Virus record (IMG/VR): IMGVR_UViG_3300037504_000674
Coordinates: 1-64,000 of that record
Reading direction: 5' to 3' (one strand)
DNA: 64,000 bases
DNA from: a virus
In this document: positions 1 through 64,000 of the stretch, in pieces
Numbering within the stretch: the stretch's first letter is position 1
How the letters are laid out: each line of letters begins with the position of its first letter
Notes under the pieces: generated by a model
Told to the model about the DNA's origin: nothing
Databases searched by the model: none
What the model saw: only the letters and a program-made list of their open reading frames with translations
Made by a program: the position numbers and the translations under genes

Positions 1-19
1 TTGGCCACACTCCAAACTG

Positions 20-520
20 TTACACTGAGGTATCGCGCAATCTATCAAGCACGATATCGTGAAAGTCAAGGAGTTCTTCTTCGCTGTCGCGCACGTCCAG
101 ATACTTTTGCAGGAAGCAGGCGGCCCTGTGGGCCAACTCCTGCTTCCATAGATATTGAGAAAGACGGACCGCCTCCTCAATCGAAGTTGGGCCGTACTCG
201 GATAAAACTTCATCCACACGATGTGTGTGATCCTTGGCCCATTCAAGCAGGTCGCTCGTGTAAATGTCCACCGCAGGCTCAACATCGAATACTTCTTCCG
301 CGTCCTCGACCTCTGAGAACGCCAGAAGTTCCAATGTTTCCAGGGCAACACTGTAGCGTTCGTCCGATGGTAGCGCCCTGCCGCCATTATGGAAGACTTC
401 GCGGATCAAGTCTATAGTTACTCTGTAGCATTGTTCGAGGACTAAAAAATCGCCTCTGTCTGGGCGGTAGCGAGTCTCGAACTGTTGCGAAATCTTTTTT
501 GCAATTTCGTATATCTTCAT
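20..520 (-). CDS. Hypothetical phage protein, 166 aa
   Basis: Not recognised. Soluble, acidic, probably mostly helical protein; the C-terminal half (about residues 85-150, around VDIYTSDLLEWAKDH) is rich in Trp, Leu and charged residues and looks like a compact helical domain. The start is supported by AAGGAG about 8 bases upstream and by an ATGA overlap with the stop of the preceding minus-strand gene, so the two are probably translationally coupled. A TTGGCCACAC element lies just beyond its stop, as it does after another gene in this cluster. Real gene by coding character; function unknown. Confidence 0.75.
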   Translation of the reverse strand: MKIYEIAKKISQQFETRYRPDRGDFLVLEQCYRVTIDLIREVFHNGGRALPSDERYSVALETLELLAFSEVEDAEEVFDVEPAVDIYTSDLLEWAKDHTHRVDEVLSEYGPTSIEEAVRLSQYLWKQELAHRAACFLQKYLDVRDSEEELLDFHDIVLDRLRDTSV

Positions 521-921
521 GCTAAATCTCCTTGAAGGGCAATCGCAAATACTTCCGCGATTGCATCGGCAATATATTCAACCATCGCTTCATCCGCTTC
601 CGAATTGTTGCGGATTACCTCGACATCCATCATAAGGCCAAGGGCGAAAGACGCCCTAGCAACCACACTGAACTCCATCCATCCCGCATAATGGCCTACC
701 TCATTCATGTAGTGGTAGGGCACATCGAAAACCAACTTACCATGGTCGCTTTCGTCAAGCGACAACTCGACATCGGCATCAATGCCGCTACCATGCGGCA
801 TATATGTTTGTACCAGGCCCTCAATGACCTCAAGGTGGGCTTCGGCCCACCCATCATTGCCATGCAACACACAAGCGTGGTACGCATCAACTTTTTGTGC
901 GAGAGCTTTACGAATCTTCAT
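517..921 (-). CDS. Hypothetical protein, 134 aa
   Basis: Not recognised. The start MKIRKALAQ is chosen because AAAGGAG lies about 9 bases upstream; a longer reading would run into the palindromic promoter-like element at 961-1001. The product is soluble and acidic, with a central stretch around residues 40-85 (DVELSLDESDHGKLVFDVPY) and a helical C-terminal tail. It is the first gene after that palindrome and overlaps the next gene by ATGA, so the two form a small transcription unit. Probably an early accessory protein. Confidence 0.72.
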   Translation of the reverse strand: MKIRKALAQKVDAYHACVLHGNDGWAEAHLEVIEGLVQTYMPHGSGIDADVELSLDESDHGKLVFDVPYHYMNEVGHYAGWMEFSVVARASFALGLMMDVEVIRNNSEADEAMVEYIADAIAEVFAIALQGDLA

Positions 922-960
922 GATGTACTCTGCTCCTTTGCTAGATTTACTGTTTTTGAA

Positions 961-1001
961 CACAATTGATTGTGTATACAATCGATACACAATCAAGTGT
1001 G
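961..1001 (-). promoter_or_regulatory. Palindromic promoter/operator-like element
   Basis: Two 17-bp arms (961-977 and 985-1001) form an inverted repeat with one mismatch around a 7-bp spacer. Read on the minus strand it contains TTGATT, a 16-bp spacer and CACAAT, a weak sigma-70-like promoter whose start would lie about 40 bases before the gene at 921. A palindrome coinciding with a promoter suggests an operator for a dimeric regulator; this is inference. Confidence 0.5.
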
Positions 1002-1017
1002 ACCAAAAACTGGTCAC
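999..1017 (-). terminator. Short hairpin after the 56-aa gene
   Basis: GTGACC and GGTCAC (with the next base pair, seven pairs) enclose an A-rich loop just downstream of the stop of the minus-strand gene at 1020-1190. It lacks a clear U-tract after the stem, so termination strength is uncertain. The same GTGACCAAAAACT half recurs at 1452-1464 after another gene. Confidence 0.4.
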
Positions 1018-1019
1018 AA

Positions 1020-1190
1020 TTAATCATGAATTCCATACGCGCGCCGCAATGCTTCACGCTCTGCGGTCGAAAGGCTGTTTATTCCAAAACGTTTTGCGTG
1101 TTTCGCCAATTCAACAATGTTCTTGGCTACGTGGCGGCCATTGCAATGATGACCGCGCACGGGGCGTTTGTGAGTTTCATGCCGTTTCAT
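1020..1190 (-). CDS. Small basic protein, 56 aa
   Basis: Very basic short protein, beginning MKRHETHKRPVRGHHC, with several His and two Cys-free basic helices in the second half (around RFGINSLSTAEREALRRAYG). It could bind nucleic acid or metal through its His-rich N-terminus, but no family is recognised. GAGGAAG sits 8-9 bases before the ATG, partly inside the stop region of the upstream gene, so it is probably co-translated with the 63-aa gene before it. Reading frame is intact and ends directly before a hairpin and the palindrome at 961-1001. Confidence 0.6.
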   Translation of the reverse strand: MKRHETHKRPVRGHHCNGRHVAKNIVELAKHAKRFGINSLSTAEREALRRAYGIHD

Positions 1191-1194
1191 TATA

Positions 1195-1386
1195 TCACTT
1201 CCTCAGTTTTTGGAGACTTTCAAATAACTCAGAGCTGACGACACGTTCTACTTCGCGTTCAACTTTTTGTTTATTAATGTTGATTGCGACAGTCTCTTTT
1301 TCGCTATCCTTGAAGGCAATGTCGTTCGCCTTAAGGAATTCACGCAACAAAGATATTTTTTCCTGGCTTGTTTCCGTTATGTTCAT
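1195..1386 (-). CDS. Small coiled-coil protein, 63 aa
   Basis: Short charged protein beginning MNITETSQEKIS. Nearly the whole chain is predicted helical by its heptad-like spacing of Leu, Ile and Val (LLREFLKANDI ... VEREVERVVSSELFESLQKL). It may dimerise or act as a small regulator or anti-host protein; no family recognised. The start is fixed by AAGGAGG 7 bases upstream; the longer reading through the palindrome at 1415-1454 is unlikely. First gene after that palindrome. Confidence 0.65.
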   Translation of the reverse strand: MNITETSQEKISLLREFLKANDIAFKDSEKETVAININKQKVEREVERVVSSELFESLQKLRK

Positions 1387-1414
1387 CTTTCCTCCTTGGT
1401 AATTTGCTTTTGAA

Positions 1415-1454
1415 CACATTGAATTGTACATCTAATGATATACAATTCAATGTG
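1415..1454 (-). promoter_or_regulatory. Palindromic promoter/operator-like element
   Basis: Perfect 14-bp inverted repeat (1415-1428 and 1441-1454) with a 12-bp spacer. On the minus strand the arms supply TTGAAT and TACAAT separated by 16 bp, a plausible promoter for the 63-aa gene. The build matches the element at 961-1001: the promoter hexamers are the palindrome arms, so a protein bound here would block or recruit polymerase. Confidence 0.55.
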
Positions 1455-1474
1455 ACCAAAAACTCCTTGGCCAC
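1452..1474 (-). terminator. Hairpin after the 93-aa membrane gene
   Basis: GTGACCAA and TTGGCCAC pair over eight positions (one G-U) around AAACTCC. On the minus strand it follows the stop of the gene at 1483-1764 by about 8 bases and is immediately followed by the palindrome at 1415-1454. The GGCCAC half recurs at 1841 and at base 1 of the window. Confidence 0.45.
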
Positions 1475-1482
1475 ACTACTGA

Positions 1483-1764
1483 TTATTCAGCGTGCCTGCA
1501 AACGTCAACCATCGGACCTTCGGGATTGTAGTTATTGCAGTACAGTGATATCTGCTCTGCATTCAGCGGTTTTTGAGCAAGTTCTTCATACGACAAATTT
1601 CCTTTGTCGTATGCGTACAACCAATTCACAGCCTGCCTGTTTTCGTCGCTCATTAAACTCGACGCATTCTCGCTGGCGTCCAGGGTCTGCATTCCTATTG
1701 TGATTAGAGCATAGCCAATCACAATAAAACCAACGACCAGTACGATAGCCGCAAATGCTTTCAT
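1483..1764 (-). CDS. Small membrane-anchored protein, 93 aa
   Basis: One N-terminal membrane segment (about residues 4-24, AAIVLVVGFIVIGYALITI) followed by an acidic, soluble tail that contains two Cys near the end (LYCNNYN and DVCRHAE) that could form a disulfide. The signal-anchor arrangement puts the tail outside the membrane if N-in. TAGGAGGAAAC gives an excellent ribosome site. No family recognised; small membrane proteins of this sort in phages often act on the host envelope or exclude other phages, but nothing here proves that. Confidence 0.65.
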   Translation of the reverse strand: MKAFAAIVLVVGFIVIGYALITIGMQTLDASENASSLMSDENRQAVNWLYAYDKGNLSYEELAQKPLNAEQISLYCNNYNPEGPMVDVCRHAE

Positions 1765-1838
1765 GTTTCCTCCTATTCATCAGCCTTCAGCCTGCTGCCT
1801 CTACTCTCCGTACCGCTATAACGATAGTTGTTGTGCTG

Positions 1839-1876
1839 CCTTGGCCACGCTCAATGGAATTTGAGTGCGCCCAAGG
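1839..1876. terminator. Imperfect long hairpin
   Basis: CCTTGGCCACGCTCAA and TTGAGTGCGCCCAAGG pair at 13 of 16 positions around a 6-base loop. It contains the same TTGGCCAC core seen at 1467 and at 1. It lies upstream of the minus-strand gene at 1764, so it may end transcription coming from farther upstream or structure the leader of that gene. Confidence 0.35.
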
Positions 1877-1879
1877 AAG

Positions 1880-1924
1880 CACAACTCACATTTGAAAGTG
1901 ACAAGTTCTCTCACTTTCGTTGTG
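1880..1924. promoter_or_regulatory. Inverted repeat in the leader of the left minus-strand cluster
   Basis: GAAAGTGA (1894-1901) and TCACTTTC (1911-1918) are perfect arms; CACAAC (1880-1885) and GTTGTG (1919-1924) can extend the stem outward with an internal bulge. Possible third member of the palindrome series in this cluster, although a matching -35/-10 pair is not obvious. Confidence 0.3.
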
Positions 1925-2242
1925 TTTCCTTGCCTTTTGGGTATTCAACTGTTAATGTCCTTCGTCGTGCCTGGGGCCTTTTGCCTTTGCGTGGGATTGT
2001 CGATTAAGTCAAAAACCTATGACTCCCTGCCCCAGAGGCGCTACAAGTTTTTTCAGAGTATTTGATTGCTCGGGTACCCCTACCCGTAACGTTGCAATTG
2101 TTTCCCTCGACCATTGACCCCGATGCGTGCAATTTTTGTCGCTTATGGGTTTGGCCGGTTCCCCAAAAACTTGCCTGAGATTTTTAATGTGCCGGCGGGC
2201 TTTGCTGCCCCGCCCTGCCTAACTGTCTACATGATAACCCGT

Positions 2243-2308
2243 GATTGTTAACAGATTGTTAACAAATTGTAAACGTTGTGTTAACGTTTTGTTAACAGAT
2301 TGTTAAAA
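2243..2308. repeat. Six tandem 11-bp iteron-like repeats
   Basis: Six consecutive 11-bp units with consensus GATTGTTAACA: two exact copies, then AATTGTAAACG, TTGTGTTAACG, TTTTGTTAACA and GATTGTTAAAA. The period is close to one helical turn, so a protein bound to each unit would sit on the same face of the DNA. Such arrays are typical of initiator or repressor binding at origins and control regions. Confidence 0.7.
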
Positions 2309-2452
2309 TGTCAGACGGTAGGCTTTTTAATGTCCTTGGGGGCCTTTGCTTGCCCCCCCAACCAACTACACACACATGATATGCCGGCATTACAATGATT
2401 GCACGTGACACATGTCACACAAACCGTGTGAAATATGTCACATGAGGTCCTA

Positions 2453-2470
2453 CATGCGCGCGCGCGCATG
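2453..2470. repeat. Alternating CG palindrome
   Basis: CATGCGCGCGCGCGCATG is a perfect 18-bp palindrome whose core is strictly alternating purine-pyrimidine. Such sequences can form a cruciform or left-handed Z-DNA under negative supercoiling. It lies between the 11-bp repeats and the plus-strand operon. Confidence 0.5.
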
Positions 2471-3140
2471 CCAGCGTTATAGAAGCTGGCCCACCACCAC
2501 CCCCTGGTGCAATGGGGGATTGCGTAGGCGGCTACCTAGTGAATGATGGATTGTACAATACTTTTGCCAGTGAGGGTATTGATGATACTGGTGTAATTGT
2601 TGACGGGGCCCTGGTATGATGCTAGGGGGGATTGCACGGTTTAGCTGGCGATGCGCAATGGGGTTTGAGGGAGGCTGGGGCTGGTGTTAGGGCAAATATT
2701 GTTGCTGGGATGTGGTTGGGCTGGAAAAGAACTATTTGCCAGAACAATATATGTTTAGGGTAAAGCTGTGTATGCACTACCAAATTGCAAAAAGCACTAC
2801 CAGATTGAGCCGGTGTGTTAAATATGCAGTAAAGCCTGCACCCATGGCGCCCTACTTGACATAAACTATATAGTCGGAAGGTGGGTCGGGCGTTTTGCAT
2901 AATAAAATTGCAGAGTGACCCCCCCCGTGCCAGAAAAGTTTCGCGCTGGCCCTACATTATTACACTGCCCCCTCTCACCACACATGATATTAAAAATCCC
3001 ACTTGACCCCCCCCATTCAATCGAATTGAGCCGTATATATAACCATTCCGTGCATTTTCATACAAACACACACAAATTCAATAGGGAAAACACACAAAAT
3101 CTAGCATGACATTCGTCAGTAAATCAGCGACAAACCTCAG

Positions 3141-3168
3141 TTGACCTTTTATATAAAAGTGCTAGAAT
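3141..3168 (+). promoter_or_regulatory. Promoter of the plus-strand early operon
   Basis: TTGACC (3141-3146), 16-bp spacer, TAGAAT (3163-3168), with the extended -10 bases TGC before TAGAAT. It stands just before a strong ribosome site (AAGGAGG) and the long plus-strand gene block. Spacing and extended -10 match other promoters in the window. Confidence 0.6.
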
Positions 3169-3188
3169 AGTGACAACAAGGAGGATAG

Positions 3189-3227
3189 ATGCCAACTGTA
3201 GCTTCGGTGGTTTTATCGCCATTGTGA
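3189..3227 (+). CDS. Possible 12-aa leader peptide
   Basis: ATG preceded by AAGGAGG at ideal distance opens a 12-codon frame, MPTVASVVLSPL, ending at TGA. A strong ribosome site on such a short frame directly after the promoter suggests a leader peptide or the start of a damaged gene. After the TGA the same frame stays open to 3392. There is no run of one amino acid that would point to classical attenuation. Confidence 0.35.
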   Translation: MPTVASVVLSPL

Positions 3228-3369
3228 TGGGTGCCCAGATGGTGTGTACCCCACGCTAAGCAAGTAGCGGTGTACTTTTTCCATATTGGCTTGGCGAATC
3301 ACACGGTCACAATTGAGCATTTGGATAGACGCGAGACGCTTACATTCAAGAAGTACATAAGGAGTAGTC

Positions 3370-3873
3370 ATGACCAACAAAAACGAAACGCTTGATCTAA
3401 AGGATGATTGGAATCGGCTGAGTTTACGATGGTTGCAGATGGCAACTGATCAAAGCAGCGTGAGGGACTGGCAACATCGTGTGTGTTGTGCGGGCGAGCG
3501 GCGTGTATTTACTTCGGATGGATATCGAATGCACGTTATGCAGTTGCCATGGCTTGTTGATCGATGTTCGGGGGAAGATGCTCTCGTCAAGCAGGGGAAG
3601 AGCATTTATAAAAAAGATCGTGAAGTTGATGTGGAAACCTTTGAAAGCAGCTCACCGCCCATTGACAACATGATCCCGCATGGGGATGCTGCGACTGTCA
3701 CGGTTAACACGCGGTTCTTGAAAGAGGCCCTGGAGTTTCCTAGCGATCCCCTCTACGTGACTCTGGAGGTTCGACCGGATCGACCGCTGGTTGTGCGGGC
3801 CGAGTATCGCTCTAAGCGACAGCATCAATATAATTGCATGGCTGTCATTATGCCTGCACATCTAATCAACTGA
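3370..3873 (+). CDS. Sliding-clamp-like protein, single-domain size
   Basis: About 167 residues with sequence features of one bacterial beta-clamp domain: a strand pair ending in FTSDGYRMHVMQLP (about residues 48-62; clamps have the ATDGHRLH motif here), then TVTVNTRFLKEALEF (about 108-123), then LYVTLEVRPDRPLVV and a C-terminus CMAVIMPAHL like the MPMRL end of DnaN. A full clamp subunit has three such domains; this one is about a third to half of that size. A full-length clamp-like gene lies at 59704-60762. It could assemble as a higher oligomer, modulate the full clamp, or have a different role. First sizeable gene of the early operon; AAGGAG lies 6 bases before the ATG. Confidence 0.6.
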   Translation: MTNKNETLDLKDDWNRLSLRWLQMATDQSSVRDWQHRVCCAGERRVFTSDGYRMHVMQLPWLVDRCSGEDALVKQGKSIYKKDREVDVETFESSSPPIDNMIPHGDAATVTVNTRFLKEALEFPSDPLYVTLEVRPDRPLVVRAEYRSKRQHQYNCMAVIMPAHLIN

Positions 3874-3918
3874 AGATGGGGTTAGTGATACTATTTGCAT
3901 TGCAAGAGGAGGTAAATG

Positions 3919-4638
3919 ATGGACAGAATGATTTTTGAGAGAGGGAATGCAGCGGTTCGCAGTGAATCGTTGCGACCGGACGAGCGGTGGGTCGCGGTAG
4001 ATAAAAGCGGGCTGGTTGAGGCGTACAGCGAAAGGCCCGTATATGGATTTGGGGGGGCGTATTGGTATTCAAGCCTCGGGCGCCACCGCCCCATCGCCCA
4101 CGTCGGCGAGGAGTGCCCTGATTGGCGCGACCTACTCTTCGAGGTAGAGCAGCCCGCGCCGATTGCCCCAGCAGAGATTTGGGCAGCGCTAAAAACGCTG
4201 CACGGAGAGCCCATTGCCGGCGTGGCGTGGGATAAGAATGGTAAATGTTATGCGTACAGGGAGTCTCCCTCGTTAGAGTCTTCTGCCTGGTGGTGTGGCG
4301 GTGGTTACTTCCGCGTGGCTACCCTCGATGACCTGTGGACTGGTGATTGGCGGGAATCCTGGACGCCGAGGCCCGCAGAGGCCGGCGATCCGGAGCAGGG
4401 CCCGCCGGAGATTGACGCCGAGACAGCCGGCGCGATCCGCACGGTGTACCCAGGCGCGCGGTGGGTAGTGTGGAACACCGACGGGTGTGCGTATACGACT
4501 GATAGCCGCGAGCGCCCAGAGCCGCACTCTATGGGTAGGTGGAAGGTCTACGGAAACGCGAGATTTATTCCGATCCCCGCTCTAAACATTGCGCAGCGCG
4601 GCGAAGGCAAGTGTGAGCGGTGGGTAGTTGCTATATGA
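3919..4638 (+). CDS. W-repeat protein, three repeats
   Basis: Contains three copies of a repeat of about 50 residues with the pattern W-V-A/V-D-x-x-G-x-V-x-A-Y then P, W and a closing D-W-R-x-L-x-F: around residues 25-80 (RWVAVDKSGLVEAY ... DWRDLLFEV), 98-152 (GVAWDKNGKCYAY ... DWRESWTPRP) and 175-225 (RWVVWNTDGCAYT). The first two are closely matched by the gene at 6050-6517, and single copies occur at 8064 and 9485. Small domains of this type are common in phage accessory regions without an assigned function. AGAGGAGG precedes two adjacent ATG codons; the second has the better spacing. Confidence 0.6.
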   Translation: MDRMIFERGNAAVRSESLRPDERWVAVDKSGLVEAYSERPVYGFGGAYWYSSLGRHRPIAHVGEECPDWRDLLFEVEQPAPIAPAEIWAALKTLHGEPIAGVAWDKNGKCYAYRESPSLESSAWWCGGGYFRVATLDDLWTGDWRESWTPRPAEAGDPEQGPPEIDAETAGAIRTVYPGARWVVWNTDGCAYTTDSRERPEPHSMGRWKVYGNARFIPIPALNIAQRGEGKCERWVVAI

Positions 4639-5570
4639 TGTTATCTCCGTATCCGTATCCTGGAGGCAAGTCTCGCGTAACCGATATGGTATGGCTAGCG
4701 CTCGGCGAAGTGGAGCATTACATTGAGCCATTTTATGGTTCTGGCGCGGTGCATTTGGGCCGCCCAGATTTCCGGCCAACTATCGCTTGGGCTAATGCTC
4801 ATACTGAAACTATCAACGATGCTAACGGGCACATCGCCAATGTGTGGCGCGCGATCAAGGATGACCCGGATACCGTCGCCGATCTCTGCGATTGGCCCGT
4901 GAACCACGCCGATTACGTAGCGCGCAAGTCCGCACTGCACGAGCGCGAGGATAGTCTCGTTGAGAGTTTGATGGCTGATCCGTACTACTATGATGTCGAG
5001 ACCGCCGCCTGGTGGATTTGGTGTGCGGCTCAGGGGATTGGCGCGTGGTACGACCGCGTTAGGCAGAGACCGCAATTGGGTCATAAGGGTCAGGGCATCC
5101 ACAAAACCTCGTGGCGCGGGCAGCTCCCGGCGGTATTCGCCGCGCTCTCCGAGCGCCTGCGCTACGTGCGCGTGGTGTGCGGTGACTGGTCGCAGGTGTG
5201 TGGTGGAGATTGGCAGGACTCGCACTGGTCAAACGTCGGCGTGTTCTTTGACCCGCCTTATGCCGTCACAGACCGCGATTCGAGGATGTACGGTGAGCAC
5301 GACAGTCTCACCGTGGCCGATGATGTGCGCGCTTGGTGCATCGAGCGCGGGCAACGCGAGAGCTACCGCATTGCCCTGGCGGGCTATGATGAGCACGCCG
5401 AGCTGGTTGAGGATCACGGTTGGACGTGTGAGCGGTGGAGCGCCGGTGGCGGATATGCGAATCTTGGTGATGGGCAGGGTAGCGCCAACCGTCACCGCGA
5501 GACGCTGTACTACTCGCCGCATTGTAGAAGAGTGATACAAACAACTATGTTGGAGGAACTAAATGTATGA
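4635..5570 (+). CDS. DNA adenine N6-methyltransferase, D12 class
   Basis: Transfers a methyl group from S-adenosylmethionine to adenine in DNA. Visible motifs are PYPGGKSRV (about residues 7-15, SAM-binding start of D12 enzymes), EPFYGSGAV (31-39, motif I), INDANGHIANVW (60-71) and the catalytic DPPY (206-209). Length (311 aa) is normal for the family. The ATG overlaps the stop of the preceding gene (ATGA), so translation is coupled. No matching restriction enzyme gene is nearby, so it is an orphan enzyme that probably modifies the phage genome against host restriction or affects packaging or timing. Confidence 0.9.
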   Translation: MMLSPYPYPGGKSRVTDMVWLALGEVEHYIEPFYGSGAVHLGRPDFRPTIAWANAHTETINDANGHIANVWRAIKDDPDTVADLCDWPVNHADYVARKSALHEREDSLVESLMADPYYYDVETAAWWIWCAAQGIGAWYDRVRQRPQLGHKGQGIHKTSWRGQLPAVFAALSERLRYVRVVCGDWSQVCGGDWQDSHWSNVGVFFDPPYAVTDRDSRMYGEHDSLTVADDVRAWCIERGQRESYRIALAGYDEHAELVEDHGWTCERWSAGGGYANLGDGQGSANRHRETLYYSPHCRRVIQTTMLEELNV

Positions 5571-5649
5571 TAAGAAGTCTTTGTTGGCTGCGTTGGTGAT
5601 AATTTTGATTGTGATGTGTATTGTATGTTGTTTGTTCAACTATGCATAG
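5563..5649 (+). CDS. Single-pass membrane microprotein, 28 aa
   Basis: MYDKKSLLAAL followed by a strongly hydrophobic stretch to near the C-terminus (residues 6-24). Two Lys residues near the N-terminus suggest N-in orientation. TGGAGG lies 8 bases before the ATG, which overlaps the end of the methyltransferase gene. It is one of several membrane microproteins of 26-35 residues in this genome. Confidence 0.55.
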   Translation: MYDKKSLLAALVIILIVMCIVCCLFNYA

Positions 5650-5659
5650 GGGGTAAGCT

Positions 5660-6040
5660 GTGAATGCCAAAAGGGAGAAAATGGCTGCAATGTTGCATAA
5701 AATCTGGGCGAGATGGGCGATGCATGTTATCAGGTCATCCAAGATGAATGCGGACGGCTCGATGACTATTCCGTCTAGCCTGGTGAGCCGTTGGGAACGC
5801 CAAGCAGCCACGGACTACCATGATCTAAGCGATCACGAGAAACATAGCGACCGCGTAATAGCGGATGAGATCATGGGCGCCTGCGATTCTGTTGTTAGGG
5901 TTGTCGTTGCCGTGTTGTTCGGTGTTGTGTGCGGCGGTTTTACTCTGTGGGTGTCGATGGATGCCGGGCTTCCTGTACCAATTGTGATCTCGTCGTTGGT
6001 GGGCATTTGTGCATGCCTTGCATCTTTAGTACTGAGATAG
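5660..6040 (+). CDS. Phage protein with conserved N-terminal domain and two membrane helices
   Basis: The N-terminal part (about residues 8-70) contains IWARWAMHVI and RWERQAATDYHDLSDHEK...DR, a pattern widespread in small phage proteins of unknown function. The C-terminal part has two hydrophobic segments (about 77-98 and 102-124), so the domain is tethered to the membrane, facing the cytoplasm if both ends are inside. GTG start after AGGGGG; the preceding gene ends 10 bases upstream. Function unknown. Confidence 0.65.
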   Translation: MNAKREKMAAMLHKIWARWAMHVIRSSKMNADGSMTIPSSLVSRWERQAATDYHDLSDHEKHSDRVIADEIMGACDSVVRVVVAVLFGVVCGGFTLWVSMDAGLPVPIVISSLVGICACLASLVLR

Positions 6041-6049
6041 GTGAGAGCA

Positions 6050-6517
6050 ATGGGTGACTATGTAATTTTCAATAGGGGGAATGCTGTCGTTCGCAGTGAA
6101 TCGTTGCGTGATGGCGAGCGGATAGTGGCGGTTAGCGAAGATGGTAGCGTTTATGCCTATAAGGGTAAGTCGGTTGTGATGGAGCAACGCGAGTGGGCTG
6201 GAGTGTCGCCTCGCCTGATCGCGCACGTGGGCAAGATGTGCTGGGATTGGAAGCATTTAGTATTCTTTGTTGATCCGTCGTACCCATCGCAGAATATTGA
6301 CCCCGCGATCTGGGCTGGTCTGGACGCGATCTTCGGGAAACCGGCTACCGGGATTGCTTGGGGCCTAGATGGGAGATGCTTCGGGTATACCGGTTACCCA
6401 GAACCTGGCTCAATCCTATGGGAGAATGGAGGGGACTTGGTGAATATCCGCCTCCTGAACGGCAAGTTCGAAGGCGATTGGCGAAAGTCTTGGACGCCAA
6501 GACCGAGTGGTTCATGA
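6050..6517 (+). CDS. W-repeat protein, two repeats
   Basis: Clear paralogue of the gene at 3919-4638: both begin with an F-x-R-G-N-A-A/V-V-R-S-E-S-L-R stretch and share two W-repeats (here about residues 19-74, RIVAVSEDGSVYAY ... DWKHLVFFVD, and 90-150, GIAWGLDGRCFGY ... GDWRKSWTPRP). It lacks the third repeat. AGGTGAG before the ATG at 6050 favours this start over the GTG nine bases earlier. Likely arisen by duplication; function unknown. Confidence 0.65.
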   Translation: MGDYVIFNRGNAVVRSESLRDGERIVAVSEDGSVYAYKGKSVVMEQREWAGVSPRLIAHVGKMCWDWKHLVFFVDPSYPSQNIDPAIWAGLDAIFGKPATGIAWGLDGRCFGYTGYPEPGSILWENGGDLVNIRLLNGKFEGDWRKSWTPRPSGS

Positions 6518-7008
6518 GTAGCACAACTGCGCTGTATGTACCAGACGATTCTGGTATCCCGCGTCGCCGTGGTGCGTCGTTTTCCACCAACGGCGTAGCT
6601 GATCTGGTCTGTGAGGGGTACGCGCGCGCCGGGACAGTTTTTCGGTTTAATCGGCATAACGCTACAGTTGAACCTGGTGATTACATGGTTTACCGTGGCG
6701 CGCTGTACGAGGCTGAAAAGGTTTCCCTTAGTCATAAAAATGATGGCGGGGTGTGGATCATTCGTGATAGTGGACGTGTATATTACCCTAAAAAGCGCGG
6801 CGTTGGTCGATGCAGTTGGCGGCGGCTCTCGCTGCCGTTCCGTTGCCCAAAATGCGAGAGGCGGCTGGCTGCATCGGAAGTGTATTTTGTGCTTTGGTCA
6901 TATGATGGTCCTTTGTGCGAAACACGGTGTAAGTCATGTGCTGACCGGGCAATCATGGGTGTTCCCATCAGTGAAAATCCTACTACGTGTCATGTAAAGG
7001 AGAGTTAG
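6514..7008 (+). CDS. Zinc-ribbon protein with W-repeat-like segment, 164 aa
   Basis: The ATG overlaps the stop of the preceding gene (ATGA). The N-terminal half is not recognised. Around residues 70-110 the stretch GVWIIRDSGRVYYP ... SWRRLSLPF resembles the W-repeat of neighbouring genes. The C-terminal third holds CPKC and, about 25 residues later, a second Cys pair (CKSC), a likely zinc ribbon. It may bind nucleic acid or protein; function unknown. Confidence 0.6.
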   Translation: MSSTTALYVPDDSGIPRRRGASFSTNGVADLVCEGYARAGTVFRFNRHNATVEPGDYMVYRGALYEAEKVSLSHKNDGGVWIIRDSGRVYYPKKRGVGRCSWRRLSLPFRCPKCERRLAASEVYFVLWSYDGPLCETRCKSCADRAIMGVPISENPTTCHVKES

Positions 7009-7011
7009 TAT

Positions 7012-7236
7012 ATGTTTGATAAAATGCGCAGCTTGAAAATAATGCTCAGTATGATGGAAGATGGTAATATCATGGTTTGGCGCGGAGTGTACGTCAGCCG
7101 AGATCAAATCGAGTGTGCCGTGCGGGCATACGATCTCATCCTGGATACGGAATTCGTTGAGGGAAAATGCCCTTTCTGCTTGGAAAGTAAGCCAACTCAT
7201 AGCGAAAGTTGCCCGCGCCAAGCAATCGTTGATTGA
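7012..7236 (+). CDS. Small Cys-rich protein, 74 aa
   Basis: Ribosome site AAAGGAG precedes the ATG by 8 bases. The N-terminal two thirds is helical (MRSLKIMLSMMEDG...). The end has CPFCLES and HSESCPRQ, a C-x2-C ... H-x3-C arrangement that could bind one zinc ion. Not recognised; last gene before a 148-base gap with a new promoter. Confidence 0.6.
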   Translation: MFDKMRSLKIMLSMMEDGNIMVWRGVYVSRDQIECAVRAYDLILDTEFVEGKCPFCLESKPTHSESCPRQAIVD

Positions 7237-7289
7237 AAATAGCGCGCGTATATATTACAAATGTCACGGCGCAATTGCGAGAATGTCAC

Positions 7290-7318
7290 TTGCCAATATG
7301 TGGCAATTGAAGTACAAT
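7290..7318 (+). promoter_or_regulatory. Promoter with overlapping inverted repeat
   Basis: TTGCCA (7290-7295), 17-bp spacer, TACAAT (7313-7318). TTGCCA is also one arm of a perfect 6-bp inverted repeat with TGGCAA (7301-7306), so a regulator could cover the -35. It would drive the gene at 7385 and the genes after it. Confidence 0.5.
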
Positions 7319-7384
7319 TAAACTGTAACGAAAAGGGGGTTGCGAACACGTGACCCCGATGTAAATAAGTGAAAGGCAAGTATC

Positions 7385-7876
7385 ATGAGGGCTAAGCAGT
7401 ATAGCGGCTTAATGGCGCTGGGCGCGTTGGTGGCGTTGGTTATGTTTGCTGTGTTGTTGATCAGCTTGGCGCCGTTGGTTGATGGGTTATCCATTAGTAG
7501 CGGTAGAGTCGCGGCTCAGGCAGAAGCGGAAGAGGTCAGAGACCTTCGGTCTGGTGAGATTGACACAGAGAAGTCTCACGGGACCACCAAGCACCCTACC
7601 GACGCTCGTATCGTGAGACGTTGCCTGGATCGTAACGGGCCGATCGAGATGTTCTTTCACCCCGAAAAGAGATTTTACCTCCGGGTGTGCGATCTCGGCC
7701 CAGTAGACGAAGAAGGAAACGGGAGATACTTCGGGCTGCAAATCCTAGGCAGGTCTGCGGAAACCGGGCGATGGTTTGAGGCCAGTTCGTACATTCCTTT
7801 CTTAGAGGATAAGACGCTACCCGGTCTGATTAAATGGTTGCTTAAGCAAGGTTGGGTTGCCTTCAAAGGAGGATGA
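7385..7876 (+). CDS. Membrane-anchored or secreted protein, 163 aa
   Basis: A basic N-terminus (MRAKQYSG) leads into a hydrophobic segment (about residues 10-33) that serves as signal anchor. The rest is a soluble domain with RIVRRCLDRNGPIEMFFHPEKRF and CDLGPV..., ending in GLIKWLLKQGWVAFKG. No family is recognised with confidence. AAAGG lies 9 bases before the ATG. It is the first gene after the promoter at 7290-7318. Confidence 0.6.
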   Translation: MRAKQYSGLMALGALVALVMFAVLLISLAPLVDGLSISSGRVAAQAEAEEVRDLRSGEIDTEKSHGTTKHPTDARIVRRCLDRNGPIEMFFHPEKRFYLRVCDLGPVDEEGNGRYFGLQILGRSAETGRWFEASSYIPFLEDKTLPGLIKWLLKQGWVAFKGG

Positions 7877-7877
7877 A

Positions 7878-8060
7878 ATGGTAGACAAAAAGACGTGCGG
7901 TTGCACGAAAAACCACATTTGCCCGACTGGGGTCGAGCTAAAGCATGAAGCAGGCCTCGCGCTCGAACGATGGTGCGCCTTCAAGAACGAGGATACACGG
8001 CGAAAGTATCAAGATGCACAATCTCAGTACGATAATCACAGGTATCCATTCGGGAGGTAA
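7878..8060 (+). CDS. Small basic protein, 60 aa
   Basis: Short charged protein starting MVDKKTCGCTKNHICP, with three or four Cys in the first 18 residues that could bind metal. The rest is helical and polar. GGAGGATGAA before the ATG overlaps the end of the previous gene, so translation is coupled. Not recognised. Confidence 0.6.
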   Translation: MVDKKTCGCTKNHICPTGVELKHEAGLALERWCAFKNEDTRRKYQDAQSQYDNHRYPFGR

Positions 8061-8063
8061 CAC

Positions 8064-8519
8064 ATGAAACCGTATATAACCGCCAAGTCAGCCGTTCGCG
8101 GTAGCACCATCATCGACCAAGTTATAGCTATTGCTTCGAGAGCGAATTTTTTGATCGAGGTGGCCGCAGCGCTGAATTCTGGGACTCTAGGGGTAGATGA
8201 GATGCGCTGGATTTCCGTTGGTATGCACGCGATCGCCCTGAGAGCGGCTTACTTGCAGTCCATGCTAAATACAAGAGACGAATTCCTTGAATGTTACGGG
8301 GTATCTCTGCGGTGGTCCGATATACCAGAATGGGTGCAATTGGTTACCGTGGATCGCAACGGAACGGTTGTATATCACGAGGAGGTCACTGAGGTGCGCG
8401 ATGGTCCACATTGGTCTCGTGCAGGCCATCGTTCTTTCTCGCCGATGAAGCTGACCGGCAGGTTTTCCAATTGGAGGACATTAAGATTCGCCAGACAAGC
8501 CGAGGAGGGCGCGCAATGA
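8064..8519 (+). CDS. Protein with one C-terminal W-repeat, 151 aa
   Basis: The first 80 residues form a helical domain (SAVRGSTIIDQVIAIA...). The last 60 carry one W-repeat: RWSDIPEWVQLVTVDRNGTV then W and NWRTLRFAR. The lead-in RWSD-x-P-x-W is shared almost exactly with the gene at 9485. GGGAGG lies 8 bases before the ATG. The repeat seems to be a module shared among several genes of this operon; role unknown. Confidence 0.6.
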   Translation: MKPYITAKSAVRGSTIIDQVIAIASRANFLIEVAAALNSGTLGVDEMRWISVGMHAIALRAAYLQSMLNTRDEFLECYGVSLRWSDIPEWVQLVTVDRNGTVVYHEEVTEVRDGPHWSRAGHRSFSPMKLTGRFSNWRTLRFARQAEEGAQ

Positions 8520-8920
8520 CATTCGATAACGAAGGCGCAACATTTACAATTCACATGCGTATAGGCGATGCCATTTGGTTAATGGAGGAGCTCGCAAGTG
8601 CAATTCGAGAAACCAGGACAGGTCGAGAGGTCACACTTGTGCTTTCGCCACCCAGAAGCAAGCACGATCAATGTGACAGTTACCAAGATGCGATTGACCA
8701 GGTGCTTCAGATTGATGCCAAGGCAAGCGACTGGGAGTTCACCTCACGATTGTTGATCGAGCTCGCCTCTTATATCGTAGATGTTGTCGAGGTGTCCGAC
8801 GAGCGACCAGGCAACCCGCGAGAGATAGCCGATGCTGTCGAGCGCATGTTGTACGCCATTGGTGCATACCCAGACTACTCATGGTTCGACGAAGATGAGC
8901 CGTGGTTTATGGAGGTGTGA
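8516..8920 (+). CDS. Hypothetical protein, 134 aa
   Basis: ATG overlaps the stop of the previous gene (ATGA) with GAGGAGGG upstream. Acidic, largely helical protein (IGDAIWLMEELASAIRET; WEFTSRLLIELASYIVDV). No membrane segment and no metal motif seen. Not recognised. Confidence 0.65.
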   Translation: MTFDNEGATFTIHMRIGDAIWLMEELASAIRETRTGREVTLVLSPPRSKHDQCDSYQDAIDQVLQIDAKASDWEFTSRLLIELASYIVDVVEVSDERPGNPREIADAVERMLYAIGAYPDYSWFDEDEPWFMEV

Positions 8921-8922
8921 TC

Positions 8923-9513
8923 TTGGAAGATGTATCTAATATCGTTAGTGGAATTGAGCAAGGCGAGGAGGTTGTTCACACCAGCCTAACGTCACGTGAC
9001 GTGATCGAGCAAATCAAGTGCCAGTATCAGTATTACTCGTATGGAAATAAGGTGCTGGTTAAGGATACTGTGATTGTGTGTGATGACGGCGACCGGAATC
9101 ACAACTTCCAAACCGGCGACGTCGTTATGTTCGACGACGAAGTTGGTGTTGTGATAGACTATGACGGGTACAGCTATGCGGATGTGTACTCTTTCAGCGG
9201 CCTCGATATCGTGTGTATAGACTCTAACAATCTTGAGTTGTTCAGCGGCGGTATGCTGTTTATCGATGGGGGGGCTGTCGGCATGCTTACAGGAGCGCTA
9301 GTACATATTCGTGATGGCGATATTGGCTTGGCGATTGATAAGTGCATCGCCTTGCACAAGCGTCGCCTGGGGATCGAGCCGACCCACTTCTACGTACAAG
9401 ACCTAAGCGAGTACGAGGAAGCAGATTGCCTTGAGGCTAAGTCAAATGTTCTGGAAGGTCATGTATATTGCACAGGAGGATACGATGGGGAAATACCTGC
9501 AATTGAAAGGTGA
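8923..9513 (+). CDS. Hypothetical protein with strand-rich repeats, 196 aa
   Basis: TTG is taken as start because GGAGG sits 8 bases upstream; a GTG farther upstream lacks a ribosome site. The middle (about residues 50-135) has repeated short strands with Asp and Gly turns (TVIVCDDGDRN, FQTGDVVMFDDEVGVVIDYDGYSYADV, GGMLFIDGGAVGMLTG), suggesting a small beta-barrel or SH3-like fold. Not recognised. It overlaps the next gene by 29 bases. Confidence 0.6.
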   Translation: MEDVSNIVSGIEQGEEVVHTSLTSRDVIEQIKCQYQYYSYGNKVLVKDTVIVCDDGDRNHNFQTGDVVMFDDEVGVVIDYDGYSYADVYSFSGLDIVCIDSNNLELFSGGMLFIDGGAVGMLTGALVHIRDGDIGLAIDKCIALHKRRLGIEPTHFYVQDLSEYEEADCLEAKSNVLEGHVYCTGGYDGEIPAIER

Positions 9514-9787
9514 CATGGTGATGGTTACGGAGTACCTGGACCTGATATACAAAATGGGAGAGTTCGAGGTCCGCTGGTCTGACTTGCCAGATTGGGCAAA
9601 CTATGTAACGATTGATTGGTATGGCCATATGGCAATAACAGAAAGAGAGCCTCACGCCGACTACATGATTTGGATCGCGGGAATAGGCAAGCATATGATC
9701 ATTCATAAATTCGGGCGCAAGTTTTCTGGATGGAAAGATTTGATTTTCGAGCGCCCTTGGAAGAAACTGGAGGGAAGCTGTGAATAA
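9485..9787 (+). CDS. Single W-repeat protein, 100 aa
   Basis: Contains VRWSDLPDWANYVTIDWYGH and the closing FSGWKDLIFERPW, so it is essentially one W-repeat with a short helical N-terminus. It is closest to the C-terminal half of the gene at 8064-8519. CAGGAGG lies 7 bases before the ATG. Function unknown. Confidence 0.6.
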   Translation: MGKYLQLKGDMVMVTEYLDLIYKMGEFEVRWSDLPDWANYVTIDWYGHMAITEREPHADYMIWIAGIGKHMIIHKFGRKFSGWKDLIFERPWKKLEGSCE

Positions 9788-10004
9788 GCTAGGCGCTTAT
9801 TGGGGCTTCGCGTTGGGACTGGCGCTCTTTGTGTTAATCGGACTGTTACCGGTGGTGATCGCGCTTCAAGTAACCTTGTTTGTTATGGCGATATTCACTC
9901 GTCTTCCTCTGATAGTCGCGATCTCGCCAGCCGTAGTTTTTATGGCATCGACAGCCGTTACGCTGGTGGCGATGTATATCTTGACAGGAGGTGCCCATGA
10001 GTAA
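9780..10004 (+). CDS. Small two-helix membrane protein, 74 aa
   Basis: GTG start after GGAGGG, overlapping the previous gene. Two hydrophobic segments (about residues 8-38 and 44-69) joined by a short polar turn make a hairpin in the membrane. Size and topology would fit a holin, but its place in the early operon argues against lysis; it could also be an envelope-modifying or exclusion protein. Confidence 0.55.
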   Translation: MNKLGAYWGFALGLALFVLIGLLPVVIALQVTLFVMAIFTRLPLIVAISPAVVFMASTAVTLVAMYILTGGAHE

Positions 10005-10089
10005 GAAGGCAACCTTGCTGTTCTTGATCATGGTCGTTATTCTGTGTATTATCATCTTTGCATTCGCTAATTTGGGAGGTGCGTTGTGA
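9997..10089 (+). CDS. Single-pass membrane microprotein, 30 aa
   Basis: MSKKATLLFLIMVVILC... : a short basic N-terminus and one hydrophobic helix to residue 25. ACAGGAGG stands 7 bases before the ATG, which overlaps the previous gene; the following gene starts inside its last codons. It shares the build of the microprotein at 5563 but not its sequence. Confidence 0.55.
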   Translation: MSKKATLLFLIMVVILCIIIFAFANLGGAL

Positions 10090-10841
10090 AAATCTTAGCT
10101 TTTGACCTCGAAACCGCTAAACCGGCAGGCGATGATTACCCAGGGATTACATGCGGGGCTGCCGTTGGGGTTCCGCGCATAGAGGCGGTTTTTACAGGAG
10201 ACGTGGGTGATGATGGCCGCTACGGTTTGGCTGACCCTGATGAAATCGTCGAGTGGCTTTACCGGGTATGGAAAGATGGCTATATGGTGTGGACATGGAA
10301 TGGTGTTGGGGCAGATTTCCGCTGGCTACATCAAGGATGCAGCGACTCCGTGAAGCCGTTGGTTGCCGAGTTAGCACTTGAGCATTTTGACCCAATGTTC
10401 CATATGCTGTGCAGCAAAGGGTATGTGAAGGGCCTGGATGACATAGCTAAAGGGTTGGGGCTCGCCGGTAAGACCGAGGGGATGGATGGTCTTCAAGCTG
10501 TGGAGATGTGGGGGCAAGGCAGAGGCGCACAGGAAAAAGTATTGGAGTACGTTCGGGAAGATGCTCTGCTTACCATGAATGTTGCCGGTCGTCACATGAT
10601 GTACAATGAGTTCGCATGGACCGCGCGCTCTGGCAAGCCGTACACATGGCAGACCGTGGTAATGTCTGTGCGAGAGTGTCTGACATACAACCTACCAGAT
10701 ACCGGATGGATGAGCCGTAGGCCATGGACTCGCCGGAAATTCGCCGGTTGGTTAGCGGACTATGTTTATGTTGACGAGTTTGTGGATTACGAAGAGGCAC
10801 TCTTAGAAAAGAAGTGGCCTAGAAAGGATGACGATGTCTAA
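10086..10841 (+). CDS. DnaQ-like 3'-5' exonuclease
   Basis: RNase H-fold exonuclease with three visible motifs: Exo I FDLETAK (Asp7, Glu9), Exo II VWTWNGVGADFRWL (Asp77), and Exo III YVREDALLT with the Y-x3-D pattern. These acidic residues bind two metal ions that cleave DNA or RNA from the 3' end. There is no polymerase domain, so it acts alone, perhaps as proofreading subunit, in DNA turnover or in recombination. GTG start after GGGAGGT, overlapping the previous microprotein gene by four bases. Confidence 0.8.
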   Translation: MKILAFDLETAKPAGDDYPGITCGAAVGVPRIEAVFTGDVGDDGRYGLADPDEIVEWLYRVWKDGYMVWTWNGVGADFRWLHQGCSDSVKPLVAELALEHFDPMFHMLCSKGYVKGLDDIAKGLGLAGKTEGMDGLQAVEMWGQGRGAQEKVLEYVREDALLTMNVAGRHMMYNEFAWTARSGKPYTWQTVVMSVRECLTYNLPDTGWMSRRPWTRRKFAGWLADYVYVDEFVDYEEALLEKKWPRKDDDV

Positions 10842-11589
10842 ATTACCACCTCCTCCGCAGCGCTGGCGCGGGTGGCTGGCGTTTATCGCAGCCGCCACAA
10901 CCGCAATTGGCGACTCGGTTTTCACGTTTTTAGGACTTGGGTTTATCAGCTTGCGAGTGTTCCCGCAAGATGTACGGGATGTCGTGGTGCTGATCGCTGC
11001 TATGCTAACGGCTTTTGGAAGCGGTGTGGGGACTATGTCCTCAGTAATTGAGGCCTACATCCGTAGTGATAGTGAGGGTCAGCTTACTAAGTCAGAGAGG
11101 GCATGGGTAGGCATATCTATTGCCACATCCATCGCCAACTTCGCCTTGGTATGGGCGAGCTTGCTAATCCGCGACGCCACCAGAAGTAATCATTTCGCAT
11201 GGGCCATTGGTATGGTGGTGGTCGGTATATTGCTGGCGGTCGATGGTTACGGCAACATGAGAACCGCCGGTATGTATCTGAAGGGGATGAAGAGCGATAT
11301 CATCCGCACCGCCAGGGCAGAGGGTGAGTATCTGCGAGTGATCGCAGACCAGGAGCGTGAGAAGATGCGGCTGAAGAAAGAGCTGCGTGATACCGCTGCG
11401 CTAACCGAGCAAGAACCGGACTTTGTTCATACTCAATTCGGCCCGATTGAGCGCAGCAAGTTAGAAAACATGGACAAGAAAGAGATGATTCTGTTTGCCC
11501 ATGGGGCTAATCCAAAAGCAAGCCGGGCGAGCATAGCTGAGTTTGCCGGTTCAACTCCGCAGTATGTATCGCAGGTACTAGGAGGGTAA
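10834..11589 (+). CDS. Membrane protein with cytoplasmic coiled coil and HTH-like tail
   Basis: Four hydrophobic segments (about residues 13-34, 42-65, 92-114 and 122-140) are followed by a charged helix (DIIRTARAEGEYLRVIADQEREKMRLKK) and a C-terminal segment SRASIAEFAGSTPQYVSQVLGG that looks like a short helix-turn-helix. This gives a four-pass protein with a cytoplasmic DNA-binding-like tail. It might tether DNA to the membrane or act as a membrane-linked regulator. AAAGG precedes the second ATG at good spacing. The HTH call is by pattern only. Confidence 0.6.
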   Translation: MSKLPPPPQRWRGWLAFIAAATTAIGDSVFTFLGLGFISLRVFPQDVRDVVVLIAAMLTAFGSGVGTMSSVIEAYIRSDSEGQLTKSERAWVGISIATSIANFALVWASLLIRDATRSNHFAWAIGMVVVGILLAVDGYGNMRTAGMYLKGMKSDIIRTARAEGEYLRVIADQEREKMRLKKELRDTAALTEQEPDFVHTQFGPIERSKLENMDKKEMILFAHGANPKASRASIAEFAGSTPQYVSQVLGG

Positions 11590-11590
11590 T

Positions 11591-12037
11591 GTGATCAAAC
11601 ACATATTTAGACGAGTGGTGCATGTGCTTAGATGGATTCCCGTATTGTGGGAAGATTACGACTTCGACTTCTCTCACTTGTTCAAACTGATGGCTTTCAA
11701 GATGAACAGCATGGCAAGCTACTTCGAGAAACATGGGGTCGGCCACGCTGCGAAATCCAGTGCACTCGAAATGCGCAAGTCCGCAGCGCTCTTAGACAGA
11801 GCGTTAGGGTACAGATATACCGAGGACTTAGACAGCAGACTGGACGCCCTGCTGGGGCACGCAGAGCTCATCGTAGACGATTGTGGACTCGTGAGTATTG
11901 AGCGATGCTGCGACCCCAAAGAGATGGCGCCCTACTTCACGCTGAATTTTATCTACGTCAACCGCGCGCGTTCGCATGCCGACATATACAAAGCACTGTC
12001 AATCATAGCGTCAAATTACGAAGACTGGTGGGATTAG
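11591..12037 (+). CDS. Conserved phage protein, 148 aa
   Basis: Contains IPVLWEDYDFDFSHLFKLMAFKMNSM, a pattern known from many phage accessory proteins without assigned function (W-x-D-x-D-x-D followed by a helical repeat of Leu and Met). The remainder is helical with conserved Trp at the end (YEDWWD). GTG start with GGAGGG upstream, two bases after the previous stop. Function unknown. Confidence 0.7.
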   Translation: MIKHIFRRVVHVLRWIPVLWEDYDFDFSHLFKLMAFKMNSMASYFEKHGVGHAAKSSALEMRKSAALLDRALGYRYTEDLDSRLDALLGHAELIVDDCGLVSIERCCDPKEMAPYFTLNFIYVNRARSHADIYKALSIIASNYEDWWD

Positions 12038-12040
12038 TGC

Positions 12041-12403
12041 ATGGTTCACTATCTATCACCTCAAGAGGAGAAGGATATCAAAAGGTCTATCCCCTGGCGA
12101 ACGATAGAGCCAGGCATCGTCGAGGTTGTCAGGCTGCTAAACACCATTGACGGTCTCGCAACTGTGCATTCTTGCGAGGGGCACGTAAGGCCCATTGACG
12201 GCGGGATATCCTCTGATAATGCGTTTATATGCGCCAGGATGTCGGAATCGGTGACCAATCGTGTTTTACTAGACGGCGTCTTTGCATGCGGGATTCGGGA
12301 TGCGAGCTTGCGGTTCTTTGAAGATGGGGTGTTCTGGGTATGCCTAGAAGTTTACCCAGCGAGTGTTGATAAATTGTATTGTCTGTATCGAGAATTGAGG
12401 TAA
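12041..12403 (+). CDS. Protein with SCEGH motif, 120 aa
   Basis: The centre reads NTIDGLATVHSCEGHVRP, a SCxGH signature found in several small phage proteins and also reminiscent of the Tyw3 family SCSGR-type loop. Cys and His in this loop could bind metal or a nucleotide. Ends in a mixed helix/strand domain. No specific function can be assigned. Confidence 0.55.
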   Translation: MVHYLSPQEEKDIKRSIPWRTIEPGIVEVVRLLNTIDGLATVHSCEGHVRPIDGGISSDNAFICARMSESVTNRVLLDGVFACGIRDASLRFFEDGVFWVCLEVYPASVDKLYCLYRELR

Positions 12404-12408
12404 TGGCG

Positions 12409-12954
12409 ATGAAACAGTCGATGTCTGTGCTGACATCATCGGAGACAAACGAGTGGTACACGCCGCCGCTTGTTATCAGGATGGTCAAAAATGTGTTCTG
12501 TGGTAACATTGATCTAGACCCGGCAAGCTGTGAGTACGCACAGCGATGGATTCAAGCGGACCAGTGGTTCGGAAAATCAGATGACGGGTTAAGCCAGGCA
12601 TGGCATGGGAACGTATTCCTAAATCCCCCATATGGAAAAACTGGTAACAAATCAAACCAAGATATTTGGGCACGTTATCTGCTAGGTGAGTACCGGCACG
12701 GTGACGTGCGGTCCGCTATATTACTCACCAAATGTGTGCCTGGGTATGTGTGGTGGGATAATATGTTCCACGACTGGCCTATTGCTGTATGTATTACTAG
12801 GGGTAGGATAAAGTTTGTTAGCCCGAGCGGCAGGGTGGGCCGGTCAAAATCAGCATCGTGCTTTTGGTACTTTGGCGATGACTTGCTCAGATTTGAAGAA
12901 GTGTTTTCGTCGATGGGAAGAATTGTACACCCATCGCGTGACATTAGTCACTAG
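12409..12954 (+). CDS. Phage-type DNA N6-adenine methyltransferase
   Basis: Small Dam-type methyltransferase of the phage family (about 180 aa). Visible: TSSETNEWYTPP (residues 9-20, substrate loop), IDLDPAS (34-40, SAM-binding) and catalytic NPPYG (72-76). The gene uses the second ATG, spaced 8 bases after TGAGG. It is unrelated in sequence to the D12 enzyme at 4635, so the phage has two orphan adenine methyltransferases that probably mark different sites and protect its DNA. Confidence 0.88.
   Translation: MKQSMSVLTSSETNEWYTPPLVIRMVKNVFCGNIDLDPASCEYAQRWIQADQWFGKSDDGLSQAWHGNVFLNPPYGKTGNKSNQDIWARYLLGEYRHGDVRSAILLTKCVPGYVWWDNMFHDWPIAVCITRGRIKFVSPSGRVGRSKSASCFWYFGDDLLRFEEVFSSMGRIVHPSRDISH
12938..12951. 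promoter_or_regulatory. Inverted repeat GTGAC-ATTA-GTCAC
   Basis: Perfect 5-bp arms around ATTA at the very end of the methyltransferase gene, about 20 bases before the -10 element at 12975. It resembles the GTGACC/GGTCAC arms at 999-1017. A possible operator for the HTH protein that starts at 13000; inference only. Confidence 0.3.
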
Positions 12955-12971
12955 GTCACCATGGCTGATTT

Positions 12972-12980
12972 TGCTATAAT
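12972..12980 (+). promoter_or_regulatory. Extended -10 promoter
   Basis: TGCTATAAT is a perfect extended -10. No good -35 is seen at 16-18 bp, as is usual for extended -10 promoters. It would start transcription near 12988, just before the ribosome site of the HTH gene at 13000. Confidence 0.5.
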
Positions 12981-12999
12981 TATGATCAAGGAGGTACAC

Positions 13000-13275
13000 A
13001 TGCTACCAGATTGTACGATGATCAAAAAGCTGTACGAACAAGGTCTTTCGCAAGCAGAGATCGCCAAAGCGTATAGCGTGTCCAAGCAGGCAGTGAGTCA
13101 GGCTATGCGTAAGTGCGGCATCCGTGCGCGTGTTCCGCTGATGGGTGACCTGAAGAAGTTTCTCAGAGTTGTGCTGACTTATCATAACGTCAGCGGTGAT
13201 CACCTAGCAAAAGAAGCGAGTAGGCTAATGAAGAGAATTGAGGAGGAGGATCGTGAAAATTCAAGAGCTGGTTGA
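13000..13275 (+). CDS. Small HTH DNA-binding regulator, 91 aa
   Basis: Residues 8-35 (KLYEQGLSQAEIAKAYSVSKQAVSQAMR) form a typical helix-turn-helix of the resolvase/sigma-region-4 type. The rest is a helical tail that may dimerise. AAGGAGG lies 6 bases before the ATG; the gene has its own extended -10 promoter. It may control the operon that follows or its own promoter through the inverted repeat at 12938-12951. Confidence 0.7.
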   Translation: MLPDCTMIKKLYEQGLSQAEIAKAYSVSKQAVSQAMRKCGIRARVPLMGDLKKFLRVVLTYHNVSGDHLAKEASRLMKRIEEEDRENSRAG

Positions 13276-14272
13276 GAAAATAAGACGAGACAGCATTGAT
13301 AAGCACGATGCCACATTAAGCGTTGGTGACATCAATTATCATGGCGAGGGGTGTTTTGGATATTCACCAGAGCCAACACTGTTTAATCGTAGCCCGGAAC
13401 CGGCGCGGGTGACCACCAACGACTATGCGTATCGGCAATTAGTCGGGCGCGTAGATGGACCAAGCCCGCGTTGGCTAAGGGGGCCATGCCCGCCGTCGCT
13501 TGAGAATGAGGTTGTTTCCTCTATGATGGGTGTTCATTCAGATGACAAGCTGTTTATTCGCATGAGGGGCCAGCAGTGTCGGGCTGTGTTATCGTCTGAG
13601 TACACTCCGTTTGATAATAGTGAGTTCGTCAGCATAATTACTGAGTACATCCATCAAGAGGGCTTAGATGTCGATGTGAACAAAGCGATCGTTGGTGACC
13701 GCATGCGCGCTTACTTCATGCTTCCAGGTATCACATTTGACAATGGCGATCATGGCGAGTTGCACCCGGCTATCTATATACGCAACTCAGAGGTCGGTGA
13801 TGGTTCCGCCAGAATCACCGGAGGTCTCTACAGATCGGTATGTACCAATGGTATGATCTACGGATGGAAAAGGGAATCATCGGCAAAGATACAGCACCGT
13901 TGGTACAATCGTCAGATGGTGATTGCGCTAGTGTCAACGGCTATCGTAGAAGGGTTCCAAGCCTCCGAGGAGGCAGCGAAGAAATTCATCGCGTCTCAGT
14001 CAATCAACATCGAACCCAAGAGCATGGATGGTCTGTTAGAGCGATGGGCCAAGAAATACAACATAAGCCAAGAGAGCGCAGACGATTGGAGGGGCGCTTC
14101 AATTGGCAACGCCGGTGAATACGGCAGGCCCAATGAGGTTACATTGATGGATGTAATCAACGGCGCTACGTATGTGGCACAGCGCCAAGATGACCCCGAG
14201 CCATTCGAGAGGATGGCCGGCGCAATGCTAGAGGGTGTGTCAATTACTAGGGATGGGAGGGTATCATGGTGA
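13253..14272 (+). CDS. DUF932-like phage/plasmid protein, 339 aa
   Basis: Looks like the DUF932 group of phage and plasmid proteins: an N-terminal segment with LENEVVSSMMGVHSDDKLFIRMRG, a middle with HPAIYIRNSEVGDGSARITGGLYRSVCTNGMIYG (the SE-x-G-x-G-S ... R-x-x-C-x-N-G pattern of that group) and a helical C-terminus. Function in the family is unknown, though members are often near DNA-metabolism genes. GTG start preceded by GAGGAGG, overlapping the HTH gene by 23 bases. Confidence 0.7.
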   Translation: MKIQELVEKIRRDSIDKHDATLSVGDINYHGEGCFGYSPEPTLFNRSPEPARVTTNDYAYRQLVGRVDGPSPRWLRGPCPPSLENEVVSSMMGVHSDDKLFIRMRGQQCRAVLSSEYTPFDNSEFVSIITEYIHQEGLDVDVNKAIVGDRMRAYFMLPGITFDNGDHGELHPAIYIRNSEVGDGSARITGGLYRSVCTNGMIYGWKRESSAKIQHRWYNRQMVIALVSTAIVEGFQASEEAAKKFIASQSINIEPKSMDGLLERWAKKYNISQESADDWRGASIGNAGEYGRPNEVTLMDVINGATYVAQRQDDPEPFERMAGAMLEGVSITRDGRVSW

Positions 14273-14406
14273 CAATATACTACACCAGGCCAGGCAGAAG
14301 TATTGGCGTTTACTGCTTCATCGGATCGGTCACGCAAGCTATTGTCTCGTATGTCAAATCTGGGTTAGCCAATCCGATCAATCGGGTGGTATCATCATGC
14401 TCGTAG
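14266..14406 (+). CDS. Small hypothetical protein, 46 aa
   Basis: MVTIYYTRPGRSIGVYCFIG...: a short protein with one moderately hydrophobic middle segment and a basic, polar end. GGGAGGG stands 6 bases before the ATG and it overlaps the gene before by 7 bases and the gene after by 10. The tight spacing supports translation. Not recognised. Confidence 0.5.
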   Translation: MVTIYYTRPGRSIGVYCFIGSVTQAIVSYVKSGLANPINRVVSSCS

Positions 14407-14567
14407 AGATAGACGTGCCACAACAAACATCACGGGAACTACTTGATTTCCTGGATCGCTGGTGCCGCGAGCTAGACTGCCGCGACCGCGAGTTGTTTGA
14501 GCCGTTAGCAGATTTCCTAGAGCAGTTGGCATTGGAGGTAGAAGATGAATACGCAGATGTGTGGTGA
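14397..14567 (+). CDS. Small acidic protein, 56 aa
   Basis: MLVEIDVPQQTSRELLDFLDRWCRELDCRDRELFEPLADFLEQ...: two amphipathic acidic helices, likely dimeric. GGTGG lies 7 bases before the ATG. It overlaps thyX by 23 bases. Not recognised. Confidence 0.5.
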   Translation: MLVEIDVPQQTSRELLDFLDRWCRELDCRDRELFEPLADFLEQLALEVEDEYADVW

Positions 14568-15219
14568 TATTGAAGTTGTCAGGGTTGCAGGAACTGTGTC
14601 TCACGTTACACTCGACAATGAAGGTCTAATCGAGTATCTAGGCAGAGTTAGCACGAATACCTACCGAGATGCAGACTATGTCAGTAGCGAGGAGTTCATC
14701 GGGGAGCGAATTGCCGAGGGTCACTTGGGACTACTTGAGCACAACTACGTCACGTTCTTGGTGACCGGTATTAGCCGCACGGCAGCCAACCAGCTTGTTC
14801 GCCATCGCATTGCTTCATACGTTCAGCAGAGCCAGCGGTACACAGACCAAAGAGCTAACAACGTTGTCATGCCAGATTCTGTTGCCGATAACCAGCGTGC
14901 GCGCGAGGTGTTCATGTCGGTCATCAATTCCTCCAAAGACGCTTATGCGGCTCTGCGGGAGTTGGGTGTACCAAAAGAAGACGCCAGGATGGTCCTCCCC
15001 CTGGGCACCGAGACGAAGATCACTGTGACCATGAACCTGCGTACATACTTACACCTATTTGACTTACGTATATCGCCACACGCTCAGTGGGAAATAAGGC
15101 GCATGTGCCAGTTGATGTTGTTAGATTTGTGCGAGTATGCACCAAGTGTATTCGTAGACTACTTGAACGCCAATGCTGACCGGTACCCAGAGTTTTGGAA
15201 GGAGAGTGAAGATGTGTGA
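14545..15219 (+). CDS. thyX: Flavin-dependent thymidylate synthase ThyX
   Basis: Makes dTMP from dUMP with methylenetetrahydrofolate and FAD/NADPH. The ThyX signature RHR-x2-S-x6-S-x-RY is present at residues 86-99 (RHRIASYVQQSQRY). Length, 224 aa, is normal. Also visible are GHLGLLEHNYVTFLV (59-73) and LPLGTETKITVTMNLRTYLHL (about 150-170), both typical of the family. GGAGG precedes the ATG by 7 bases. Works with the RNR at 16441 in supplying dTTP for phage DNA. Confidence 0.95.
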   Translation: MNTQMCGDIEVVRVAGTVSHVTLDNEGLIEYLGRVSTNTYRDADYVSSEEFIGERIAEGHLGLLEHNYVTFLVTGISRTAANQLVRHRIASYVQQSQRYTDQRANNVVMPDSVADNQRAREVFMSVINSSKDAYAALRELGVPKEDARMVLPLGTETKITVTMNLRTYLHLFDLRISPHAQWEIRRMCQLMLLDLCEYAPSVFVDYLNANADRYPEFWKESEDV

Positions 15220-15433
15220 TCACAAAAACACCGAGATGATACGCGGTCTTCCTGGGGTCCTGATGTGCGCCAGCTGCGGAAAGCTGTTTGATGCCTATAG
15301 CCCGCAGAACTCAAATGGGCTGTTCGTCGCGATGGACGCACAGGAACTAAGCGAGGCCGTGATTGGCGCGCTGCGCCACCTGGTGCAAAGAAATCATGAG
15401 TGGTTGGCGCTAAGCATCGCCGATCTGTCTTAG
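15212..15433 (+). CDS. Small zinc-binding protein, 73 aa
   Basis: The N-terminus has CDHKNT and about 14 residues later CASC, a C-x-H ... C-x2-C arrangement that probably binds one zinc ion. The C-terminal half is helical. GGAGAG lies 7 bases before the ATG, which lies inside the end of thyX. Not recognised beyond the zinc motif. Confidence 0.6.
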   Translation: MCDHKNTEMIRGLPGVLMCASCGKLFDAYSPQNSNGLFVAMDAQELSEAVIGALRHLVQRNHEWLALSIADLS

Positions 15434-15445
15434 AGGGGGCTTACA

Positions 15446-15994
15446 GTGGAAGAGCTGATATTATGCGTGCCGGATAGCGAGCTTGACTGTTTCTGGGACG
15501 GCCAACTAATGCCAGGGCTGCACAAGGTGTTGTACGCAATTGCCGAAATGGATGGCAGGTTTCTCACTGAGGAGAAAGCGGAGTCTCTGAAATACGACAG
15601 GGAGGTAGTGGTTTATTGCGTTATCCGTGACAACGAAAGGGGGGTACTGAGATACCGCCGTCATGACGGCGACGACCGCCTGCGTAGCCTGTGGTCATTG
15701 GGGGTGGGCGGGCACGTGAACCTGAACGATGCCGACCAGGCGAGCGGCGTAATGGAAGATACCATGCAGATCGCCGCTGCTAGGGAGATAAACGAGGAGT
15801 TCAAAGTTGAAAATCTGGAGCTTGAGGTAATAGGCGTCATAAAATCAGACGCCAACCCCGTATGCAGAGATCACATAGGAGTTGTTTTCTTCGCTTACGC
15901 GGATATCATTGCGCCCAGGACAGAGAAAGACTTTGAGTTCTTCCAGCCAAAAAGGTACGAGGTGTGGTCTAAGATTATTTTGAACGAGCTTTGA
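15446..15994 (+). CDS. Nudix hydrolase
   Basis: The Nudix box G-x5-E-x7-R-E-x2-E-E is visible in an expanded form: GVGGHVN near residue 86, then AAAREINEEF near 112-121. It hydrolyses nucleoside diphosphates linked to another group, so it may clean oxidised nucleotides or degrade signalling or NAD-like compounds. About 182 aa; the first 50 residues are an extra N-terminal extension. GTG start with a G-rich ribosome site. Last gene of the plus-strand early operon. Confidence 0.85.
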   Translation: MEELILCVPDSELDCFWDGQLMPGLHKVLYAIAEMDGRFLTEEKAESLKYDREVVVYCVIRDNERGVLRYRRHDGDDRLRSLWSLGVGGHVNLNDADQASGVMEDTMQIAAAREINEEFKVENLELEVIGVIKSDANPVCRDHIGVVFFAYADIIAPRTEKDFEFFQPKRYEVWSKIILNEL

Positions 15995-16006
15995 GACACA
16001 CGCAGA

Positions 16007-16030
16007 GGGGGCGCCTGATCAGGCGCCCCC
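16007..16030. terminator. Perfect 24-bp palindromic terminator hairpin
   Basis: GGGGGCGCCTGATCAGGCGCCCCC is a perfect palindrome, very GC-rich, between convergent genes (plus gene ends 15994, minus gene ends 16043). It is symmetrical so it can act in both directions. No T-run follows on either side, so termination may rely on stem strength alone, or the element may also be a protein-binding site. Confidence 0.7.
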
Positions 16031-16042
16031 AAGCTACGCCGC

Positions 16043-16429
16043 TTAACGGAGCACCAAATTACCCGAACTGTCGTAGGACCAAGTGGGAAAGGATGGGTAG
16101 CTAATTATGATTGTGTCTTTCTCTAATGTGGCCATTGGAATCTCGTGTTCTAGGCCGCACATCGTTAGGAAATCCAATTTCTTGGACACAGGTACACCCA
16201 GTCTCATCTCGCAGCAATCGTTGGACACTGTAATCGACACGTCTGAGCCCCGCGTATCAGCGTCACCCATTATATCAAGCACCCCCAAGTCACAATACCC
16301 AAGGAAGTCCAGTAGCTCCACAGCCGCCGCACGGCTAATGTAGTATTTATTCTCGTGAACCGTCACGTACATTCCTTCCCCAACTGGCTCTTCTGTCATC
16401 GGGCAAATCCATCGTCTTTCCTGCTTCAT
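16043..16429 (-). CDS. Hypothetical protein, 128 aa
   Basis: Not recognised. Starts MKQERRWICPMTEEPVGEG; contains a CPMTEEP loop and later SNDCCEMRLGVPVSKKL. The middle (VHENKYYISRAAAVELLDFLGY) is helical. TGGAGG precedes the ATG by 5 bases. It is the last gene of the operon read from 29247, 11 bases after nrdJ, and may be linked to RNR, but there is no motif to support a specific role. Confidence 0.65.
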   Translation of the reverse strand: MKQERRWICPMTEEPVGEGMYVTVHENKYYISRAAAVELLDFLGYCDLGVLDIMGDADTRGSDVSITVSNDCCEMRLGVPVSKKLDFLTMCGLEHEIPMATLEKDTIIISYPSFPTWSYDSSGNLVLR

Positions 16430-16440
16430 GTTTTCCTCCA

Positions 16441-18648
16441 CTAGATTGAACACTTTCCGCCGGCGCACTGCTTGCATGTCATACACCCCTCTTGAAGAAC
16501 GATTGTATTAACACCGCCGCAGTACGGGCACTTAGTATTACCGTTCCTATCAACCATGAACCCCTTACTCGTCTCAACAAACTCTCCTGAACCATTATCT
16601 CCGCCGTTGACAATACGCTGTATCACACCTCCTATTTCACCTGCGTAACCTCCCGTCTTATACAATTGATCAAGCACGTCACGCAAACCAACTCCACTGC
16701 GTAACGCGAGGCTAACCATGCGCCCAATGAGCACCGAAACATTAGTCTCGCCGGTTATGAATACCTCTACTGGTGCTCCATCTTTATCGAAATTAACTGT
16801 CACATACGTCTTGCGACCGTCGTCGGTATGCACCCTGGTTTTACCCTCAAGCGTCTCGGCGCGCTCGTGTTTCTTCTTTGTTTCTAGCACCTGATGTCTT
16901 AACGAGCCATCCCGATACACAGTGATACCCTTGCAATCGGACTGCATGGCAAGCAGGTATACATCTATGATGTCGTCTACGGTTGCATCGTTTGGTAAAT
17001 TAACCGTTTTGCTAATGCTGGCATCAATCCATTTCTGAGCAGCCGAAAGCATCTTGACATGATGGATAGGATTAATCTCACCGGCTGTCTTGTATTCCGG
17101 CAAATCTCTTGGCACACTCCCTGTCTCAAGAACATGCTTGAACTCATCTGGCGATAGGTCTAGCACATCAAGCGTCTGGCTAGTCCAATTCAACTCAGTA
17201 ATACCACCAGACCTAGAGGCCATATTGCGCGTGTACGCAAATGCGAAGTTGGGCTCGACCCCGCTTGAGCATTCCGCTATAGTCGATACTGTGCCAGTTG
17301 GCGCGATCGTATTGAGCGCCATATTGCGCAAACCGCCGTTTTGGCGAACAAAATCGAACACATCGACAAGGTCACCGGCGATTGGGTCAACGCCGTGGGC
17401 AAATCTACTATCGTTGTACGCTGCGGCCTGCCCGTACTTACGCGCCAGTCGATTGCTCTGCGAATACGAGTATTTAGTTAGGTCTCTGCACAACCGCTGA
17501 ACCTGCTGGCGACCATCCATCGAATCATATCTGTACCCTCCCTGTATTAGCCAATCATGAATACCCATCAGTCCAAGGCCGATATTTCTATACTTCAAAT
17601 TTGCATCGGCGAGCTCCTGAATTGGGAAGCTATTGATATCCACAACATCGTCAAGGAAGGAGACTGCCGCATACACGATACCCTCGAATTCATACGGTGA
17701 CAATTTAGATATATCTATAGACCCAAGATTGCAGCTTGAGTATGGCAGCAGGAACTGTTCTGCGCACGGGTTGGTTGAGTTCGCCTCCTCACGAGTTGAG
17801 CGGTATAAATTATGGCGAGTGGTAAACACCATTCCTGGGTCACCGCACTTCCAAGCGCTCTCGGCTATCGCTCGCAAGTAATCTCTGGAATTGATCTTAC
17901 CAGTTTTTCCGGTGACCTCGTGGTGAAATTCTATATCATTGTCATTGTTGTACGCCACCAAGAACTCATGCGGGTTTACGTCGATGCTGATATTGAAGAA
18001 ACTAAAAACCGAGCGCCCGTCATTACCATTCTTGGATGCGATAAAATCTAGCGCGTCTGGATGCGTGTAGTCAAGAATTCCCATCAGAGCAGCCCTTCGT
18101 TTGCCGCCCTGCTTGATGATATCGGCTGCCTTGTCGAAGATTCTCATGAACGATATCGGCCCAGAGGCCGCATTTGGTATGCTGGCTACCCGCGAATTAA
18201 GCGGCCTCAGCTGCGAGAAGTCAAACCCGACACCGCCGCCTGCTTTTGTTATCATAGCCATGTCGTACAACGCTTTGAAGATGGAGTCCATCGAGTCATG
18301 CACCGGTACTACGAAGCACGCCGATAAACAACACCCATCGCGCGACTGGTATATCCTTGTGTAATCCTGGTAAGACATCTGCTCAACCGGAATTGAGAAC
18401 ACTCCGAGGTTAAGATTGATTCCGGCATTGAACAGCGTGGGAGAATTAGGGATGAATTTACGGCTTTCGATTAAGCTGTAGTACAATCGCTCGCTGTTGA
18501 CCATCTCTGATAGCGATTTACCCTTCGGCACGCCAGCCGCAGCGACATACCTAGCCACCCTCCTGGCGATATCCTCCCATTTATCCTCCCCTTTCATAAA
18601 GTATCTATCTCTAAGCACCTGATTGACCAACTGTGGGTTTCTAAACAT
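16441..18648 (-). CDS. nrdJ: Adenosylcobalamin-dependent (class II) ribonucleotide reductase
   Basis: Reduces ribonucleotides to deoxyribonucleotides without oxygen using B12. Visible: FIPNSPTLFNAG near the start of the catalytic barrel, GGGVGFDFSQLRPLNSRV (about 140-157), NPCAEQ with active Cys at 295, and APTGTVSTIAECSSGVEPNF in the thiyl-radical loop. The C-terminus has a TSCPD-like domain (GETNVSVLIGRMVSLALRSG) and a Cys-rich tail CPYCGG ... CMTCKQC, which probably hands electrons to the active site. 735 aa is typical of NrdJ. The second ATG (GGAG upstream) is chosen as start. It needs host cobalamin. Confidence 0.92.
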   Translation of the reverse strand: MFRNPQLVNQVLRDRYFMKGEDKWEDIARRVARYVAAAGVPKGKSLSEMVNSERLYYSLIESRKFIPNSPTLFNAGINLNLGVFSIPVEQMSYQDYTRIYQSRDGCCLSACFVVPVHDSMDSIFKALYDMAMITKAGGGVGFDFSQLRPLNSRVASIPNAASGPISFMRIFDKAADIIKQGGKRRAALMGILDYTHPDALDFIASKNGNDGRSVFSFFNISIDVNPHEFLVAYNNDNDIEFHHEVTGKTGKINSRDYLRAIAESAWKCGDPGMVFTTRHNLYRSTREEANSTNPCAEQFLLPYSSCNLGSIDISKLSPYEFEGIVYAAVSFLDDVVDINSFPIQELADANLKYRNIGLGLMGIHDWLIQGGYRYDSMDGRQQVQRLCRDLTKYSYSQSNRLARKYGQAAAYNDSRFAHGVDPIAGDLVDVFDFVRQNGGLRNMALNTIAPTGTVSTIAECSSGVEPNFAFAYTRNMASRSGGITELNWTSQTLDVLDLSPDEFKHVLETGSVPRDLPEYKTAGEINPIHHVKMLSAAQKWIDASISKTVNLPNDATVDDIIDVYLLAMQSDCKGITVYRDGSLRHQVLETKKKHERAETLEGKTRVHTDDGRKTYVTVNFDKDGAPVEVFITGETNVSVLIGRMVSLALRSGVGLRDVLDQLYKTGGYAGEIGGVIQRIVNGGDNGSGEFVETSKGFMVDRNGNTKCPYCGGVNTIVLQEGCMTCKQCAGGKCSI

Positions 18649-19198
18649 TGTCTCTCCATTGATTTTGTGAAGCATCTATTGCGCTAAGTGGCTGATCATG
18701 CGCACCGCTGCCAAAATGCTCTGCTAGCTCCTTGAGGTCCTTGACGACTTGGTATGGCTCGTAGACATCACGCAGCGAGAATGGGTAGCGGGACCACCCG
18801 ACCTGCACGTTGACATCCCCGTGGTTTGTTAGCATCTCCCAGGGGCCTCTACGAACCACCCATGCGCTTTGTAGATCGGCGATATCTCCCTGGCGAGTAG
18901 ATGAGTAGCGCAGCGGTGTGTGGTAATGGATACGTAGCACTCCCTTGTTTGTGACTAAATAATACTCGTCATGCCAATCGGAGTATGCAACATATAGCAC
19001 AAACCCGGATAGGGATATTAACACAAGGCCTAGTGGGGCCACAAAGTACCAGCGCATTGCGCGGGTGATCAATAGCATGGTAATCATAATCACGCACGCA
19101 CCAAACAGCAGGGCGGGGAATTTCAACCACTTAGCACTGGCTAATAGTGACCTTCTAATTATATACAGTGGCTCAGAGGTACTACCACCTTCACGCAT
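18641..19198 (-). CDS. Membrane protein with bacterial PH-like domain
   Basis: Two hydrophobic segments (about residues 26-46 and 51-72) are followed by DEYYLVTNKGVLRIHYH...QGDIADLQSAWVV and GPWEMLTNHGDVNVQV, the pattern of bacterial PH domains of the YdbS/YdbT type (E/Y-x-x-V-T-N-x-R-x-x ... I-x-x-I). These domains are membrane-associated and of unknown role in bacteria. The gene overlaps nrdJ by 8 bases. One of four membrane genes that surround the FtsK-like ATPase. Confidence 0.7.
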   Translation of the reverse strand: MREGGSTSEPLYIIRRSLLASAKWLKFPALLFGACVIMITMLLITRAMRWYFVAPLGLVLISLSGFVLYVAYSDWHDEYYLVTNKGVLRIHYHTPLRYSSTRQGDIADLQSAWVVRRGPWEMLTNHGDVNVQVGWSRYPFSLRDVYEPYQVVKDLKELAEHFGSGAHDQPLSAIDASQNQWRDNV

Positions 19199-19406
19199 CT
19201 CTTACTCTTCTGGTTCTAGATACAGTTGGCGGAGATTGTGCAGATGTCACATCCATAGCTTGAAGGGTATGCTTACTCGAACTTTGGCTTCTGTCACAGC
19301 TAGAGTCCACTTTTCTAGCAACGTACCCCAAGTAGAAACTAATCACAATCGACACAGCCCATAATAAGCACATCAAAGCAAACACGAAAGGCGAAATTTC
19401 AATCAT
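19191..19406 (-). CDS. Small single-pass membrane protein, 71 aa
   Basis: One membrane helix at residues 8-31 (FALMCLLWAVSIVISFYLGYVA) followed by a basic, Ser/Thr-rich cytoplasmic tail. AAGGAG lies upstream. It overlaps the ATPase gene by four bases, so it is coupled to it and could be a membrane partner of that protein. No family recognised. Confidence 0.55.
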   Translation of the reverse strand: MIEISPFVFALMCLLWAVSIVISFYLGYVARKVDSSCDRSQSSSKHTLQAMDVTSAQSPPTVSRTRRVRDA

Positions 19407-20812
19407 CCGCGCTTCTCCTTGAGTAATTCTAGATCAATTGAGGCGGCCTTATTTTTGGATTCCCGCTCCTCAATGATGCCGTCATCGACCAGCCTGAGCC
19501 ACACACGATTAGAGCGCGGGTACCCCCAACCCATCGCGGTTTGGATGTAACTCTTGGTTGTTTCCTCGATCCCGCGATCAATAATGTGGTTGGCGAAGTC
19601 GATCACATCCTTCGTCATATCTGAGGAACGAACATCGGCTGCCGTTCTTACATCCAATACTACTTTTTGATTATCTTGATATTTTGCTCTTAGCTCACTG
19701 ATTAAGCGCGTGATATTAGAATAATCCTCCTCGTCACCAGCAAAGGCTGCCTGGAAGCGGGTTGAATTGCTGGTAATAAACGCACCCCTTCCAGGCAAGT
19801 ATTCTGCCTGCGTATCGCCGTGCCCTATGGCAATGTAGGCATCTGTTGGGTTTTGCATTGCCCCGCACATCACCAGTCTAAACTGACCCTTGGCGTCCCC
19901 GCCACCAACACGATCAACCTTAGGGCGCTGGGTGGTAACGTACAAGTGGATTTTCTCTGATCTGCCCAAGCGCATTAAGCTATCCATGCGCTTACCTATT
20001 TCTGGGCTACCTGAGGCGATGAGGTCAGCGATCTCGCCAATATAAACTACCAGGCGAGGCAAATCGCGCTTACCTTCCGGTGGCAGTTTAGATCGCCGAT
20101 CGCGCTCTTCTTCTACCCAAGCCAGAATAGCCGAGGCGATGTCTGGATCGGCTGTCGGCTCATGCATCAGATGGGGCAAATCAGACCACGGCATTACATC
20201 TGCTTGTTTCCCACTCATGATAAACACGCCTAGCTCACTAGGCTTGTACGCGGAAGCCAAGCCGTACAACAGCGTGTTCCCCAGCGTAGTTTTTCCAGAG
20301 CCGCTCGAACCAGCTATTAAGATGTGGTGGTGTTTAGAGGATTCGTTTCTCACAACCACCTCTTCGCCGTCAAGCGTTTTGCCAACCACTATATGATTAG
20401 GCCTGGATGGCCCCAGCGACGATATGACCAACTTTCGGAAATAATCCTCCCCCACAATGTCGGACAGGCTAAAGTCGAACACTATAAACCCGCCGCCAAT
20501 AGAAATGCCAAAATCTGCACCCTCTGGCAATCCAAGATTTCCCTTGATGACATACTTGGTTTTGGACCTGATGGTAGATATGTTGCGAAATGCGTTACCT
20601 TGTTGCTGGTAAGCATGATCAACTTTGCCGAACCTCTCTTGCTGCAACAGCCTGATTTCCTGATGGCTGGCGGGCTTCGCGTAAAATCTGCACTGGTCAG
20701 ACAAGATAACAATTCCGTCGCTATTTATGATTACCGGGTACCCATCATCATAGCAGGCCGACTCAATGAAATCAGCCGCTCTATTTAACAGCTTGACCAA
20801 TTTAGCATCCAA
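19403..20812 (-). CDS. FtsK/SpoIIIE-like DNA translocase ATPase
   Basis: Motor ATPase of the FtsK-HerA superfamily. Walker A is GSSGSGKTTLGNTLLYGLA (about 167-185); Walker B region is RLVVYIGEIADLI, where canonical FtsK has DE-x-A-D and here Gly takes the Asp place; Arg-finger-like region VTTQRPKVDRV and the lid follow. The C-terminus (TKSYIQTAMGWGYPRSNRVWLRLVDDGIIEE) is like the FtsK gamma DNA-reading winged helix. No N-terminal membrane domain is fused; membrane helices are on neighbouring genes. TTG start chosen because GGAGG lies 6 bases upstream inside the previous gene. Role could be genome partition, movement or membrane transport. Confidence 0.78.
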   Translation of the reverse strand: MDAKLVKLLNRAADFIESACYDDGYPVIINSDGIVILSDQCRFYAKPASHQEIRLLQQERFGKVDHAYQQQGNAFRNISTIRSKTKYVIKGNLGLPEGADFGISIGGGFIVFDFSLSDIVGEDYFRKLVISSLGPSRPNHIVVGKTLDGEEVVVRNESSKHHHILIAGSSGSGKTTLGNTLLYGLASAYKPSELGVFIMSGKQADVMPWSDLPHLMHEPTADPDIASAILAWVEEERDRRSKLPPEGKRDLPRLVVYIGEIADLIASGSPEIGKRMDSLMRLGRSEKIHLYVTTQRPKVDRVGGGDAKGQFRLVMCGAMQNPTDAYIAIGHGDTQAEYLPGRGAFITSNSTRFQAAFAGDEEDYSNITRLISELRAKYQDNQKVVLDVRTAADVRSSDMTKDVIDFANHIIDRGIEETTKSYIQTAMGWGYPRSNRVWLRLVDDGIIEERESKNKAASIDLELLKEKRG

Positions 20813-21335
20813 AATGATCCTCCAGGAATAATGCGCACACGTTGGTGTCCCACCCGGTAATCGCTGATATAGCAGAGATAGCCGTGTGCTCATGCCCACT
20901 CTCAACCATTTTTTCTAGCACCTGCCTAATACGGCGCGACCCGTATTTTTCGATTAGGCAGTCCATCGTGTATTCATTGGCTTGGGTGTCTGTGCATACC
21001 AACGTCTTGTACACGGTGTACCCCATCACAACCAAAATAAACAGTGTGGCCGACCAGATCAGCGGCTTGAACACTTGGTATCTAGCTACCATATTAACTG
21101 TCTTGTTATCCCTCATGGTATTTTCGTACAAGATGCGCTCGTTGTTTTTGTGGATGATCTCCTGGGATAATCTTGAATTTCTCTCAGATAGCTCTACGAC
21201 CTGCTTAGACAAATATCTGTTGGTATCCATGACGCTAGACTTAGTCGTGTTGTATGCGCTATACCCCAAAAGCGAAACTATTAAGCAAGTCATGAGTCCT
21301 ATGATGCACGCCATAGTTACCAGTACATCTTTCAT
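20802..21335 (-). CDS. Two-pass membrane protein with coiled coil
   Basis: Membrane segment near residues 5-26, then a charged helix (RYLSKQVVELSERNSRLSQEIIHKNNERI) with heptad pattern, a second membrane segment (about 95-115), and a C-terminal domain with WDTNVCALFLEDHFGC. Topology puts the coiled coil outside, or between the membranes, and both ends inside. The stop overlaps the ribosome site of the ATPase gene, so the two are made together and may form one membrane complex. Confidence 0.6.
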   Translation of the reverse strand: MKDVLVTMACIIGLMTCLIVSLLGYSAYNTTKSSVMDTNRYLSKQVVELSERNSRLSQEIIHKNNERILYENTMRDNKTVNMVARYQVFKPLIWSATLFILVVMGYTVYKTLVCTDTQANEYTMDCLIEKYGSRRIRQVLEKMVESGHEHTAISAISAITGWDTNVCALFLEDHFGC

Positions 21336-21955
21336 GAATCCCTCCACTCGCTACGCGGCGTCTCAGGGTCCTCTTCAACCGTCGGAACCGCACCCTTAAA
21401 GTACCTTACCGATCTACGACCATGCAAGAAATCCGTCACCGAGTGCATGGCCTCGCCTACCACCTCGCCAGTCAAAAACAGCCATGTCACCTTCCATTGC
21501 AGCGGCCTGGCTGTGAGCATCACAATATCTAGCGGGCTCACCCTGATCCTGGCGACAGAGTCAAGCGCAAGCATTGCAACATTGAAAGAAAGTATCCCCC
21601 CGATTATTAGAGCGTTGATAATGAAAAACAGATATATCAGTTTCGTAACCGAAGATAGCACGGGCCAATGCGATAGCGGGCTTCTATGTTTCACGATAAT
21701 TTGATACGGCAACCACAGATGCTTTAGCCCTCTCCAATGATTGTAGGGCGCGCTTGGGATATCTAAATCCGGCGACAGTATGGTCCCGCCAGCATACGCG
21801 CCCGCAGCTATGACAACCGACGAAGGTAGCGGCGCAATGTTTCTATGCGCGACGCCCAATAGTTTGTACGTTAGGTTTGCACAGATAAAGCAAGTGGCCG
21901 CTGTAGTAGCGGCCACTAACTTAGACACTTTTTTGTGCGCAGGATATCCTGGCAT
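21332..21955 (-). CDS. DUF2227-like membrane metal-binding protein
   Basis: Resembles DUF2227 and related YdjM-like membrane hydrolases: AGGTILSPDLDIPS (about 56-69), W-R-G-L-K-H-L-W-L-P-Y (about 74-84) and KHRSPLSHWP (about 89-98). These His and Asp residues sit next to membrane helices and probably bind metal. Family role is unknown. About three hydrophobic segments. It overlaps the gene that follows by four bases, so it belongs to the same membrane group. Confidence 0.7.
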   Translation of the reverse strand: MPGYPAHKKVSKLVAATTAATCFICANLTYKLLGVAHRNIAPLPSSVVIAAGAYAGGTILSPDLDIPSAPYNHWRGLKHLWLPYQIIVKHRSPLSHWPVLSSVTKLIYLFFIINALIIGGILSFNVAMLALDSVARIRVSPLDIVMLTARPLQWKVTWLFLTGEVVGEAMHSVTDFLHGRRSVRYFKGAVPTVEEDPETPRSEWRDS

Positions 21956-21968
21956 TTATCCCCCCAAC

Positions 21969-22451
21969 TCAACTAGAGATCACGATACAGTTATCGAGCC
22001 GAAATGCCCTGGTGAATTCCGGTTGCTTCTGACCGGCTTCGTATACCACAACCTTCACACCGCCTCGCTGAAACTGCTGGTCCCAGCCATGCTCATCTGC
22101 ATAGTCAAGTTTTTCAAACCTCAGCTCGTAGTCATCAGGTAACTCTCCTTTCAGCTTACTTAGTATACCACGATATGAAGGTTTTGCAAGCCAATCGGGA
22201 AAGCCGTCTTCTTCATCTGGTTCTTGTAAATCATCACCAAAACTCTCCCAATTAAACCTGAATTCCTTGCGACCGCCATCGACTGTCTGGCTGCTGATCG
22301 CATCTGGATAATCCTCCGATATTCTGTCGATGGATATCGAGATGTTCGGTTTGGATATATCCCATATTTCAGCTAATTCATCGTAAGTAAACCTGTCACC
22401 AATAGCACGTATTTCAAACAGCCTGTCGTTCCAAGTCTCAGTTAACGCCAT
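21969..22451 (-). CDS. Winged-helix-like protein, 160 aa
   Basis: The first 60 residues (DRLFEIRAIGDRFTYDELAEIWDISKPNISISIDRISEDYPDAI) read as a winged helix-turn-helix with recognition helix near PNISISIDRI. The C-terminal two thirds is acidic then beta-rich, not recognised. AAGGAG in the end of the large enzyme gene serves as its ribosome site. It may bind DNA and act as local regulator or work with the ATPase. Confidence 0.55.
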   Translation of the reverse strand: MALTETWNDRLFEIRAIGDRFTYDELAEIWDISKPNISISIDRISEDYPDAISSQTVDGGRKEFRFNWESFGDDLQEPDEEDGFPDWLAKPSYRGILSKLKGELPDDYELRFEKLDYADEHGWDQQFQRGGVKVVVYEAGQKQPEFTRAFRLDNCIVISS

Positions 22452-22452
22452 G

Positions 22453-25400
22453 TTAGGTTAACTCCTTCACTGGGGAGCGCGGCTCCCAATTCTGATCGTA
22501 CCACCCGCCACCCAACCATCTAGGGTCAGACACCCCGGCGTCGCCGAGGTGCCATGAGCACATCGCTAGTAAATTAGTCTCGCTTTGCACGTAGTCGTAC
22601 ATATCAACGACAACATTTCCCCATGTATCCCAATCGTAATCGGGCATCCATCCCAAATCATTCATGTGCGACGGAGAGTACACCCCGCCCTCGGTGCTGA
22701 TGGTTTTTGGTATCACAGACAAATGATGGTAAATTTGCTCTTGATACACCTGATATCCCTTGAGGCACATGTCGGTTACGAAAGACTGTTGGTAAGGACT
22801 GTAGTCTAGCGGCCTATTGAACCTGGCGGCATGCACTGCCAACCACCCTTGATCGTTTAGGACCGATCTTGCACGATCTTGTTCGTTTTCGCGCAACCAA
22901 AGCGCAATCTTGCTAACCCACATGATAGCAGAATACTTATCGTTTGTGCCATTACGATCCGTGGGCGCCATGGCATAGAACGCTGGTTTGCCACCCATAG
23001 AAACAATTTTCTCGGCATCTAGTAACCAGTTGGACGCAACCAGCGAGACGATATGATCATTCTGCCAGCTCACTAGGTCCTGATAATCTGACCGCCACTC
23101 GTTTGGTAAATTGGGCTCATTGCCTATCTCGAAGTACTGCACGCCAACATCAATGAGTCGCTGAGCGCGCTCGATATTTTTTAGATTACCAGGAAATTGC
23201 CCGGCTTGATACAGCCTGACAATCGGCGTGATATCGTTATTCAAAAGCTCAGCACACATATCCACATTTGCGTCATCACCAGTGTCGAGTAGCTTATACC
23301 ATTTGACACCGAGCCGCTTGAGGTGACCAGCTATATTGGCGGGAGAGTCTGGAGGCGATGTGACCGGTGGCGCATGCACGCCACGCGAGTTGTCTCCATC
23401 GTCTTCGGGCCACAAGATAAGTGGCGCAGGATCAACAAACTCCCCGTTTACACGAACATCAATATGCAGGTGATCGCCGTATGATTTACCGGTGTTATCT
23501 GGCTTGCCTATCAAATCACCGCGCTTCAACTGGTCGCCCTTTTGAACGTAAGCGCCATTCTCTACCATATGAGCGTAGCGTGTGCGTACATCATCTGCGT
23601 TAATACGCGAGTCAACAACAACAGTGTATCCGAAGTCACCCAGATCGCCAACAGACACAACCTCACCAGGAAGTGCGCATACGAGTTCGTCTCCCCAGGC
23701 AGCCCATGACGATCTCAAGTCAAGGCCCATGTGGATATACGAACCGCGATCTGCGCCAAATGGTGATGTGATATGAGGTGGCATGTGCGTTGTGGGGTAC
23801 TCTAGCCAAGGCACGCTTTGATCTGGGTAGTAATACTGACGCAGAAGCCGGGCAAACTCTTCCGGGCCACCAGCATCTATCGGGATATACTCGATGTCTG
23901 GGTAATGTTCGCCGAAAAACGATTTCAGATCGCCATTCCACGAATCTGGATTAAGCGCCACGACCGTTGTATCGGTCCCCGGCCCCCACCCGGCATCATC
24001 CGCAGATGATGAAATCGTAAATCTCTTTTCATTCCAGATATCAGCCAGTCCACTTACCCAATCGAAATCATGGTCTGGGGGGATCAAGATATACGTTCGA
24101 TCATACACCTCGCGTGGCTCACATGATGTTTTGGGTGGCTTGGCGCACTCGTAGTCTTTAACCGAGCGCATGTAATCATGAAGCTCTTGATCCCAATCTA
24201 TAAAGTTAAAGTTGCGCCATGTACTCGCCACCGATGACAGTGTAAACAAGTGGGCGCCAAGGACGTAGTAATCTTCACATAGCCCTTCGTCATACCAGGA
24301 AATCTCATCGAGCCATTCGTTCGGACTAATTTTTCGAGTGTACCACGGAAGGGCAACGTTGAACTCAGTGATCAGCAATGGAACAACCTCGCCACGCGGG
24401 ATCAAGAAATCCTCGTAGAGCCAGCGGTATCTAAACGCCAGCGTCCCGCGATCCGGGTATGTCGGCCTACCAGGAAGTGGCTCGCCAAACCCATCATCCA
24501 TCGGGTAAGCATATTCATGCAATGCCAGCACATGCCCGCCAGCTTTTGCGTCGGCGAACACACCAGTATGGACAATAGCTTCCCAGTCCTCCCATTCTGG
24601 GACACCCATGCTATACGAGAAAAGAGCTAACTTGAACCCATTAGCATTCGCTATGCTTATACAATGCTTGAAGAATTCAGCGATACTCCTGTGCCCCTCC
24701 GTTCCTGGCGGGTCTTGCTCGTTGATAATCTCCCAGTAATCAACGTAAGGGTGCTGTTCCCAAATCGGCATGAGGTTATTCATAATCAGCTCGGCCTCTG
24801 CGGCCAGGTCGCCGCTGAAGTCTGGGCCCTCCACATTTATGCTGGGGTCAACGCCGTGCATAAGACGGGCGACCGTGATTGTCTCAGGGGATTCGCGCTT
24901 GATATCAGCCAGCCATCCGACATCGTTTAGTGCCTTGACTGTCGGTACAGCGAACCCATCATCCATGGCATCCTCTATGACATCCGACGTGCCGCCATCA
25001 CCAATGGAGTGAATACCTAGTTTGGTTCCGGCGGAAATGTAGGGATAGTCATAATCGCCTGGTGGTGGCGTTGGTGGTTCAGGGTGAGTCTTAACCAATT
25101 CTAGCTTAGCGTTGTCATAATACGCATCATTATGCTTGAACGGCCACAAAACTGTGTGGTACAAAAAAACTGTAGCCGTGCTCCTTACCGCCACAAACTC
25201 AACAGGCGGAACTTCGTGGAACTTGTTGTAGATATGCGCTCCGGTACCCCATATGACGCTGCTTGCGTATGGATTGGTTCCGCCGGTCGGGTCAACGCCT
25301 ACCGAGAAGGTGAAATTCTCTAGCGCGTGATCGTCTACCAAACCAGATAACTTGAAGTACCCAGAGTTTCCTGCTACCTCGCTGTAGCTTGGGTCGTCTG

Positions 25401-25761
25401 AATTGGATGACCATGCATGAGCATGAACGCTAAAGCGGTACCGCTTACCTGGCTCAACCTCAACTTGCTGGTACAGCCCGCCCTCGCCAATCTTGTAAAA
25501 CGTGAACATGACATACCCATAGGGAGGAGAAATATAGCGTCCATCATGCGGCGCTAGGCGCGCCTCTGGCTCGGCGTAGCCTACTTGATTATCCGGGTCG
25601 TGCATTGGTGGCCTCTCATCGTGGTAGTACCATACTTTCCAATCCGCAGGGGCGCTCACTTCGCCACGTTCTGTTTCGTAATACCCGTTTTGATCCGGGG
25701 TATACACATGGCACTTATGACTGCCGCCACCTGGTGCATCGAAGTTAGGGTTCTTCAACAT
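22453..25761 (-). CDS. Multi-domain enzyme: CBM, glycosidase, M23 peptidase, glycosidase
   Basis: 1102 residues. About 1-225: carbohydrate-binding-like jelly roll starting with NPNFDAPGGG; about 227-236: Pro-rich linker; about 240-560: TIM-barrel glycosidase of clan A type with WEIINEQ (Glu348, acid/base) and LITEFN (Glu466, nucleophile); about 660-790: M23 (LytM-like) zinc endopeptidase with HMGLD (His677, Asp681) and HLHID (His764, His766); about 810-1102: second TIM barrel with YFEIGNEPN (Glu882) and TISTEGG (Glu1024). All key residues are present. It would cut both sugar and peptide bonds, most likely in the host wall or capsule; no signal peptide is seen. The surrounding genes are for DNA metabolism, not tail, which is odd. 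Confidence 0.8.
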   Translation of the reverse strand: MLKNPNFDAPGGGSHKCHVYTPDQNGYYETERGEVSAPADWKVWYYHDERPPMHDPDNQVGYAEPEARLAPHDGRYISPPYGYVMFTFYKIGEGGLYQQVEVEPGKRYRFSVHAHAWSSNSDDPSYSEVAGNSGYFKLSGLVDDHALENFTFSVGVDPTGGTNPYASSVIWGTGAHIYNKFHEVPPVEFVAVRSTATVFLYHTVLWPFKHNDAYYDNAKLELVKTHPEPPTPPPGDYDYPYISAGTKLGIHSIGDGGTSDVIEDAMDDGFAVPTVKALNDVGWLADIKRESPETITVARLMHGVDPSINVEGPDFSGDLAAEAELIMNNLMPIWEQHPYVDYWEIINEQDPPGTEGHRSIAEFFKHCISIANANGFKLALFSYSMGVPEWEDWEAIVHTGVFADAKAGGHVLALHEYAYPMDDGFGEPLPGRPTYPDRGTLAFRYRWLYEDFLIPRGEVVPLLITEFNVALPWYTRKISPNEWLDEISWYDEGLCEDYYVLGAHLFTLSSVASTWRNFNFIDWDQELHDYMRSVKDYECAKPPKTSCEPREVYDRTYILIPPDHDFDWVSGLADIWNEKRFTISSSADDAGWGPGTDTTVVALNPDSWNGDLKSFFGEHYPDIEYIPIDAGGPEEFARLLRQYYYPDQSVPWLEYPTTHMPPHITSPFGADRGSYIHMGLDLRSSWAAWGDELVCALPGEVVSVGDLGDFGYTVVVDSRINADDVRTRYAHMVENGAYVQKGDQLKRGDLIGKPDNTGKSYGDHLHIDVRVNGEFVDPAPLILWPEDDGDNSRGVHAPPVTSPPDSPANIAGHLKRLGVKWYKLLDTGDDANVDMCAELLNNDITPIVRLYQAGQFPGNLKNIERAQRLIDVGVQYFEIGNEPNLPNEWRSDYQDLVSWQNDHIVSLVASNWLLDAEKIVSMGGKPAFYAMAPTDRNGTNDKYSAIMWVSKIALWLRENEQDRARSVLNDQGWLAVHAARFNRPLDYSPYQQSFVTDMCLKGYQVYQEQIYHHLSVIPKTISTEGGVYSPSHMNDLGWMPDYDWDTWGNVVVDMYDYVQSETNLLAMCSWHLGDAGVSDPRWLGGGWYDQNWEPRSPVKELT

Positions 25762-26761
25762 AATTCTCTCTTATCCTCCTGATTAACGACGCGAGAAGAT
25801 CGGGCTGCGAGCGCAAATTATCGAAAGCGTCCCTGCGACCGTGGCCCAATGTAGCTTCCTCTCCCGTTTCCTCATCAATGTAATAGTACCAAGCGCCCTT
25901 GCGGTACGCCACGCCAAGGTCCTTGCCCAAATCGAAGACCTCTTGAACAATATCAATCCCCAACCCATCTGTGATTTGAAACTCCGCCCACTGAAAAGCT
26001 GGCCCAACATTCTTTTGCCAGGTAATCCTGCTTGTGATACCGACAACAGTGTCATCTGAAGAAGACTCTCTCACGCGACCAGTATAATCAATTCTACCGA
26101 GCACCGACGAATAAAACTTGAGCGCATTGCCACCAACCAGGCCATAGCTTGGCCCAGCAAAGCTCTGTCTTCCAAACAGTGCGCTCCGCTGAGATGTAAA
26201 CAAAATAGCTGTTCCGGTTCTCTTGGCGGCTGACACTAATGGAACAAGTATTTTTTTCATCATCAGCGCATGCTTACCAGGTGCGTTTTCTGATGTTTCT
26301 CCAACCAAAAAAATCTTCGGCGCCCACGCAGCCACAGAATCAACTGCTATCATGGAATACTCGCCGCTTTCGGTCAGAGCGATTACGATATCGCCAACCT
26401 GCTCACCATACACGTCAAGACTCGGATCAATATCAAACACTGTCAGGTCATCCATGTCAACGCCGATATTGCCGAAATAGTCTGGGTCACAACGATGCTC
26501 AAGATTACCGAAAGCCACCTGCCCCAGCTTTTGAGCTTCCCGCATACACATTGCCATAAAGGTTGTTTTGCCGCCGCCCTCCTTTCCCCACACGGTTGTC
26601 AATAACCCGCGAGGGATACCGCACATTTTACCGCGCTCGCCAAGCGAAAGGTCGATTGCCATAGAGCCAGTGGATATGTACTCGATACCGTCAAGGTGCC
26701 CACTTTCTCCGGGAAACTTAATGACACCGCCATACTTCTGGTTCAGTTTTTTTAAGTCCAT
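25745..26761 (-). CDS. recA: RecA-like recombinase
   Basis: Binds single-stranded DNA as a filament and exchanges strands using ATP. Walker A GKEGGGKTT is at 59-67; NLEHRCDPDY holds the catalytic Glu; Walker B is MIAVDSVAAW; the L2 region is ILFTSQRSALFG ... GLVGGNALKFYSSV, as in RecA. At 338 aa it is close to bacterial RecA but has a shorter acidic tail. The ATG at 26761 has GGAGG 12 bases upstream. Overlaps the start of the large enzyme gene by 17 bases. Confidence 0.9.
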   Translation of the reverse strand: MDLKKLNQKYGGVIKFPGESGHLDGIEYISTGSMAIDLSLGERGKMCGIPRGLLTTVWGKEGGGKTTFMAMCMREAQKLGQVAFGNLEHRCDPDYFGNIGVDMDDLTVFDIDPSLDVYGEQVGDIVIALTESGEYSMIAVDSVAAWAPKIFLVGETSENAPGKHALMMKKILVPLVSAAKRTGTAILFTSQRSALFGRQSFAGPSYGLVGGNALKFYSSVLGRIDYTGRVRESSSDDTVVGITSRITWQKNVGPAFQWAEFQITDGLGIDIVQEVFDLGKDLGVAYRKGAWYYYIDEETGEEATLGHGRRDAFDNLRSQPDLLASLIRRIRENYVEEP

Positions 26762-26762
26762 G

Positions 26763-27254
26763 TTAAAGAGATACCTCCCAAACACCACCCCCTAACCACG
26801 CGAGACCATACGGCTCCAATTCACTCATGCCATAGGGGATAGATTTTCTGTCTAGCGCATTCTCTATATCGTAAAACAATTCTAGCGGAATCAGATATGT
26901 TACGCGCGGGTACTTTCTGTGACGTATCCGCTTGCCCATGCACAACCATAACCACATATGATAGTCGTCCTGGTGATCATCGGACCAGTTGCGCTTGTCA
27001 TCATCGATATCGCTAAAAGGTATACGTGTCTCGCCATACTTAACCTCGATGGCATGCCAGTCAACTCGGCGCTCACCCCAGTTTGGCACAGCAACCCGAA
27101 TGTCGAAAGTGCCAGCAGCAGCATTAGGATAAAGCACGTTATGACACCTCGGACAAGACACTGCATCGCGAGTTACCCTCACCCAGTAATCACCATGGGC
27201 TCTGAGCGAACGAGCTGCTTCCGCAGCCACGCCGTGGGACCCCCTCTCTTTCAT
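26763..27254 (-). CDS. PD-(D/E)XK nuclease, Holliday-junction-resolvase or VRR-NUC-like
   Basis: Residues 1-25 (MKERGSHGVAAEAARSLRAHGDYWVRV) give the leading Glu helix; GTFDIRVAVP supplies the Asp; WHAIEVKYGE supplies the E-x-K. This is the arrangement of small PD-(D/E)XK nucleases such as Hjc or VRR-NUC. An inserted CPRC-CHNVL-type Cys/His group near 34-39 may bind zinc. It probably resolves branched DNA with RecA, whose gene follows within one base. The start overlaps the preceding gene by four bases. Confidence 0.75.
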   Translation of the reverse strand: MKERGSHGVAAEAARSLRAHGDYWVRVTRDAVSCPRCHNVLYPNAAAGTFDIRVAVPNWGERRVDWHAIEVKYGETRIPFSDIDDDKRNWSDDHQDDYHMWLWLCMGKRIRHRKYPRVTYLIPLELFYDIENALDRKSIPYGMSELEPYGLAWLGGGVWEVSL

Positions 27255-27484
27255 AGGTAGCCCAGTTGGTCCAAATCAGTGATTAGCATCTTCTCGCCGC
27301 TCACGCCGTCCCACAACAAAGTAGGGCTAACGTATAAACATTCTAGCCGATCGTACTTGGCGAATTCAACCGAGTGGTCACCAGACCAGAATACAGAGCC
27401 GCAATACGGGCATTCACGTAGCCCATTGGGCAACATAACAAACCCGCGAGGCTGCTGACAATTAGGGCAATCATTCAGACTCAT
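27251..27484 (-). CDS. Small zinc-ribbon protein, 77 aa
   Basis: CPNCQQPRG near the start and CPYCGSVFW about 20 residues later make a four-Cys zinc ribbon (rubredoxin-like knuckle pair). The second half is a short mixed domain. The ATG with GAGGAG upstream is preferred over the TTG two codons earlier. It may bind DNA or a partner of the nearby nucleases. Confidence 0.65.
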   Translation of the reverse strand: MSLNDCPNCQQPRGFVMLPNGLRECPYCGSVFWSGDHSVEFAKYDRLECLYVSPTLLWDGVSGEKMLITDLDQLGYL

Positions 27485-27797
27485 TAACAATACTCCTCGC
27501 TAGAACCAAATACCCGGCGGCGTCTCTAAATGAGTCATCAACAGGCTCGTTTTCGGCAGTTCCGTCACGCCTGAACAAAAGATTGCACAAACGGTCAATC
27601 TTGAGAATGACCATCAGTATAGCGTAGCCCTCTTTAGTTCGTGCGTCGATGCACATAAGATCGCAGATTTTAGATATACGCTTGAAGTTAGATAACACAT
27701 CGTCATCGGTCGCGTAATCATGAGCCTTCCTAGTAAGTGTATCAATCAAATCTTGATGCCAACGTTCTGCTAACTGAAGCATCTCCTCTGTTCTCAC
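27471..27797 (-). CDS. DUF1599-like (nucleotide modification associated) protein, 108 aa
   Basis: Pattern KAHDYATDDDVLSNFKRISKIC ... EGYAILMVILKIDRLCNLL ... ENEPVDDSFRDAAGYLVLA matches a widespread phage family related to DUF1599, all-helical and with the D-Y and D-x-x-R clusters of MazG-like nucleotide-binding folds. It has been linked to modified nucleotide metabolism by context in other phages; no enzymatic role is proved. Overlaps the genes on both sides. Confidence 0.7.
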   Translation of the reverse strand: MRTEEMLQLAERWHQDLIDTLTRKAHDYATDDDVLSNFKRISKICDLMCIDARTKEGYAILMVILKIDRLCNLLFRRDGTAENEPVDDSFRDAAGYLVLARSIVNESE

Positions 27798-28774
27798 GCT
27801 TCCCCCCTTGCAGATACATACACAGTGGCAAACTGAACCGGTGAGTTAGTATGAAACTTGAGGTTGTTATAGTATGGCGTAGAGCTAATGATCTCTACGA
27901 GCATCATCCCATGATTCCAACGAGTCGTTGGCTTATAATGAGGGTTGAGATCGCACAAGCATGCGACTTCATACGCCTCACAAACTCTGAGCGGACCGCC
28001 AGCGGACCAATTGCCAGACTTGTGATTGTGACCCTGGATAACATCCTGCTGATACAGCCGGTCGTCAGCCTCATTCTTAGCGGCATATCCGCCGTGCTTG
28101 GAGTAGCGGCGACCGTGGATAACAGCCAGTCGATCATTACAGTACCAACGCTCAACGCCACCATACTTAATACCAAGGTCATCCATGCGCATCAATGACT
28201 CTATGCGCATCGCGTCTAGGTTGGCTATCTCTGGGCTCTTGTTGAGGAACCTGTCCCAGCGCGCCTCGTGGTTGCCTGGCACAAAATACCAATTGGCTTC
28301 TGGGGCAGACGACACCAACAAGCGATTCATCTTGTACCCAACGTTGAGCTCACCTTGCAATTGGGTGATTCTGTTGGGATCGCGGCTAAAAGAAGACACG
28401 GCGTACATATCCTGTATGTCGCCAGCCATAACAACTTCATCCGGATTGAATGACTGGATCGTCTTGGCGGCCATATGTATCGCACTCTCGTCGTGATATT
28501 CGTAGTGCATATCACATATCACAGCCATGCGCAAGTCTTCTAGCGAGCACTTGGTGATCCTTTTCTCTTGTTCCACCTCCCCATCGTCTATATCAAACTC
28601 GCACAGCTCATCATATGAGCAAATACCAAACTCGCGCTCGAAAGCCGCCTGCATTGACGAACGCGCCACTTTAATACCATCGTCGCGCATCTCTCTTACC
28701 ATATGTCGCCAGCCATCGCATTGCTCACGATAGTCAAGAGCTAACGACAGTATGTAATCCCAATCCCGTTTCAA
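27794..28774 (-). CDS. Calcineurin-like metallophosphoesterase
   Basis: About 326 aa. Metal-binding motifs are CDMHYEYHD (D-x-H), AGDIQD (G-D-x2-D), PGNHEARW (G-N-H-E), VIHGRRYS and QGHNHKSG (G-H-x-H), all in order. Such phage enzymes hydrolyse phosphodiesters, for example in DNA end or RNA processing. The N-terminal 80 residues are an extra domain with a helix pattern (RSSMQAAFEREFGICSYDEL) that may be HTH-like. Overlaps the HNH gene by four bases. Confidence 0.85.
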   Translation of the reverse strand: MKRDWDYILSLALDYREQCDGWRHMVREMRDDGIKVARSSMQAAFEREFGICSYDELCEFDIDDGEVEQEKRITKCSLEDLRMAVICDMHYEYHDESAIHMAAKTIQSFNPDEVVMAGDIQDMYAVSSFSRDPNRITQLQGELNVGYKMNRLLVSSAPEANWYFVPGNHEARWDRFLNKSPEIANLDAMRIESLMRMDDLGIKYGGVERWYCNDRLAVIHGRRYSKHGGYAAKNEADDRLYQQDVIQGHNHKSGNWSAGGPLRVCEAYEVACLCDLNPHYKPTTRWNHGMMLVEIISSTPYYNNLKFHTNSPVQFATVYVSARGEA

Positions 28775-29247
28775 TTGTCCTCCTGTCTTAGTCTAAGGTA
28801 CTCTAGTAGCCAAAGATCGAAACCGCCGCCCAGGTATTCTTGTATCACATCGCGCGATCCACAGCGAGGGCACTGTTCGCCGCCGTTAAATAGGTGCATG
28901 CAATTACAGCATTCGTATATGCACCCTAAGCCCAAATATCGCTGGTAGATTTTCTCTGGGTATGCGTATCCATACTTACTCGCCATGATTTGCAGGAGCT
29001 CCGCGATCCTGTCTGGAATACCTTGGTACTCATTGTGGCATCGCCTACACACAGACGCGCGGTTCTTGTCCGAGAAACAGAGCTCCATCTCTTCTTTGGT
29101 AGATGCAAACGCCGAGCGGGAAACGATCTCATGAGGGTCTACAGCGGGGGCGTTACAGATGACGCACCTTCCATGATCGCGCTGGTATACCCGTCTCCGC
29201 GAATCATAGGTATCATACATATCAATTAAATCTTTTCTAATCCCCAT
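28771..29247 (-). CDS. HNH endonuclease with C-terminal zinc ribbon
   Basis: HNH part: CVICNAPAVDPHEIVSRSAF (zinc Cys pair plus HEI), NRASVCRRCHNEYQG (Asn and His of the HNH helix, second Cys pair). It cuts double-stranded DNA with one metal ion. The tail CNCMHLFNGGEQCPRCGS is a separate zinc ribbon. First gene of the minus-strand operon; the ATG lies 7 bases after the -10 box, so its message is probably leaderless. May nick at packaging or recombination sites or be a homing-type nuclease. Confidence 0.8.
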   Translation of the reverse strand: MGIRKDLIDMYDTYDSRRRVYQRDHGRCVICNAPAVDPHEIVSRSAFASTKEEMELCFSDKNRASVCRRCHNEYQGIPDRIAELLQIMASKYGYAYPEKIYQRYLGLGCIYECCNCMHLFNGGEQCPRCGSRDVIQEYLGGGFDLWLLEYLRLRQEDN

Positions 29248-29254
29248 ATAGCAG

Positions 29255-29282
29255 ATTGTATCACATCATTCTAGTTTGTCAA
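29255..29282 (-). promoter_or_regulatory. Strong promoter of the minus-strand DNA metabolism operon
   Basis: Minus strand: TTGACA, 16-bp spacer, TGA-TACAAT (extended -10). The -10 ends 7 bases before the ATG at 29247, so transcription should begin at or just before the A of that ATG. Confidence 0.75.
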
Positions 29283-29289
29283 GTTTAAG

Positions 29290-29324
29290 TTAAGGTTGGG
29301 ATACGTCTGAATTTGCGATAAAAT
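29290..29324 (+). promoter_or_regulatory. Late promoter for packaging genes
   Basis: TTGGGA (29296-29301), 17-bp spacer, TAAAAT (29319-29324). The -35 lies inside the sequence TTAAGGTTG (29290-29298), found again before two other late genes. The start should fall near 29331, next to the ATG at 29332. Confidence 0.6.
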
Positions 29325-29331
29325 GTTACCC

Positions 29332-29928
29332 ATGAGGAAACGCGAGCCATTACTAAAGAAAGATAAGTGCATATTAGCCGAGATGGTGGCGCGCAAGGGG
29401 ATTATTTGCTCACCAGACGTCCTCATCATTGCCGATAACTGCAACGCAACCGTTGAGTACGTTCACGACATCATCAATGCTTCCAACAACAAAGGCAAGG
29501 ATATTAACCAGCGCGTCAACAAATCGCTCGCGCATGTTCCGCTAAACAGCGACGAGCGCATCATGGCATACGCCCAAGTGATGTTGGAAGACAAGCTGAA
29601 TCGTAGAAGAATAAATGATTTACAGCTCACTGACCGCGACCCATTAGATATCCTCGACTTCGCCAGGAAGCTGAGGCACCCAGAACGCGGAACCAACATC
29701 CAAATCAACAACGCAAATCAGCCACAGATGTTTGACTTTTCTGGATGGGATACTGAGCAACTACAAAGGCTTGTCAGCAGAGTACAGTCAGCAATCGAAA
29801 CTGGAAATATAGAGGCGGTAGATGCAGAATTCAGAGAGATCGAAGATTCTCTTGCAATTTTACCAGGACGCTCAAGCGACGCTGAACCAGAAGCTATATC
29901 AGAAGGCGCTCACCAGGCCGAAGAATGA
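29332..29928 (+). CDS. terS: Probable small terminase subunit
   Basis: Lies directly before terL. The N-terminal part (KCILAEMVARKGIICSPDVLIIADNCNATVEYVHDIINAS, about residues 14-52) is basic and looks like a helix-turn-helix; the centre is helical (DERIMAYAQVMLEDKLNRRRIND), and the end is acidic. This build is usual for TerS, which recognises the pac or cos DNA and rings up on it. No direct similarity can be claimed. The ATG at 29332 is favoured because the promoter ends just before it; an earlier ATG lies inside the -10. Confidence 0.6.
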   Translation: MRKREPLLKKDKCILAEMVARKGIICSPDVLIIADNCNATVEYVHDIINASNNKGKDINQRVNKSLAHVPLNSDERIMAYAQVMLEDKLNRRRINDLQLTDRDPLDILDFARKLRHPERGTNIQINNANQPQMFDFSGWDTEQLQRLVSRVQSAIETGNIEAVDAEFREIEDSLAILPGRSSDAEPEAISEGAHQAEE

Positions 29929-31474
29929 TGACGAGTTATGGGAGTGGATACGGGATGCGTTAGGATTCAAGATGTCTCGCCACACCACGCACCCAGAGCA
30001 TAAAACGCTATTCCAATTTATCGCCGATGCGTTTTTCGAGCGCGAGCCGATACTACTAGCTAGAGGTAATCGGGGCGGCGGGAAAACGCGCGGCTACTCG
30101 ATTTTCGAGACTGCCACCACAGTCTTCAAAGACCATTCATTCACTGTGCATGTAGGAGGTTCTGAGGGGCAAGCGAAGGACGGGTACGCATACTACGCAG
30201 GATCAAAAGCCAGGGATGGTGAGGACGGATTGATTCGCAAGCCATACTTCGCGAACCTACTAGACGAGGAGCCTATGGTGAGCAGAACAGTGCTCACCAA
30301 CGGGGCTAAGCTAGAGATTCGAACTGGCGGCTCCGAGCGCGCTGTTTCGGGACCGCACCCTCAAATTCTGGCGGTAGATGAGGTTGATCATATTGACCCG
30401 CAGACGCTCGCCACAGCCATGGAGATGCCCATGGATGGTCATGGATACAAGGCAACTACCCTTCTTGCGTCTAGTCAATACCACTCTTCCGGGACCATGC
30501 AGTCGTTTATCGATACGGCTGAAGAGCGGAATCTACCAGTGTATCAATTTGACATCTTTGATACCATGCAGCCGTGCGGAAGAGAATACCCATCGGAATG
30601 CGGTGACTGCCCCCTACAATACTGGGTCAATCCATACACGAACAATCACGAGGAATTATGCACCGGGCGCGGGTCAAGAGCCGATGGGCACTACCCGTAC
30701 ACCAATGTAGTGAGTAAGTTCGTAAACGCAATTGACCCAGAGAAATGGGCTTTGCAAAACTTGCTTCTCAACGATCGCCAGCAGGGCCTGGTGTACCCGC
30801 AATACGATTCTGGGAACCAGCAATCGTTCCCGCCAAGCGGCGCCGATCTAACGAAGTGGACCTGCTTTGCGGGTATCGACCAGCGGGGTAGAGGCAGAAT
30901 TGTAGTTCTTGCTCAGGGGCCAGACGAATACTCTAATGGCAAAAAGCCAACTTGGGCCATAGCGGAATGGGCTGATGATAACAACACGCCCAGCAAGCTA
31001 ATCCAAGCCGCAAAAGATATGTCGAGGCGCATTGTTGAAGAGTTCGGGTTACATATATCTGCGTTTTGGTCCGAGAGGGCAGCGGCGGACTTGATTAAAG
31101 ACTGGCCCGCAGATATGGGCTGCTCAATCATTCCTAAGGAAGTGGCTAACGTGGCCTACGGCATTGGCGTGGTGAGGGACGCATTCAGGGATAACACCAT
31201 GACACGCTCGTTATTCATTGATACCGAACGCTGCCCGAAATTACACCGGGCTATAGCTAAAAAATACAAGTGCAAGCGTAATGCAGACGGATCATACAAC
31301 CGAGATAGACCCGGCAAATCCGGCGAGGATTTCGCTGACACTCTCAGGTACGCCTATGTGGGTGGCGCAGGCAGATCGTATTTCCATCTACCAGAACCTG
31401 TCATATTGGGACCTCCGAGAGGCGCGTTCGGTAATCAAGAACGACATACGCAAAACAAATGGCGACCGTATTAA
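29822..31474 (+). CDS. terL: Large terminase subunit, ATPase and nuclease
   Basis: Packages DNA into the prohead. Walker A-like GNRGGGKTR at 82-90 (residues LARGNRGGGKT), Walker B ILAVDEVDH with Asp186-Glu187, coupling motif region TLLASSQYHS after it. The C-terminal RNase H-like nuclease shows FAGIDQRGRG and DFADTLRYAYV. About 550 aa is normal. The reading frame begins inside terS and overlaps it by 107 bases; a later Met51 would cut off the conserved N-terminal region, so the early ATG is kept. Confidence 0.88.
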   Translation: MQNSERSKILLQFYQDAQATLNQKLYQKALTRPKNDDELWEWIRDALGFKMSRHTTHPEHKTLFQFIADAFFEREPILLARGNRGGGKTRGYSIFETATTVFKDHSFTVHVGGSEGQAKDGYAYYAGSKARDGEDGLIRKPYFANLLDEEPMVSRTVLTNGAKLEIRTGGSERAVSGPHPQILAVDEVDHIDPQTLATAMEMPMDGHGYKATTLLASSQYHSSGTMQSFIDTAEERNLPVYQFDIFDTMQPCGREYPSECGDCPLQYWVNPYTNNHEELCTGRGSRADGHYPYTNVVSKFVNAIDPEKWALQNLLLNDRQQGLVYPQYDSGNQQSFPPSGADLTKWTCFAGIDQRGRGRIVVLAQGPDEYSNGKKPTWAIAEWADDNNTPSKLIQAAKDMSRRIVEEFGLHISAFWSERAAADLIKDWPADMGCSIIPKEVANVAYGIGVVRDAFRDNTMTRSLFIDTERCPKLHRAIAKKYKCKRNADGSYNRDRPGKSGEDFADTLRYAYVGGAGRSYFHLPEPVILGPPRGAFGNQERHTQNKWRPY

Positions 31475-31475
31475 G

Positions 31476-31877
31476 TCACCTCGCGTCCCGGTTCAGTCTA
31501 GATGCAGTCACGTACTTTAAAATATCAACCCTAATACCTCTACCCACTGTACCCCAGGCAACCGCAGACTCGTAATCAATTTCGGCCACGATACCATTAC
31601 GCACCATCCAATCATAACCGCCATCCTGAATACCAGCGCAATCAACGACTAGCATGGTCCTGCATGGCAGCGTGCTATCGTGCGGGCACACCAGCACCAC
31701 ATCCCCAATTAGATCGGGCTCCAGTAGCGCAATGCGCCCGTCTGCTTCAGGGAGCTCTTGTGGTAGCGAGTGGTTTGTCCGCCCAGGGGTTTGCCTGACG
31801 CGGATCACCTCTTCCATTTTCCCAGGGGCATACTGAGATGCCCACCCAGATAGAATTAGAATCAGTATCACGCGCAT
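31476..31877 (-). CDS. Predicted exported protein, 133 aa
   Basis: Signal-like N-terminus (MRVILILILSGWASQYAPG) followed by a soluble domain with CPHDSTLPCRTMLVVDCAGIQDGG and VAEIDYESAVAWGTVGRGIRVDI. Three Cys could form disulfides outside the cell. Opposite strand to the late genes; convergent with terL, the two stops being one base apart. Start has a weak ribosome site. Probably an accessory protein (moron-like); function unknown. Confidence 0.6.
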   Translation of the reverse strand: MRVILILILSGWASQYAPGKMEEVIRVRQTPGRTNHSLPQELPEADGRIALLEPDLIGDVVLVCPHDSTLPCRTMLVVDCAGIQDGGYDWMVRNGIVAEIDYESAVAWGTVGRGIRVDILKYVTASRLNRDAR

Positions 31878-31881
31878 GGCA

Positions 31882-31989
31882 TTACGGTAGTGTCGATAGC
31901 GACTGCATCATGACGAATAGTGCTACCACAGCCAAACATGACAGCGCAACGCCTAATGCAAACACCAGAACTTTCTGACTTTCACTCAT
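31882..31989 (-). CDS. Single-pass membrane microprotein, 35 aa
   Basis: MSESQKVLVFALGVALSCLA...: one helix from about residue 6 to 27, then MMQSLSTLP. GGAGGCGAATC precedes the ATG. It is transcribed with the exported protein gene that starts 4 bases after its stop, so the two may work together at the envelope. Confidence 0.55.
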   Translation of the reverse strand: MSESQKVLVFALGVALSCLAVVALFVMMQSLSTLP

Positions 31990-32003
31990 GATTCGCCTCC
32001 AGG

Positions 32004-32038
32004 TTAAGGTTGGTTATCGTCTGATATTAGTCTACACT
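32004..32038 (+). promoter_or_regulatory. Late promoter before head genes
   Basis: TTAAGGTTG (32004-32012) overlaps the -35 TTGGTT; 17-bp spacer; TACACT at 32033-32038. The 5' part, GTTAAGGTTGG then CGTCTGA, matches the promoter at 29290 base for base over most of its length. Confidence 0.5.
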
Positions 32039-32075
32039 AATTACGCCAAAAGTCAAGCGACCAAAGGAGAAAAGA

Positions 32076-32372
32076 ATGGACACTCTGTTCGTAGCAGAAG
32101 CTGTAGCGGCGGCACTGTTTCTCGCCGTCGTTAACAAGACAATTGTTGACGCGCTCGCCAATCCGGTGCGCCAGAGGTACCCAGATTTGGATATGTGGTG
32201 GCTATTTTACGTGGCGCTCTTTACCGGATTTGCAATCGGGTGGTTCTCGGATATCAACGTTTTCCCAGAAGAAATCATGTCCAACATTCTTGTGGGGAAG
32301 ATACTCACCTCCCTCTTGATTGGTGGTGGTTCTTCGCTGATCCACGACATCTTTGATAGCCAAGAAGCATAG
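32076..32372 (+). CDS. Small membrane protein, holin candidate, 98 aa
   Basis: Two to three hydrophobic segments (about 4-26, 43-62, 70-88) with a short polar loop containing RQRYPDLDMW. AAAGGAG lies 8 bases before the ATG. It sits between terminase and portal, where holins are rarely found, but size and topology are right. Alternatively a small head-gene-linked membrane protein. Confidence 0.5.
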   Translation: MDTLFVAEAVAAALFLAVVNKTIVDALANPVRQRYPDLDMWWLFYVALFTGFAIGWFSDINVFPEEIMSNILVGKILTSLLIGGGSSLIHDIFDSQEA

Positions 32373-32375
32373 CTG

Positions 32376-32726
32376 ATGTCTGTCCCCAAGAAATACAGCC
32401 ACATCGATTTCACCCCGCCAGCAGGGGCGCGCAAGGCAGCTAAGCGCGCCCTAGCCTGGCGTGAGGAATACGGGCGTGGCGGAACAGATGTAGGAGTCGC
32501 TCGTGCCAGAGATATCTCAAATGGAGAGCGCCTAAGCCCCGATACTGTTATGCGCATGCATCAATTCTTCGCTCGTCATGGCAACCACCACGCAAAGCAC
32601 TACAAGATAAAGAACGGCGAACCTTCCACTTGGCGCATAGCGTGGGACCTATGGGGAGGAGATGACGGGCGCTCATGGGCAAATAAGATCGTCAAGCAAA
32701 TGTACGCCGCTGATGAGAAGGAGTAG
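32376..32726 (+). CDS. Conserved phage head-region protein, 116 aa
   Basis: Residues 5-60 read KKYSHIDFTPPAGARKAAKRALAWREEYGRGGTDVGVARARD and later STWRIAWDLWGGDDGRSWANKIVKQM. This pattern recurs in many phage head regions (often near portal or protease, sometimes fused to them) without known function. No good ribosome site is seen, so it probably depends on the gene before. Confidence 0.7.
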   Translation: MSVPKKYSHIDFTPPAGARKAAKRALAWREEYGRGGTDVGVARARDISNGERLSPDTVMRMHQFFARHGNHHAKHYKIKNGEPSTWRIAWDLWGGDDGRSWANKIVKQMYAADEKE

Positions 32727-32729
32727 CAA

Positions 32730-34736
32730 TTGACTGAATATGGTGTAACCGGGCTCAATCAATACGCCGGTATGGTATCAGAGTCTTGGATACCATCGCT
32801 GCGTACCAGCAGGCAGAAGATTCGCATTTACGACGAGATGTCACGCATTTACCCAGTGGGGTCCGCCATGATGCGCACGACATCCATGTTCATGCAGGGC
32901 GCCGAAGTTCGTATAAAACCTGCTGGCGAAGAGCAAGCAGACTATGATAATGCAGACTTCATTAACGATAACATCCACACAATGTACAAAGATTTCTCGG
33001 ATATCATGTCTGACATCGTAAATTTTGTGGCGTATGGCTGGTTCGACTGCGAGCTAGTATATGAGCACGGGGATGATGGAAGGATTAGATGGAAAAAGTG
33101 GGCACCGCGTCACCCGACGACACTCGATAGGTGGGATATCGGACCTCACGGCGATCTTCGCGGGATGTGGCAGCAATGGCTCAATCAGAAAGCGTACATA
33201 CCAATAGAAAAGCTCATACATTTTACCACAACCGGTGCTGGCAAGAATAACCCAGAAGGCACCAGCGTATTCGAGGGCGGTTACACCAGCTGGTTCTACT
33301 CAAAGAACTTATCGATCCTAGAAGCTGTTGTGTGTGAGCGGTTAAGCGGGACCCCCACGATGAAGATGCCACCCAACGTTGACCTCACAGAATCCGGCGA
33401 TAATTCTGACATCGGTAGAGCGAAACGGATAGTCCGCAACATCAAGACTGGCGACGATATGGGCCTCACGCTACCAGACGGATGGAATTTTGAGTACACC
33501 ATGCCGTCGCACGGACCGGCAATTGATATCAGCGAGGTCATCCTGCGCCACGACCGGGCATTTGCTCGCACGCTGCTAATGGATTTTATCATGCTGGGGG
33601 CCAAAGAGACCGGCTCGTTTGCAATGATCAAGGACAAGTCCTCAATGTATGTGATCGCGCTCAACACATACCTGTCCAAAATAGCAGGCGCGATTAACAA
33701 CCAGGCTATTCCGCGCCTTTTTGAACTGAATGCAATGCCGCGCGGGTCAGGCCTCCCCACTCTTTACTTCGATAAGATCAGCAAGGTAGATATTGGCGAT
33801 TACTCGACGATGATCAGCAATTTGTTCAACGCCGGCGCCGTCACGTACAGCCTTGATACCGAAAATCAAATCCGCCGCGTTGTTGGTCTAGAGCAAATAA
33901 GGGAACCTGGCATGATGCTAAAGCCTAACCTGCCAGCGCAAGCTAACCCTGAAGACGGCAAAGAGGTAGGCGAGACTAAAATCCCCAAGTCGCAAGCCGC
34001 TTACACGGACGCAGAAACAGCCGAGGAAATGGAAGAGATGGCGGACCGCGTAGGCATGCAGCTTGTTCGCGCCTACGACAAAGCCGCCAAGGGCTTGCGC
34101 GACGACATCAAGACAGACAACGAGGAAGAATGGGAAGGCATCGTTGATTTTTACTTGTCTGATATCTCCGAAGCTCTCAAGGACCGGCTGAGCAGGTCAT
34201 TTTTCAGCATGTGGAAGGAAGCGGTTGGCGATCGGCCCGGCGTTGAAGGCCTGCGGGCTATTGTTATGTACTTATCAGAGCAGGCCGACTACATCGATGA
34301 TAGCTTGCTGCCCGGCATACGCTCAAAGATACTTGAGAGCGCGCGCAACGCGAGAGACGAAGGTGTTACCCCGGCGTTCTTCTCCATGGCCATATCTGCC
34401 GCTATCGACGAGTTCAGGTATCGCGTTTCTCAATACGCCGGTAGCGTATACTCGTTGTTCGCCAACCACGCAGGCGCTCAAGCCGCCAAGAAAAAAGCTG
34501 ATTCCATCTGGTCTACTCATGGACTAAGCGTAAACTGGGACACCGGCAAACTTGTCGGGGACGGCTTACTCGCGCGCTACAGCGGCCCGGAAGACGAGCG
34601 CAACTGCCGTGGCTGCGATCACAATCTTGATCTTGGATGGACCAACCCTGAAAACCTAACCCCGATTGGGCAGAATGAATGCCTGCATAACTGTCGGCAC
34701 TTCATAGAGTACAAATATCGTGGGAGGATTTTGTGA
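32730..34736 (+). CDS. Portal protein with C-terminal Mu F/SPP1 gp7-like part
   Basis: The first 420 residues fit a DUF935/HK97-type portal: PVGSAMMRTTSMFMQGAEVRI, DIVNFVAYGWFDCELVYEH, IPIEKLIHFTTTGAGKNNPEGTSVFEGGYTSWFY. The C-terminal 240 residues are helical and end in CRGCDHNLDLGWTN...NECLHNCRHFIEY, a Cys/His group typical of the Mu F/SPP1 gp7 head-morphogenesis tail. Thus portal and minor head protein appear to be fused in 668 aa. TTG start with AAGGAG upstream. Confidence 0.78.
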   Translation: MTEYGVTGLNQYAGMVSESWIPSLRTSRQKIRIYDEMSRIYPVGSAMMRTTSMFMQGAEVRIKPAGEEQADYDNADFINDNIHTMYKDFSDIMSDIVNFVAYGWFDCELVYEHGDDGRIRWKKWAPRHPTTLDRWDIGPHGDLRGMWQQWLNQKAYIPIEKLIHFTTTGAGKNNPEGTSVFEGGYTSWFYSKNLSILEAVVCERLSGTPTMKMPPNVDLTESGDNSDIGRAKRIVRNIKTGDDMGLTLPDGWNFEYTMPSHGPAIDISEVILRHDRAFARTLLMDFIMLGAKETGSFAMIKDKSSMYVIALNTYLSKIAGAINNQAIPRLFELNAMPRGSGLPTLYFDKISKVDIGDYSTMISNLFNAGAVTYSLDTENQIRRVVGLEQIREPGMMLKPNLPAQANPEDGKEVGETKIPKSQAAYTDAETAEEMEEMADRVGMQLVRAYDKAAKGLRDDIKTDNEEEWEGIVDFYLSDISEALKDRLSRSFFSMWKEAVGDRPGVEGLRAIVMYLSEQADYIDDSLLPGIRSKILESARNARDEGVTPAFFSMAISAAIDEFRYRVSQYAGSVYSLFANHAGAQAAKKKADSIWSTHGLSVNWDTGKLVGDGLLARYSGPEDERNCRGCDHNLDLGWTNPENLTPIGQNECLHNCRHFIEYKYRGRIL

Positions 34737-34813
34737 GCGACCACGACCTGAAACAGTGCGTAGGATTGTTAATCACGTTCGTATTTGTGATACTGGCAGT
34801 GCTCTTTTTATGA
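34733..34813 (+). CDS. Single-pass membrane microprotein, 26 aa
   Basis: GTG start after GGGAGG: VSDHDLKQCVGLLITFVFVILAVLFL. The helix covers residues 9-26. It overlaps portal by four bases and the next gene by four, so it is likely translated within the chain. Role unknown. Confidence 0.5.
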   Translation: MSDHDLKQCVGLLITFVFVILAVLFL

Positions 34814-35319
34814 GAGTAGGCCTAGAGCTTGATGGTGTCGTATGTGATATTGTGAGGGCGGCAGAAGAAGCATGGGGTAAGCCAGATGTTCCATGTGCAT
34901 ATTCACTAGAAGAGATGTACCCGATGGTGTCATCTGATAATTTATCGCTCTGGCGATCATCAAATAGCACCTACCGGCGCATGCACCCAGTACCACATGC
35001 TTGCGAGTCATTGGTATCACTATCCGACAACCATCACATTGTAGTAATCACCAGTAGACCCAAGCACCTCAGCAAGGTGACACAAGACTGGTTAAAACTT
35101 CACGGACTTGATTTTGTCAGAGTAATTCACACATACAGCAAAGATGCTCAAGTTGTCACCTCAAGAATCGACGTGTTCATTGAATCGCTGGCTGACGTGG
35201 CTAATGCTATCAGCGATGTGTGTGACGTTTATCTGTTCAACCAACCATATAACGCCGGTCGCACAGTGCAGGCAAAGCGCGTTGGCGACTGGAAACAATT
35301 GGTAAAGGAGTTAACGTGA
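34810..35319 (+). CDS. HAD-like nucleotidase-type protein, 169 aa
   Basis: HAD fold like phage 5'(3')-deoxyribonucleotidases: motif I MRVGLELDGVVCDI, motif II HHIVVITSRPKHLSKVTQDWL, later DVYLFNQPYNAGRTV in the place of motif III/IV. The usual first Asp (nucleophile) of DxDG is Glu6 here, so it may be inactive or have another role. ATG overlaps the previous microprotein stop. It sits in the head genes, where such enzymes sometimes occur in phages. Confidence 0.6.
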   Translation: MRVGLELDGVVCDIVRAAEEAWGKPDVPCAYSLEEMYPMVSSDNLSLWRSSNSTYRRMHPVPHACESLVSLSDNHHIVVITSRPKHLSKVTQDWLKLHGLDFVRVIHTYSKDAQVVTSRIDVFIESLADVANAISDVCDVYLFNQPYNAGRTVQAKRVGDWKQLVKELT

Positions 35320-35528
35320 AACCCGCAAGTGCAGAAGAGATGCGCAAGATGCTAGTTAGATACTACCCGCTTATGACATGGCTAGAAAGCCAATGTGGAT
35401 ACGGCACATATATTCTGAAGGTGCATGGCAAAAGACCAGTTAAGATTTGGGAGGTACTGGCAGAGGAAAACCTTGAGCCCGACGATGAGCGAGCCGTACA
35501 ATTTTTAAGGTTGTCTTCAGACTTATAA
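35316..35528 (+). CDS. Small protein, 70 aa
   Basis: GTG start after AAAGGAG. Helical, polar, with MRKMLVRYYPLMTWLESQCGYGTYILKVHGKRPVKIWEV. No family recognised. Between the HAD gene and the protease-scaffold gene. Confidence 0.55.
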   Translation: MKPASAEEMRKMLVRYYPLMTWLESQCGYGTYILKVHGKRPVKIWEVLAEENLEPDDERAVQFLRLSSDL

Positions 35529-35548
35529 AACAATATGATTGAGGTAAG

Positions 35549-37300
35549 ATGCCATATAAAAGAATAACAGAGCTACCAAAAGATATACAAGATAATCTAC
35601 CAAAACGTGCCCAAGAGGTCTTCCTGAGCGCTCTCAACAACTCGATCGAGAATGGCGACCTTGAAGAAACTGCATTCAAAAAGGCATGGGCTGCCGTCAA
35701 GCGCGGCTATGAGAAAAAGGGCGACGAGTGGGTGAAAATGCAAGACGAGACAACTTTCCTAATCCCGTTTGGTGAAGAGGATGACGATGGGTATCGTTTA
35801 TACTTCCCGATCGCAACAGTTTACCACCATGGGAGAAAGGTGGATTTCACGCACGATCGTGCCAAGCAAATGGTTGCTAACTTCCGAAACGACGTACCTT
35901 CATATAAAAAACCAATCAGCGTACTACACGACGATAGCCATGGCATTTTCGGCTACATAGATGATATGAAGCTGTCCGACAAGGGAGTAATGTGGAGACC
36001 AAGCTGGCGAGACGGCAAATTCGATGAAGTAAAAGAAAAAGGCTATCGCTATATGTCGCCAGAGGTGTGGTTCGACGGTTATCAGGAAACATACACTGGT
36101 GACACATATGATAACGTTGCCCTTGCAGCAAGCATGGTAGCCAGGCCGCGACTTGGAGCAAGTACGCTGGTGTTTTCTGACGATAGCGGATGGGGGAAGT
36201 ACATGGAAGACGATGTTGTCAGAGGTGTGCTGAACAGGCTTGACACGATACGCGACCTGCTTGGCAGAGACAATATCAACGAAGACACAAAAAAAGAGGT
36301 CGTCGGGTTGCTAGAGTCAAGCATGGACGCAGTGAGAAAGATGATGAAATCTGACGATCTCGACGACGATCAGGGGTGGCTACGCTCGGTCATCACTGGG
36401 CTATTCAGGGACCTAGATAAGCTACGTGAGCAGCAAAAAGAGCGCTCGGAAAAATACGGGATTGCTACACAAGAAAACGGCCATCTCACCAAGCCGAAGG
36501 AATGGGAGGATGTCCCGGAATCTCAATGGGCAGACCCGGTCAACTGGAAATATCCTGTTCATGATGAGAAGCGTGTGCGAGCGGCGGCGTCATATTTTGC
36601 ACGCTACAAAGACGAATATGACCCAGAGTCTCGTGAAGTAGTAGCTGAAAGAATTCGTAAGGCGAAGGAAAAATTTGGAGTAGGTCAGGAGGAAGATATG
36701 TCGGAAAACGTAGTGCAGGAGGATACTGTAAAGCGTGGCCTCGCAGCTTTTTTTGCGCAATTCAGCAATAATGACGAAGAAGGGGAGACGGAGGAGCAAG
36801 ACTTTTCTGAGGAATTGCAAGAGAAAAATGCTCAGATCGCCAAGATGCAAGAAGAGCAGGAAGAACTCGAAGCGAGGTTAAGGAAGTTCGAGGAGGCCAA
36901 GAAGGAAGCGGAGCGCATGGCATTCGAGGAGCGTCAAGCCAAGCGGCGCATGGAGTTCGCAGATCAGGTAAAGCAGCTTGCGGGCGTGCAAGAGGATTTT
37001 GCAGATCATCTAATGTGGCTTGAGGACGCAGATGACACTGATGACCAGGGGCACTACAGTGCAATTCTTGACGCTATCAAGGCACTGGGCAACCAGCAGG
37101 AAAACGCGAACCTATTCTCGGAGGCTGGCAGCGATGTAAGTGGCACTATGTCCGCAGAGGACAAGTTCCAGGCCGTCGTAGACGAGAAGGTTGAACAGGG
37201 AATGGATTACGGGGAAGCTGTAACAGCGGCGGCCCGCGAGAACCCAGAACTCTACAGAAAGTATGACGCGGCTGTAACTCAGACCGCAAGTGAGGAATAA
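35549..37300 (+). CDS. ChaB-type domain fused to prohead protease and scaffold
   Basis: Residues 5-65 (ITELPKDIQDNLPKRAQEVFLSALNNSIE...FKKAWAAVKRGYEKKG) form a ChaB-like domain. Residues 70-225 carry a Mu I/DUF2213-type prohead protease pattern (YRLYFPIATVYHHGRKVDFTHD, SYKKPISVLHDDSHGIFGYI, YRYMSPEVWFDGY). A second ChaB/phage helix domain, KEWEDVPESQWADPVNWKYPVHDEKRVRAAASYF, follows near 330-365, then a long charged coiled coil (about 415-480) typical of scaffold. So capsid assembly functions are joined in one chain of 583 aa. Confidence 0.72.
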   Translation: MPYKRITELPKDIQDNLPKRAQEVFLSALNNSIENGDLEETAFKKAWAAVKRGYEKKGDEWVKMQDETTFLIPFGEEDDDGYRLYFPIATVYHHGRKVDFTHDRAKQMVANFRNDVPSYKKPISVLHDDSHGIFGYIDDMKLSDKGVMWRPSWRDGKFDEVKEKGYRYMSPEVWFDGYQETYTGDTYDNVALAASMVARPRLGASTLVFSDDSGWGKYMEDDVVRGVLNRLDTIRDLLGRDNINEDTKKEVVGLLESSMDAVRKMMKSDDLDDDQGWLRSVITGLFRDLDKLREQQKERSEKYGIATQENGHLTKPKEWEDVPESQWADPVNWKYPVHDEKRVRAAASYFARYKDEYDPESREVVAERIRKAKEKFGVGQEEDMSENVVQEDTVKRGLAAFFAQFSNNDEEGETEEQDFSEELQEKNAQIAKMQEEQEELEARLRKFEEAKKEAERMAFEERQAKRRMEFADQVKQLAGVQEDFADHLMWLEDADDTDDQGHYSAILDAIKALGNQQENANLFSEAGSDVSGTMSAEDKFQAVVDEKVEQGMDYGEAVTAAARENPELYRKYDAAVTQTASEE

Positions 37301-37302
37301 CA

Positions 37303-37689
37303 ATGGCTAAGCAATACGAGGGATTTGACGTACCATTCACAGCCAAGGATGATATGAGCAGCAAGCAATACTACTTCGTCCAAGTGGACGGCACCACAGA
37401 TGATCAAGTAGACGTTTGCTCTGCCATCACAGACGTTATCCTTGGTATCACGCAAACTACCGGGACAACCGGCGCTGGCGTATCCGTTCGCGTCACTGGC
37501 CACAGCCAGCTTACGATGGGCGAGTCAGTGAATGCGGGTAGCTTGATCGGCACTGACACTTCTGGTCGCGGCGTTGCGATAACGGCGGGATCGGACACTA
37601 CTCAGTACGTGGCTGCACGCTGTGTAAAGGGCGCGGACACCAACGAGTTGGGCGAAGTTGTGCTAACACTCGGCGGGCGCGCCGCTTAA
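37303..37689 (+). CDS. Probable capsid decoration protein
   Basis: 128 aa, beta-rich, with DVILGITQTTGTTGAGVSVRVTGHSQLTMGESVNAGSLIGTDTSGRGV...; the pattern fits DUF2190-like decoration proteins that trim the capsid surface. It stands directly before the major capsid gene, the usual place. Confidence 0.7.
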   Translation: MAKQYEGFDVPFTAKDDMSSKQYYFVQVDGTTDDQVDVCSAITDVILGITQTTGTTGAGVSVRVTGHSQLTMGESVNAGSLIGTDTSGRGVAITAGSDTTQYVAARCVKGADTNELGEVVLTLGGRAA

Positions 37690-37704
37690 TGAGGAGAGAT
37701 AAAC

Positions 37705-38673
37705 ATGCCTAAGATTTTACCTAGCGCAAGAGACGTACATGTCAACAAGATGCTCACCAACGTATTGGTGGGCTACACCAACCAAGAATTCATCGCCGAC
37801 GATATCTTCCCCGTCGTAATCGTCAATAAGCAGGCGGATGTCGTTCCTGCGGTGAAACAGAGCCACTTTTTCCGCAACGAAGCCGGCACGCCTCTTGGTG
37901 AGTCGGACACAGCGGCTGACGTTGGTTACGATGTTGATACCAGCGACACGTATCACTGCCTACGCTACGGTACGCGCCACTTTATCAGCGACGACCGCCG
38001 CATCAACGAAGACAGCCCGTTTGACAGCGACCGCGACGCAACGATGCTGGTCACCAACCAACTACGCCTACAACGCGAGGCGAGTTTTACATCCGACTTC
38101 TGGGCAACCAGCAAGTGGACAACGGACGTAACCGGCGGAACAACCGTGGACCAGTGGAGCGACTACGGAAGCTCGGCACCAATAGAGAATGTGCGCACGT
38201 ATAAGCGCACCGTGCGCCGGCTCATTGGGCGCGATCCAAACCGCATGGTTCTGGGCGACTTGACATACGATCGGCTGGTAGACCACCCGGATGTACTTGA
38301 GCGCATTGCTGTAACGACAACCGGCATCGCCAACGAGGACTTGCTTGGCGCGCTGTTCGGTCTGGACATGCTGCTGGTCGGACGCACGATTTACACAACG
38401 GACGCCGAGGGTACATCAGAGTCTTCGGTTTCATACTCGGCTCACTGGGATGACGACGCACTGCTGTACTACGCACCATCACAGCCATCATTGTGGACGC
38501 CGAGTGCGGGGTACACATTTGTATGGAATGTTGGTATGGGCAACAACATGGAGTGGGTCCGCAAGTACCGCCAAGAAGAGAAGCTCGGAGAGTACATCGA
38601 GGTTCGCTCGTACTACGACCAGAAGCAAATTGACGCCGACGCCGGGGTTTTCTTCTCGGATATCGTAGACTAG
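37705..38673 (+). CDS. Major capsid protein
   Basis: 322 aa protein with GYTNQEFIADDIFPVVIVNKQADVVP at the start, a middle YKRTVRRLIGRDPNRMVLGDLTYDRLVDHPDVLER with helix-strand pattern, and an ending NNMEWVRKYRQEEKLGEYIEVRSYYDQK typical of phage capsid proteins of HK97 fold. Position after protease and decoration supports the call. GGAGAG lies 7 bases before the ATG. No cleavable pro-part is obvious. Confidence 0.85.
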   Translation: MPKILPSARDVHVNKMLTNVLVGYTNQEFIADDIFPVVIVNKQADVVPAVKQSHFFRNEAGTPLGESDTAADVGYDVDTSDTYHCLRYGTRHFISDDRRINEDSPFDSDRDATMLVTNQLRLQREASFTSDFWATSKWTTDVTGGTTVDQWSDYGSSAPIENVRTYKRTVRRLIGRDPNRMVLGDLTYDRLVDHPDVLERIAVTTTGIANEDLLGALFGLDMLLVGRTIYTTDAEGTSESSVSYSAHWDDDALLYYAPSQPSLWTPSAGYTFVWNVGMGNNMEWVRKYRQEEKLGEYIEVRSYYDQKQIDADAGVFFSDIVD

Positions 38674-38681
38674 GGGATATC

Positions 38682-38957
38682 ATGGGAGCACACACCGGGA
38701 AATACGTAGTTGCCAGAAAGAGCTTTGGATATGCTGGCAGACACCGGGATATCGGTGAGGTGTTTAAGCTGAAAGGGATGCGCAACGACGACAAGATATG
38801 GGGCCTCGAAGTGAGCGGAAAGCCAAAGATGGCTCGTTATACGAGGCCGTTCAGAAAGGACCCCGGAGGATTGCCGAGGTGCGCCGAGTGCGGTGCATTC
38901 TTTATTAACCACACTGCCCTTTCGGCACATGGTAACAAAAGACACCAAGGAGATTAA
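38682..38957 (+). CDS. Protein with classical C2H2 zinc finger, 91 aa
   Basis: The N-terminal 60 residues form a small beta domain (GKYVVARKSFGYAGRHRDIGEVFKL). The end, CAECGAFFINHTALSAHGNKRH, is a textbook C2H2 finger (C-x2-C-x12-H-x4-H with conserved Phe and Leu). Such fingers are common in eukaryotes and rare in phages. It lies 8 bases after the capsid gene, so it is made late and may bind DNA in the head or a capsid component. Confidence 0.7.
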   Translation: MGAHTGKYVVARKSFGYAGRHRDIGEVFKLKGMRNDDKIWGLEVSGKPKMARYTRPFRKDPGGLPRCAECGAFFINHTALSAHGNKRHQGD

Positions 38958-38959
38958 GC

Positions 38960-39370
38960 ATGCCAAAGAAACAAAAAGGCAGAGTATGGCAGACGGGTGT
39001 CGTGTCTCCGGGGCCTACTTCTTCTTATCAACTCAACGTATCAAAGGCAACGCTAGATTACGGCGATACAACTTCAACCGATCTGTTCGTCATTCCCGCT
39101 AACGCAAACATAGCGCTGATTAACACAGACGTTGTGACGGCATTTAATGATAGCGGAACTGACGTAGTATACATCGGCAAAAGTGGGGCGACCACGCACT
39201 TCGTAAGCGCGCTGTCCGTAACAGCTACCGGCCAAACAGTCACCGGGTACTCAAATCTCGGAGACGTTGGGAGTTCTGATATTACGGTAGTCGGTCGCTA
39301 CATCGGGCAAAACAGCGATGCCACAGCAGGCTCAGCAGACGTGTACATTCAATGGTACCAAGATAAATAG
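38960..39370 (+). CDS. Beta-rich structural protein, 136 aa
   Basis: Strand-rich with Thr, Ser and Asp repeats (DYGDTTSTDLFVIPANANIALINTD; GTDVVYIGKSGATTHFVSALSVTATGQTVTGYSNLG). Composition fits a virion decoration or neck component. Last gene before a terminator. No family name can be given. Confidence 0.6.
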   Translation: MPKKQKGRVWQTGVVSPGPTSSYQLNVSKATLDYGDTTSTDLFVIPANANIALINTDVVTAFNDSGTDVVYIGKSGATTHFVSALSVTATGQTVTGYSNLGDVGSSDITVVGRYIGQNSDATAGSADVYIQWYQDK

Positions 39371-39391
39371 CACTTAGCGTGCACAAAGATT

Positions 39392-39427
39392 AAACCCCCT
39401 GACCCCGCTAGGGAGCGGGGGGTTTTC
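39392..39427 (+). terminator. Rho-independent terminator after capsid genes
   Basis: CCCCGCT-AGGG-AGCGGGG stem-loop followed by GGTTTTCT; AAACC on the left can extend the pairing to GGTTT. It follows the 136-aa structural gene, so the high-copy capsid message may end here. Confidence 0.75.
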
Positions 39428-39462
39428 TCAACCTATAGGAATATCAGCCCACAGGAGAGAAT

Positions 39463-40167
39463 ATGTCTGACATTATGCTTGCCACATGCCGCGAGAGAAT
39501 TGCGTATTGGGAACACGTGGACTCAGTCAATTTGGCTCGCAGCTACCTAGCGCAGCATGGGCATCGCGTTGGTCAAGCGTACACCAGCCCAACTTACATA
39601 CGCCAGGGCCGCCAGGATTTAGCAGAGGCGTTCCTTGCGTCGGACGCGGAGTACATTTGCTACATCGACTCTGACAATGTGTTGCACCCCGCCACGGTTT
39701 ACCGACTACTTCAGAATGATCTACCAATTGTCAGCGCGCTCTACTTTAAGCGCAAGGGCGGGCCAGAAGCAGTAGCATTTAACTGGGCAGACGACAATAG
39801 AGTAGCAACATATTCTGAGTCGAAGGCGATCAGTGAATGGCTAATTGAGCACGATGTGCAGCCGAGCACCCAAGAGCGCTGCCTTGAGTTAGACAATAGC
39901 TTGATGAAAGTTGACGTTGTCGGGTTTGGGTGCTGCCTAATCCGCAGGGATGTCATGGAGGCGCTATCAGATTCTCACAAAGATTTATTTGGCAATCACA
40001 CGCATAACATCGGAGAGGATGTTTATTTTTGCAGAATAGCACAAGATGCAGGCTTCCCGATATACGTTGATCTGAATTTGCATATTGGTCATATAAAGCA
40101 CTACTCAGTCTCAAGCGCGGATTTCCTGCATGTTAAGGAGTGGATTTTGGATAATGAGCAATCGTAG
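39463..40167 (+). CDS. Glycosyltransferase, GT-A fold
   Basis: GT-A type: R-x-x-L-A-E-A-F-L-x-S-D-A-E-Y-I-C-Y-I-D-S-D-N with the metal-binding DxD (DSDN, about residues 69-72), VDVVGFGCCLIRRDVME and GEDVYFCRIAQDAGFPIYVD (base region). It transfers a sugar from a nucleotide-sugar donor; acceptor unknown. CACAGGAGAG precedes the ATG. One of four glycosyltransferase genes among structural genes; it may decorate the capsid or tail. Confidence 0.78.
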   Translation: MSDIMLATCRERIAYWEHVDSVNLARSYLAQHGHRVGQAYTSPTYIRQGRQDLAEAFLASDAEYICYIDSDNVLHPATVYRLLQNDLPIVSALYFKRKGGPEAVAFNWADDNRVATYSESKAISEWLIEHDVQPSTQERCLELDNSLMKVDVVGFGCCLIRRDVMEALSDSHKDLFGNHTHNIGEDVYFCRIAQDAGFPIYVDLNLHIGHIKHYSVSSADFLHVKEWILDNEQS

Positions 40168-40498
40168 AGTATCTGGGAAAATATCTAATATCACAACTGG
40201 AACAGTGAATTCATCTGGCGACAATGTAATACTGCCAGCGCCAGGGTCAGGATCGCGCTACGTGATTCGATCCTTCGTAATTCAAGACGAATCGGCCACC
40301 CCGGCTGTGCTGAGGTTAGTAGATGGGTCCAACGGTAAAGGGTGGCGGTACCTAGCGCAAAACCAGGGCGATCATTTGGCAATGACATTTAGCCCAGACT
40401 CGGAATGGATAATCACAGATAACGCTCAAGTGAAGCTAAATCTATCAACTTCCGAATCCTGCGGTTACACACTGCACTATTACGAAGAGCTCACCTAA
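40154..40498 (+). CDS. Beta-rich structural protein, 114 aa
   Basis: Strand-rich: TGTVNSSGDNVILPAPGSGSRYVIRSFVIQDESATPAVLRLVDGSNG, ending in CGYTLHYYEEL. This pattern is common in head-fibre or neck decoration proteins. The start lies inside the glycosyltransferase gene (14-base overlap). Not recognised by name. Confidence 0.6.
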   Translation: MSNRRVSGKISNITTGTVNSSGDNVILPAPGSGSRYVIRSFVIQDESATPAVLRLVDGSNGKGWRYLAQNQGDHLAMTFSPDSEWIITDNAQVKLNLSTSESCGYTLHYYEELT

Positions 40499-41514
40499 TG
40501 CTATTAACGCAATACGATGATCAGAACACCACAATAACGCTTACTAGCTCCGGCGCTGACCAGCAATTAGCGCAGGGATTCCAATTCAAGCGCGACGCTA
40601 ATATAGGCCGCGTGTATCTGCATTTGTCAGTTACCGGCACTCCCGGCGGGTACTTACAAATAGAAATACAATCAGATGATAGCGGAGTCCCGTCGGGCAC
40701 AGCAATCGACGCGGGGGCATCAGAGCCTATACTGGTCAGCGAGGCAGAATCGGGCACCCTAAACGCCTTTCACTTTGACCTAGACGACCGCCCCGCCGGG
40801 AGTGCTAATACGCAATACCATATTGTCCTAAAATCTGGCGCGGGTTACACCCAGGACGCCAGTAATTACGTTGCGATTGGTGGCGATCAAACCACACCTC
40901 ACTACACACGCGGCGCCGGTAGCACTTACGACGGAGCAGACTGGACCACCATAGCCACCGACACCGATTTCACATTTTCTATGTACAGCGGCACTAACCG
41001 TGAAGTGTACTCAGTTATCCGCGAGGTAGAAGCGCTCACCAGGCACCTAACAAATGCCGGGAAGTATGACTCAACAACTGTTCCCACATCGGCCAACGTC
41101 ATGGACTTCGAAGAATCTGTGTCAGCCATGATAGACGGATGGTTAAAGGGCGCCGGAGTGCAGACCCCAATCACATCTTCGGATTCGCAAAAAATTCTCC
41201 GCAATTACGCAAACTACTGCGTGGCGCTGAATTGCGAAATGACGCAGCGAACGGCTGGCTTCAGGTCTCAGGAAAGCGATACCAGAGCAGCCGCGTTTAG
41301 AAATATGTGCTATGACCTCAAGAGAGATACTGAAAAAAATGGCCCGATAACCAAGACCATCAAGGGGTCCGATCCAAGCTCGTCGGCTGGCTTAACGTGC
41401 GGCATGATAGATGTAACCGAACGAGAAAACCGCCAAGACGACGACACTATTATTCAGCCTAGATTCGAGGTTGGGATGTTCGACAACTTAGGAGAAAGCC
41501 TCAAAGATGACTAA
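40498..41514 (+). CDS. Structural protein: jelly roll plus head-tail adaptor-like part
   Basis: Residues 1-165 form a beta sandwich of carbohydrate-binding or lectin type (QQLAQGFQFKRDANIGRVYLHLSVTG, PSGTAIDAGASEPI). Residues about 170-240 (EVYSVIREVEALTRHLTNAGKYDSTTVPTSANVMDFEESVSAMID) resemble phage adaptor proteins of the gp6/Ad1 type. A connector with an added surface-binding domain is likely. ATG overlaps the stop of the previous gene. Confidence 0.6.
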   Translation: MLLTQYDDQNTTITLTSSGADQQLAQGFQFKRDANIGRVYLHLSVTGTPGGYLQIEIQSDDSGVPSGTAIDAGASEPILVSEAESGTLNAFHFDLDDRPAGSANTQYHIVLKSGAGYTQDASNYVAIGGDQTTPHYTRGAGSTYDGADWTTIATDTDFTFSMYSGTNREVYSVIREVEALTRHLTNAGKYDSTTVPTSANVMDFEESVSAMIDGWLKGAGVQTPITSSDSQKILRNYANYCVALNCEMTQRTAGFRSQESDTRAAAFRNMCYDLKRDTEKNGPITKTIKGSDPSSSAGLTCGMIDVTERENRQDDDTIIQPRFEVGMFDNLGESLKDD

Positions 41515-42058
41515 GCTAAAATACAAGCTACGCATCAACAAAAACTCCGTGTTCGGCAATAAGGTGTACAACACAATTGTCGCCATGGAGCAGGGGATGA
41601 ACGAGCTAGGCAAGAAGATGGTTGCCACAGAGCGCAAGATACTAAACAGAATCCGCTATCGCGGCGACTTGCAGAAATCCGTGGGGCACAAAACATCGAC
41701 AGGGCTTGCGGTAGGCAAGAGTGCAGTCAGGACGGTTATGCGGCTTGAGGTTGGGCCAAACGTGCCGTCGGGGAGCGAGCCGGAGGGTAAGATATGGGGT
41801 GTGTGGAAAGGTGCGCGCGCCAGATGGGTCCCTCTACACAGACTTGAGGGATGGTTGGCAGTCAAGGGGCCAAGAGTTACAGCGAAATGGCTACAAAAAA
41901 GAATCGCCGGTGTAGTACCTGGGTACCAGGGAGGCACCAGCTTATATCAGCCAAACAAAGAATTCCCATTCCCGGAGGAAACATTGTGGATGTCAGCTGG
42001 CGATATGTACGCAACATCACATGAGCTGGCTAAGGATATATCCGCGATAATCAAATAA
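41507..42058 (+). CDS. HK97 gp10-like head-tail completion protein
   Basis: 183 aa, basic, with MEQGMNELGKKMVATERKILNRIRYRGDLQKSVGHK (gp10-like: helix then strand) and position between adaptor and tail terminator. It probably joins the neck. Contains an extra Trp/Gly-rich middle (WGVWKGARARWVPLHRLEGWLAVKGP). GGAG upstream. Confidence 0.6.
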   Translation: MTKLKYKLRINKNSVFGNKVYNTIVAMEQGMNELGKKMVATERKILNRIRYRGDLQKSVGHKTSTGLAVGKSAVRTVMRLEVGPNVPSGSEPEGKIWGVWKGARARWVPLHRLEGWLAVKGPRVTAKWLQKRIAGVVPGYQGGTSLYQPNKEFPFPEETLWMSAGDMYATSHELAKDISAIIK

Positions 42059-42516
42059 TGCCATACACTGAAGACGATCTGATGGATGAGCTGCTTACAA
42101 TCATAAAAACATCCGACAACTACAATGATGACAATTCGTCAATCCAAGATTTCAAAATACTTGACCGTGGTATCACCCGCGCCGTAATACTGGAGGAGGG
42201 TACATTCAGAAGCGAGCGCGATGATACTGTGGTGTACATGAACGCTGGCTCAAATACCAGTTACAATTTCGGGCTAAGCGTATGCCGGAAATACGGCGAC
42301 GATTCAGATACACACGAGAACTTGAGGTCGGATGTCAGGGTAATACGCGAGCTAGTTGATAGCTACAACACCCTCAACGGGAAAGCGCAAAGCTGCAAAG
42401 TGGTACGCGGCGACAGCCCAGAATATCTATTTAGGGAAGATGGTACGGGGCCGTACTTCGCGCGAAGGGTATTAACGGTCGCCATATCAGTTTTGGAGAA
42501 TAGGGAGATTGCTTGA
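42058..42516 (+). CDS. Probable tail terminator protein
   Basis: 152 aa with DLMDELLTIIKTSDNY at the start, a beta middle and EYLFREDGTGPYFARRVLTVAISVLE at the end, the order of tail-terminator (U/gp10-completion) proteins. Position after the gp10-like gene and before (the island and) the tail tube supports it. ATG overlaps the stop upstream (TAATG). Confidence 0.55.
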   Translation: MPYTEDDLMDELLTIIKTSDNYNDDNSSIQDFKILDRGITRAVILEEGTFRSERDDTVVYMNAGSNTSYNFGLSVCRKYGDDSDTHENLRSDVRVIRELVDSYNTLNGKAQSCKVVRGDSPEYLFREDGTGPYFARRVLTVAISVLENREIA

Positions 42517-42770
42517 TGGTAGGCGTAGCTGCGCTCTCAATATGCTTAGTTATCATGGCTATGCCGATCCTTAGGAATGAATTTTATGCATGGTTGGTCA
42601 TGCTGATTATTATCAACGCGGCAGTTTTGGCACTCGATATAGATTTCATCCTGTTGATTAGCTGGCTATTATCTATTACAAAGCTCTTCTTGTGTCATCG
42701 GCGAGTAGCACTCTCAAACAGTCAATACGAGCAATATATTAGAGTTAAGGTCGGTCTTGAAAATGGATAA
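42516..42770 (+). CDS. Membrane protein, 84 aa
   Basis: Two to three hydrophobic segments (about 2-19, 26-43, 45-64), then a basic tail CHRRVALSNSQYEQYIRVKV. AGGGAG lies 8 bases before the ATG at 42516; the TTG three bases earlier is an alternative. First gene of the inserted island within the tail block. It could anchor the glycosyltransferases to the membrane. Confidence 0.55.
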   Translation: MVGVAALSICLVIMAMPILRNEFYAWLVMLIIINAAVLALDIDFILLISWLLSITKLFLCHRRVALSNSQYEQYIRVKVGLENG

Positions 42771-43347
42771 AAACATAGAGTTATTCGAGAAAGTTCTTCA
42801 TGAAACACGCGAGCAAGCAAAACTGGAATCCGCCCGAATCTCTCTTGAGGAACGCAGGGTTAATCATGAGGAAAAGAGATTGGCGATTGAGGAAAGAAAC
42901 CATGCCCTGCTTAGCAAAATAAGCCACGATGTTGAATTGCTACTAGAGCTATATCACAATGATTTAGAACCGCAGATTACGACTGCATGCGGTAGAACGG
43001 ATATATTGGTTGAATTTATGAGGGTTCTCACGAATCGACTCTCAAACATTGGCGACCAAGAGGCTGACAGACTAGAGAGGCTACTGAGGGATTTGGCAGG
43101 TATGGAAGTAAATGTGCATGGTGGTACAATTAGAGATATCATCGAAACGCAAAATAACTACGAAACACAGATTCATAGCATAGAAAAAGCCATAGAGAAT
43201 GGTGACCCGGAAGCCGCCGAGTCGTTATTGAACACATTGCCCAAAGATGCAATTGATGTAGCCGTCGCGTCAATCGCTGGTCCGCTCAATGCCGCAAAGA
43301 TGATTGCCAAGAAAGTAGGAGATAAAATCGTTGTACGTAGAAAATAA
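42763..43347 (+). CDS. Coiled-coil protein, 194 aa
   Basis: Residues 5-60 (IELFEKVLHETREQAKLESARISLEERRVNHEEKRLAIEERNHALLSKI) form a long coiled coil; then helical regions, and a C-terminal basic end DKIVVRRK. A hydrophobic patch (AVASIAGPLNAAKMIAKKV) is at about 170-188. Not recognised; may link the membrane protein and the glycosyltransferases of the island. Confidence 0.55.
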   Translation: MDKNIELFEKVLHETREQAKLESARISLEERRVNHEEKRLAIEERNHALLSKISHDVELLLELYHNDLEPQITTACGRTDILVEFMRVLTNRLSNIGDQEADRLERLLRDLAGMEVNVHGGTIRDIIETQNNYETQIHSIEKAIENGDPEAAESLLNTLPKDAIDVAVASIAGPLNAAKMIAKKVGDKIVVRRK

Positions 43348-44011
43348 CCACTGCGTAGTAATACCGGCATACAATGAAGAGAGCAGAATTGGCAACCTAA
43401 TCGACAGAGTGTCTTTTTTGCCTGTTGTGTCAGTAGTAGATGGTAACGACGGGACGGCAAATATCGCCCGATCCCTTGGGGCAACTGTTTTAGAGAGCGA
43501 CCACAAACGCGGATACGGCAAGGCTATGATCCATGGGCTCGTTTACGCATACACTCATGGGTATAACTTCGCTACCGTTATGGATGTGGGTACATGCGAC
43601 CCAAGCGATCTCATTCACCCAGAGATGTTCTTCTATGATGTATTCCTCAGAGAGAGAAAACCAAGCAGAATTGGCTTGCGCGAAGTGATTAGTAAAATAT
43701 CTGCGATTTGCTTTTCATGCGCTATGTGGTATAATGTAAGTGACTGTACATTCGGCTACCGAACGTACAATTTGCTTAGCATAACCCCGCTCATCAAGCA
43801 CATTCAAACAAATGGGCACAGCACGAACATGGAACTACTGGGGTTATGTATTAAGCACGGCTTGGCAATTGGCAAGACAAAGGTGCCGTATTACAACCCA
43901 GGCGCTGACACCCAATTGAAAGCTGCCGATTTTGTTGATGCTCTGCGTACACTCAATAGACTGAGGAGTTACGAAATTGAAACCTTCAATTGTAGACGTA
44001 GTTGTCGATAG
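43331..44011 (+). CDS. Polyprenol-phosphate sugar transferase-like GT2
   Basis: GT2 of the dolichol/polyprenol-phosphate mannosyltransferase type: VVIPAYNEESRIGNLID (nucleotide-binding start), VVDGNDGTANIA, HKRGYGKAMIHGLVYA, TVMDVGTCDPSDL (metal DxD region) and DCTFGYRTYN. These enzymes load a sugar onto a lipid phosphate at the membrane or, in phages, may modify DNA or proteins. TTG start with GGAG 10 bases upstream; overlaps the previous gene by 17 bases. Confidence 0.75.
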   Translation: MYVENNHCVVIPAYNEESRIGNLIDRVSFLPVVSVVDGNDGTANIARSLGATVLESDHKRGYGKAMIHGLVYAYTHGYNFATVMDVGTCDPSDLIHPEMFFYDVFLRERKPSRIGLREVISKISAICFSCAMWYNVSDCTFGYRTYNLLSITPLIKHIQTNGHSTNMELLGLCIKHGLAIGKTKVPYYNPGADTQLKAADFVDALRTLNRLRSYEIETFNCRRSCR

Positions 44012-44765
44012 CAAACTGCAATACTTCAAGAAAAGTTTCCAGTCCCTGATAAACCAAACATATACCGACTTTGAGCTTTTGCTGTGCGTAGGGTATCCTG
44101 GAACTCTAGTCAACGAGTACTTGGCGGGATTCGACGAACTGCCATTCAAGCTCAACATCATCCAAGAGCCGCCACGAGAGAGATACCCAGCGCGCGCTTC
44201 GGCAAACAACCTAGGCCTAAATGCTGCGACCGGCGATATTTACATTGGTACGCAGGATGATGTTATATTCCCCGATAACTGGGTGGAGCGCCATATCTGG
44301 TGGCACGAAACTCATGATGCACCGATATTCGTGTACAACCAAGTCACCGGCGCTATCGCCAGAACAGAGGAGGCTCAAAGCGAGGATGAATGGTGGCAAA
44401 AGAAGACCAACCCGCGCCACCTCCCCATTGCCTCCCGGTGGCAGTACGCCAGCGGCCACAGCTTCAGCATGACAATGTCAATTGCCAAAACCATCAAGCA
44501 TGACGAGAGGTATAATGGCAACTGGGGTTTTGAGGATATTGACTGGTCCTACCAGGCCTTTCTTGCTGGCTGCAAATTCTACATAGACACGGAGTGCAAG
44601 GTATTTCACCAAGACCACGGCGACAAAGCAATTGACCGCAGGCGCCGTGGAAAGGAGGAGTTTATGGATTGGCTAAGGCAACGCAGTCGTAATCGCAGGG
44701 TATTCGCCGACAAGTGGGGATTCGACCCAGAATACGGCATAGTTATGTTCGGGGGCGCGCAATGA
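43977..44765 (+). CDS. GT2 glycosyltransferase
   Basis: N-terminal: IVDVVVDSKLQYFKKSFQSLINQTYTDFELLLCVG; donor site: NNLGLNAATGDIYIGTQDDVIFPDNW (D-D-V with the metal motif at TQDD); acceptor region: NWGFEDIDWSYQAFLAGCKFYIDTE, then HQDHGDK. This is the chondroitin-polymerase-like/GT2 layout with Glyco_transf_7C-type end. TTG start after GAGG. One of a pair of adjacent GT2 genes that overlap by 35 bases. Confidence 0.78.
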   Translation: MKPSIVDVVVDSKLQYFKKSFQSLINQTYTDFELLLCVGYPGTLVNEYLAGFDELPFKLNIIQEPPRERYPARASANNLGLNAATGDIYIGTQDDVIFPDNWVERHIWWHETHDAPIFVYNQVTGAIARTEEAQSEDEWWQKKTNPRHLPIASRWQYASGHSFSMTMSIAKTIKHDERYNGNWGFEDIDWSYQAFLAGCKFYIDTECKVFHQDHGDKAIDRRRRGKEEFMDWLRQRSRNRRVFADKWGFDPEYGIVMFGGAQ

Positions 44766-45787
44766 GAATCGGGCTACTGTACCCAGCACAACCCACTAGT
44801 AACTTCGATGTAGCCAAGGGCTACGCTGCGGCATTTCGCAAACTAGGGCACCGCGTCAAAGAGATTGAGTATCACAAGCTATTCATGATGTGGAGCGAGT
44901 ATTACAGGTTCTTCGGATTGATACAAGGCGTAGAAGAATACTCATACACAGATGAGGACATCATTAAGAGCGCCAGCATCAATGCGATCATCAAGATTAT
45001 GGAAGACGCCCCAGATTTAGTTGTGGTTATTGATGGCACCAACTTTCACCCTGCTGGCTGGTTCTGGATAACAAAGCTACAGCAGCTCTCGAACACAAAA
45101 GTCGTGATAGTGGGAACAGAGAGTCCCTATCAAGACCGTGGCGTTGCATTGGTATCTCAGTATGCAGATGTGGCCTACACCAACGAGCGCACGTCGTCAG
45201 AGCGCACAGGTATCAAGTACCTCCCAACCGCTTATAGCCAATTAAAGCACTACCCAACCACAGTCCCCGACACACTGCGGCATGACGTGGTATTCATTGG
45301 GTCCGGCTTCCAAGAGCGCATAGAAATGCTATCCGGCGTCAACTGGGATGGCATTGACTTTGCTATGTGGGGCCATTATCCCATCGACCATGATCATCCA
45401 CTTGCCCCGTACTACAAGGGTGCTCAAATCCCCAACGAGCGCGCCGCTATTATGTATTCTGGGGCCAAGATAAGCCTCAACCTTAATCGCACGAGCGTTG
45501 ACTATGACGGCGAAATGCACATACCTGAGGCGGAGTCCATGAGCCCGCGAGCCTACGAGATACCAGCTTGTGGCGGATTCATGATATCTGAGTATCGCCC
45601 GGAAGTTCTGGATATATTCGGAGATATGGTCCCCGTATTCAGGACTAGCGAAGAGCTAGAACATCGGATTAGATATTGGCTAGACAGAGAAGAAGAACGC
45701 CGAGAACTAGCGGATCGCATGCGAACGTGCGTACATGGTCACTCTTACACAGATAGAGCAAAAGTGATATTGCAGGACATCGCCTAA
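44762..45787 (+). CDS. CgeB-like glycosyltransferase (GT-B)
   Basis: Starts MRIGLLYPAQPTSNFDVAKGYAAAFRKLGHRV (Rossmann start), ends SPRAYEIPACGGFMISEYRPEVLDIFGDMVPVFRTSEELEHRI..., the donor-binding signature of CgeB/YkvP-type glycosyltransferases. 341 aa. The final segment has HSYTDRAKVILQDI. ATGA overlap with the preceding GT2. Last gene of the island, followed by a strong terminator. Confidence 0.78.
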   Translation: MRIGLLYPAQPTSNFDVAKGYAAAFRKLGHRVKEIEYHKLFMMWSEYYRFFGLIQGVEEYSYTDEDIIKSASINAIIKIMEDAPDLVVVIDGTNFHPAGWFWITKLQQLSNTKVVIVGTESPYQDRGVALVSQYADVAYTNERTSSERTGIKYLPTAYSQLKHYPTTVPDTLRHDVVFIGSGFQERIEMLSGVNWDGIDFAMWGHYPIDHDHPLAPYYKGAQIPNERAAIMYSGAKISLNLNRTSVDYDGEMHIPEAESMSPRAYEIPACGGFMISEYRPEVLDIFGDMVPVFRTSEELEHRIRYWLDREEERRELADRMRTCVHGHSYTDRAKVILQDIA

Positions 45788-45803
45788 CAGGCACAGCGAC
45801 AAA

Positions 45804-45841
45804 CAAAAAAGCCCCCCTCTTAGCAAGGGGGGCTTTTGTTT
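45804..45841 (+). terminator. Strong rho-independent terminator
   Basis: A 12-bp stem, AAAAGCCCCCCT (45807-45818) with AGGGGGGCTTTT (45826-45837), 7-base loop, followed by GTTTT. Closes the glycosyltransferase island. Confidence 0.85.
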
Positions 45842-45880
45842 TAAGGTTGTTTGAAGGTCGCCATACTTGTATCCTATGAT
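45841..45880 (+). promoter_or_regulatory. Promoter before tail tube gene
   Basis: TTAAGGTTG (45841-45849) as in two other late promoters, then TTGAAG (45851-45856), 18-bp spacer and TATGAT (45875-45880). Stands between the terminator and the tail tube gene. Confidence 0.5.
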
Positions 45881-45909
45881 AGTAGAGAGACCTCAAGGAG
45901 GAGAATAGT

Positions 45910-46308
45910 ATGGCAACATTTGCAACTGGTTTGCTGGGTGCGGTGTACGTTGATTCTACTCTGATCAACTTCGTCACCAATATCACGGTCAATATCGAGC
46001 GCGATAGCGCAGAAGAAGCCGTTATGAATCAGCAGTATAAGATCAAGCGCGTTGGCGCTTATGGCGGCGAGTTTTCTGGGAGCGCGCTAGTTGACCTGGA
46101 TAGTAAGCAGTTGTTTGACCAGGTTACCGGACAGTCAACCGCAACCAACGTCCTGAGCATATATCCGGTGTCGAGCGACCTTACCGATTACTGGTACGGA
46201 GATGCACAGTTTAACAGTTGGTCAGCAGAGGCGTCGCCAGCAGACTTGTGGAGCGGCGACTTCGGCGGCGTGTTTACCGGCGAGATTTTCGCAGTAGGAT
46301 TCAGCTAA
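45910..46308 (+). CDS. Major tail tube protein
   Basis: 132 aa, beta-rich: GAVYVDSTLINFVTNITVNIERDSAEEAVMNQQYKIKRVGAYGGEFSGSALVDLDSKQLFDQVTGQ, in the style of siphovirus tail tube proteins. It has its own promoter, a good ribosome site (AGGAGG), and lies directly before the tail-assembly chaperones. High expression is likely. Confidence 0.72.
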   Translation: MATFATGLLGAVYVDSTLINFVTNITVNIERDSAEEAVMNQQYKIKRVGAYGGEFSGSALVDLDSKQLFDQVTGQSTATNVLSIYPVSSDLTDYWYGDAQFNSWSAEASPADLWSGDFGGVFTGEIFAVGFS

Positions 46309-46357
46309 ACATAACAGTTTAATAATCACCTAACCAATCTCAATAGGAGGAGATCGG

Positions 46358-46771
46358 ATGGTTAATTACCCCACAGTCAAGGTAAATTCAGACGGCCTCA
46401 AGCTAGAGTTCAAGGGGCATGAATGGGTTCCCCATGAGGGAGAATATGTCGTGTTTGTCCCCTACCTATCAGCAGGCGATATGCTGATGCTACTGGAGGC
46501 CTGGAACGATCTAGCCGAAAACGAGGGCGATGCAGAAGCCAGCGAAAACATCCGCGTCATCAACAAAACCGTCGCCCCGCTATTGGTAAAAGTGATCGAC
46601 CACTGGACATGGCATCATCCAATTACTGGTGACGAGCTTGGTCCGAAGGCCGGAAATGAGGAAGTGTTCAGGCCCAGGACGGAGGACATCGCCAGCTTGG
46701 GCTTCGAGGAAATTGGTTGGTTGGTGAACAACTTCTTCGCATTGGGCGAGGAGGGCGAAAACCCTCAGTAG
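46358..46771 (+). CDS. Tail assembly chaperone, first frame (G-like)
   Basis: 137 aa, acidic, helical C-terminal half (YLSAGDMLMLLEAWNDLAENEGD). In siphoviruses this gene is read alone (G) or fused to the next frame by ribosomal slippage (GT). Before its stop there is a slippery heptamer A AAC CCT at 46759-46765. AGGAGG lies upstream of the ATG. Confidence 0.7.
   Translation: MVNYPTVKVNSDGLKLEFKGHEWVPHEGEYVVFVPYLSAGDMLMLLEAWNDLAENEGDAEASENIRVINKTVAPLLVKVIDHWTWHHPITGDELGPKAGNEEVFRPRTEDIASLGFEEIGWLVNNFFALGEEGENPQ
46759..46765 (+). promoter_or_regulatory. Programmed -1 frameshift site AAACCCT
   Basis: The heptamer fits X XXY YYZ in the zero frame (A AAC CCT). After a -1 slip the ribosome reads AAA CCC T and continues with TCA as SVALVRTIL. 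This joins 136 residues of the first frame to 139 of the second. A stem downstream of 46770 was not verified. Confidence 0.55.
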
Positions 46772-47184
46772 CCCTCGTCAGAACGATCCTGTCCGGCGCT
46801 GGTAGGCCACCAAAAGAGGCGCTGATCTTGGCTATGTGTGAGATGTTTCATTGCAGGCCGTCCGAGCTAGAGGCAGAGGACGGCCTGTTGTTATTGCAAC
46901 TGATGGACATCAAGCATTGGCGGGATGTCGCCAACCGCTACGCAGATAATCCATCCACTAAGTCAGTTAGCTCTGAGGACCTACATAGGTTAGCATTCCT
47001 AATAGCCGGTGATGACGAGGCTTTGCATATTGATAGAGACGAACTAACCTCGGAGCGTTACCGCTCGCTAGACAGGTCGAGAGCAATTAAGATTACCGAG
47101 GGTCGCAAGCGGGAGCTAAAGAAGAAAGCCGTGGGCGCGTCCGGCGAAGTGCGTCCGGCAAGGAAGGTTATGGGTGGCAGGTAA
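46765..47184 (+). CDS. Tail assembly chaperone, second frame (T-like)
   Basis: Frame -1 relative to the first chaperone gene; contains SGAGRPPKEALILAMCEMFHCRPSELEAEDGLLLLQLMDI and a basic end SRAIKITEGRKRELKKK. No ATG or ribosome site lies near its start, so it is probably made only as the fused product (about 275 aa). The T part binds the tape measure protein. It overlaps tape measure by 11 bases. Confidence 0.65.
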   Translation, partial: SVALVRTILSGAGRPPKEALILAMCEMFHCRPSELEAEDGLLLLQLMDIKHWRDVANRYADNPSTKSVSSEDLHRLAFLIAGDDEALHIDRDELTSERYRSLDRSRAIKITEGRKRELKKKAVGASGEVRPARKVMGGR

Positions 47185-50100
47185 ACCAACAGGAACGATA
47201 GTAGTAGACGCAGTAGATGAAACCGGCAAGGTTATCAAGAGCATCAGCGTGAAAATGAACAAGCTTGGCGACAAGGCCAAGAAGGCGAGCACTAAAGCCA
47301 GCAATGCATCAAAGATGCTGAAGAAAGCCTTACTGGGGGCCGCTAAGGGCGCCAAAAAGTTCATTGGTAAGCTGGCGCTTGCCCCGCTGAGGGCATTTGG
47401 ATCAGCGCTCAAGAACATCAGCACGATCATCTTGGGTATGCTGGGATACCAGGGGTTCCGCGCTATTGGTCGAAGCATTGCCAATATGGTCGAAGAAGCC
47501 GGTCCTATCCAATCTGTGCGCACGCAGTTTGCCAACTTCATGCAACAGGCAAACGCTCATATCCCCGATTTTAATACCGGCGCCGATGAAATGATCGCCA
47601 AGATGCAGGGAATGACCGGGGGCGCACTAGACGTAACCCGCATGCTCAAGGCGTCAAACCTAGCATTTTCTCTCATAGGCGAGCGAGTCGGCAAAGATTT
47701 ACCTAGAATGCTAGGAGTCGCACAGGCAGCATCGCTTACCACGGGTGAATCGATTGAGCGTATGTTCAACAGCTTGGTGAAGGGCGTCGGGCGCTTGTCA
47801 ACACGGTGGCTAGACAACTTGGGCATCACGGTATCTACCACCGAGGCATACGGCAGATACGCCGATGAAAACGATCTCGTTGCCAGTAATCTATCGCATA
47901 CCCACAGAGTTCAAGCCATGCTCAATGCGGCAATGGAGCAAGGCGAAAAGATTATGATGCGCACGGGTGACGTGCAAGCATTCCTCTCAACCCAAATGTC
48001 AGCGCTCAATGCTAACTTCCTCAATACGCGCGATTCCGTAATCAACGCATTCGCCCCACTCGCAACAACTGTGCTTATGTTTGTCAATGATATGACCTCG
48101 CAGGTCACCCCCAAAGTGGAAGACTTCGCCACCGCTTTCGCTATGACCTTCGCTAAGATACCACCCTCCGCTTATGCGTCTGCGCAGAATACCGTCGCCG
48201 GATTAACCGAGGGTATGAACCTTGTTGAGCCTGTGGTCTTGTCAGCGCAAGAGAGAATGGGTGAACGCGCTGCAAACTGGGCAGTCAACGCATTATCATG
48301 GGGTGCCAATGTAGGCGCTCAATTTGTCAGCGGAATCATCCAGGGGTTCTCCGCCCTGATAGCCGGGGCAATGAATTACATCTCTGCGGTTCTGGCTAGT
48401 TGGCTCAGGCCTGGTTCGCCACCAAAGGTTTCCCCGCAAATAGATAATTGGGGCTACGGTACAATGGAGTCATGGGTAGAGGGAATGCTGGACTACCCAG
48501 TTGACCCGGTGCTCCTACCAAAAATCAAAGGCGACCTGAAGGATGTTTTCGAGTCAGGAGTAAAGGACTCATTATTTCAGTGGGGTGCTGACTCGATAGC
48601 AGAGTGGGCCGAAGGTTTGTCGATTATTGACATGGACTTCCTCAGCCAGGCGATTGAGGAAGCCACCGTCAAGGCCAAAATCCTCAACAAGGAACTCACA
48701 TCGACCTACAAGGAGCAGCGCACTGAGCTATTCAAGCTAAGAGTGCTGAACCGTGACCCGAAAGCAATTAGGGCACAACAAAAGCGCGTCAAGACTTCCA
48801 AAAACGCCCTGAAAACTAACGAAAAGGAGCTAGAGCAGCTAGAAAACCGGCGTAAACTAATCAGAGAGCAACTAGAGCTACTGAGGCTACTAGAGCGCGC
48901 ACTAAAAGATATGGAGCGCACATCTAAGCGCGGCGGAGGCGGCGGGAGAGGCGGTGGGGGTGACGGCGCTCCGGGGCTTGACGACATACCAGCACCTGAA
49001 CTACCACTAGTTGGCACATCCAGCCTAGAAAGCCAGATAACAGGCCTGAAAGAGCGCCTGAAGGAGATTTTCGGCGAGCCGCTACAGCAAGTTGCGGACT
49101 CATTCTCGAAAGCAGCCGACGAGATAGGGCTGGCATGGGGAAACCTCAGAACCACCATTGAGGAGAACTCGCCAGCTATCAAGGAGAAGTCACAAGATGC
49201 TGCGAAGTCCATCGGGTCTTTCTTCGCCGAGGCAAACAAGCAAATCTCGCCAGCATTGCAGGACCTAAAGCAAGCATTCATCGATGCCGCTCCAGAATTT
49301 CTAAAGGCTGGTGACAGTGCCATGAAGTTCGCCGGGCTGTGGCGGCTCGCCGGTAAGGTGTACGGATTTGCATCAGCTATGATAGCAAAATTACTAGCAA
49401 TACAGGTCAGGGCGCTTGGCAGGTTCGCCAGCAGAATGAGCGAGAAAATTGATGGCCTCAAGATGTTGTTCTCCAGAGACTTGCTTGGGGGTTTAAGGAG
49501 AATTTTCTTCTCAGGAGCGTCGGATATCAACACATGGCCAGAATTCATGTGGGCTATGCTCAAGAGGGGCTTCATGAATTCGTTTGACTTTCCCTCCATG
49601 TTTACTAATGTGTTCACCAACCTCTTCAAGCCTGGTGTGATTAAATTCCTAGATAGCGCTCGCGGGCTTATCAAGAGGGTATTTGGGGAAGCGGCGGCTG
49701 AGTCCTCGTCTGATTGGTCAGCGACTTGGGGTAGCGCGGCAGTCGAAAGCGGTAGCGCGATAGTTCAGGGGGTAGCTGACGGGGTATCACAAGGCGCAAC
49801 AGGGGCGACCAACTCAGCCAATCAATTTGCTTCCGGGCTTCAATCTCAGTTCGCCACAGAGTTTGACCCATCAATGTACTCTGTATATGGTGAGAATATA
49901 GCCATTGGTATAGGGGATGGGTTGACAAGCGGGGGGAGCGATGCAAACCTAGCGATGGAGGAAATGTACAATCAATTCCTGAAAACAACAGAGTCTTCTG
50001 TGGGGTCCGGCGAAGAGTCGCCGTATTCTCAATACGGATCATATATTCCTGACGGAATCTCTCAGGGAATCGAGAGCAACGCCGAGAGCGCCAACATGAC

Positions 50101-50809
50101 GCTTGAGGAAATGTACCAAAACTTTCTTGACACATCTGACGCTAGTTTGGGAACCGGGGGCGCTGGCTCATCATCAACCGTCTTCAATGACTATGGTCAA
50201 ATCATGCCAACAAGTGTAAGAGACGGCATCATGAACAACCAGCAAGCCGCCTGGGACCAAATGGGCAATATGTGGCAGGGCGTCATCGACACGACGGACT
50301 CGTATGGCGAGCCGCTTACAACGTCGGTTGATACAATGACGAGCTCTTCGCTTATTGCGCTTGAGCTCAAGATACCCCAGTTCAAATCTAGCGGAGAGGC
50401 GCTAATCCAGGGTCTGATTGACGGTATTATCGGCAAGATGCCGGAGGCTGAGAGCGCGGTGAAAGATGCCGCAGATAAAGTATCCGATGCGGCCTCGTCT
50501 GCCTGGGATATCTCATCTCCGTCAGGGGTTTTCGAGAAGATGGGTAATCAGCTAATGTCTGGCACGCAAAAGGGCATTCAAGACAAAGCGTATGTGCCAA
50601 TGAGAGCTATGCAGCGCGCTGCTGGCGGCGTGATTAGCGCTGGCCCAGGAGCGACTGGCGGGAATACTAACAACACAACGACCATCGTGATCCAGGGCCC
50701 AATCATTGAGACAATGAGCGTTCCGAACATGCGCGTCGGTAGAGAAATGTCGCGCCAGATTGGTCGAGATTTATCAAATATGGCTAGTATGAAAAGGAGC
50801 CCAGCATAA
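47174..50809 (+). CDS. Tail tape measure protein
   Basis: 1211 aa, the longest tail gene but one. N-terminal basic amphipathic region (KMNKLGDKAKKASTKASNASKMLKKALLG), hydrophobic stretches around 80-100, a TMP-like core (ASNLAFSLIGERVGKDLPRMLGVAQAASLTTGESIERMFNSLVKG), coiled coil near 500-590, a glycine-rich linker near 592 (GGGGGRGGGGDG), and further helices to the end. It sets tail length; by the common rule of about 0.15 nm per residue the tail would be roughly 180 nm. GTG start. Confidence 0.85.
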   Translation: MAGKPTGTIVVDAVDETGKVIKSISVKMNKLGDKAKKASTKASNASKMLKKALLGAAKGAKKFIGKLALAPLRAFGSALKNISTIILGMLGYQGFRAIGRSIANMVEEAGPIQSVRTQFANFMQQANAHIPDFNTGADEMIAKMQGMTGGALDVTRMLKASNLAFSLIGERVGKDLPRMLGVAQAASLTTGESIERMFNSLVKGVGRLSTRWLDNLGITVSTTEAYGRYADENDLVASNLSHTHRVQAMLNAAMEQGEKIMMRTGDVQAFLSTQMSALNANFLNTRDSVINAFAPLATTVLMFVNDMTSQVTPKVEDFATAFAMTFAKIPPSAYASAQNTVAGLTEGMNLVEPVVLSAQERMGERAANWAVNALSWGANVGAQFVSGIIQGFSALIAGAMNYISAVLASWLRPGSPPKVSPQIDNWGYGTMESWVEGMLDYPVDPVLLPKIKGDLKDVFESGVKDSLFQWGADSIAEWAEGLSIIDMDFLSQAIEEATVKAKILNKELTSTYKEQRTELFKLRVLNRDPKAIRAQQKRVKTSKNALKTNEKELEQLENRRKLIREQLELLRLLERALKDMERTSKRGGGGGRGGGGDGAPGLDDIPAPELPLVGTSSLESQITGLKERLKEIFGEPLQQVADSFSKAADEIGLAWGNLRTTIEENSPAIKEKSQDAAKSIGSFFAEANKQISPALQDLKQAFIDAAPEFLKAGDSAMKFAGLWRLAGKVYGFASAMIAKLLAIQVRALGRFASRMSEKIDGLKMLFSRDLLGGLRRIFFSGASDINTWPEFMWAMLKRGFMNSFDFPSMFTNVFTNLFKPGVIKFLDSARGLIKRVFGEAAAESSSDWSATWGSAAVESGSAIVQGVADGVSQGATGATNSANQFASGLQSQFATEFDPSMYSVYGENIAIGIGDGLTSGGSDANLAMEEMYNQFLKTTESSVGSGEESPYSQYGSYIPDGISQGIESNAESANMTLEEMYQNFLDTSDASLGTGGAGSSSTVFNDYGQIMPTSVRDGIMNNQQAAWDQMGNMWQGVIDTTDSYGEPLTTSVDTMTSSSLIALELKIPQFKSSGEALIQGLIDGIIGKMPEAESAVKDAADKVSDAASSAWDISSPSGVFEKMGNQLMSGTQKGIQDKAYVPMRAMQRAAGGVISAGPGATGGNTNNTTTIVIQGPIIETMSVPNMRVGREMSRQIGRDLSNMASMKRSPA

Positions 50810-52680
50810 TGTCAGACGTTATCAAGCTGTCGGATGGAACCACCGATATCGACCTATACTACGATACTGATGCGTTTGTGATGATGCAAGAGGGTAATAA
50901 CTTCGGCATACCAGAACACCAGCGAGTTATGCATGAGTCGGACTTCTCAGATGGCCAAACCATTATCCGCAACACACTTGGGAACCGCATGTGGCCCATG
51001 CAACTCGCGGTATACGGTTCAGACAACGACGCGGTAGTTGATAACCTTAATGCTCTCTCTAGATTCGCCAAGCAAGCACGTAGGTACCAGCTAGACGAGA
51101 CACGCAGCGAAGTTTATTTACAGGTTCAACTAGACGGCATGACAAACTGGACTAGATTCAGCGTGATTGACATTGAGTACGACAGCGCGGCGTTCTTCAA
51201 TTACTTCAATCTGGGTGAGGATAAACTAATTTTTGGTGATGGGCTGACACTGACAATAATCACCGACCCAATTGGGTACGGAGAGGAAGTGACTCTCAAG
51301 AACTATCTCAAGAATCCCCACTTCGAAGAAGTGAACACCGGGATAGATCAAGGATCGGGGGCCGCGAAGCACTGGAACGACGACGGGTCGCCAACTCTCA
51401 CATTCGATTGGGATATTCGCGTATGCGGCGCCAGATCACAGAAAGTGGTAACCGACGCTAGTAGCAACCAGGCGATATACAGCGATACAGTTTCATGCTC
51501 AAGCTCGCAGGACTTTGCGTGCTACGTATGGGTCCATAAGGCTTCAGGAGACGATATCTCGCTTTACGTGAGCGGTGATGCGTCAGGGGTTATCGACACA
51601 GCCACATACAGCGCGGCGGCAGAAACCAAAACCGGAGCTAATGGTAACACCTGGAAGAGACTTGAGGTGACCGGAACAACCGGAGCTTCTGACTCAACGT
51701 TGACCGTTGGTGTTCAGAGATCATTGGGGGATGCGACTGCTGCCACAACATTCTACGTCGATCAGTCTTACTTACAGCTTGGCGCAAGCTCAATCCCGTC
51801 TGGCTGGGCAAGTTACTACAGCATCAATAATCACTATCAACCGTCCTCAAGTATTATACCATATCTCGATGTATGCGATATTCCAGGCGACGAACCAGCA
51901 GATTGCAAATTTGTCATTGACGAGACTGATAGCAACACATCTATCAGATATCTATACATGATGAATAGCGCTCAGGACAACATTGCGAGCATGAGGTTCT
52001 TTTTGGATAGCGATGACGCCGGCGTTCCCGGCGGGACAAACACAGTCACAGATTCTGATAGGAGCGGCGGTAGCTACGGAAATTTCACTACAAGTTCTAC
52101 TTTTGCGGACGTAGCGAGGTTCGCACCATCCGATTGGAGCGATTGGTATCTGTCCTATGTGGTATTTGCGGCAGTTAATGTTGGGTCAGGCCTGGAATTC
52201 AGAATTGAGTACCCGCCAGTGGGGAACTACCCGCAGTACAACACAGGTGAAACATCGGTTGCCCATACAAATCAGTGGGAGCTGCTGAACCTTGGCGTGA
52301 TCAATCAGATTTCTGCAAACGATGAGTTCATATTTGCAGCGAAGGGCGGAGATGTCAACTACGACTTCTTCTACTGCGTCTCGATATCAGATGGGTACTC
52401 GATTATTGACTGGGGCACCTATGTTATCGGAGGAGCCTCGTCTCCCCAGGCAATCATTGACCCAATGGAGAACCTAAGGTACACCAAGACGGGCGCGGGT
52501 ATCATACAATCAACATCAAACGCTCACCTTGGAGACTATATACAAGCAAAACCAGGTAGGTTCAACAGAATAATCATGATCGGCACGGGAGATGAGAATG
52601 TACACACGCCAGCTAATGGGAACATCGAGGTGACTCTAACATATCGCCCAAGAACGGAGCTTCTACTGGGGGTGACCTAG
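50809..52680 (+). CDS. Distal tail protein with inserted carbohydrate-binding-like domains
   Basis: N-terminal 165 residues: MSDVIKLSDGTTDIDLYYDTDAFVMMQEG ... RNTLGNRMWPMQLAVYGSDNDAVVDNLNALSRFAKQARRYQL, in the style of distal tail (Dit-like) proteins. From about 168 (LKNYLKNPHFEEVNTG) a beta-sandwich of CBM type follows, then another jelly roll near 350-520, and a last strand pair. Binding to host glycans is likely. AAAAGGAG upstream. Confidence 0.65.
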   Translation: MSDVIKLSDGTTDIDLYYDTDAFVMMQEGNNFGIPEHQRVMHESDFSDGQTIIRNTLGNRMWPMQLAVYGSDNDAVVDNLNALSRFAKQARRYQLDETRSEVYLQVQLDGMTNWTRFSVIDIEYDSAAFFNYFNLGEDKLIFGDGLTLTIITDPIGYGEEVTLKNYLKNPHFEEVNTGIDQGSGAAKHWNDDGSPTLTFDWDIRVCGARSQKVVTDASSNQAIYSDTVSCSSSQDFACYVWVHKASGDDISLYVSGDASGVIDTATYSAAAETKTGANGNTWKRLEVTGTTGASDSTLTVGVQRSLGDATAATTFYVDQSYLQLGASSIPSGWASYYSINNHYQPSSSIIPYLDVCDIPGDEPADCKFVIDETDSNTSIRYLYMMNSAQDNIASMRFFLDSDDAGVPGGTNTVTDSDRSGGSYGNFTTSSTFADVARFAPSDWSDWYLSYVVFAAVNVGSGLEFRIEYPPVGNYPQYNTGETSVAHTNQWELLNLGVINQISANDEFIFAAKGGDVNYDFFYCVSISDGYSIIDWGTYVIGGASSPQAIIDPMENLRYTKTGAGIIQSTSNAHLGDYIQAKPGRFNRIIMIGTGDENVHTPANGNIEVTLTYRPRTELLLGVT

Positions 52681-54137
52681 TGCCACTATATACACAAATC
52701 TGGTCGAATGGCGCTTCTTCGCCGTCATTCGAGAAAGACATATCGCGCCGCATCAGCTCCACGCGCATACTGTGGGAACTGCACGGCGGAGTACGGGCTA
52801 TTGAAAGTCAGTGGTCAGACGACTTAACATCTGCTTACAATTTTTATAAAGACAACATCGGTAAGCGCATCATCATCAGCGACCACTACTGTGATATGCC
52901 GGTTGCCGATGGATATATCACTAACATGTCATTAACGCCAGAGGGTGTGATGTTTGTTTCTCGCGGAAACTGGTATCGACATGCAGATCAATTGTACAAT
53001 TTCGATACTACCACCAAGGATTCAGAGCAAGGTAACCTAGCCTACGACCCAGGCGCTACAACTGATACATTCCAAGATGATGGACAAGACTTTTCTGATT
53101 GGGAGCCGTCTGGCCCAACAGCGGAGTACGAAATCAGTATTGTCAACGCAGATGGGACAATTACGTATGCCTTCATCGGATCGGCGTTCACCACAACCAA
53201 CTCAAACGACTCCATTAACGTGTACACAGACTACGAACTCAACACATCGGGATGGAACGGTGATTCTCCATCCGGTAAAACACCTAGCTCATACACCATA
53301 TCGCTGGTTTACGACGCAAAAACAACATCTGAAGTGATCAAGGAGGCCCTGACTGACGAGGTGCCCGTACTAAGTTCAGACCAATCAAATATAGACGAGA
53401 CCAATACCGTAATCGGGGGGTGGGAAACACCCATCGAGGAAGGCGGGATGTACCCGTCCGTTTTCATAGAGAAGATGGCCTCGTTCTCTGATACCAGCAA
53501 TCGTCAATGGAATTACTGGGTAGCCAATCAGAGGTTCGATGTCACTAGCCCACAGAAGGGGGTACCGCACTTCGAAGCGCAAGTAAATAGCGGTAGCTTT
53601 GACTGGGATATTGAAAACTGGATGATATCCGCCGGCAATCCCATGGCGACACGATCAATTGAGGAGATGCGTAATCATGTCAGGATAATATACCGAGACA
53701 TGGAAGACGATGACTTGATCACAATCACAGACGCGGCGCAAGACAACGATAGCCAAGATAAATACTGGCGCCGCGAGGCGGTTGTGTCTGGAGGGGACGC
53801 GGTACCATCAGTGGCTGAAAAATACCGCGATCTTTACCTCAATAAGTTTAAGGATGCACTTATGGCGGAGCCGATCGTGATTAGCGCGCCATATATTCTT
53901 CGCAGAAGCGGGGCAAGAGTACCATTGTGGACCCCCATCAAAGAAAGTAAATCTTATTTTAGACTGTCTGAGTTATTCCCCTCACTGGATTTATTCGATT
54001 CATCCTGGGACCGCCTGCGCAGCGGGCAAGCAATGAGCATGGAATACGAGAGCGTTTCTAACACTCTTAGGGTTCACCTTGACCAAGAGAGCAACGAACT
54101 AGACGCCCTAATAGCACGCATGGATGCCTGGAGGTAA
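52680..54137 (+). CDS. Tail hub or baseplate-like protein, 485 aa
   Basis: Beta-rich with IWELHGGVRAIESQW, a Thr/Ser/Asp-rich middle (about 125-225), and a C-terminal half with ISAGNPMATRSIEEMRNHVRIIYRD and SLDLFDSSWDRLRSGQAMSMEY. Position after the distal tail gene and before the fibre suggests a tail-tip or hub protein. GTG start overlapping the previous stop. Confidence 0.55.
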   Translation: MPLYTQIWSNGASSPSFEKDISRRISSTRILWELHGGVRAIESQWSDDLTSAYNFYKDNIGKRIIISDHYCDMPVADGYITNMSLTPEGVMFVSRGNWYRHADQLYNFDTTTKDSEQGNLAYDPGATTDTFQDDGQDFSDWEPSGPTAEYEISIVNADGTITYAFIGSAFTTTNSNDSINVYTDYELNTSGWNGDSPSGKTPSSYTISLVYDAKTTSEVIKEALTDEVPVLSSDQSNIDETNTVIGGWETPIEEGGMYPSVFIEKMASFSDTSNRQWNYWVANQRFDVTSPQKGVPHFEAQVNSGSFDWDIENWMISAGNPMATRSIEEMRNHVRIIYRDMEDDDLITITDAAQDNDSQDKYWRREAVVSGGDAVPSVAEKYRDLYLNKFKDALMAEPIVISAPYILRRSGARVPLWTPIKESKSYFRLSELFPSLDLFDSSWDRLRSGQAMSMEYESVSNTLRVHLDQESNELDALIARMDAWR

Positions 54138-54140
54138 CAC

Positions 54141-57100
54141 ATGCCTATACGGCCACAAAGAGCAAATATCAAGCCTTTTCTGGAAGACATGCGCCCCTAT
54201 TATTCTGGCGGGCGCACGACCATCCGTGGGGATGCAGTTTCTAGCTTTGTTGGTCTAAAAGACAACGCCGGGCAAGATGTAGACCCATCCACTGACCAAC
54301 GCATTCAGATAACCGACGACAGCAAAGTCAACGCTGACAAGTCTGGCAACACTATCGCCCTCTCGGTCACTGATAGCCAGATTGACCACAACAGCCTAAG
54401 TAACTACGACAGCAACGAACACATCGACCACACAACAATCACCATCACAGCCGGCAGCGGATTAACCGGTGGGGGCAACATATCATCTTCGCGCACCATC
54501 AACATCGGCTCTGGTGACGGAATCACGGTCAGCGCCAATAGCATAGCCCTAACCACACCCGGCACGATCACTGCCGCAACGCCAAATTCTTCATCCGGTA
54601 ACCACACCCACGCAACCGCAACATCCAATAACGGCACGGCGAATCCATCCACGATCGCGGCGTTCAATGCCAGCGGGCAGATTACAGCAGAGGATTTCTT
54701 TGTTCCCGACGGCGGCGCCGTGGGCATCAGCGGCAATGAGCTGCTAACGTTCAACACGGCGGGAAACGCGACGTTTTCCGGCGTGACCAGCGTCGTCGTG
54801 CCGGACGGCGCGTGGGTGGGGGCGGGCGCGGATTGCTCATGGGTGTTTGACGCCACAAATGGGGACGTGACGACGCAGGACAAAGTTGGCGTAGGCGTGG
54901 TTAGCCCGCAAGCCAGTCTTCATGTAATAGAACTTGGAACAGCGGGCACGCCCTCCATCTCCTCAGCAACAGCGGCTGTTTTTCAAAGATCAGCAAGCGC
55001 GACAAATGCAAATTATGTATCTATTATTAGCGGAAATGCTCAGATCGCCGGTCTGAATTTTGGTGACGCGGATTCTGAAACCGCTGGGCAAATAGAATAT
55101 CTACATCAAGAAATCCCTATTGCTATGCGGTTCAATGTTGAGGGTAATGAGATTATGAGGCTAATAGCCTCCGGCGACGTCGTCATCGGAGACACCACCG
55201 CCGACCGCCGTTTCCACGTGGTTGATGCGACAACGTATCAGGAGCGCGTTGAGTACGATGGAACACATTACACTGACTTAGGCACTGATTCAAATGGATA
55301 TTACAATATGTCGCCTAGCGGGCAGCAAGTACGCATGGATGGCGACTTGATGTTTGTGGGCGCCCAGGCGATCTCAACAACCACCGACGGACTCACTCTC
55401 TCACCAGCGGACGGGATAAGTCTCGATCCATCATCAGGTGATGTAACCGCCACAACAGCGATCAGCGCGGATAACTTTGTTTCACAGACAACTGGTTGGC
55501 AGGTTGCCTACAACGGAAACGCCGACTTCAGAAATATATACGCAGACGAGCTTCACGTGCAAGCGTTTATCGCAGATGTATACAGCGCGCTTGCCGGCGG
55601 TTTGATTATCACACAATCACGAGCCGAGGTAACACGAGATTTCACGATCCCGGATACTGGAAACACATCGACTCTATATGTAGCAGACCATGAGGGCATA
55701 CCAGACACAGCCGTATTTAGCGCTGGCGACTACATCAGACTCAGAGTGATTGATCGCTCTGGCGGGGGCCTAGTTGTCAGCGACGTATACGGCACCGTTA
55801 GCGGATATAGCGACCTATCTGGCGGGGAGCAGTCATGGACATTCACCACCACAACAACTGGTTACAACAGCTCTGATGTTATTTACACCGGTAGTGTCGC
55901 ACTCGATTACGGGCAAACGGGCAGCGGCAGCCAGGGCGTATGGGAAGCCACTGTGCTAGATTCAGCCGGCAGCCCGTACTCTCAAATAAAATCATGGGAT
56001 ACCATCACAGACGGCGAGCCCGACAACTTCACTGCACATGTAAGGCTGGGTAATCTTGACGGCCTGGCTGGTGTAGGCCTTGAATACGGGTTATTCGCCG
56101 GTGACGGAATTACCGATACTGACAGCTACGCACTTATCACCGACACGCAAGCAGAGCTGCATAATATAGACTTGAATGTGTACAACAGCGGAAGCACGGT
56201 ATTTAAAATTGACGCATCGACCCCATACTACAGCCTTGGTACCAGCGCCCCAACCGACTTTGACACCGGGGTCGGCGTGTGGGCCGGGTTGCATAGCGGA
56301 TCATATAAATGGCGCGCAGGTGACCCAAGCGGGATTAGAATGCAGTGGGACGGAACCGACTTGGGTATATACGATGATAGTGGCACAGTTAGATTTCAAG
56401 TTAACAGCTCTGGTGCGTGGCTATCTAACCTGGCGCTCAGCGAAACACTCTCCGACAGCCTCTTTACATCAGGCAGCGGGTTATTGCTACTTGGCCCGTA
56501 TTGCGAGATAACCACAACTAGTTGGGCATCGCTGCGGGGGCAGTCGGCGACGATCAGCGGGGCGTTTCACCAGTCAGCTGGGCGCTGGCCCGGAACGCGG
56601 GCGCTGGTGGTGGAGGAGGGCACGACTAACTACTGCACAAATCCACGAATGTATGATGGCAACAGCGATAATCGCGCAGACTCGTTTGGTCGCAATAGCA
56701 ATCTGTCTGGCGCACCCACCGAATCCATCATTTCTCACCCTATTAGCGAAAGGGGGTGGGCTCAGCGCATTCAATATACAGGTGTTGCAGGCGACAGCAA
56801 CCAGGTTTGGTTTTATAGGTTCGGCACTGCCTCAGGGGAATTTTCTGCTGGCGATGATGTTACTATCTCGTTTGATTATTGGGGTAGCGCTGATAATGGA
56901 TTGGATTTTTTTATACAGGCGTTCGACGCATCGAATAATGTCATAGCGAGCGTTTCCTTGCCTGATTTAGTGCCGACTGAGTCAGTGCAGCGCGCATCAC
57001 TGACGTATGAATCGCTACCAGCCAACACTGACTACGTTCGGTTCCGATTCGATGCTGTAGATAGTTGCTCCACTGGTGATGAATTCGATGTGCGATTTGG

Positions 57101-59096
57101 CGCAGTGCAGATAGAAAAATCAGCCTACGCCACATCATACTGCGCGGGGTCATTGAGCCACTGTTCGTGGAGCGGTACGGCCCACAACAGCACCAGCACC
57201 CGAACAGCCACAGAGGTCAATCTAGATGACCACGCCGAACTGCTTTCAGGTAACACAGAATTCACGACTCACATAGTTTTCCAGGTGCAATATGACTACG
57301 ACGCCAACTGGCCCGAGGCGACTTACAACTACATCTATGACGCATACGACTCAGGAAGCAGCAACAGGACCTTCTTCTATTACGACCCGACTGACGAGCG
57401 ATTCGAGGTAAGGCCTTCGAGTGGTACGACGTTTACTGGTAGTACACAATCCTTCTCAGCGGGTGACTGGATTGTAGCTACAATCACCTATGACTACACC
57501 AATGACGAATATAAACTTTATATCAACGGAGCAGAAGATGGCAGCAGCACATCGTCATTGTCCGCGCAGACTCTCAGTGAACTGAATGTTGGGGCACGCT
57601 TCAATGCAGCCGGGCAGGGCGGAATCGCTGTCTCGGAGTTTGCGATTTTTGACTCCGCCCTCACCGCCGAAGAGGTCGCGGCTCTATACCAGCGCAACGC
57701 GCCGCTTGAGGATACCGGGGCGATAGATAAACCGGGCATCTATCTATATGACGCTTGGCTTTTAGCAACATCAAGCGCTGGCAGCAGAGTTGCTATAGAC
57801 CCGTCAGACGGAATACAAGCATACAGCGAGGAGAGTGGTAATCCACAAACTGTTCAGATCGATGTTGATGGGGACGTATTTCTCGGTTCTGACATCAGTT
57901 CCGTAGCAACCACAACACTATCTATTTTCTCGAACGCTCAGACTTATGACGGGGAATCGATGGGTGCCGGCGACATCCTGATGGGCCCCAAGGGCACGGA
58001 CATGTTTAACATGCTGTGGGATGTGTCTACTGGGGACATGAAGCTCCGAAGGGATGAAACTGATTTCTTTGAGGTAAGCGGATCGGGTGGCACGCTTAAA
58101 TTTGGGAAAGATGTAAGTGGCGTTGACACAACAGCAATGGTGGTGTTCTCCGCATCAACTACATACAACTCTGAGGGCGTGCAGGGAAACGCGGTCCTGA
58201 TTGGTAGCAACAGTAGCGGATACCCAAACCTGCTTTTCAATGTCGATAAATTTATGATACGCGACGGCACAAATGATCGCTTCAAGGTTGACGCGGACAC
58301 AGGAGATGTCTGGATAGGTCAGGTTGCATCTGGAAAATACAACTTCTATTGGGATGACAGCGAGGGCACCGTTGAACTCCGCGAGAACACAACGCCATAC
58401 TTGATTGCAGACGGCGGTGATCAGCTGCTGGCATTCGGGGCAAATGTAAACTCAGTAAGCACTACGGCGATTGTTGTGTTCGGGGCAGACTCCACAACCT
58501 ATAATTCCAACTCATACGATTCCGGCGATTTATTGCTTGGGGATGACAGCAGCGGTCACGCTAATGTATTTTGGGACAAGTCAACTGGCGAGCTTAACTT
58601 CAGAGCCGGTAGCACATCACAACTCAGGATAAATACCTCTGGGGCAATCGAGGCCGCCAGCAGCAACCGGTTCCAAATCAGTGATGCCGGTATCAAATTA
58701 GCGCGCGGCGACTCCGCTTACAACAAAATAAGTTGGACTGACAACAGCTTCAGTACAGCATACGGGGAAATATACACAGAGCTCACTGGTACCACTAGCC
58801 AAATAGTGATTAGTGCAGACGCGCCATCCGGTAATCTTGGTGGGGTATTCTTGTACGCAGAGGACGGAGATGGGTCATCCGTACAGGCGACATTGACCGT
58901 TGCTGATGGGTTAATTGTTGGTGATAACATCGGTACAACTAGCGGAGATATTTATTGCAGCGGGACGGTTTCAACTGATGGAGGCACCACAACGTGGGAC
59001 CTGGGTGGGTACACATCCGCCAGCATCACGGCGGATGGTTATGTCACGGTAACTATCGGCGGGTCTACCTACCGACTGTTGGCGGACGCTGTTTGA
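54141..59096 (+). CDS. Giant tail fibre with LamG-like domain
   Basis: 1651 aa. N-terminal third has trimeric-fibre type repeats (LTGGGNISSSRTINIGSGDGITVSANSIAL; NGTANPSTIAAFNASGQITAEDFF). Near 1030-1195 a LamG/concanavalin-like domain (FTTHIVFQVQYDYDANW ... DWIVATITYDYTNDEYKLYINGAED ... SEFAIFDSALTAEEVAALYQ) probably binds sugars. The C-terminal 400 residues carry repeated units of about 80 residues beginning with FGANV/FGKDVS...TTAIVVF. Receptor binding is its likely role. GGAGG lies 6 bases before the ATG. Confidence 0.75.
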   Translation: MPIRPQRANIKPFLEDMRPYYSGGRTTIRGDAVSSFVGLKDNAGQDVDPSTDQRIQITDDSKVNADKSGNTIALSVTDSQIDHNSLSNYDSNEHIDHTTITITAGSGLTGGGNISSSRTINIGSGDGITVSANSIALTTPGTITAATPNSSSGNHTHATATSNNGTANPSTIAAFNASGQITAEDFFVPDGGAVGISGNELLTFNTAGNATFSGVTSVVVPDGAWVGAGADCSWVFDATNGDVTTQDKVGVGVVSPQASLHVIELGTAGTPSISSATAAVFQRSASATNANYVSIISGNAQIAGLNFGDADSETAGQIEYLHQEIPIAMRFNVEGNEIMRLIASGDVVIGDTTADRRFHVVDATTYQERVEYDGTHYTDLGTDSNGYYNMSPSGQQVRMDGDLMFVGAQAISTTTDGLTLSPADGISLDPSSGDVTATTAISADNFVSQTTGWQVAYNGNADFRNIYADELHVQAFIADVYSALAGGLIITQSRAEVTRDFTIPDTGNTSTLYVADHEGIPDTAVFSAGDYIRLRVIDRSGGGLVVSDVYGTVSGYSDLSGGEQSWTFTTTTTGYNSSDVIYTGSVALDYGQTGSGSQGVWEATVLDSAGSPYSQIKSWDTITDGEPDNFTAHVRLGNLDGLAGVGLEYGLFAGDGITDTDSYALITDTQAELHNIDLNVYNSGSTVFKIDASTPYYSLGTSAPTDFDTGVGVWAGLHSGSYKWRAGDPSGIRMQWDGTDLGIYDDSGTVRFQVNSSGAWLSNLALSETLSDSLFTSGSGLLLLGPYCEITTTSWASLRGQSATISGAFHQSAGRWPGTRALVVEEGTTNYCTNPRMYDGNSDNRADSFGRNSNLSGAPTESIISHPISERGWAQRIQYTGVAGDSNQVWFYRFGTASGEFSAGDDVTISFDYWGSADNGLDFFIQAFDASNNVIASVSLPDLVPTESVQRASLTYESLPANTDYVRFRFDAVDSCSTGDEFDVRFGAVQIEKSAYATSYCAGSLSHCSWSGTAHNSTSTRTATEVNLDDHAELLSGNTEFTTHIVFQVQYDYDANWPEATYNYIYDAYDSGSSNRTFFYYDPTDERFEVRPSSGTTFTGSTQSFSAGDWIVATITYDYTNDEYKLYINGAEDGSSTSSLSAQTLSELNVGARFNAAGQGGIAVSEFAIFDSALTAEEVAALYQRNAPLEDTGAIDKPGIYLYDAWLLATSSAGSRVAIDPSDGIQAYSEESGNPQTVQIDVDGDVFLGSDISSVATTTLSIFSNAQTYDGESMGAGDILMGPKGTDMFNMLWDVSTGDMKLRRDETDFFEVSGSGGTLKFGKDVSGVDTTAMVVFSASTTYNSEGVQGNAVLIGSNSSGYPNLLFNVDKFMIRDGTNDRFKVDADTGDVWIGQVASGKYNFYWDDSEGTVELRENTTPYLIADGGDQLLAFGANVNSVSTTAIVVFGADSTTYNSNSYDSGDLLLGDDSSGHANVFWDKSTGELNFRAGSTSQLRINTSGAIEAASSNRFQISDAGIKLARGDSAYNKISWTDNSFSTAYGEIYTELTGTTSQIVISADAPSGNLGGVFLYAEDGDGSSVQATLTVADGLIVGDNIGTTSGDIYCSGTVSTDGGTTTWDLGGYTSASITADGYVTVTIGGSTYRLLADAV

Positions 59097-59120
59097 CAAA
59101 GACGGCGACTGTGGTAAAAT
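59093..59120 (+). promoter_or_regulatory. Promoter overlapping the fibre stop codon
   Basis: TTGACA (59093-59098) contains the TGA stop of the fibre gene; 16-bp spacer ends with TGG; TAAAAT (59115-59120). Drives the two small genes that follow. Confidence 0.65.
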
Positions 59121-59151
59121 AGATGGTGTCAACTATACTAGGAGGTCGCCG

Positions 59152-59331
59152 ATGGAAGGACCAGACAAACATTTTCTGCCGACGCCGACACCAATGATAT
59201 CAGTGATACCAGCCCCGGCGCCGCCGAACGAGACCAGTACTCACCAGCTCGAGGGCTCTGGTAGCGCGGCTGGCTTATTGCTAATCTTAGTCATCTTTGC
59301 CGGGTTGGTGGCTGTAATCACAAAAAATTAG
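59152..59331 (+). CDS. Small Pro-rich membrane protein, 59 aa
   Basis: MEGPDKHFLPTPTPMISVIPAPAPPNE...: Pro-rich N-terminal part followed by one C-terminal membrane helix (about residues 39-57). AGGAGG precedes the ATG by 6 bases. It lies after the fibre gene with its own promoter, a place where lysis or superinfection genes may occur. Function unknown. Confidence 0.55.
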   Translation: MEGPDKHFLPTPTPMISVIPAPAPPNETSTHQLEGSGSAAGLLLILVIFAGLVAVITKN

Positions 59332-59339
59332 GAGGAGTA

Positions 59340-59675
59340 ATGCAAGAAATCGAATTCACGATTTGGCAGCGTCTTTCGCTCTTGCAGGTACTAGGGGGGT
59401 TGCGAGGAGACCTTAGTGTCATGCGGCGCGGGGTGAAAGTGATGGATAAAGTAGACCTCTCGCAAGATGAGCGCGAGTCTGCCGGTGTGAGGCCTGAAGG
59501 AAATTCGTTGAAATGGGAAAACCAGGCAACAAAAACCATTGAGCTAACCGAGCCGGAGTTCTCGCTTGTCAAGCGCGTCGTGAGAGACTATCAGGGTTGG
59601 ACGCTGGCAGGGGCAGATGAATTATTCGACCTAGCGGAGAAACTTGACATCGAAATATCTGATAAAGACGGCTAA
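59340..59675 (+). CDS. Hypothetical phage protein, 111 aa
   Basis: GGAGGAG lies 3-9 bases before the ATG. The centre LTEPEFSLVKRVVRDYQGWTLAGADELFDLAEKLD is helical and resembles small conserved proteins near phage replication genes. Last plus-strand gene before the convergent hairpin. Not recognised. Confidence 0.6.
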   Translation: MQEIEFTIWQRLSLLQVLGGLRGDLSVMRRGVKVMDKVDLSQDERESAGVRPEGNSLKWENQATKTIELTEPEFSLVKRVVRDYQGWTLAGADELFDLAEKLDIEISDKDG

Positions 59676-59692
59676 CAGACTAGAAAACAAAA

Positions 59693-59715
59693 AAGGGCTC
59701 CGATTAGGAGCCCTT
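59693..59715. terminator. Bidirectional terminator between convergent genes
   Basis: AAGGGCTCC and GGAGCCCTT form a perfect 9-bp stem with a 5-base loop (GATTA). A-rich sequence lies before and GATTGTTTTG follows on the plus strand. The stem contains the stop of the minus-strand clamp gene (TAA in the loop). Confidence 0.75.
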
Positions 59716-60762
59716 GATTGTTTTGCTAAACAATATATGTTCGTAGGTTTCGTCTTTGATTGACATCATCCTGTCGGATATCGACACAGATAGATCGCCG
59801 CTCACGCGCATCATAATTTTTCCAAGGCGATCCGCGCTGACAAATATCTCGCCCTCGCCAGTGTAGTTGGAAACTGGCATATCCACGTGGTATGCAATTG
59901 GCACATCGGCATGATGATCGTAACCGACACCCTCTCCGGCGCTCAGCCAGAGCACACCACCCTCAAGCCTCAGTCTGGCGACATCACTCTGAGAGAATTT
60001 TCTCGCTGCTTCACAGTGTCTACGTAGCACGCTTCTGGGAACTTCAAGCGAGCAAATGGACTCAAACTTACTTAGCAGCGACTCAAACTCAGGGATGTTA
60101 CCATCGCGCATCGTAGCGCAGAACCTATTTTGGCTAGACGCCATCATAACCGTGCTACCCGAATCCGATATGTAAAAGTCATACTCGCCATCCGGCAGTA
60201 CTGCGCCGGCGACGCCGATTGACCTCGTTGGCACAATCAGCCCATCATATCCAAAATTGCAACGCGACAACATCACCCCGTCAGCGCAGTACGCCATGCC
60301 ATCTGTGGTCATAACGGAGCCCAAGGCGTCAATATATGAATCCTCATCAGCCGAAATGAACAAATTCTTCAAAGCGGCGATCTGCGCGTGCGTGATAGCA
60401 CCCAACTGATTACCCTCTCCAATCCATAGGTCAGGCATCATTGTATCGCTCATCATTCTGTGAGCAGATAGCGCCTCACCTTCTATCTCTAGCGCAGACT
60501 CACGCACCCTCAGATCAAAATACTCTGACGCATCATGTTCTAGGGCTGATAGAGTTGCATACTCTACCACAATGTCATCGCTCAATTCCTCACTAGCCTC
60601 AATGTGTGTATATAGCGACATGCCATCGACTACGCTGGCGGCGTACATGTCCAAGCCGCCAGATAATCGTATGCACTTCTCGTTGCTTCTGTTTGTTCTG
60701 GTTGGGATAATACGACGCATGTTGCTGATAGCATTGACAAATTCACTTGCTCTGACCCTCAT
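59704..60762 (-). CDS. Sliding clamp (beta clamp, DnaN-like)
   Basis: 352 aa, the normal three-domain length of bacterial clamps. Visible: MRVRASEFVNAISNMRRIIPTRTNRS at the start, TTDGMAYCADGVMLSR and GVAGAVLPDGEYDFY in domain two, EGEIFVSADRLGKIMMRVSGDLSVSISDRMMSI in domain three. Divergent from host DnaN, lacking the usual MPMRL end. It tethers polymerase or other factors to DNA. The ATG with AAAGGGG upstream is chosen. Stop lies in the hairpin at 59693-59715. Confidence 0.75.
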   Translation of the reverse strand: MRVRASEFVNAISNMRRIIPTRTNRSNEKCIRLSGGLDMYAASVVDGMSLYTHIEASEELSDDIVVEYATLSALEHDASEYFDLRVRESALEIEGEALSAHRMMSDTMMPDLWIGEGNQLGAITHAQIAALKNLFISADEDSYIDALGSVMTTDGMAYCADGVMLSRCNFGYDGLIVPTRSIGVAGAVLPDGEYDFYISDSGSTVMMASSQNRFCATMRDGNIPEFESLLSKFESICSLEVPRSVLRRHCEAARKFSQSDVARLRLEGGVLWLSAGEGVGYDHHADVPIAYHVDMPVSNYTGEGEIFVSADRLGKIMMRVSGDLSVSISDRMMSIKDETYEHILFSKTIKGS

Positions 60763-60785
60763 CTGTGAACCCCTTTCAATCTTAT

Positions 60786-60813
60786 TTGACAAATTGCGCT
60801 TTTGTGGTAGAAT
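60786..60813 (+). promoter_or_regulatory. Promoter for a leaderless gene
   Basis: TTGACA (60786-60791), 16-bp spacer ending TGG, TAGAAT (60808-60813). Only six bases (AAGTCC) separate the -10 from the ATG at 60820, so the transcript would start at the ATG. Confidence 0.7.
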
Positions 60814-60819
60814 AAGTCC

Positions 60820-61599
60820 ATGATTGGACTAACTAAGTTCTCAAAATACAGTGACGACGATATAGCAACTGCTCAGCGCGTTGGCGCCCAGGCGATCAGC
60901 TCGCTACTAGGGCAGGATACGATGCCGGGTATGAAGCTGTACCACAACGTAATCGCCGAGCAGCTAGACGCACCAACCAAGTATTTGAAGAGCGTGCTTG
61001 GTAAAATAGCGACCGCCAGACAGGTGGGTGTATCACACTTCGATTTACATTATTACCCTAACTCTCGTGGCTCGGGATATGGATGGGCATGGAACAATGG
61101 TGAGCAGTTTTGCTCGTGGTGGTTACCAGTGTACTACGGTATTAAAGAGGAATTCCCCGATCTGCACATTGGGTATCCGAAACTAGAGATGGGGACCGGT
61201 ATAGGAGATTATCGCTGTAGCTCTAGGCAGTTTATGGCGGATAGCTGGCCTGCTATTGAGGCCGCTGACTTCTTGAGCGCGCTCACAACCTGGGATGACA
61301 ACGGAGATGACGGTGTGTCGCGCTCGATATGGTACATGTATTATCTATCTGAGAAAATCAATAAAGACCTAACGGTAACTTTTTATAATAGCAACAACAA
61401 CGTTGCCAAGCGAAGAAAGGCTGAGCAGTACATTACGTTCTACGAGGAAATGCGAAATCTTGACAACGTTATTGCTGCGTTTTGCCACACACTAAGTAGC
61501 CCGGAGGATAGCGAGGTGTGGGCTACTTGGAGGAGTGACTCTGGTGAATCCCCGATTCCATCTCTCGTTGCTCGATATATTCGAGGACTTGATTCTTGA
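60820..61599 (+). CDS. TIM-barrel glycosidase-like protein, 259 aa
   Basis: Resembles small TIM-barrel proteins related to glycoside hydrolases: KIATARQVGVSHFDLHYYPNSRGSGYGWAWNN, EFPDLHIGYPKLEMGTG, FLSALTTWDDNGDDGVSRSIWYMYYLSEKI, VTFYNSNNN. A clear NE/E acid pair like that of the large enzyme at 22453 is not seen, so activity is unsure. It stands alone on the plus strand between minus-strand genes and overlaps the gene opposite by 77 bases at its end. No ribosome site; probably leaderless. Confidence 0.5.
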   Translation: MIGLTKFSKYSDDDIATAQRVGAQAISSLLGQDTMPGMKLYHNVIAEQLDAPTKYLKSVLGKIATARQVGVSHFDLHYYPNSRGSGYGWAWNNGEQFCSWWLPVYYGIKEEFPDLHIGYPKLEMGTGIGDYRCSSRQFMADSWPAIEAADFLSALTTWDDNGDDGVSRSIWYMYYLSEKINKDLTVTFYNSNNNVAKRRKAEQYITFYEEMRNLDNVIAAFCHTLSSPEDSEVWATWRSDSGESPIPSLVARYIRGLDS

Positions 61600-62560
61600 G
61601 TCTCAGCTTCAGACGCATCAAGTCATCCATGACTGCATATGGAATTTCCTCTAGCGTCAAAACGCTTCCGTCAACTCTCTGCAAAACAATGCGATACTCT
61701 GTTGACAAGATTGTGTTATTTTCGCCAAGCTGATTGTGTTTGACGTAAACCCATCCATCCCTGAATTCGTACTCAACCTCGACGAGAGTTTTTTCCTCGA
61801 TGTACTTAATGGCATCAGTCTTTGATAGCCCGTCCTTGTGTAGCTCTCTCCCCTCGCGGATGAGATCGCGCGCGATCTTAGCAGCGGCTCTAATGCGCTC
61901 ATCTGTTTCTTCTGGCAACTTACCATCGTGACCGAGCTGCTGAATCACGTAGTCATTGGTTCCGACAATTTCTGGGCTGGCGCCGTGCTTTCTTTCAAAG
62001 TGCGTCTCGAATATCGCGTCAAACACGGAGCTACCCATTGTGCGGAACTCAACGACGTCCTTCACGATCTTGCGAAACTCTCTCTCCGGGATATCGTCGG
62101 TATCATTGGCTATCATGTACAGCTCAATCTCTCGCTTGATTTGAGAGTGGCGGGCCCAGAATGTGTTGCGGTTGAGTATGTTTGCCATTGACCTAATGAA
62201 CTGAGCTTTAGATGTCCACGTTCTGCGCTGCATATATCGAACACGACCGGTGTCTGACGCAATAGCTGGTGGGACATCGCGCTGGTCATCCCACTCGTCA
62301 CCAGTGATCGTATCCACGAACTTGCCGGTGGTCGCAGACTGCCACAGAGACCGCCATAGAATCCATGACATATACAGCGTTGCCGCGTAGTCAGATATAT
62401 TCTGAACGCGCGCTGCCAGCAATAACTTCTCGAAGATGTCCTCGAAGTTTTCACCGCTTAGTGGCGGCTGCAGGAGAGCGCGTAAACCCTGGAACACGCT
62501 CTCCTTGTCAGTCGTCGCTACGATATTCAGATCATCAGGTAACACTATCTTGTCAGCCAA
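61523..62560 (-). CDS. Hypothetical replication-region protein, 345 aa
   Basis: Not recognised. Helical with LYMSWILWRSLWQSATTG near 63-80 and a Lys/Glu-rich centre and end. It lies between the annealing protein and the clamp genes in the minus-strand operon, so a replication or recombination role is plausible. TTG start overlapping the previous stop by 8 bases. Its 3' end overlaps the plus-strand gene at 60820. Confidence 0.65.
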   Translation of the reverse strand: MADKIVLPDDLNIVATTDKESVFQGLRALLQPPLSGENFEDIFEKLLLAARVQNISDYAATLYMSWILWRSLWQSATTGKFVDTITGDEWDDQRDVPPAIASDTGRVRYMQRRTWTSKAQFIRSMANILNRNTFWARHSQIKREIELYMIANDTDDIPEREFRKIVKDVVEFRTMGSSVFDAIFETHFERKHGASPEIVGTNDYVIQQLGHDGKLPEETDERIRAAAKIARDLIREGRELHKDGLSKTDAIKYIEEKTLVEVEYEFRDGWVYVKHNQLGENNTILSTEYRIVLQRVDGSVLTLEEIPYAVMDDLMRLKLRLKNQVLEYIEQREMESGIHQSHSSK

Positions 62561-63404
62561 CAGCTCTCACCATTTCCTTGACTGTTTTTTCATCAACGCC
62601 GTTCACGAGCTGGTTAAGCGCCTGCCAGAATACCAGGGTGTCCGATATGGTCATCTCTGACATCTTTTTTCCAAACAGCTCTTCCGTGTAAGAGAATTTC
62701 TTGCCCGCTTTACTCAGCAGCTTGCTAAGACTACCCCTAAATCTTGACGTGGCATCCTCCCCCAGAACGGAGCTAATCTCAGATATCGACAAGTATCCAT
62801 CGGCATCTCGGAGAGCCATAAGCTGAGCGGTTAGGGCCAAGCTGTCATCGGCACGGTCAACAAACTGATCTGGGCTAAACGGTAATTGCGCAGCTTCCAA
62901 TATCCCAAACTCGGCTTCCGCTTCTTTATCCACATAATCCTTCGATGTATGGGACCTTAGTCCCTTGTACACGGATAACTGCCAACCAAGCTGACTGGCG
63001 GCCTGGTTAAGGAAGTTTGTAATGGCCCCCTTCATCGCGTAGCCGCGCCCGTTAGGGTTCTCGTGGAACCCATTTGCCTGCACGGTGATAGTTTTCTCTT
63101 CACCGTCTATAATCAGCTTATACCAAAATTCCCCACTATGAATCTCTGCCGTATGAAACAGAGTTCCTTTATGATTTTTGTACTGCCCGACCTTGAATTC
63201 AGACGGATCGTAACTAAACCCCCACCCGTAACCGCACAGGCCGAAATACTTATTGAAGAACTCGTTGCGGTAAGCCGGGCTAATGTCAGTTAGGTATTGA
63301 GCATTCCGCACGGCCTTATAAGCATCTTCGTGCAATGGCGCGTCCAACTTTTCTACTACCTCTTCCAATGTATATCCGCTCAGTGTCTCCGCTTCGATTA
63401 TCAC
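62553..63404 (-). CDS. Rad52-like single-strand annealing protein (probable)
   Basis: The core AYRNEFFNKYFGLCGYGWGF (about residues 43-62) and GRGYAMKGAITNFLNQAASQLGWQLSVYKG (about 119-148) match the Rad52/Sak-type annealing fold (G-x-G-W, and G-A-x-x-x-L-x-K-A-A). The last 100 residues are helical and may bind other proteins. It would anneal complementary strands for phage recombination. GTG start with AGGAGG upstream, read from the promoter at 63437. Confidence 0.65.
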   Translation of the reverse strand: MIIEAETLSGYTLEEVVEKLDAPLHEDAYKAVRNAQYLTDISPAYRNEFFNKYFGLCGYGWGFSYDPSEFKVGQYKNHKGTLFHTAEIHSGEFWYKLIIDGEEKTITVQANGFHENPNGRGYAMKGAITNFLNQAASQLGWQLSVYKGLRSHTSKDYVDKEAEAEFGILEAAQLPFSPDQFVDRADDSLALTAQLMALRDADGYLSISEISSVLGEDATSRFRGSLSKLLSKAGKKFSYTEELFGKKMSEMTISDTLVFWQALNQLVNGVDEKTVKEMVRAVG

Positions 63405-63436
63405 ACTTTCCTCCTAATGATCAATAGCTTATATAT

Positions 63437-63464
63437 ATACTACCACAATACCTATGATTGTCAA
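63437..63464 (-). promoter_or_regulatory. Promoter for annealing protein operon
   Basis: Minus strand: TTGACA, 16-bp spacer ending TGG, TAGTAT. The TGA stop of the upstream helicase gene lies inside the -35 hexamer, as at 59093. About 30 bases before the GTG at 63404. Confidence 0.65.
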
Positions 63465-64000
63465 GTCGCCAACTCCTCCTCTCTGGCTGCCAGCCTGAGA
63501 TAGGCTGGGTGAAAGAATAACGGCCACATCGCCCTGCCAGACGCCCCCTTCTGCTTGACCATATGAAGCAGGAACAGCGACTCGCTTAACAGCAGGTGCC
63601 TATCATCCATACCGTTACTACCGGGTATTTCGACATAACCGCCGCGCACAACCCTCAGGCCATTCCTACCCTCAACAATACGCCCATGATCTACACCCCC
63701 CAGCTCTGAGCGCCAGGGCCGCCAACAGGCAAAGACCTTGTTTGCGTCCTGCTCAATAGCACTGGAATGCTGACAGTGCCCCATCTCCGCCAGCTTGATG
63801 TCCAGTTGCTCAACAGCCCGTGACGCCTGCACGGCCGCGTGAACGCTTGTCCCCACCCTCACAGCCAACTCTTTCATGCGATGGATGGCTTCGGTAACCT
63901 CCTCTACCCGGTTAGATGATCCGGGGACAGGGATGCGCTGGGCGTAATCTACCATGACCATCGCCACCTTGTTAACAGAGTCATACTCTTGTTGCAAGCA
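63461..64000 (-). CDS. DnaB-like replicative helicase, C-terminal part
   Basis: Cut by the window edge; only the last 180 residues are present. Walker B VAMVMVDYAQRI, then R-x-E-E-V-T-E-A-I-H-R-M-K-E-L-A-V-R, AAVQASRAVEQ (motif 3-like Q-x-S-R) and HSSAIEQDANKVFACWRP fit DnaB-type helicases. It unwinds DNA at the fork and needs a loader. The N-terminal half lies beyond 64000. Confidence 0.8.
   Translation of the reverse strand, partial: CLQQEYDSVNKVAMVMVDYAQRIPVPGSSNRVEEVTEAIHRMKELAVRVGTSVHAAVQASRAVEQLDIKLAEMGHCQHSSAIEQDANKVFACWRPWRSELGGVDHGRIVEGRNGLRVVRGGYVEIPGSNGMDDRHLLLSESLFLLHMVKQKGASGRAMWPLFFHPAYLRLAAREEELAT

Follow-up and report, generated by a model that had tools for sequence, protein, structure and literature searches.

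The window, a 64,000-nucleotide stretch of a 92,752-bp IMG/VR virus record, carries an open reading frame at positions 22453 to 25761 on the minus strand, with an ATG start and 1,102 codons for a predicted multidomain lysin, exactly matching the single gene originally predicted there. From the N terminus, the protein comprises a CBM-like jelly roll (NT; residues 1 to 235, positions 25057 to 25761), a first barrel of clan GH-A type (B1; residues 240 to 553, 24103 to 25044, Glu348/Glu466), a small alpha/beta domain (LNK; residues about 545 to 628, 23878 to 24129), an M23 (LytM-type) metallopeptidase (residues 663 to 785, 23407 to 23775), and a second barrel of clan GH-A type (B2; residues 787 to 1099, 22465 to 23403, Glu882/Glu1024). 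AF2, Foldseek, and Pfam agree with the predicted order of CBM-like domain, glycosidase, M23, and glycosidase, in which LNK had been missed, and the eight residues that the prediction named as catalytic (E348, E466, H677, D681, H764, H766, E882, and E1024) are all found in the translation. LNK, whose strands and helices alternate in the AF2 model, recurs in other architectures (GH24-LNK-B2, NT-LNK, B1-LNK, and LNK-LNK-M23). No signal peptide is seen by inspection. Gene fusion through assembly error was ruled out, since L039, another contig, has the same five-part order.

M23 is the sole Pfam match in the lysin (PF01551, residues 677 to 778; E = 1.3e-15, 57.8 bits versus a gathering cutoff of 28.7). 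Its metal ligands form the HxxxD and HxH motifs (His677, Asp681, His764, and His766), and this HDHH set is present in 15 of 15 aligned M23 domains.

Directly upstream, a RecA/UvsX-like gene overlaps the lysin start (25745 to 26788, minus strand; PHROG UvsX-like, E = 3e-37), and this neighbor is conserved in L092, L170, and L094. Downstream lie the gene for a 160-amino-acid protein that is HTH-like by inspection (21969 to 22451, minus strand; no Pfam match), found at the same place in L092 and L170 (blastp, 32 to 33%), as well as FtsK-like and RNR genes, so the proposed location in a DNA-metabolism operon is correct. The lysin gene is part of neither a lysis cassette nor the structural module and is on the opposite strand to the tail genes. 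No holin or spanin was found among its neighbors; a 181-amino-acid protein at 20802 to 21347 shows two possible transmembrane segments by inspection. Elsewhere in the window, on the plus strand, we observe a portal protein akin to the Mu and Thermus P23-45 portals (32730 to 34736) and a tail-region protein with a weak CBM_4_9 match (50809 to 52680; 18.4 bits, below the cutoff).

Barrel folds and catalytic residues

The AF2 model of residues 785 to 1102 (pLDDT 95.3) has eight strands, with Glu882 three residues past strand 4, His977 in strand 6, and Glu1024 in strand 7. The model of residues 1 to 640 contains an all-beta N-terminal domain (beta sandwich), an eight-strand barrel, and LNK, and here Glu348 lies just past strand 4, His415 in strand 6, and Glu466 in strand 7. 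Both domains thus have the features of clan GH-A, that is, an eight-strand alpha/beta barrel with N347-E348/E466 in B1 and N881-E882/E1024 in B2, and, judging from the strand positions, the Glu side chains would point into the barrel pocket. Foldseek matched the B2 model to PslG (GH39), GH17, GH53, GH5, and GH2 and the model of residues 1 to 640 to GH10, GH26, and GH2, with shorter matches to CBM4 (CBM4-2), CBM16, and CBM61. The predicted glycosidase fold is therefore upheld by the eight-strand barrels and by structural relatives among clan GH-A-type enzymes.

These relationships do not extend to a named GH family. Neither B1 nor B2 of the window has a Pfam GH match, none of 43 B1 sequences matches any Pfam GH family, and PDB profile searches with the barrels gave matches too weak to name one. 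Marginal GH53/GH5 Pfam matches occur in 2 to 3 of 39 B2 sequences, and a distant B2-like protein (L046) passes PF11790. A single hhalign comparison (E = 8e-12) identifies the two barrels as distantly related.

N347, E348, H415, and E466 are invariant across the 43 B1 sequences (about 20 to 53% identical to window B1), and both catalytic Glu residues are present in 15 of 15 viral B1 copies, recovered with search patterns that left the Glu positions out. The B2 search pattern contained the acid/base Glu and not the nucleophile Glu, so the apparent conservation of the former is biased; among rows aligned across its site, most keep the latter, the exceptions being the second copies of the tandem pairs in L055 and L061 and a barrel elsewhere in the window. 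This stand-alone degenerate B2-like barrel of 259 amino acids (60820 to 61599, plus strand) is 31% identical to the L048 barrel, and in the alignment columns it has lost both catalytic Glu residues, because NEP has become YYP and the TE site has changed. It is kin to the GH24-LNK-B2 lysins and sits past the tail genes, a place at which barrel lysins are found in other phages. Such a dead barrel suggests, at the sequence level, that some barrels may serve as binding modules. The tandem B2 paralogues in L055 (559 to 5063) and L061 (5998 to 9191) have GGEMN and ATQGG in the second copy in place of GNEPN and STEGG, and the replacement of STEGG by ATQGG removes the nucleophile.

Relatives and exchange of the middle enzyme

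Single-sequence similarity searches with the whole lysin and with B2 retrieved no relatives; a degenerate NEPNL pattern did find some, from which unrelated clan-A-type proteins (for example, L010, L015, L017, and L020) were dropped. Barrel relatives are present in IMG/VR contigs and in Chloroflexota genomes. Among the 50,697 phage records of INPHARED, neither B1 nor B2 finds a sequence match at E = 0.1, the M23 part alone does match, and the L092 lysin likewise finds nothing; B1 also has no match among PLSDB plasmids. The architecture had been called unusual, which stands with respect to cultured phages but not with respect to uncultivated viral contigs, where it recurs.

The full NT-B1-LNK-M23-B2 order is shared by the window and L039 (54% identity in M23 and 47% in B2), and LNK-M23-B2 is found on the short contig L168. 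Across B2, the window is 42 to 47% identical to L039, L092, L168, L170, and L171. Fusion partners, counted among proteins found by barrel similarity alone, vary widely. M23 fusions (window, L039, L042, L093, and L168) include B1-LNK-M23-B2like in L042 and B1-LNK-M23-B3 in L093, B3 being a third barrel type. C39 or C39-like fusions (L003, L091, L092, L094, and L101) include B1-C39-B2like in L003, NT-B1-LNK-C39like-B2 in L092, NT-B1-LNK-C39like-B3 in L091, and NT-LNK-C39like-B1-B3 in L094, where the C39-like label reflects a weak Pfam match (E = 0.06), a profile comparison with a probability of 72%, and the conservation of Cys, His, and Asp residues. In addition, we observe B1-LNK-Amidase_2-B2 in L170, Amidase_2-B2 in L043 and L171, GH24-LNK-B2like in L006, L007, L008, L012, L014, and others, and B1-GH25 in L098.

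The window, L092, and L170 have in common a recA, lysin, HTH-like gene locus, with one extra gene between recA and lysin in L170 and an FtsK-like gene likewise following in L092. At this locus, B1 and B2 are retained while the middle slot holds M23 (window), Amidase_2 (L170), or a C39-like domain (L092); identities to the window are 58% for B1 and 42% for B2 in L170, and 35% and 46% in L092. In the B1 tree, the window and L170 are sisters (100/99) although their middle enzymes differ, and they are nested with genome-encoded B1 (99/96). L039 B1 groups elsewhere (100/100), despite an M23 and a B2 like those of the window. The disagreement between the B1 tree and the M23 and B2 identities, together with the differing middle enzymes, implies that parts have been shuffled, whereas the design, in which two glycosidases accompany one peptide-bond hydrolase, is kept. 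A second FtsK-like protein was also noted in L050 (6910 to 8067, record positions 86910 to 88067; 28% identical to the L092 FtsK-like protein), the other one being at 19403 to 20905.

Anaerolineae homologues and the probable host

The B1 profile was found in 140 of 249 genomes in an Anaerolineae class sample (that of G026, labelled Anaerolineae bacterium), in 16 of 301 in a phylum sample, and in none of 294 Planctomycetota genomes (an empty result without a positive control). When 84,980 genomes were scanned with B2, 40 loci were confirmed, of which about 35 carry a Chloroflexota label. Anaerolineae genomes encode B1-LNK, NT-LNK, LNK-LNK-M23, and C39-B2 proteins, which have no family name and whose modules are homologous to those of the lysin, with up to 57% identity in B1 and about 50% in the N-terminal domain. 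Examples are the B1-LNK, NT-LNK, and LNK-LNK-M23/NT-LNK gene pair at L174 (8488 to 9777), L175 (8271 to 9590), and L180 (1 to 2578). Unlike the lysin, these modules occur in separate genes with housekeeping-type neighbors; some products are lipoprotein-like (L106 and L123), and for others no signal is obvious. Among cellular proteins, the B1-LNK and NT-LNK proteins closest to the lysin show no clear signal peptide, and their neighbors are ribosomal-protein-like and dnaN-like, by inspection only. On these sequence grounds, the host of the phage is very probably a member of the Anaerolineae (Chloroflexota).

The envelope of the Chloroflexota is poorly understood: they stain Gram negative and are considered monoderm, with a layered envelope without clear outer-membrane evidence, the layers of which have been proposed to consist of polysaccharide or protein (PMC13319060). 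As a separate observation, a protein with C39_2 and a PF11860 N-acetylmuramidase lies downstream of a C39-B2 gene in L051 (6049 to 7881), a short contig that also has an M23-SH3 gene.

Probable wall lysis and competing readings

We consider it most probable, at roughly 0.68, that the protein is a phage multi-catalytic wall lysin, most likely an endolysin, directed against an Anaerolineae host. It has the phage-encoded peptidoglycan hydrolase domain by which endolysins are recognized, being an M23 protein on a virus record. M23 would cleave peptidoglycan peptide cross-links, and B1 and B2, with the acid/base Glu past strand 4 and the nucleophile Glu on strand 7, would cleave glycan there too; their target could be the peptidoglycan strand itself or, with greater likelihood, a wall-attached polysaccharide shielding the peptidoglycan. 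The jelly roll may bind carbohydrate, LNK may act as a spacer or wall-targeting module, and release would be via a holin, no signal peptide being evident by inspection. This reading draws on sequence, fold prediction, conserved catalytic residues, fusions to peptidoglycan hydrolases, and a conserved locus with an exchangeable middle enzyme, from which we infer enzymatic activity, substrate, host, timing, and holin release. A wall substrate for the barrels is favored because they are repeatedly fused with five unrelated peptidoglycan-hydrolase types, and the earlier suggestion of a lysin directed at a wall whose glycan is unusual holds up as such. To our knowledge, GH3, GH22, GH24, GH25, and GH73 all fall outside clan GH-A. 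Since these are the glycosidase domains named in the consulted part of a wall-hydrolase review (PMC6403190), a wall-attached polysaccharide seems at least as likely a substrate as the peptidoglycan strand.

Some observations speak against a lysin. The gene belongs to a DNA-metabolism operon and not to a lysis cassette, with no holin or spanin found adjacent; signal-less cellular B1-LNK and NT-LNK proteins beside housekeeping-type genes are not explained by an external wall substrate; and PslG, the best structural match, is an exopolysaccharide hydrolase. The last of these, along with GH5-like annotations of phage proteins among the top viral structural matches of B2 and the CBM-like N terminus, would fit a capsule or exopolysaccharide depolymerase instead of a wall lysin, a role that the original prediction had offered as an option. 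As a sole role we regard it as decidedly unlikely, as five unrelated peptidoglycan-hydrolase fusion types are unexpected for a pure capsule enzyme, and the barrels may act on wall-attached polysaccharide even so. Gene position could also point to a virion-associated, tail-borne enzyme that opens the wall at entry: the barrel genes of L098 and L091 follow the tape measure gene at a distance of a few genes, that of L098 adjoins a tail-spike-like gene, and the dead barrel of the window sits past its tail genes. The window lysin gene, however, belongs to a recA operon on the opposite strand, some 21 kb away from the tape measure gene, and this place is kept in L092 and L170, which makes entry an unlikely function.

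Because the link to recA and FtsK-like genes is conserved, the protein might instead be an early wall- or envelope-modifying enzyme, another option of the original prediction, coexpressed with DNA-replication genes and without a role in lysis; we consider this very unlikely, because the barrel lysins of other phages, fused to GH24 or GH25, are encoded close to the tail module, and three activities in one protein look destructive. That the barrels mainly bind the wall, leaving the middle enzyme alone to cut, would agree with the catalytic residues lost at 60820 to 61599 and in the second tandem copies of L055 and L061, but it is very improbable given both Glu residues in every viral B1 copy, the four invariant B1 positions, and both Glu residues in most B2 copies with the site covered by the alignment.

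The wall lysin that we favor is a modular lysin of known type, with two unclassified glycosidase families as its new part. It shares with modular multi-catalytic phage endolysins (M23, Amidase_2, GH24, and GH25) a peptidoglycan-hydrolase domain, accessory modules, and exchangeable catalytic domains, and differs in that its peptidase stands between two glycosidase domains of clan GH-A type and in that its gene is in a recA operon. We found no description of these lysins in the open-access literature searched, and the domain census in the consulted part of a paper on a Yellowstone endolysin names no such barrels (PMC5017753). The retention of the barrels while the middle enzyme is swapped points to a wall-breaking toolkit new to description. 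More tentatively, with chances somewhat below even, B1, B2, and B3 may be undescribed glycosidase families that cut a glycan typical of the Anaerolineae envelope, and two such barrels plus an exchangeable peptide-bond hydrolase may be the standard plan of the phages of this class, unlike the lysins of cultured phages. With the barrels come two glycosidase families that Pfam does not model, and their sequences offer markers by which orphan viral contigs could be matched to hosts. Because the specificity of a lysin reflects the chemistry of the wall it opens, these domains would also be ready-made tools for probing the glycan of an abundant class that is for the most part uncultured.

Clan-A-type barrels are shared, by structure search, with GH5-like proteins of cultured phages (for example, Erwinia phiEaP8 and Klebsiella SopranoGao), which are at most 17% identical to the window barrels. 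The closest solved fold to B2 is that of PslG (GH39 type) from Pseudomonas aeruginosa, at 14% identity and a TM score of 0.63 by query length; we know of no fusion of PslG to a wall peptidase, and the substrates of PslG and B2 likely differ.
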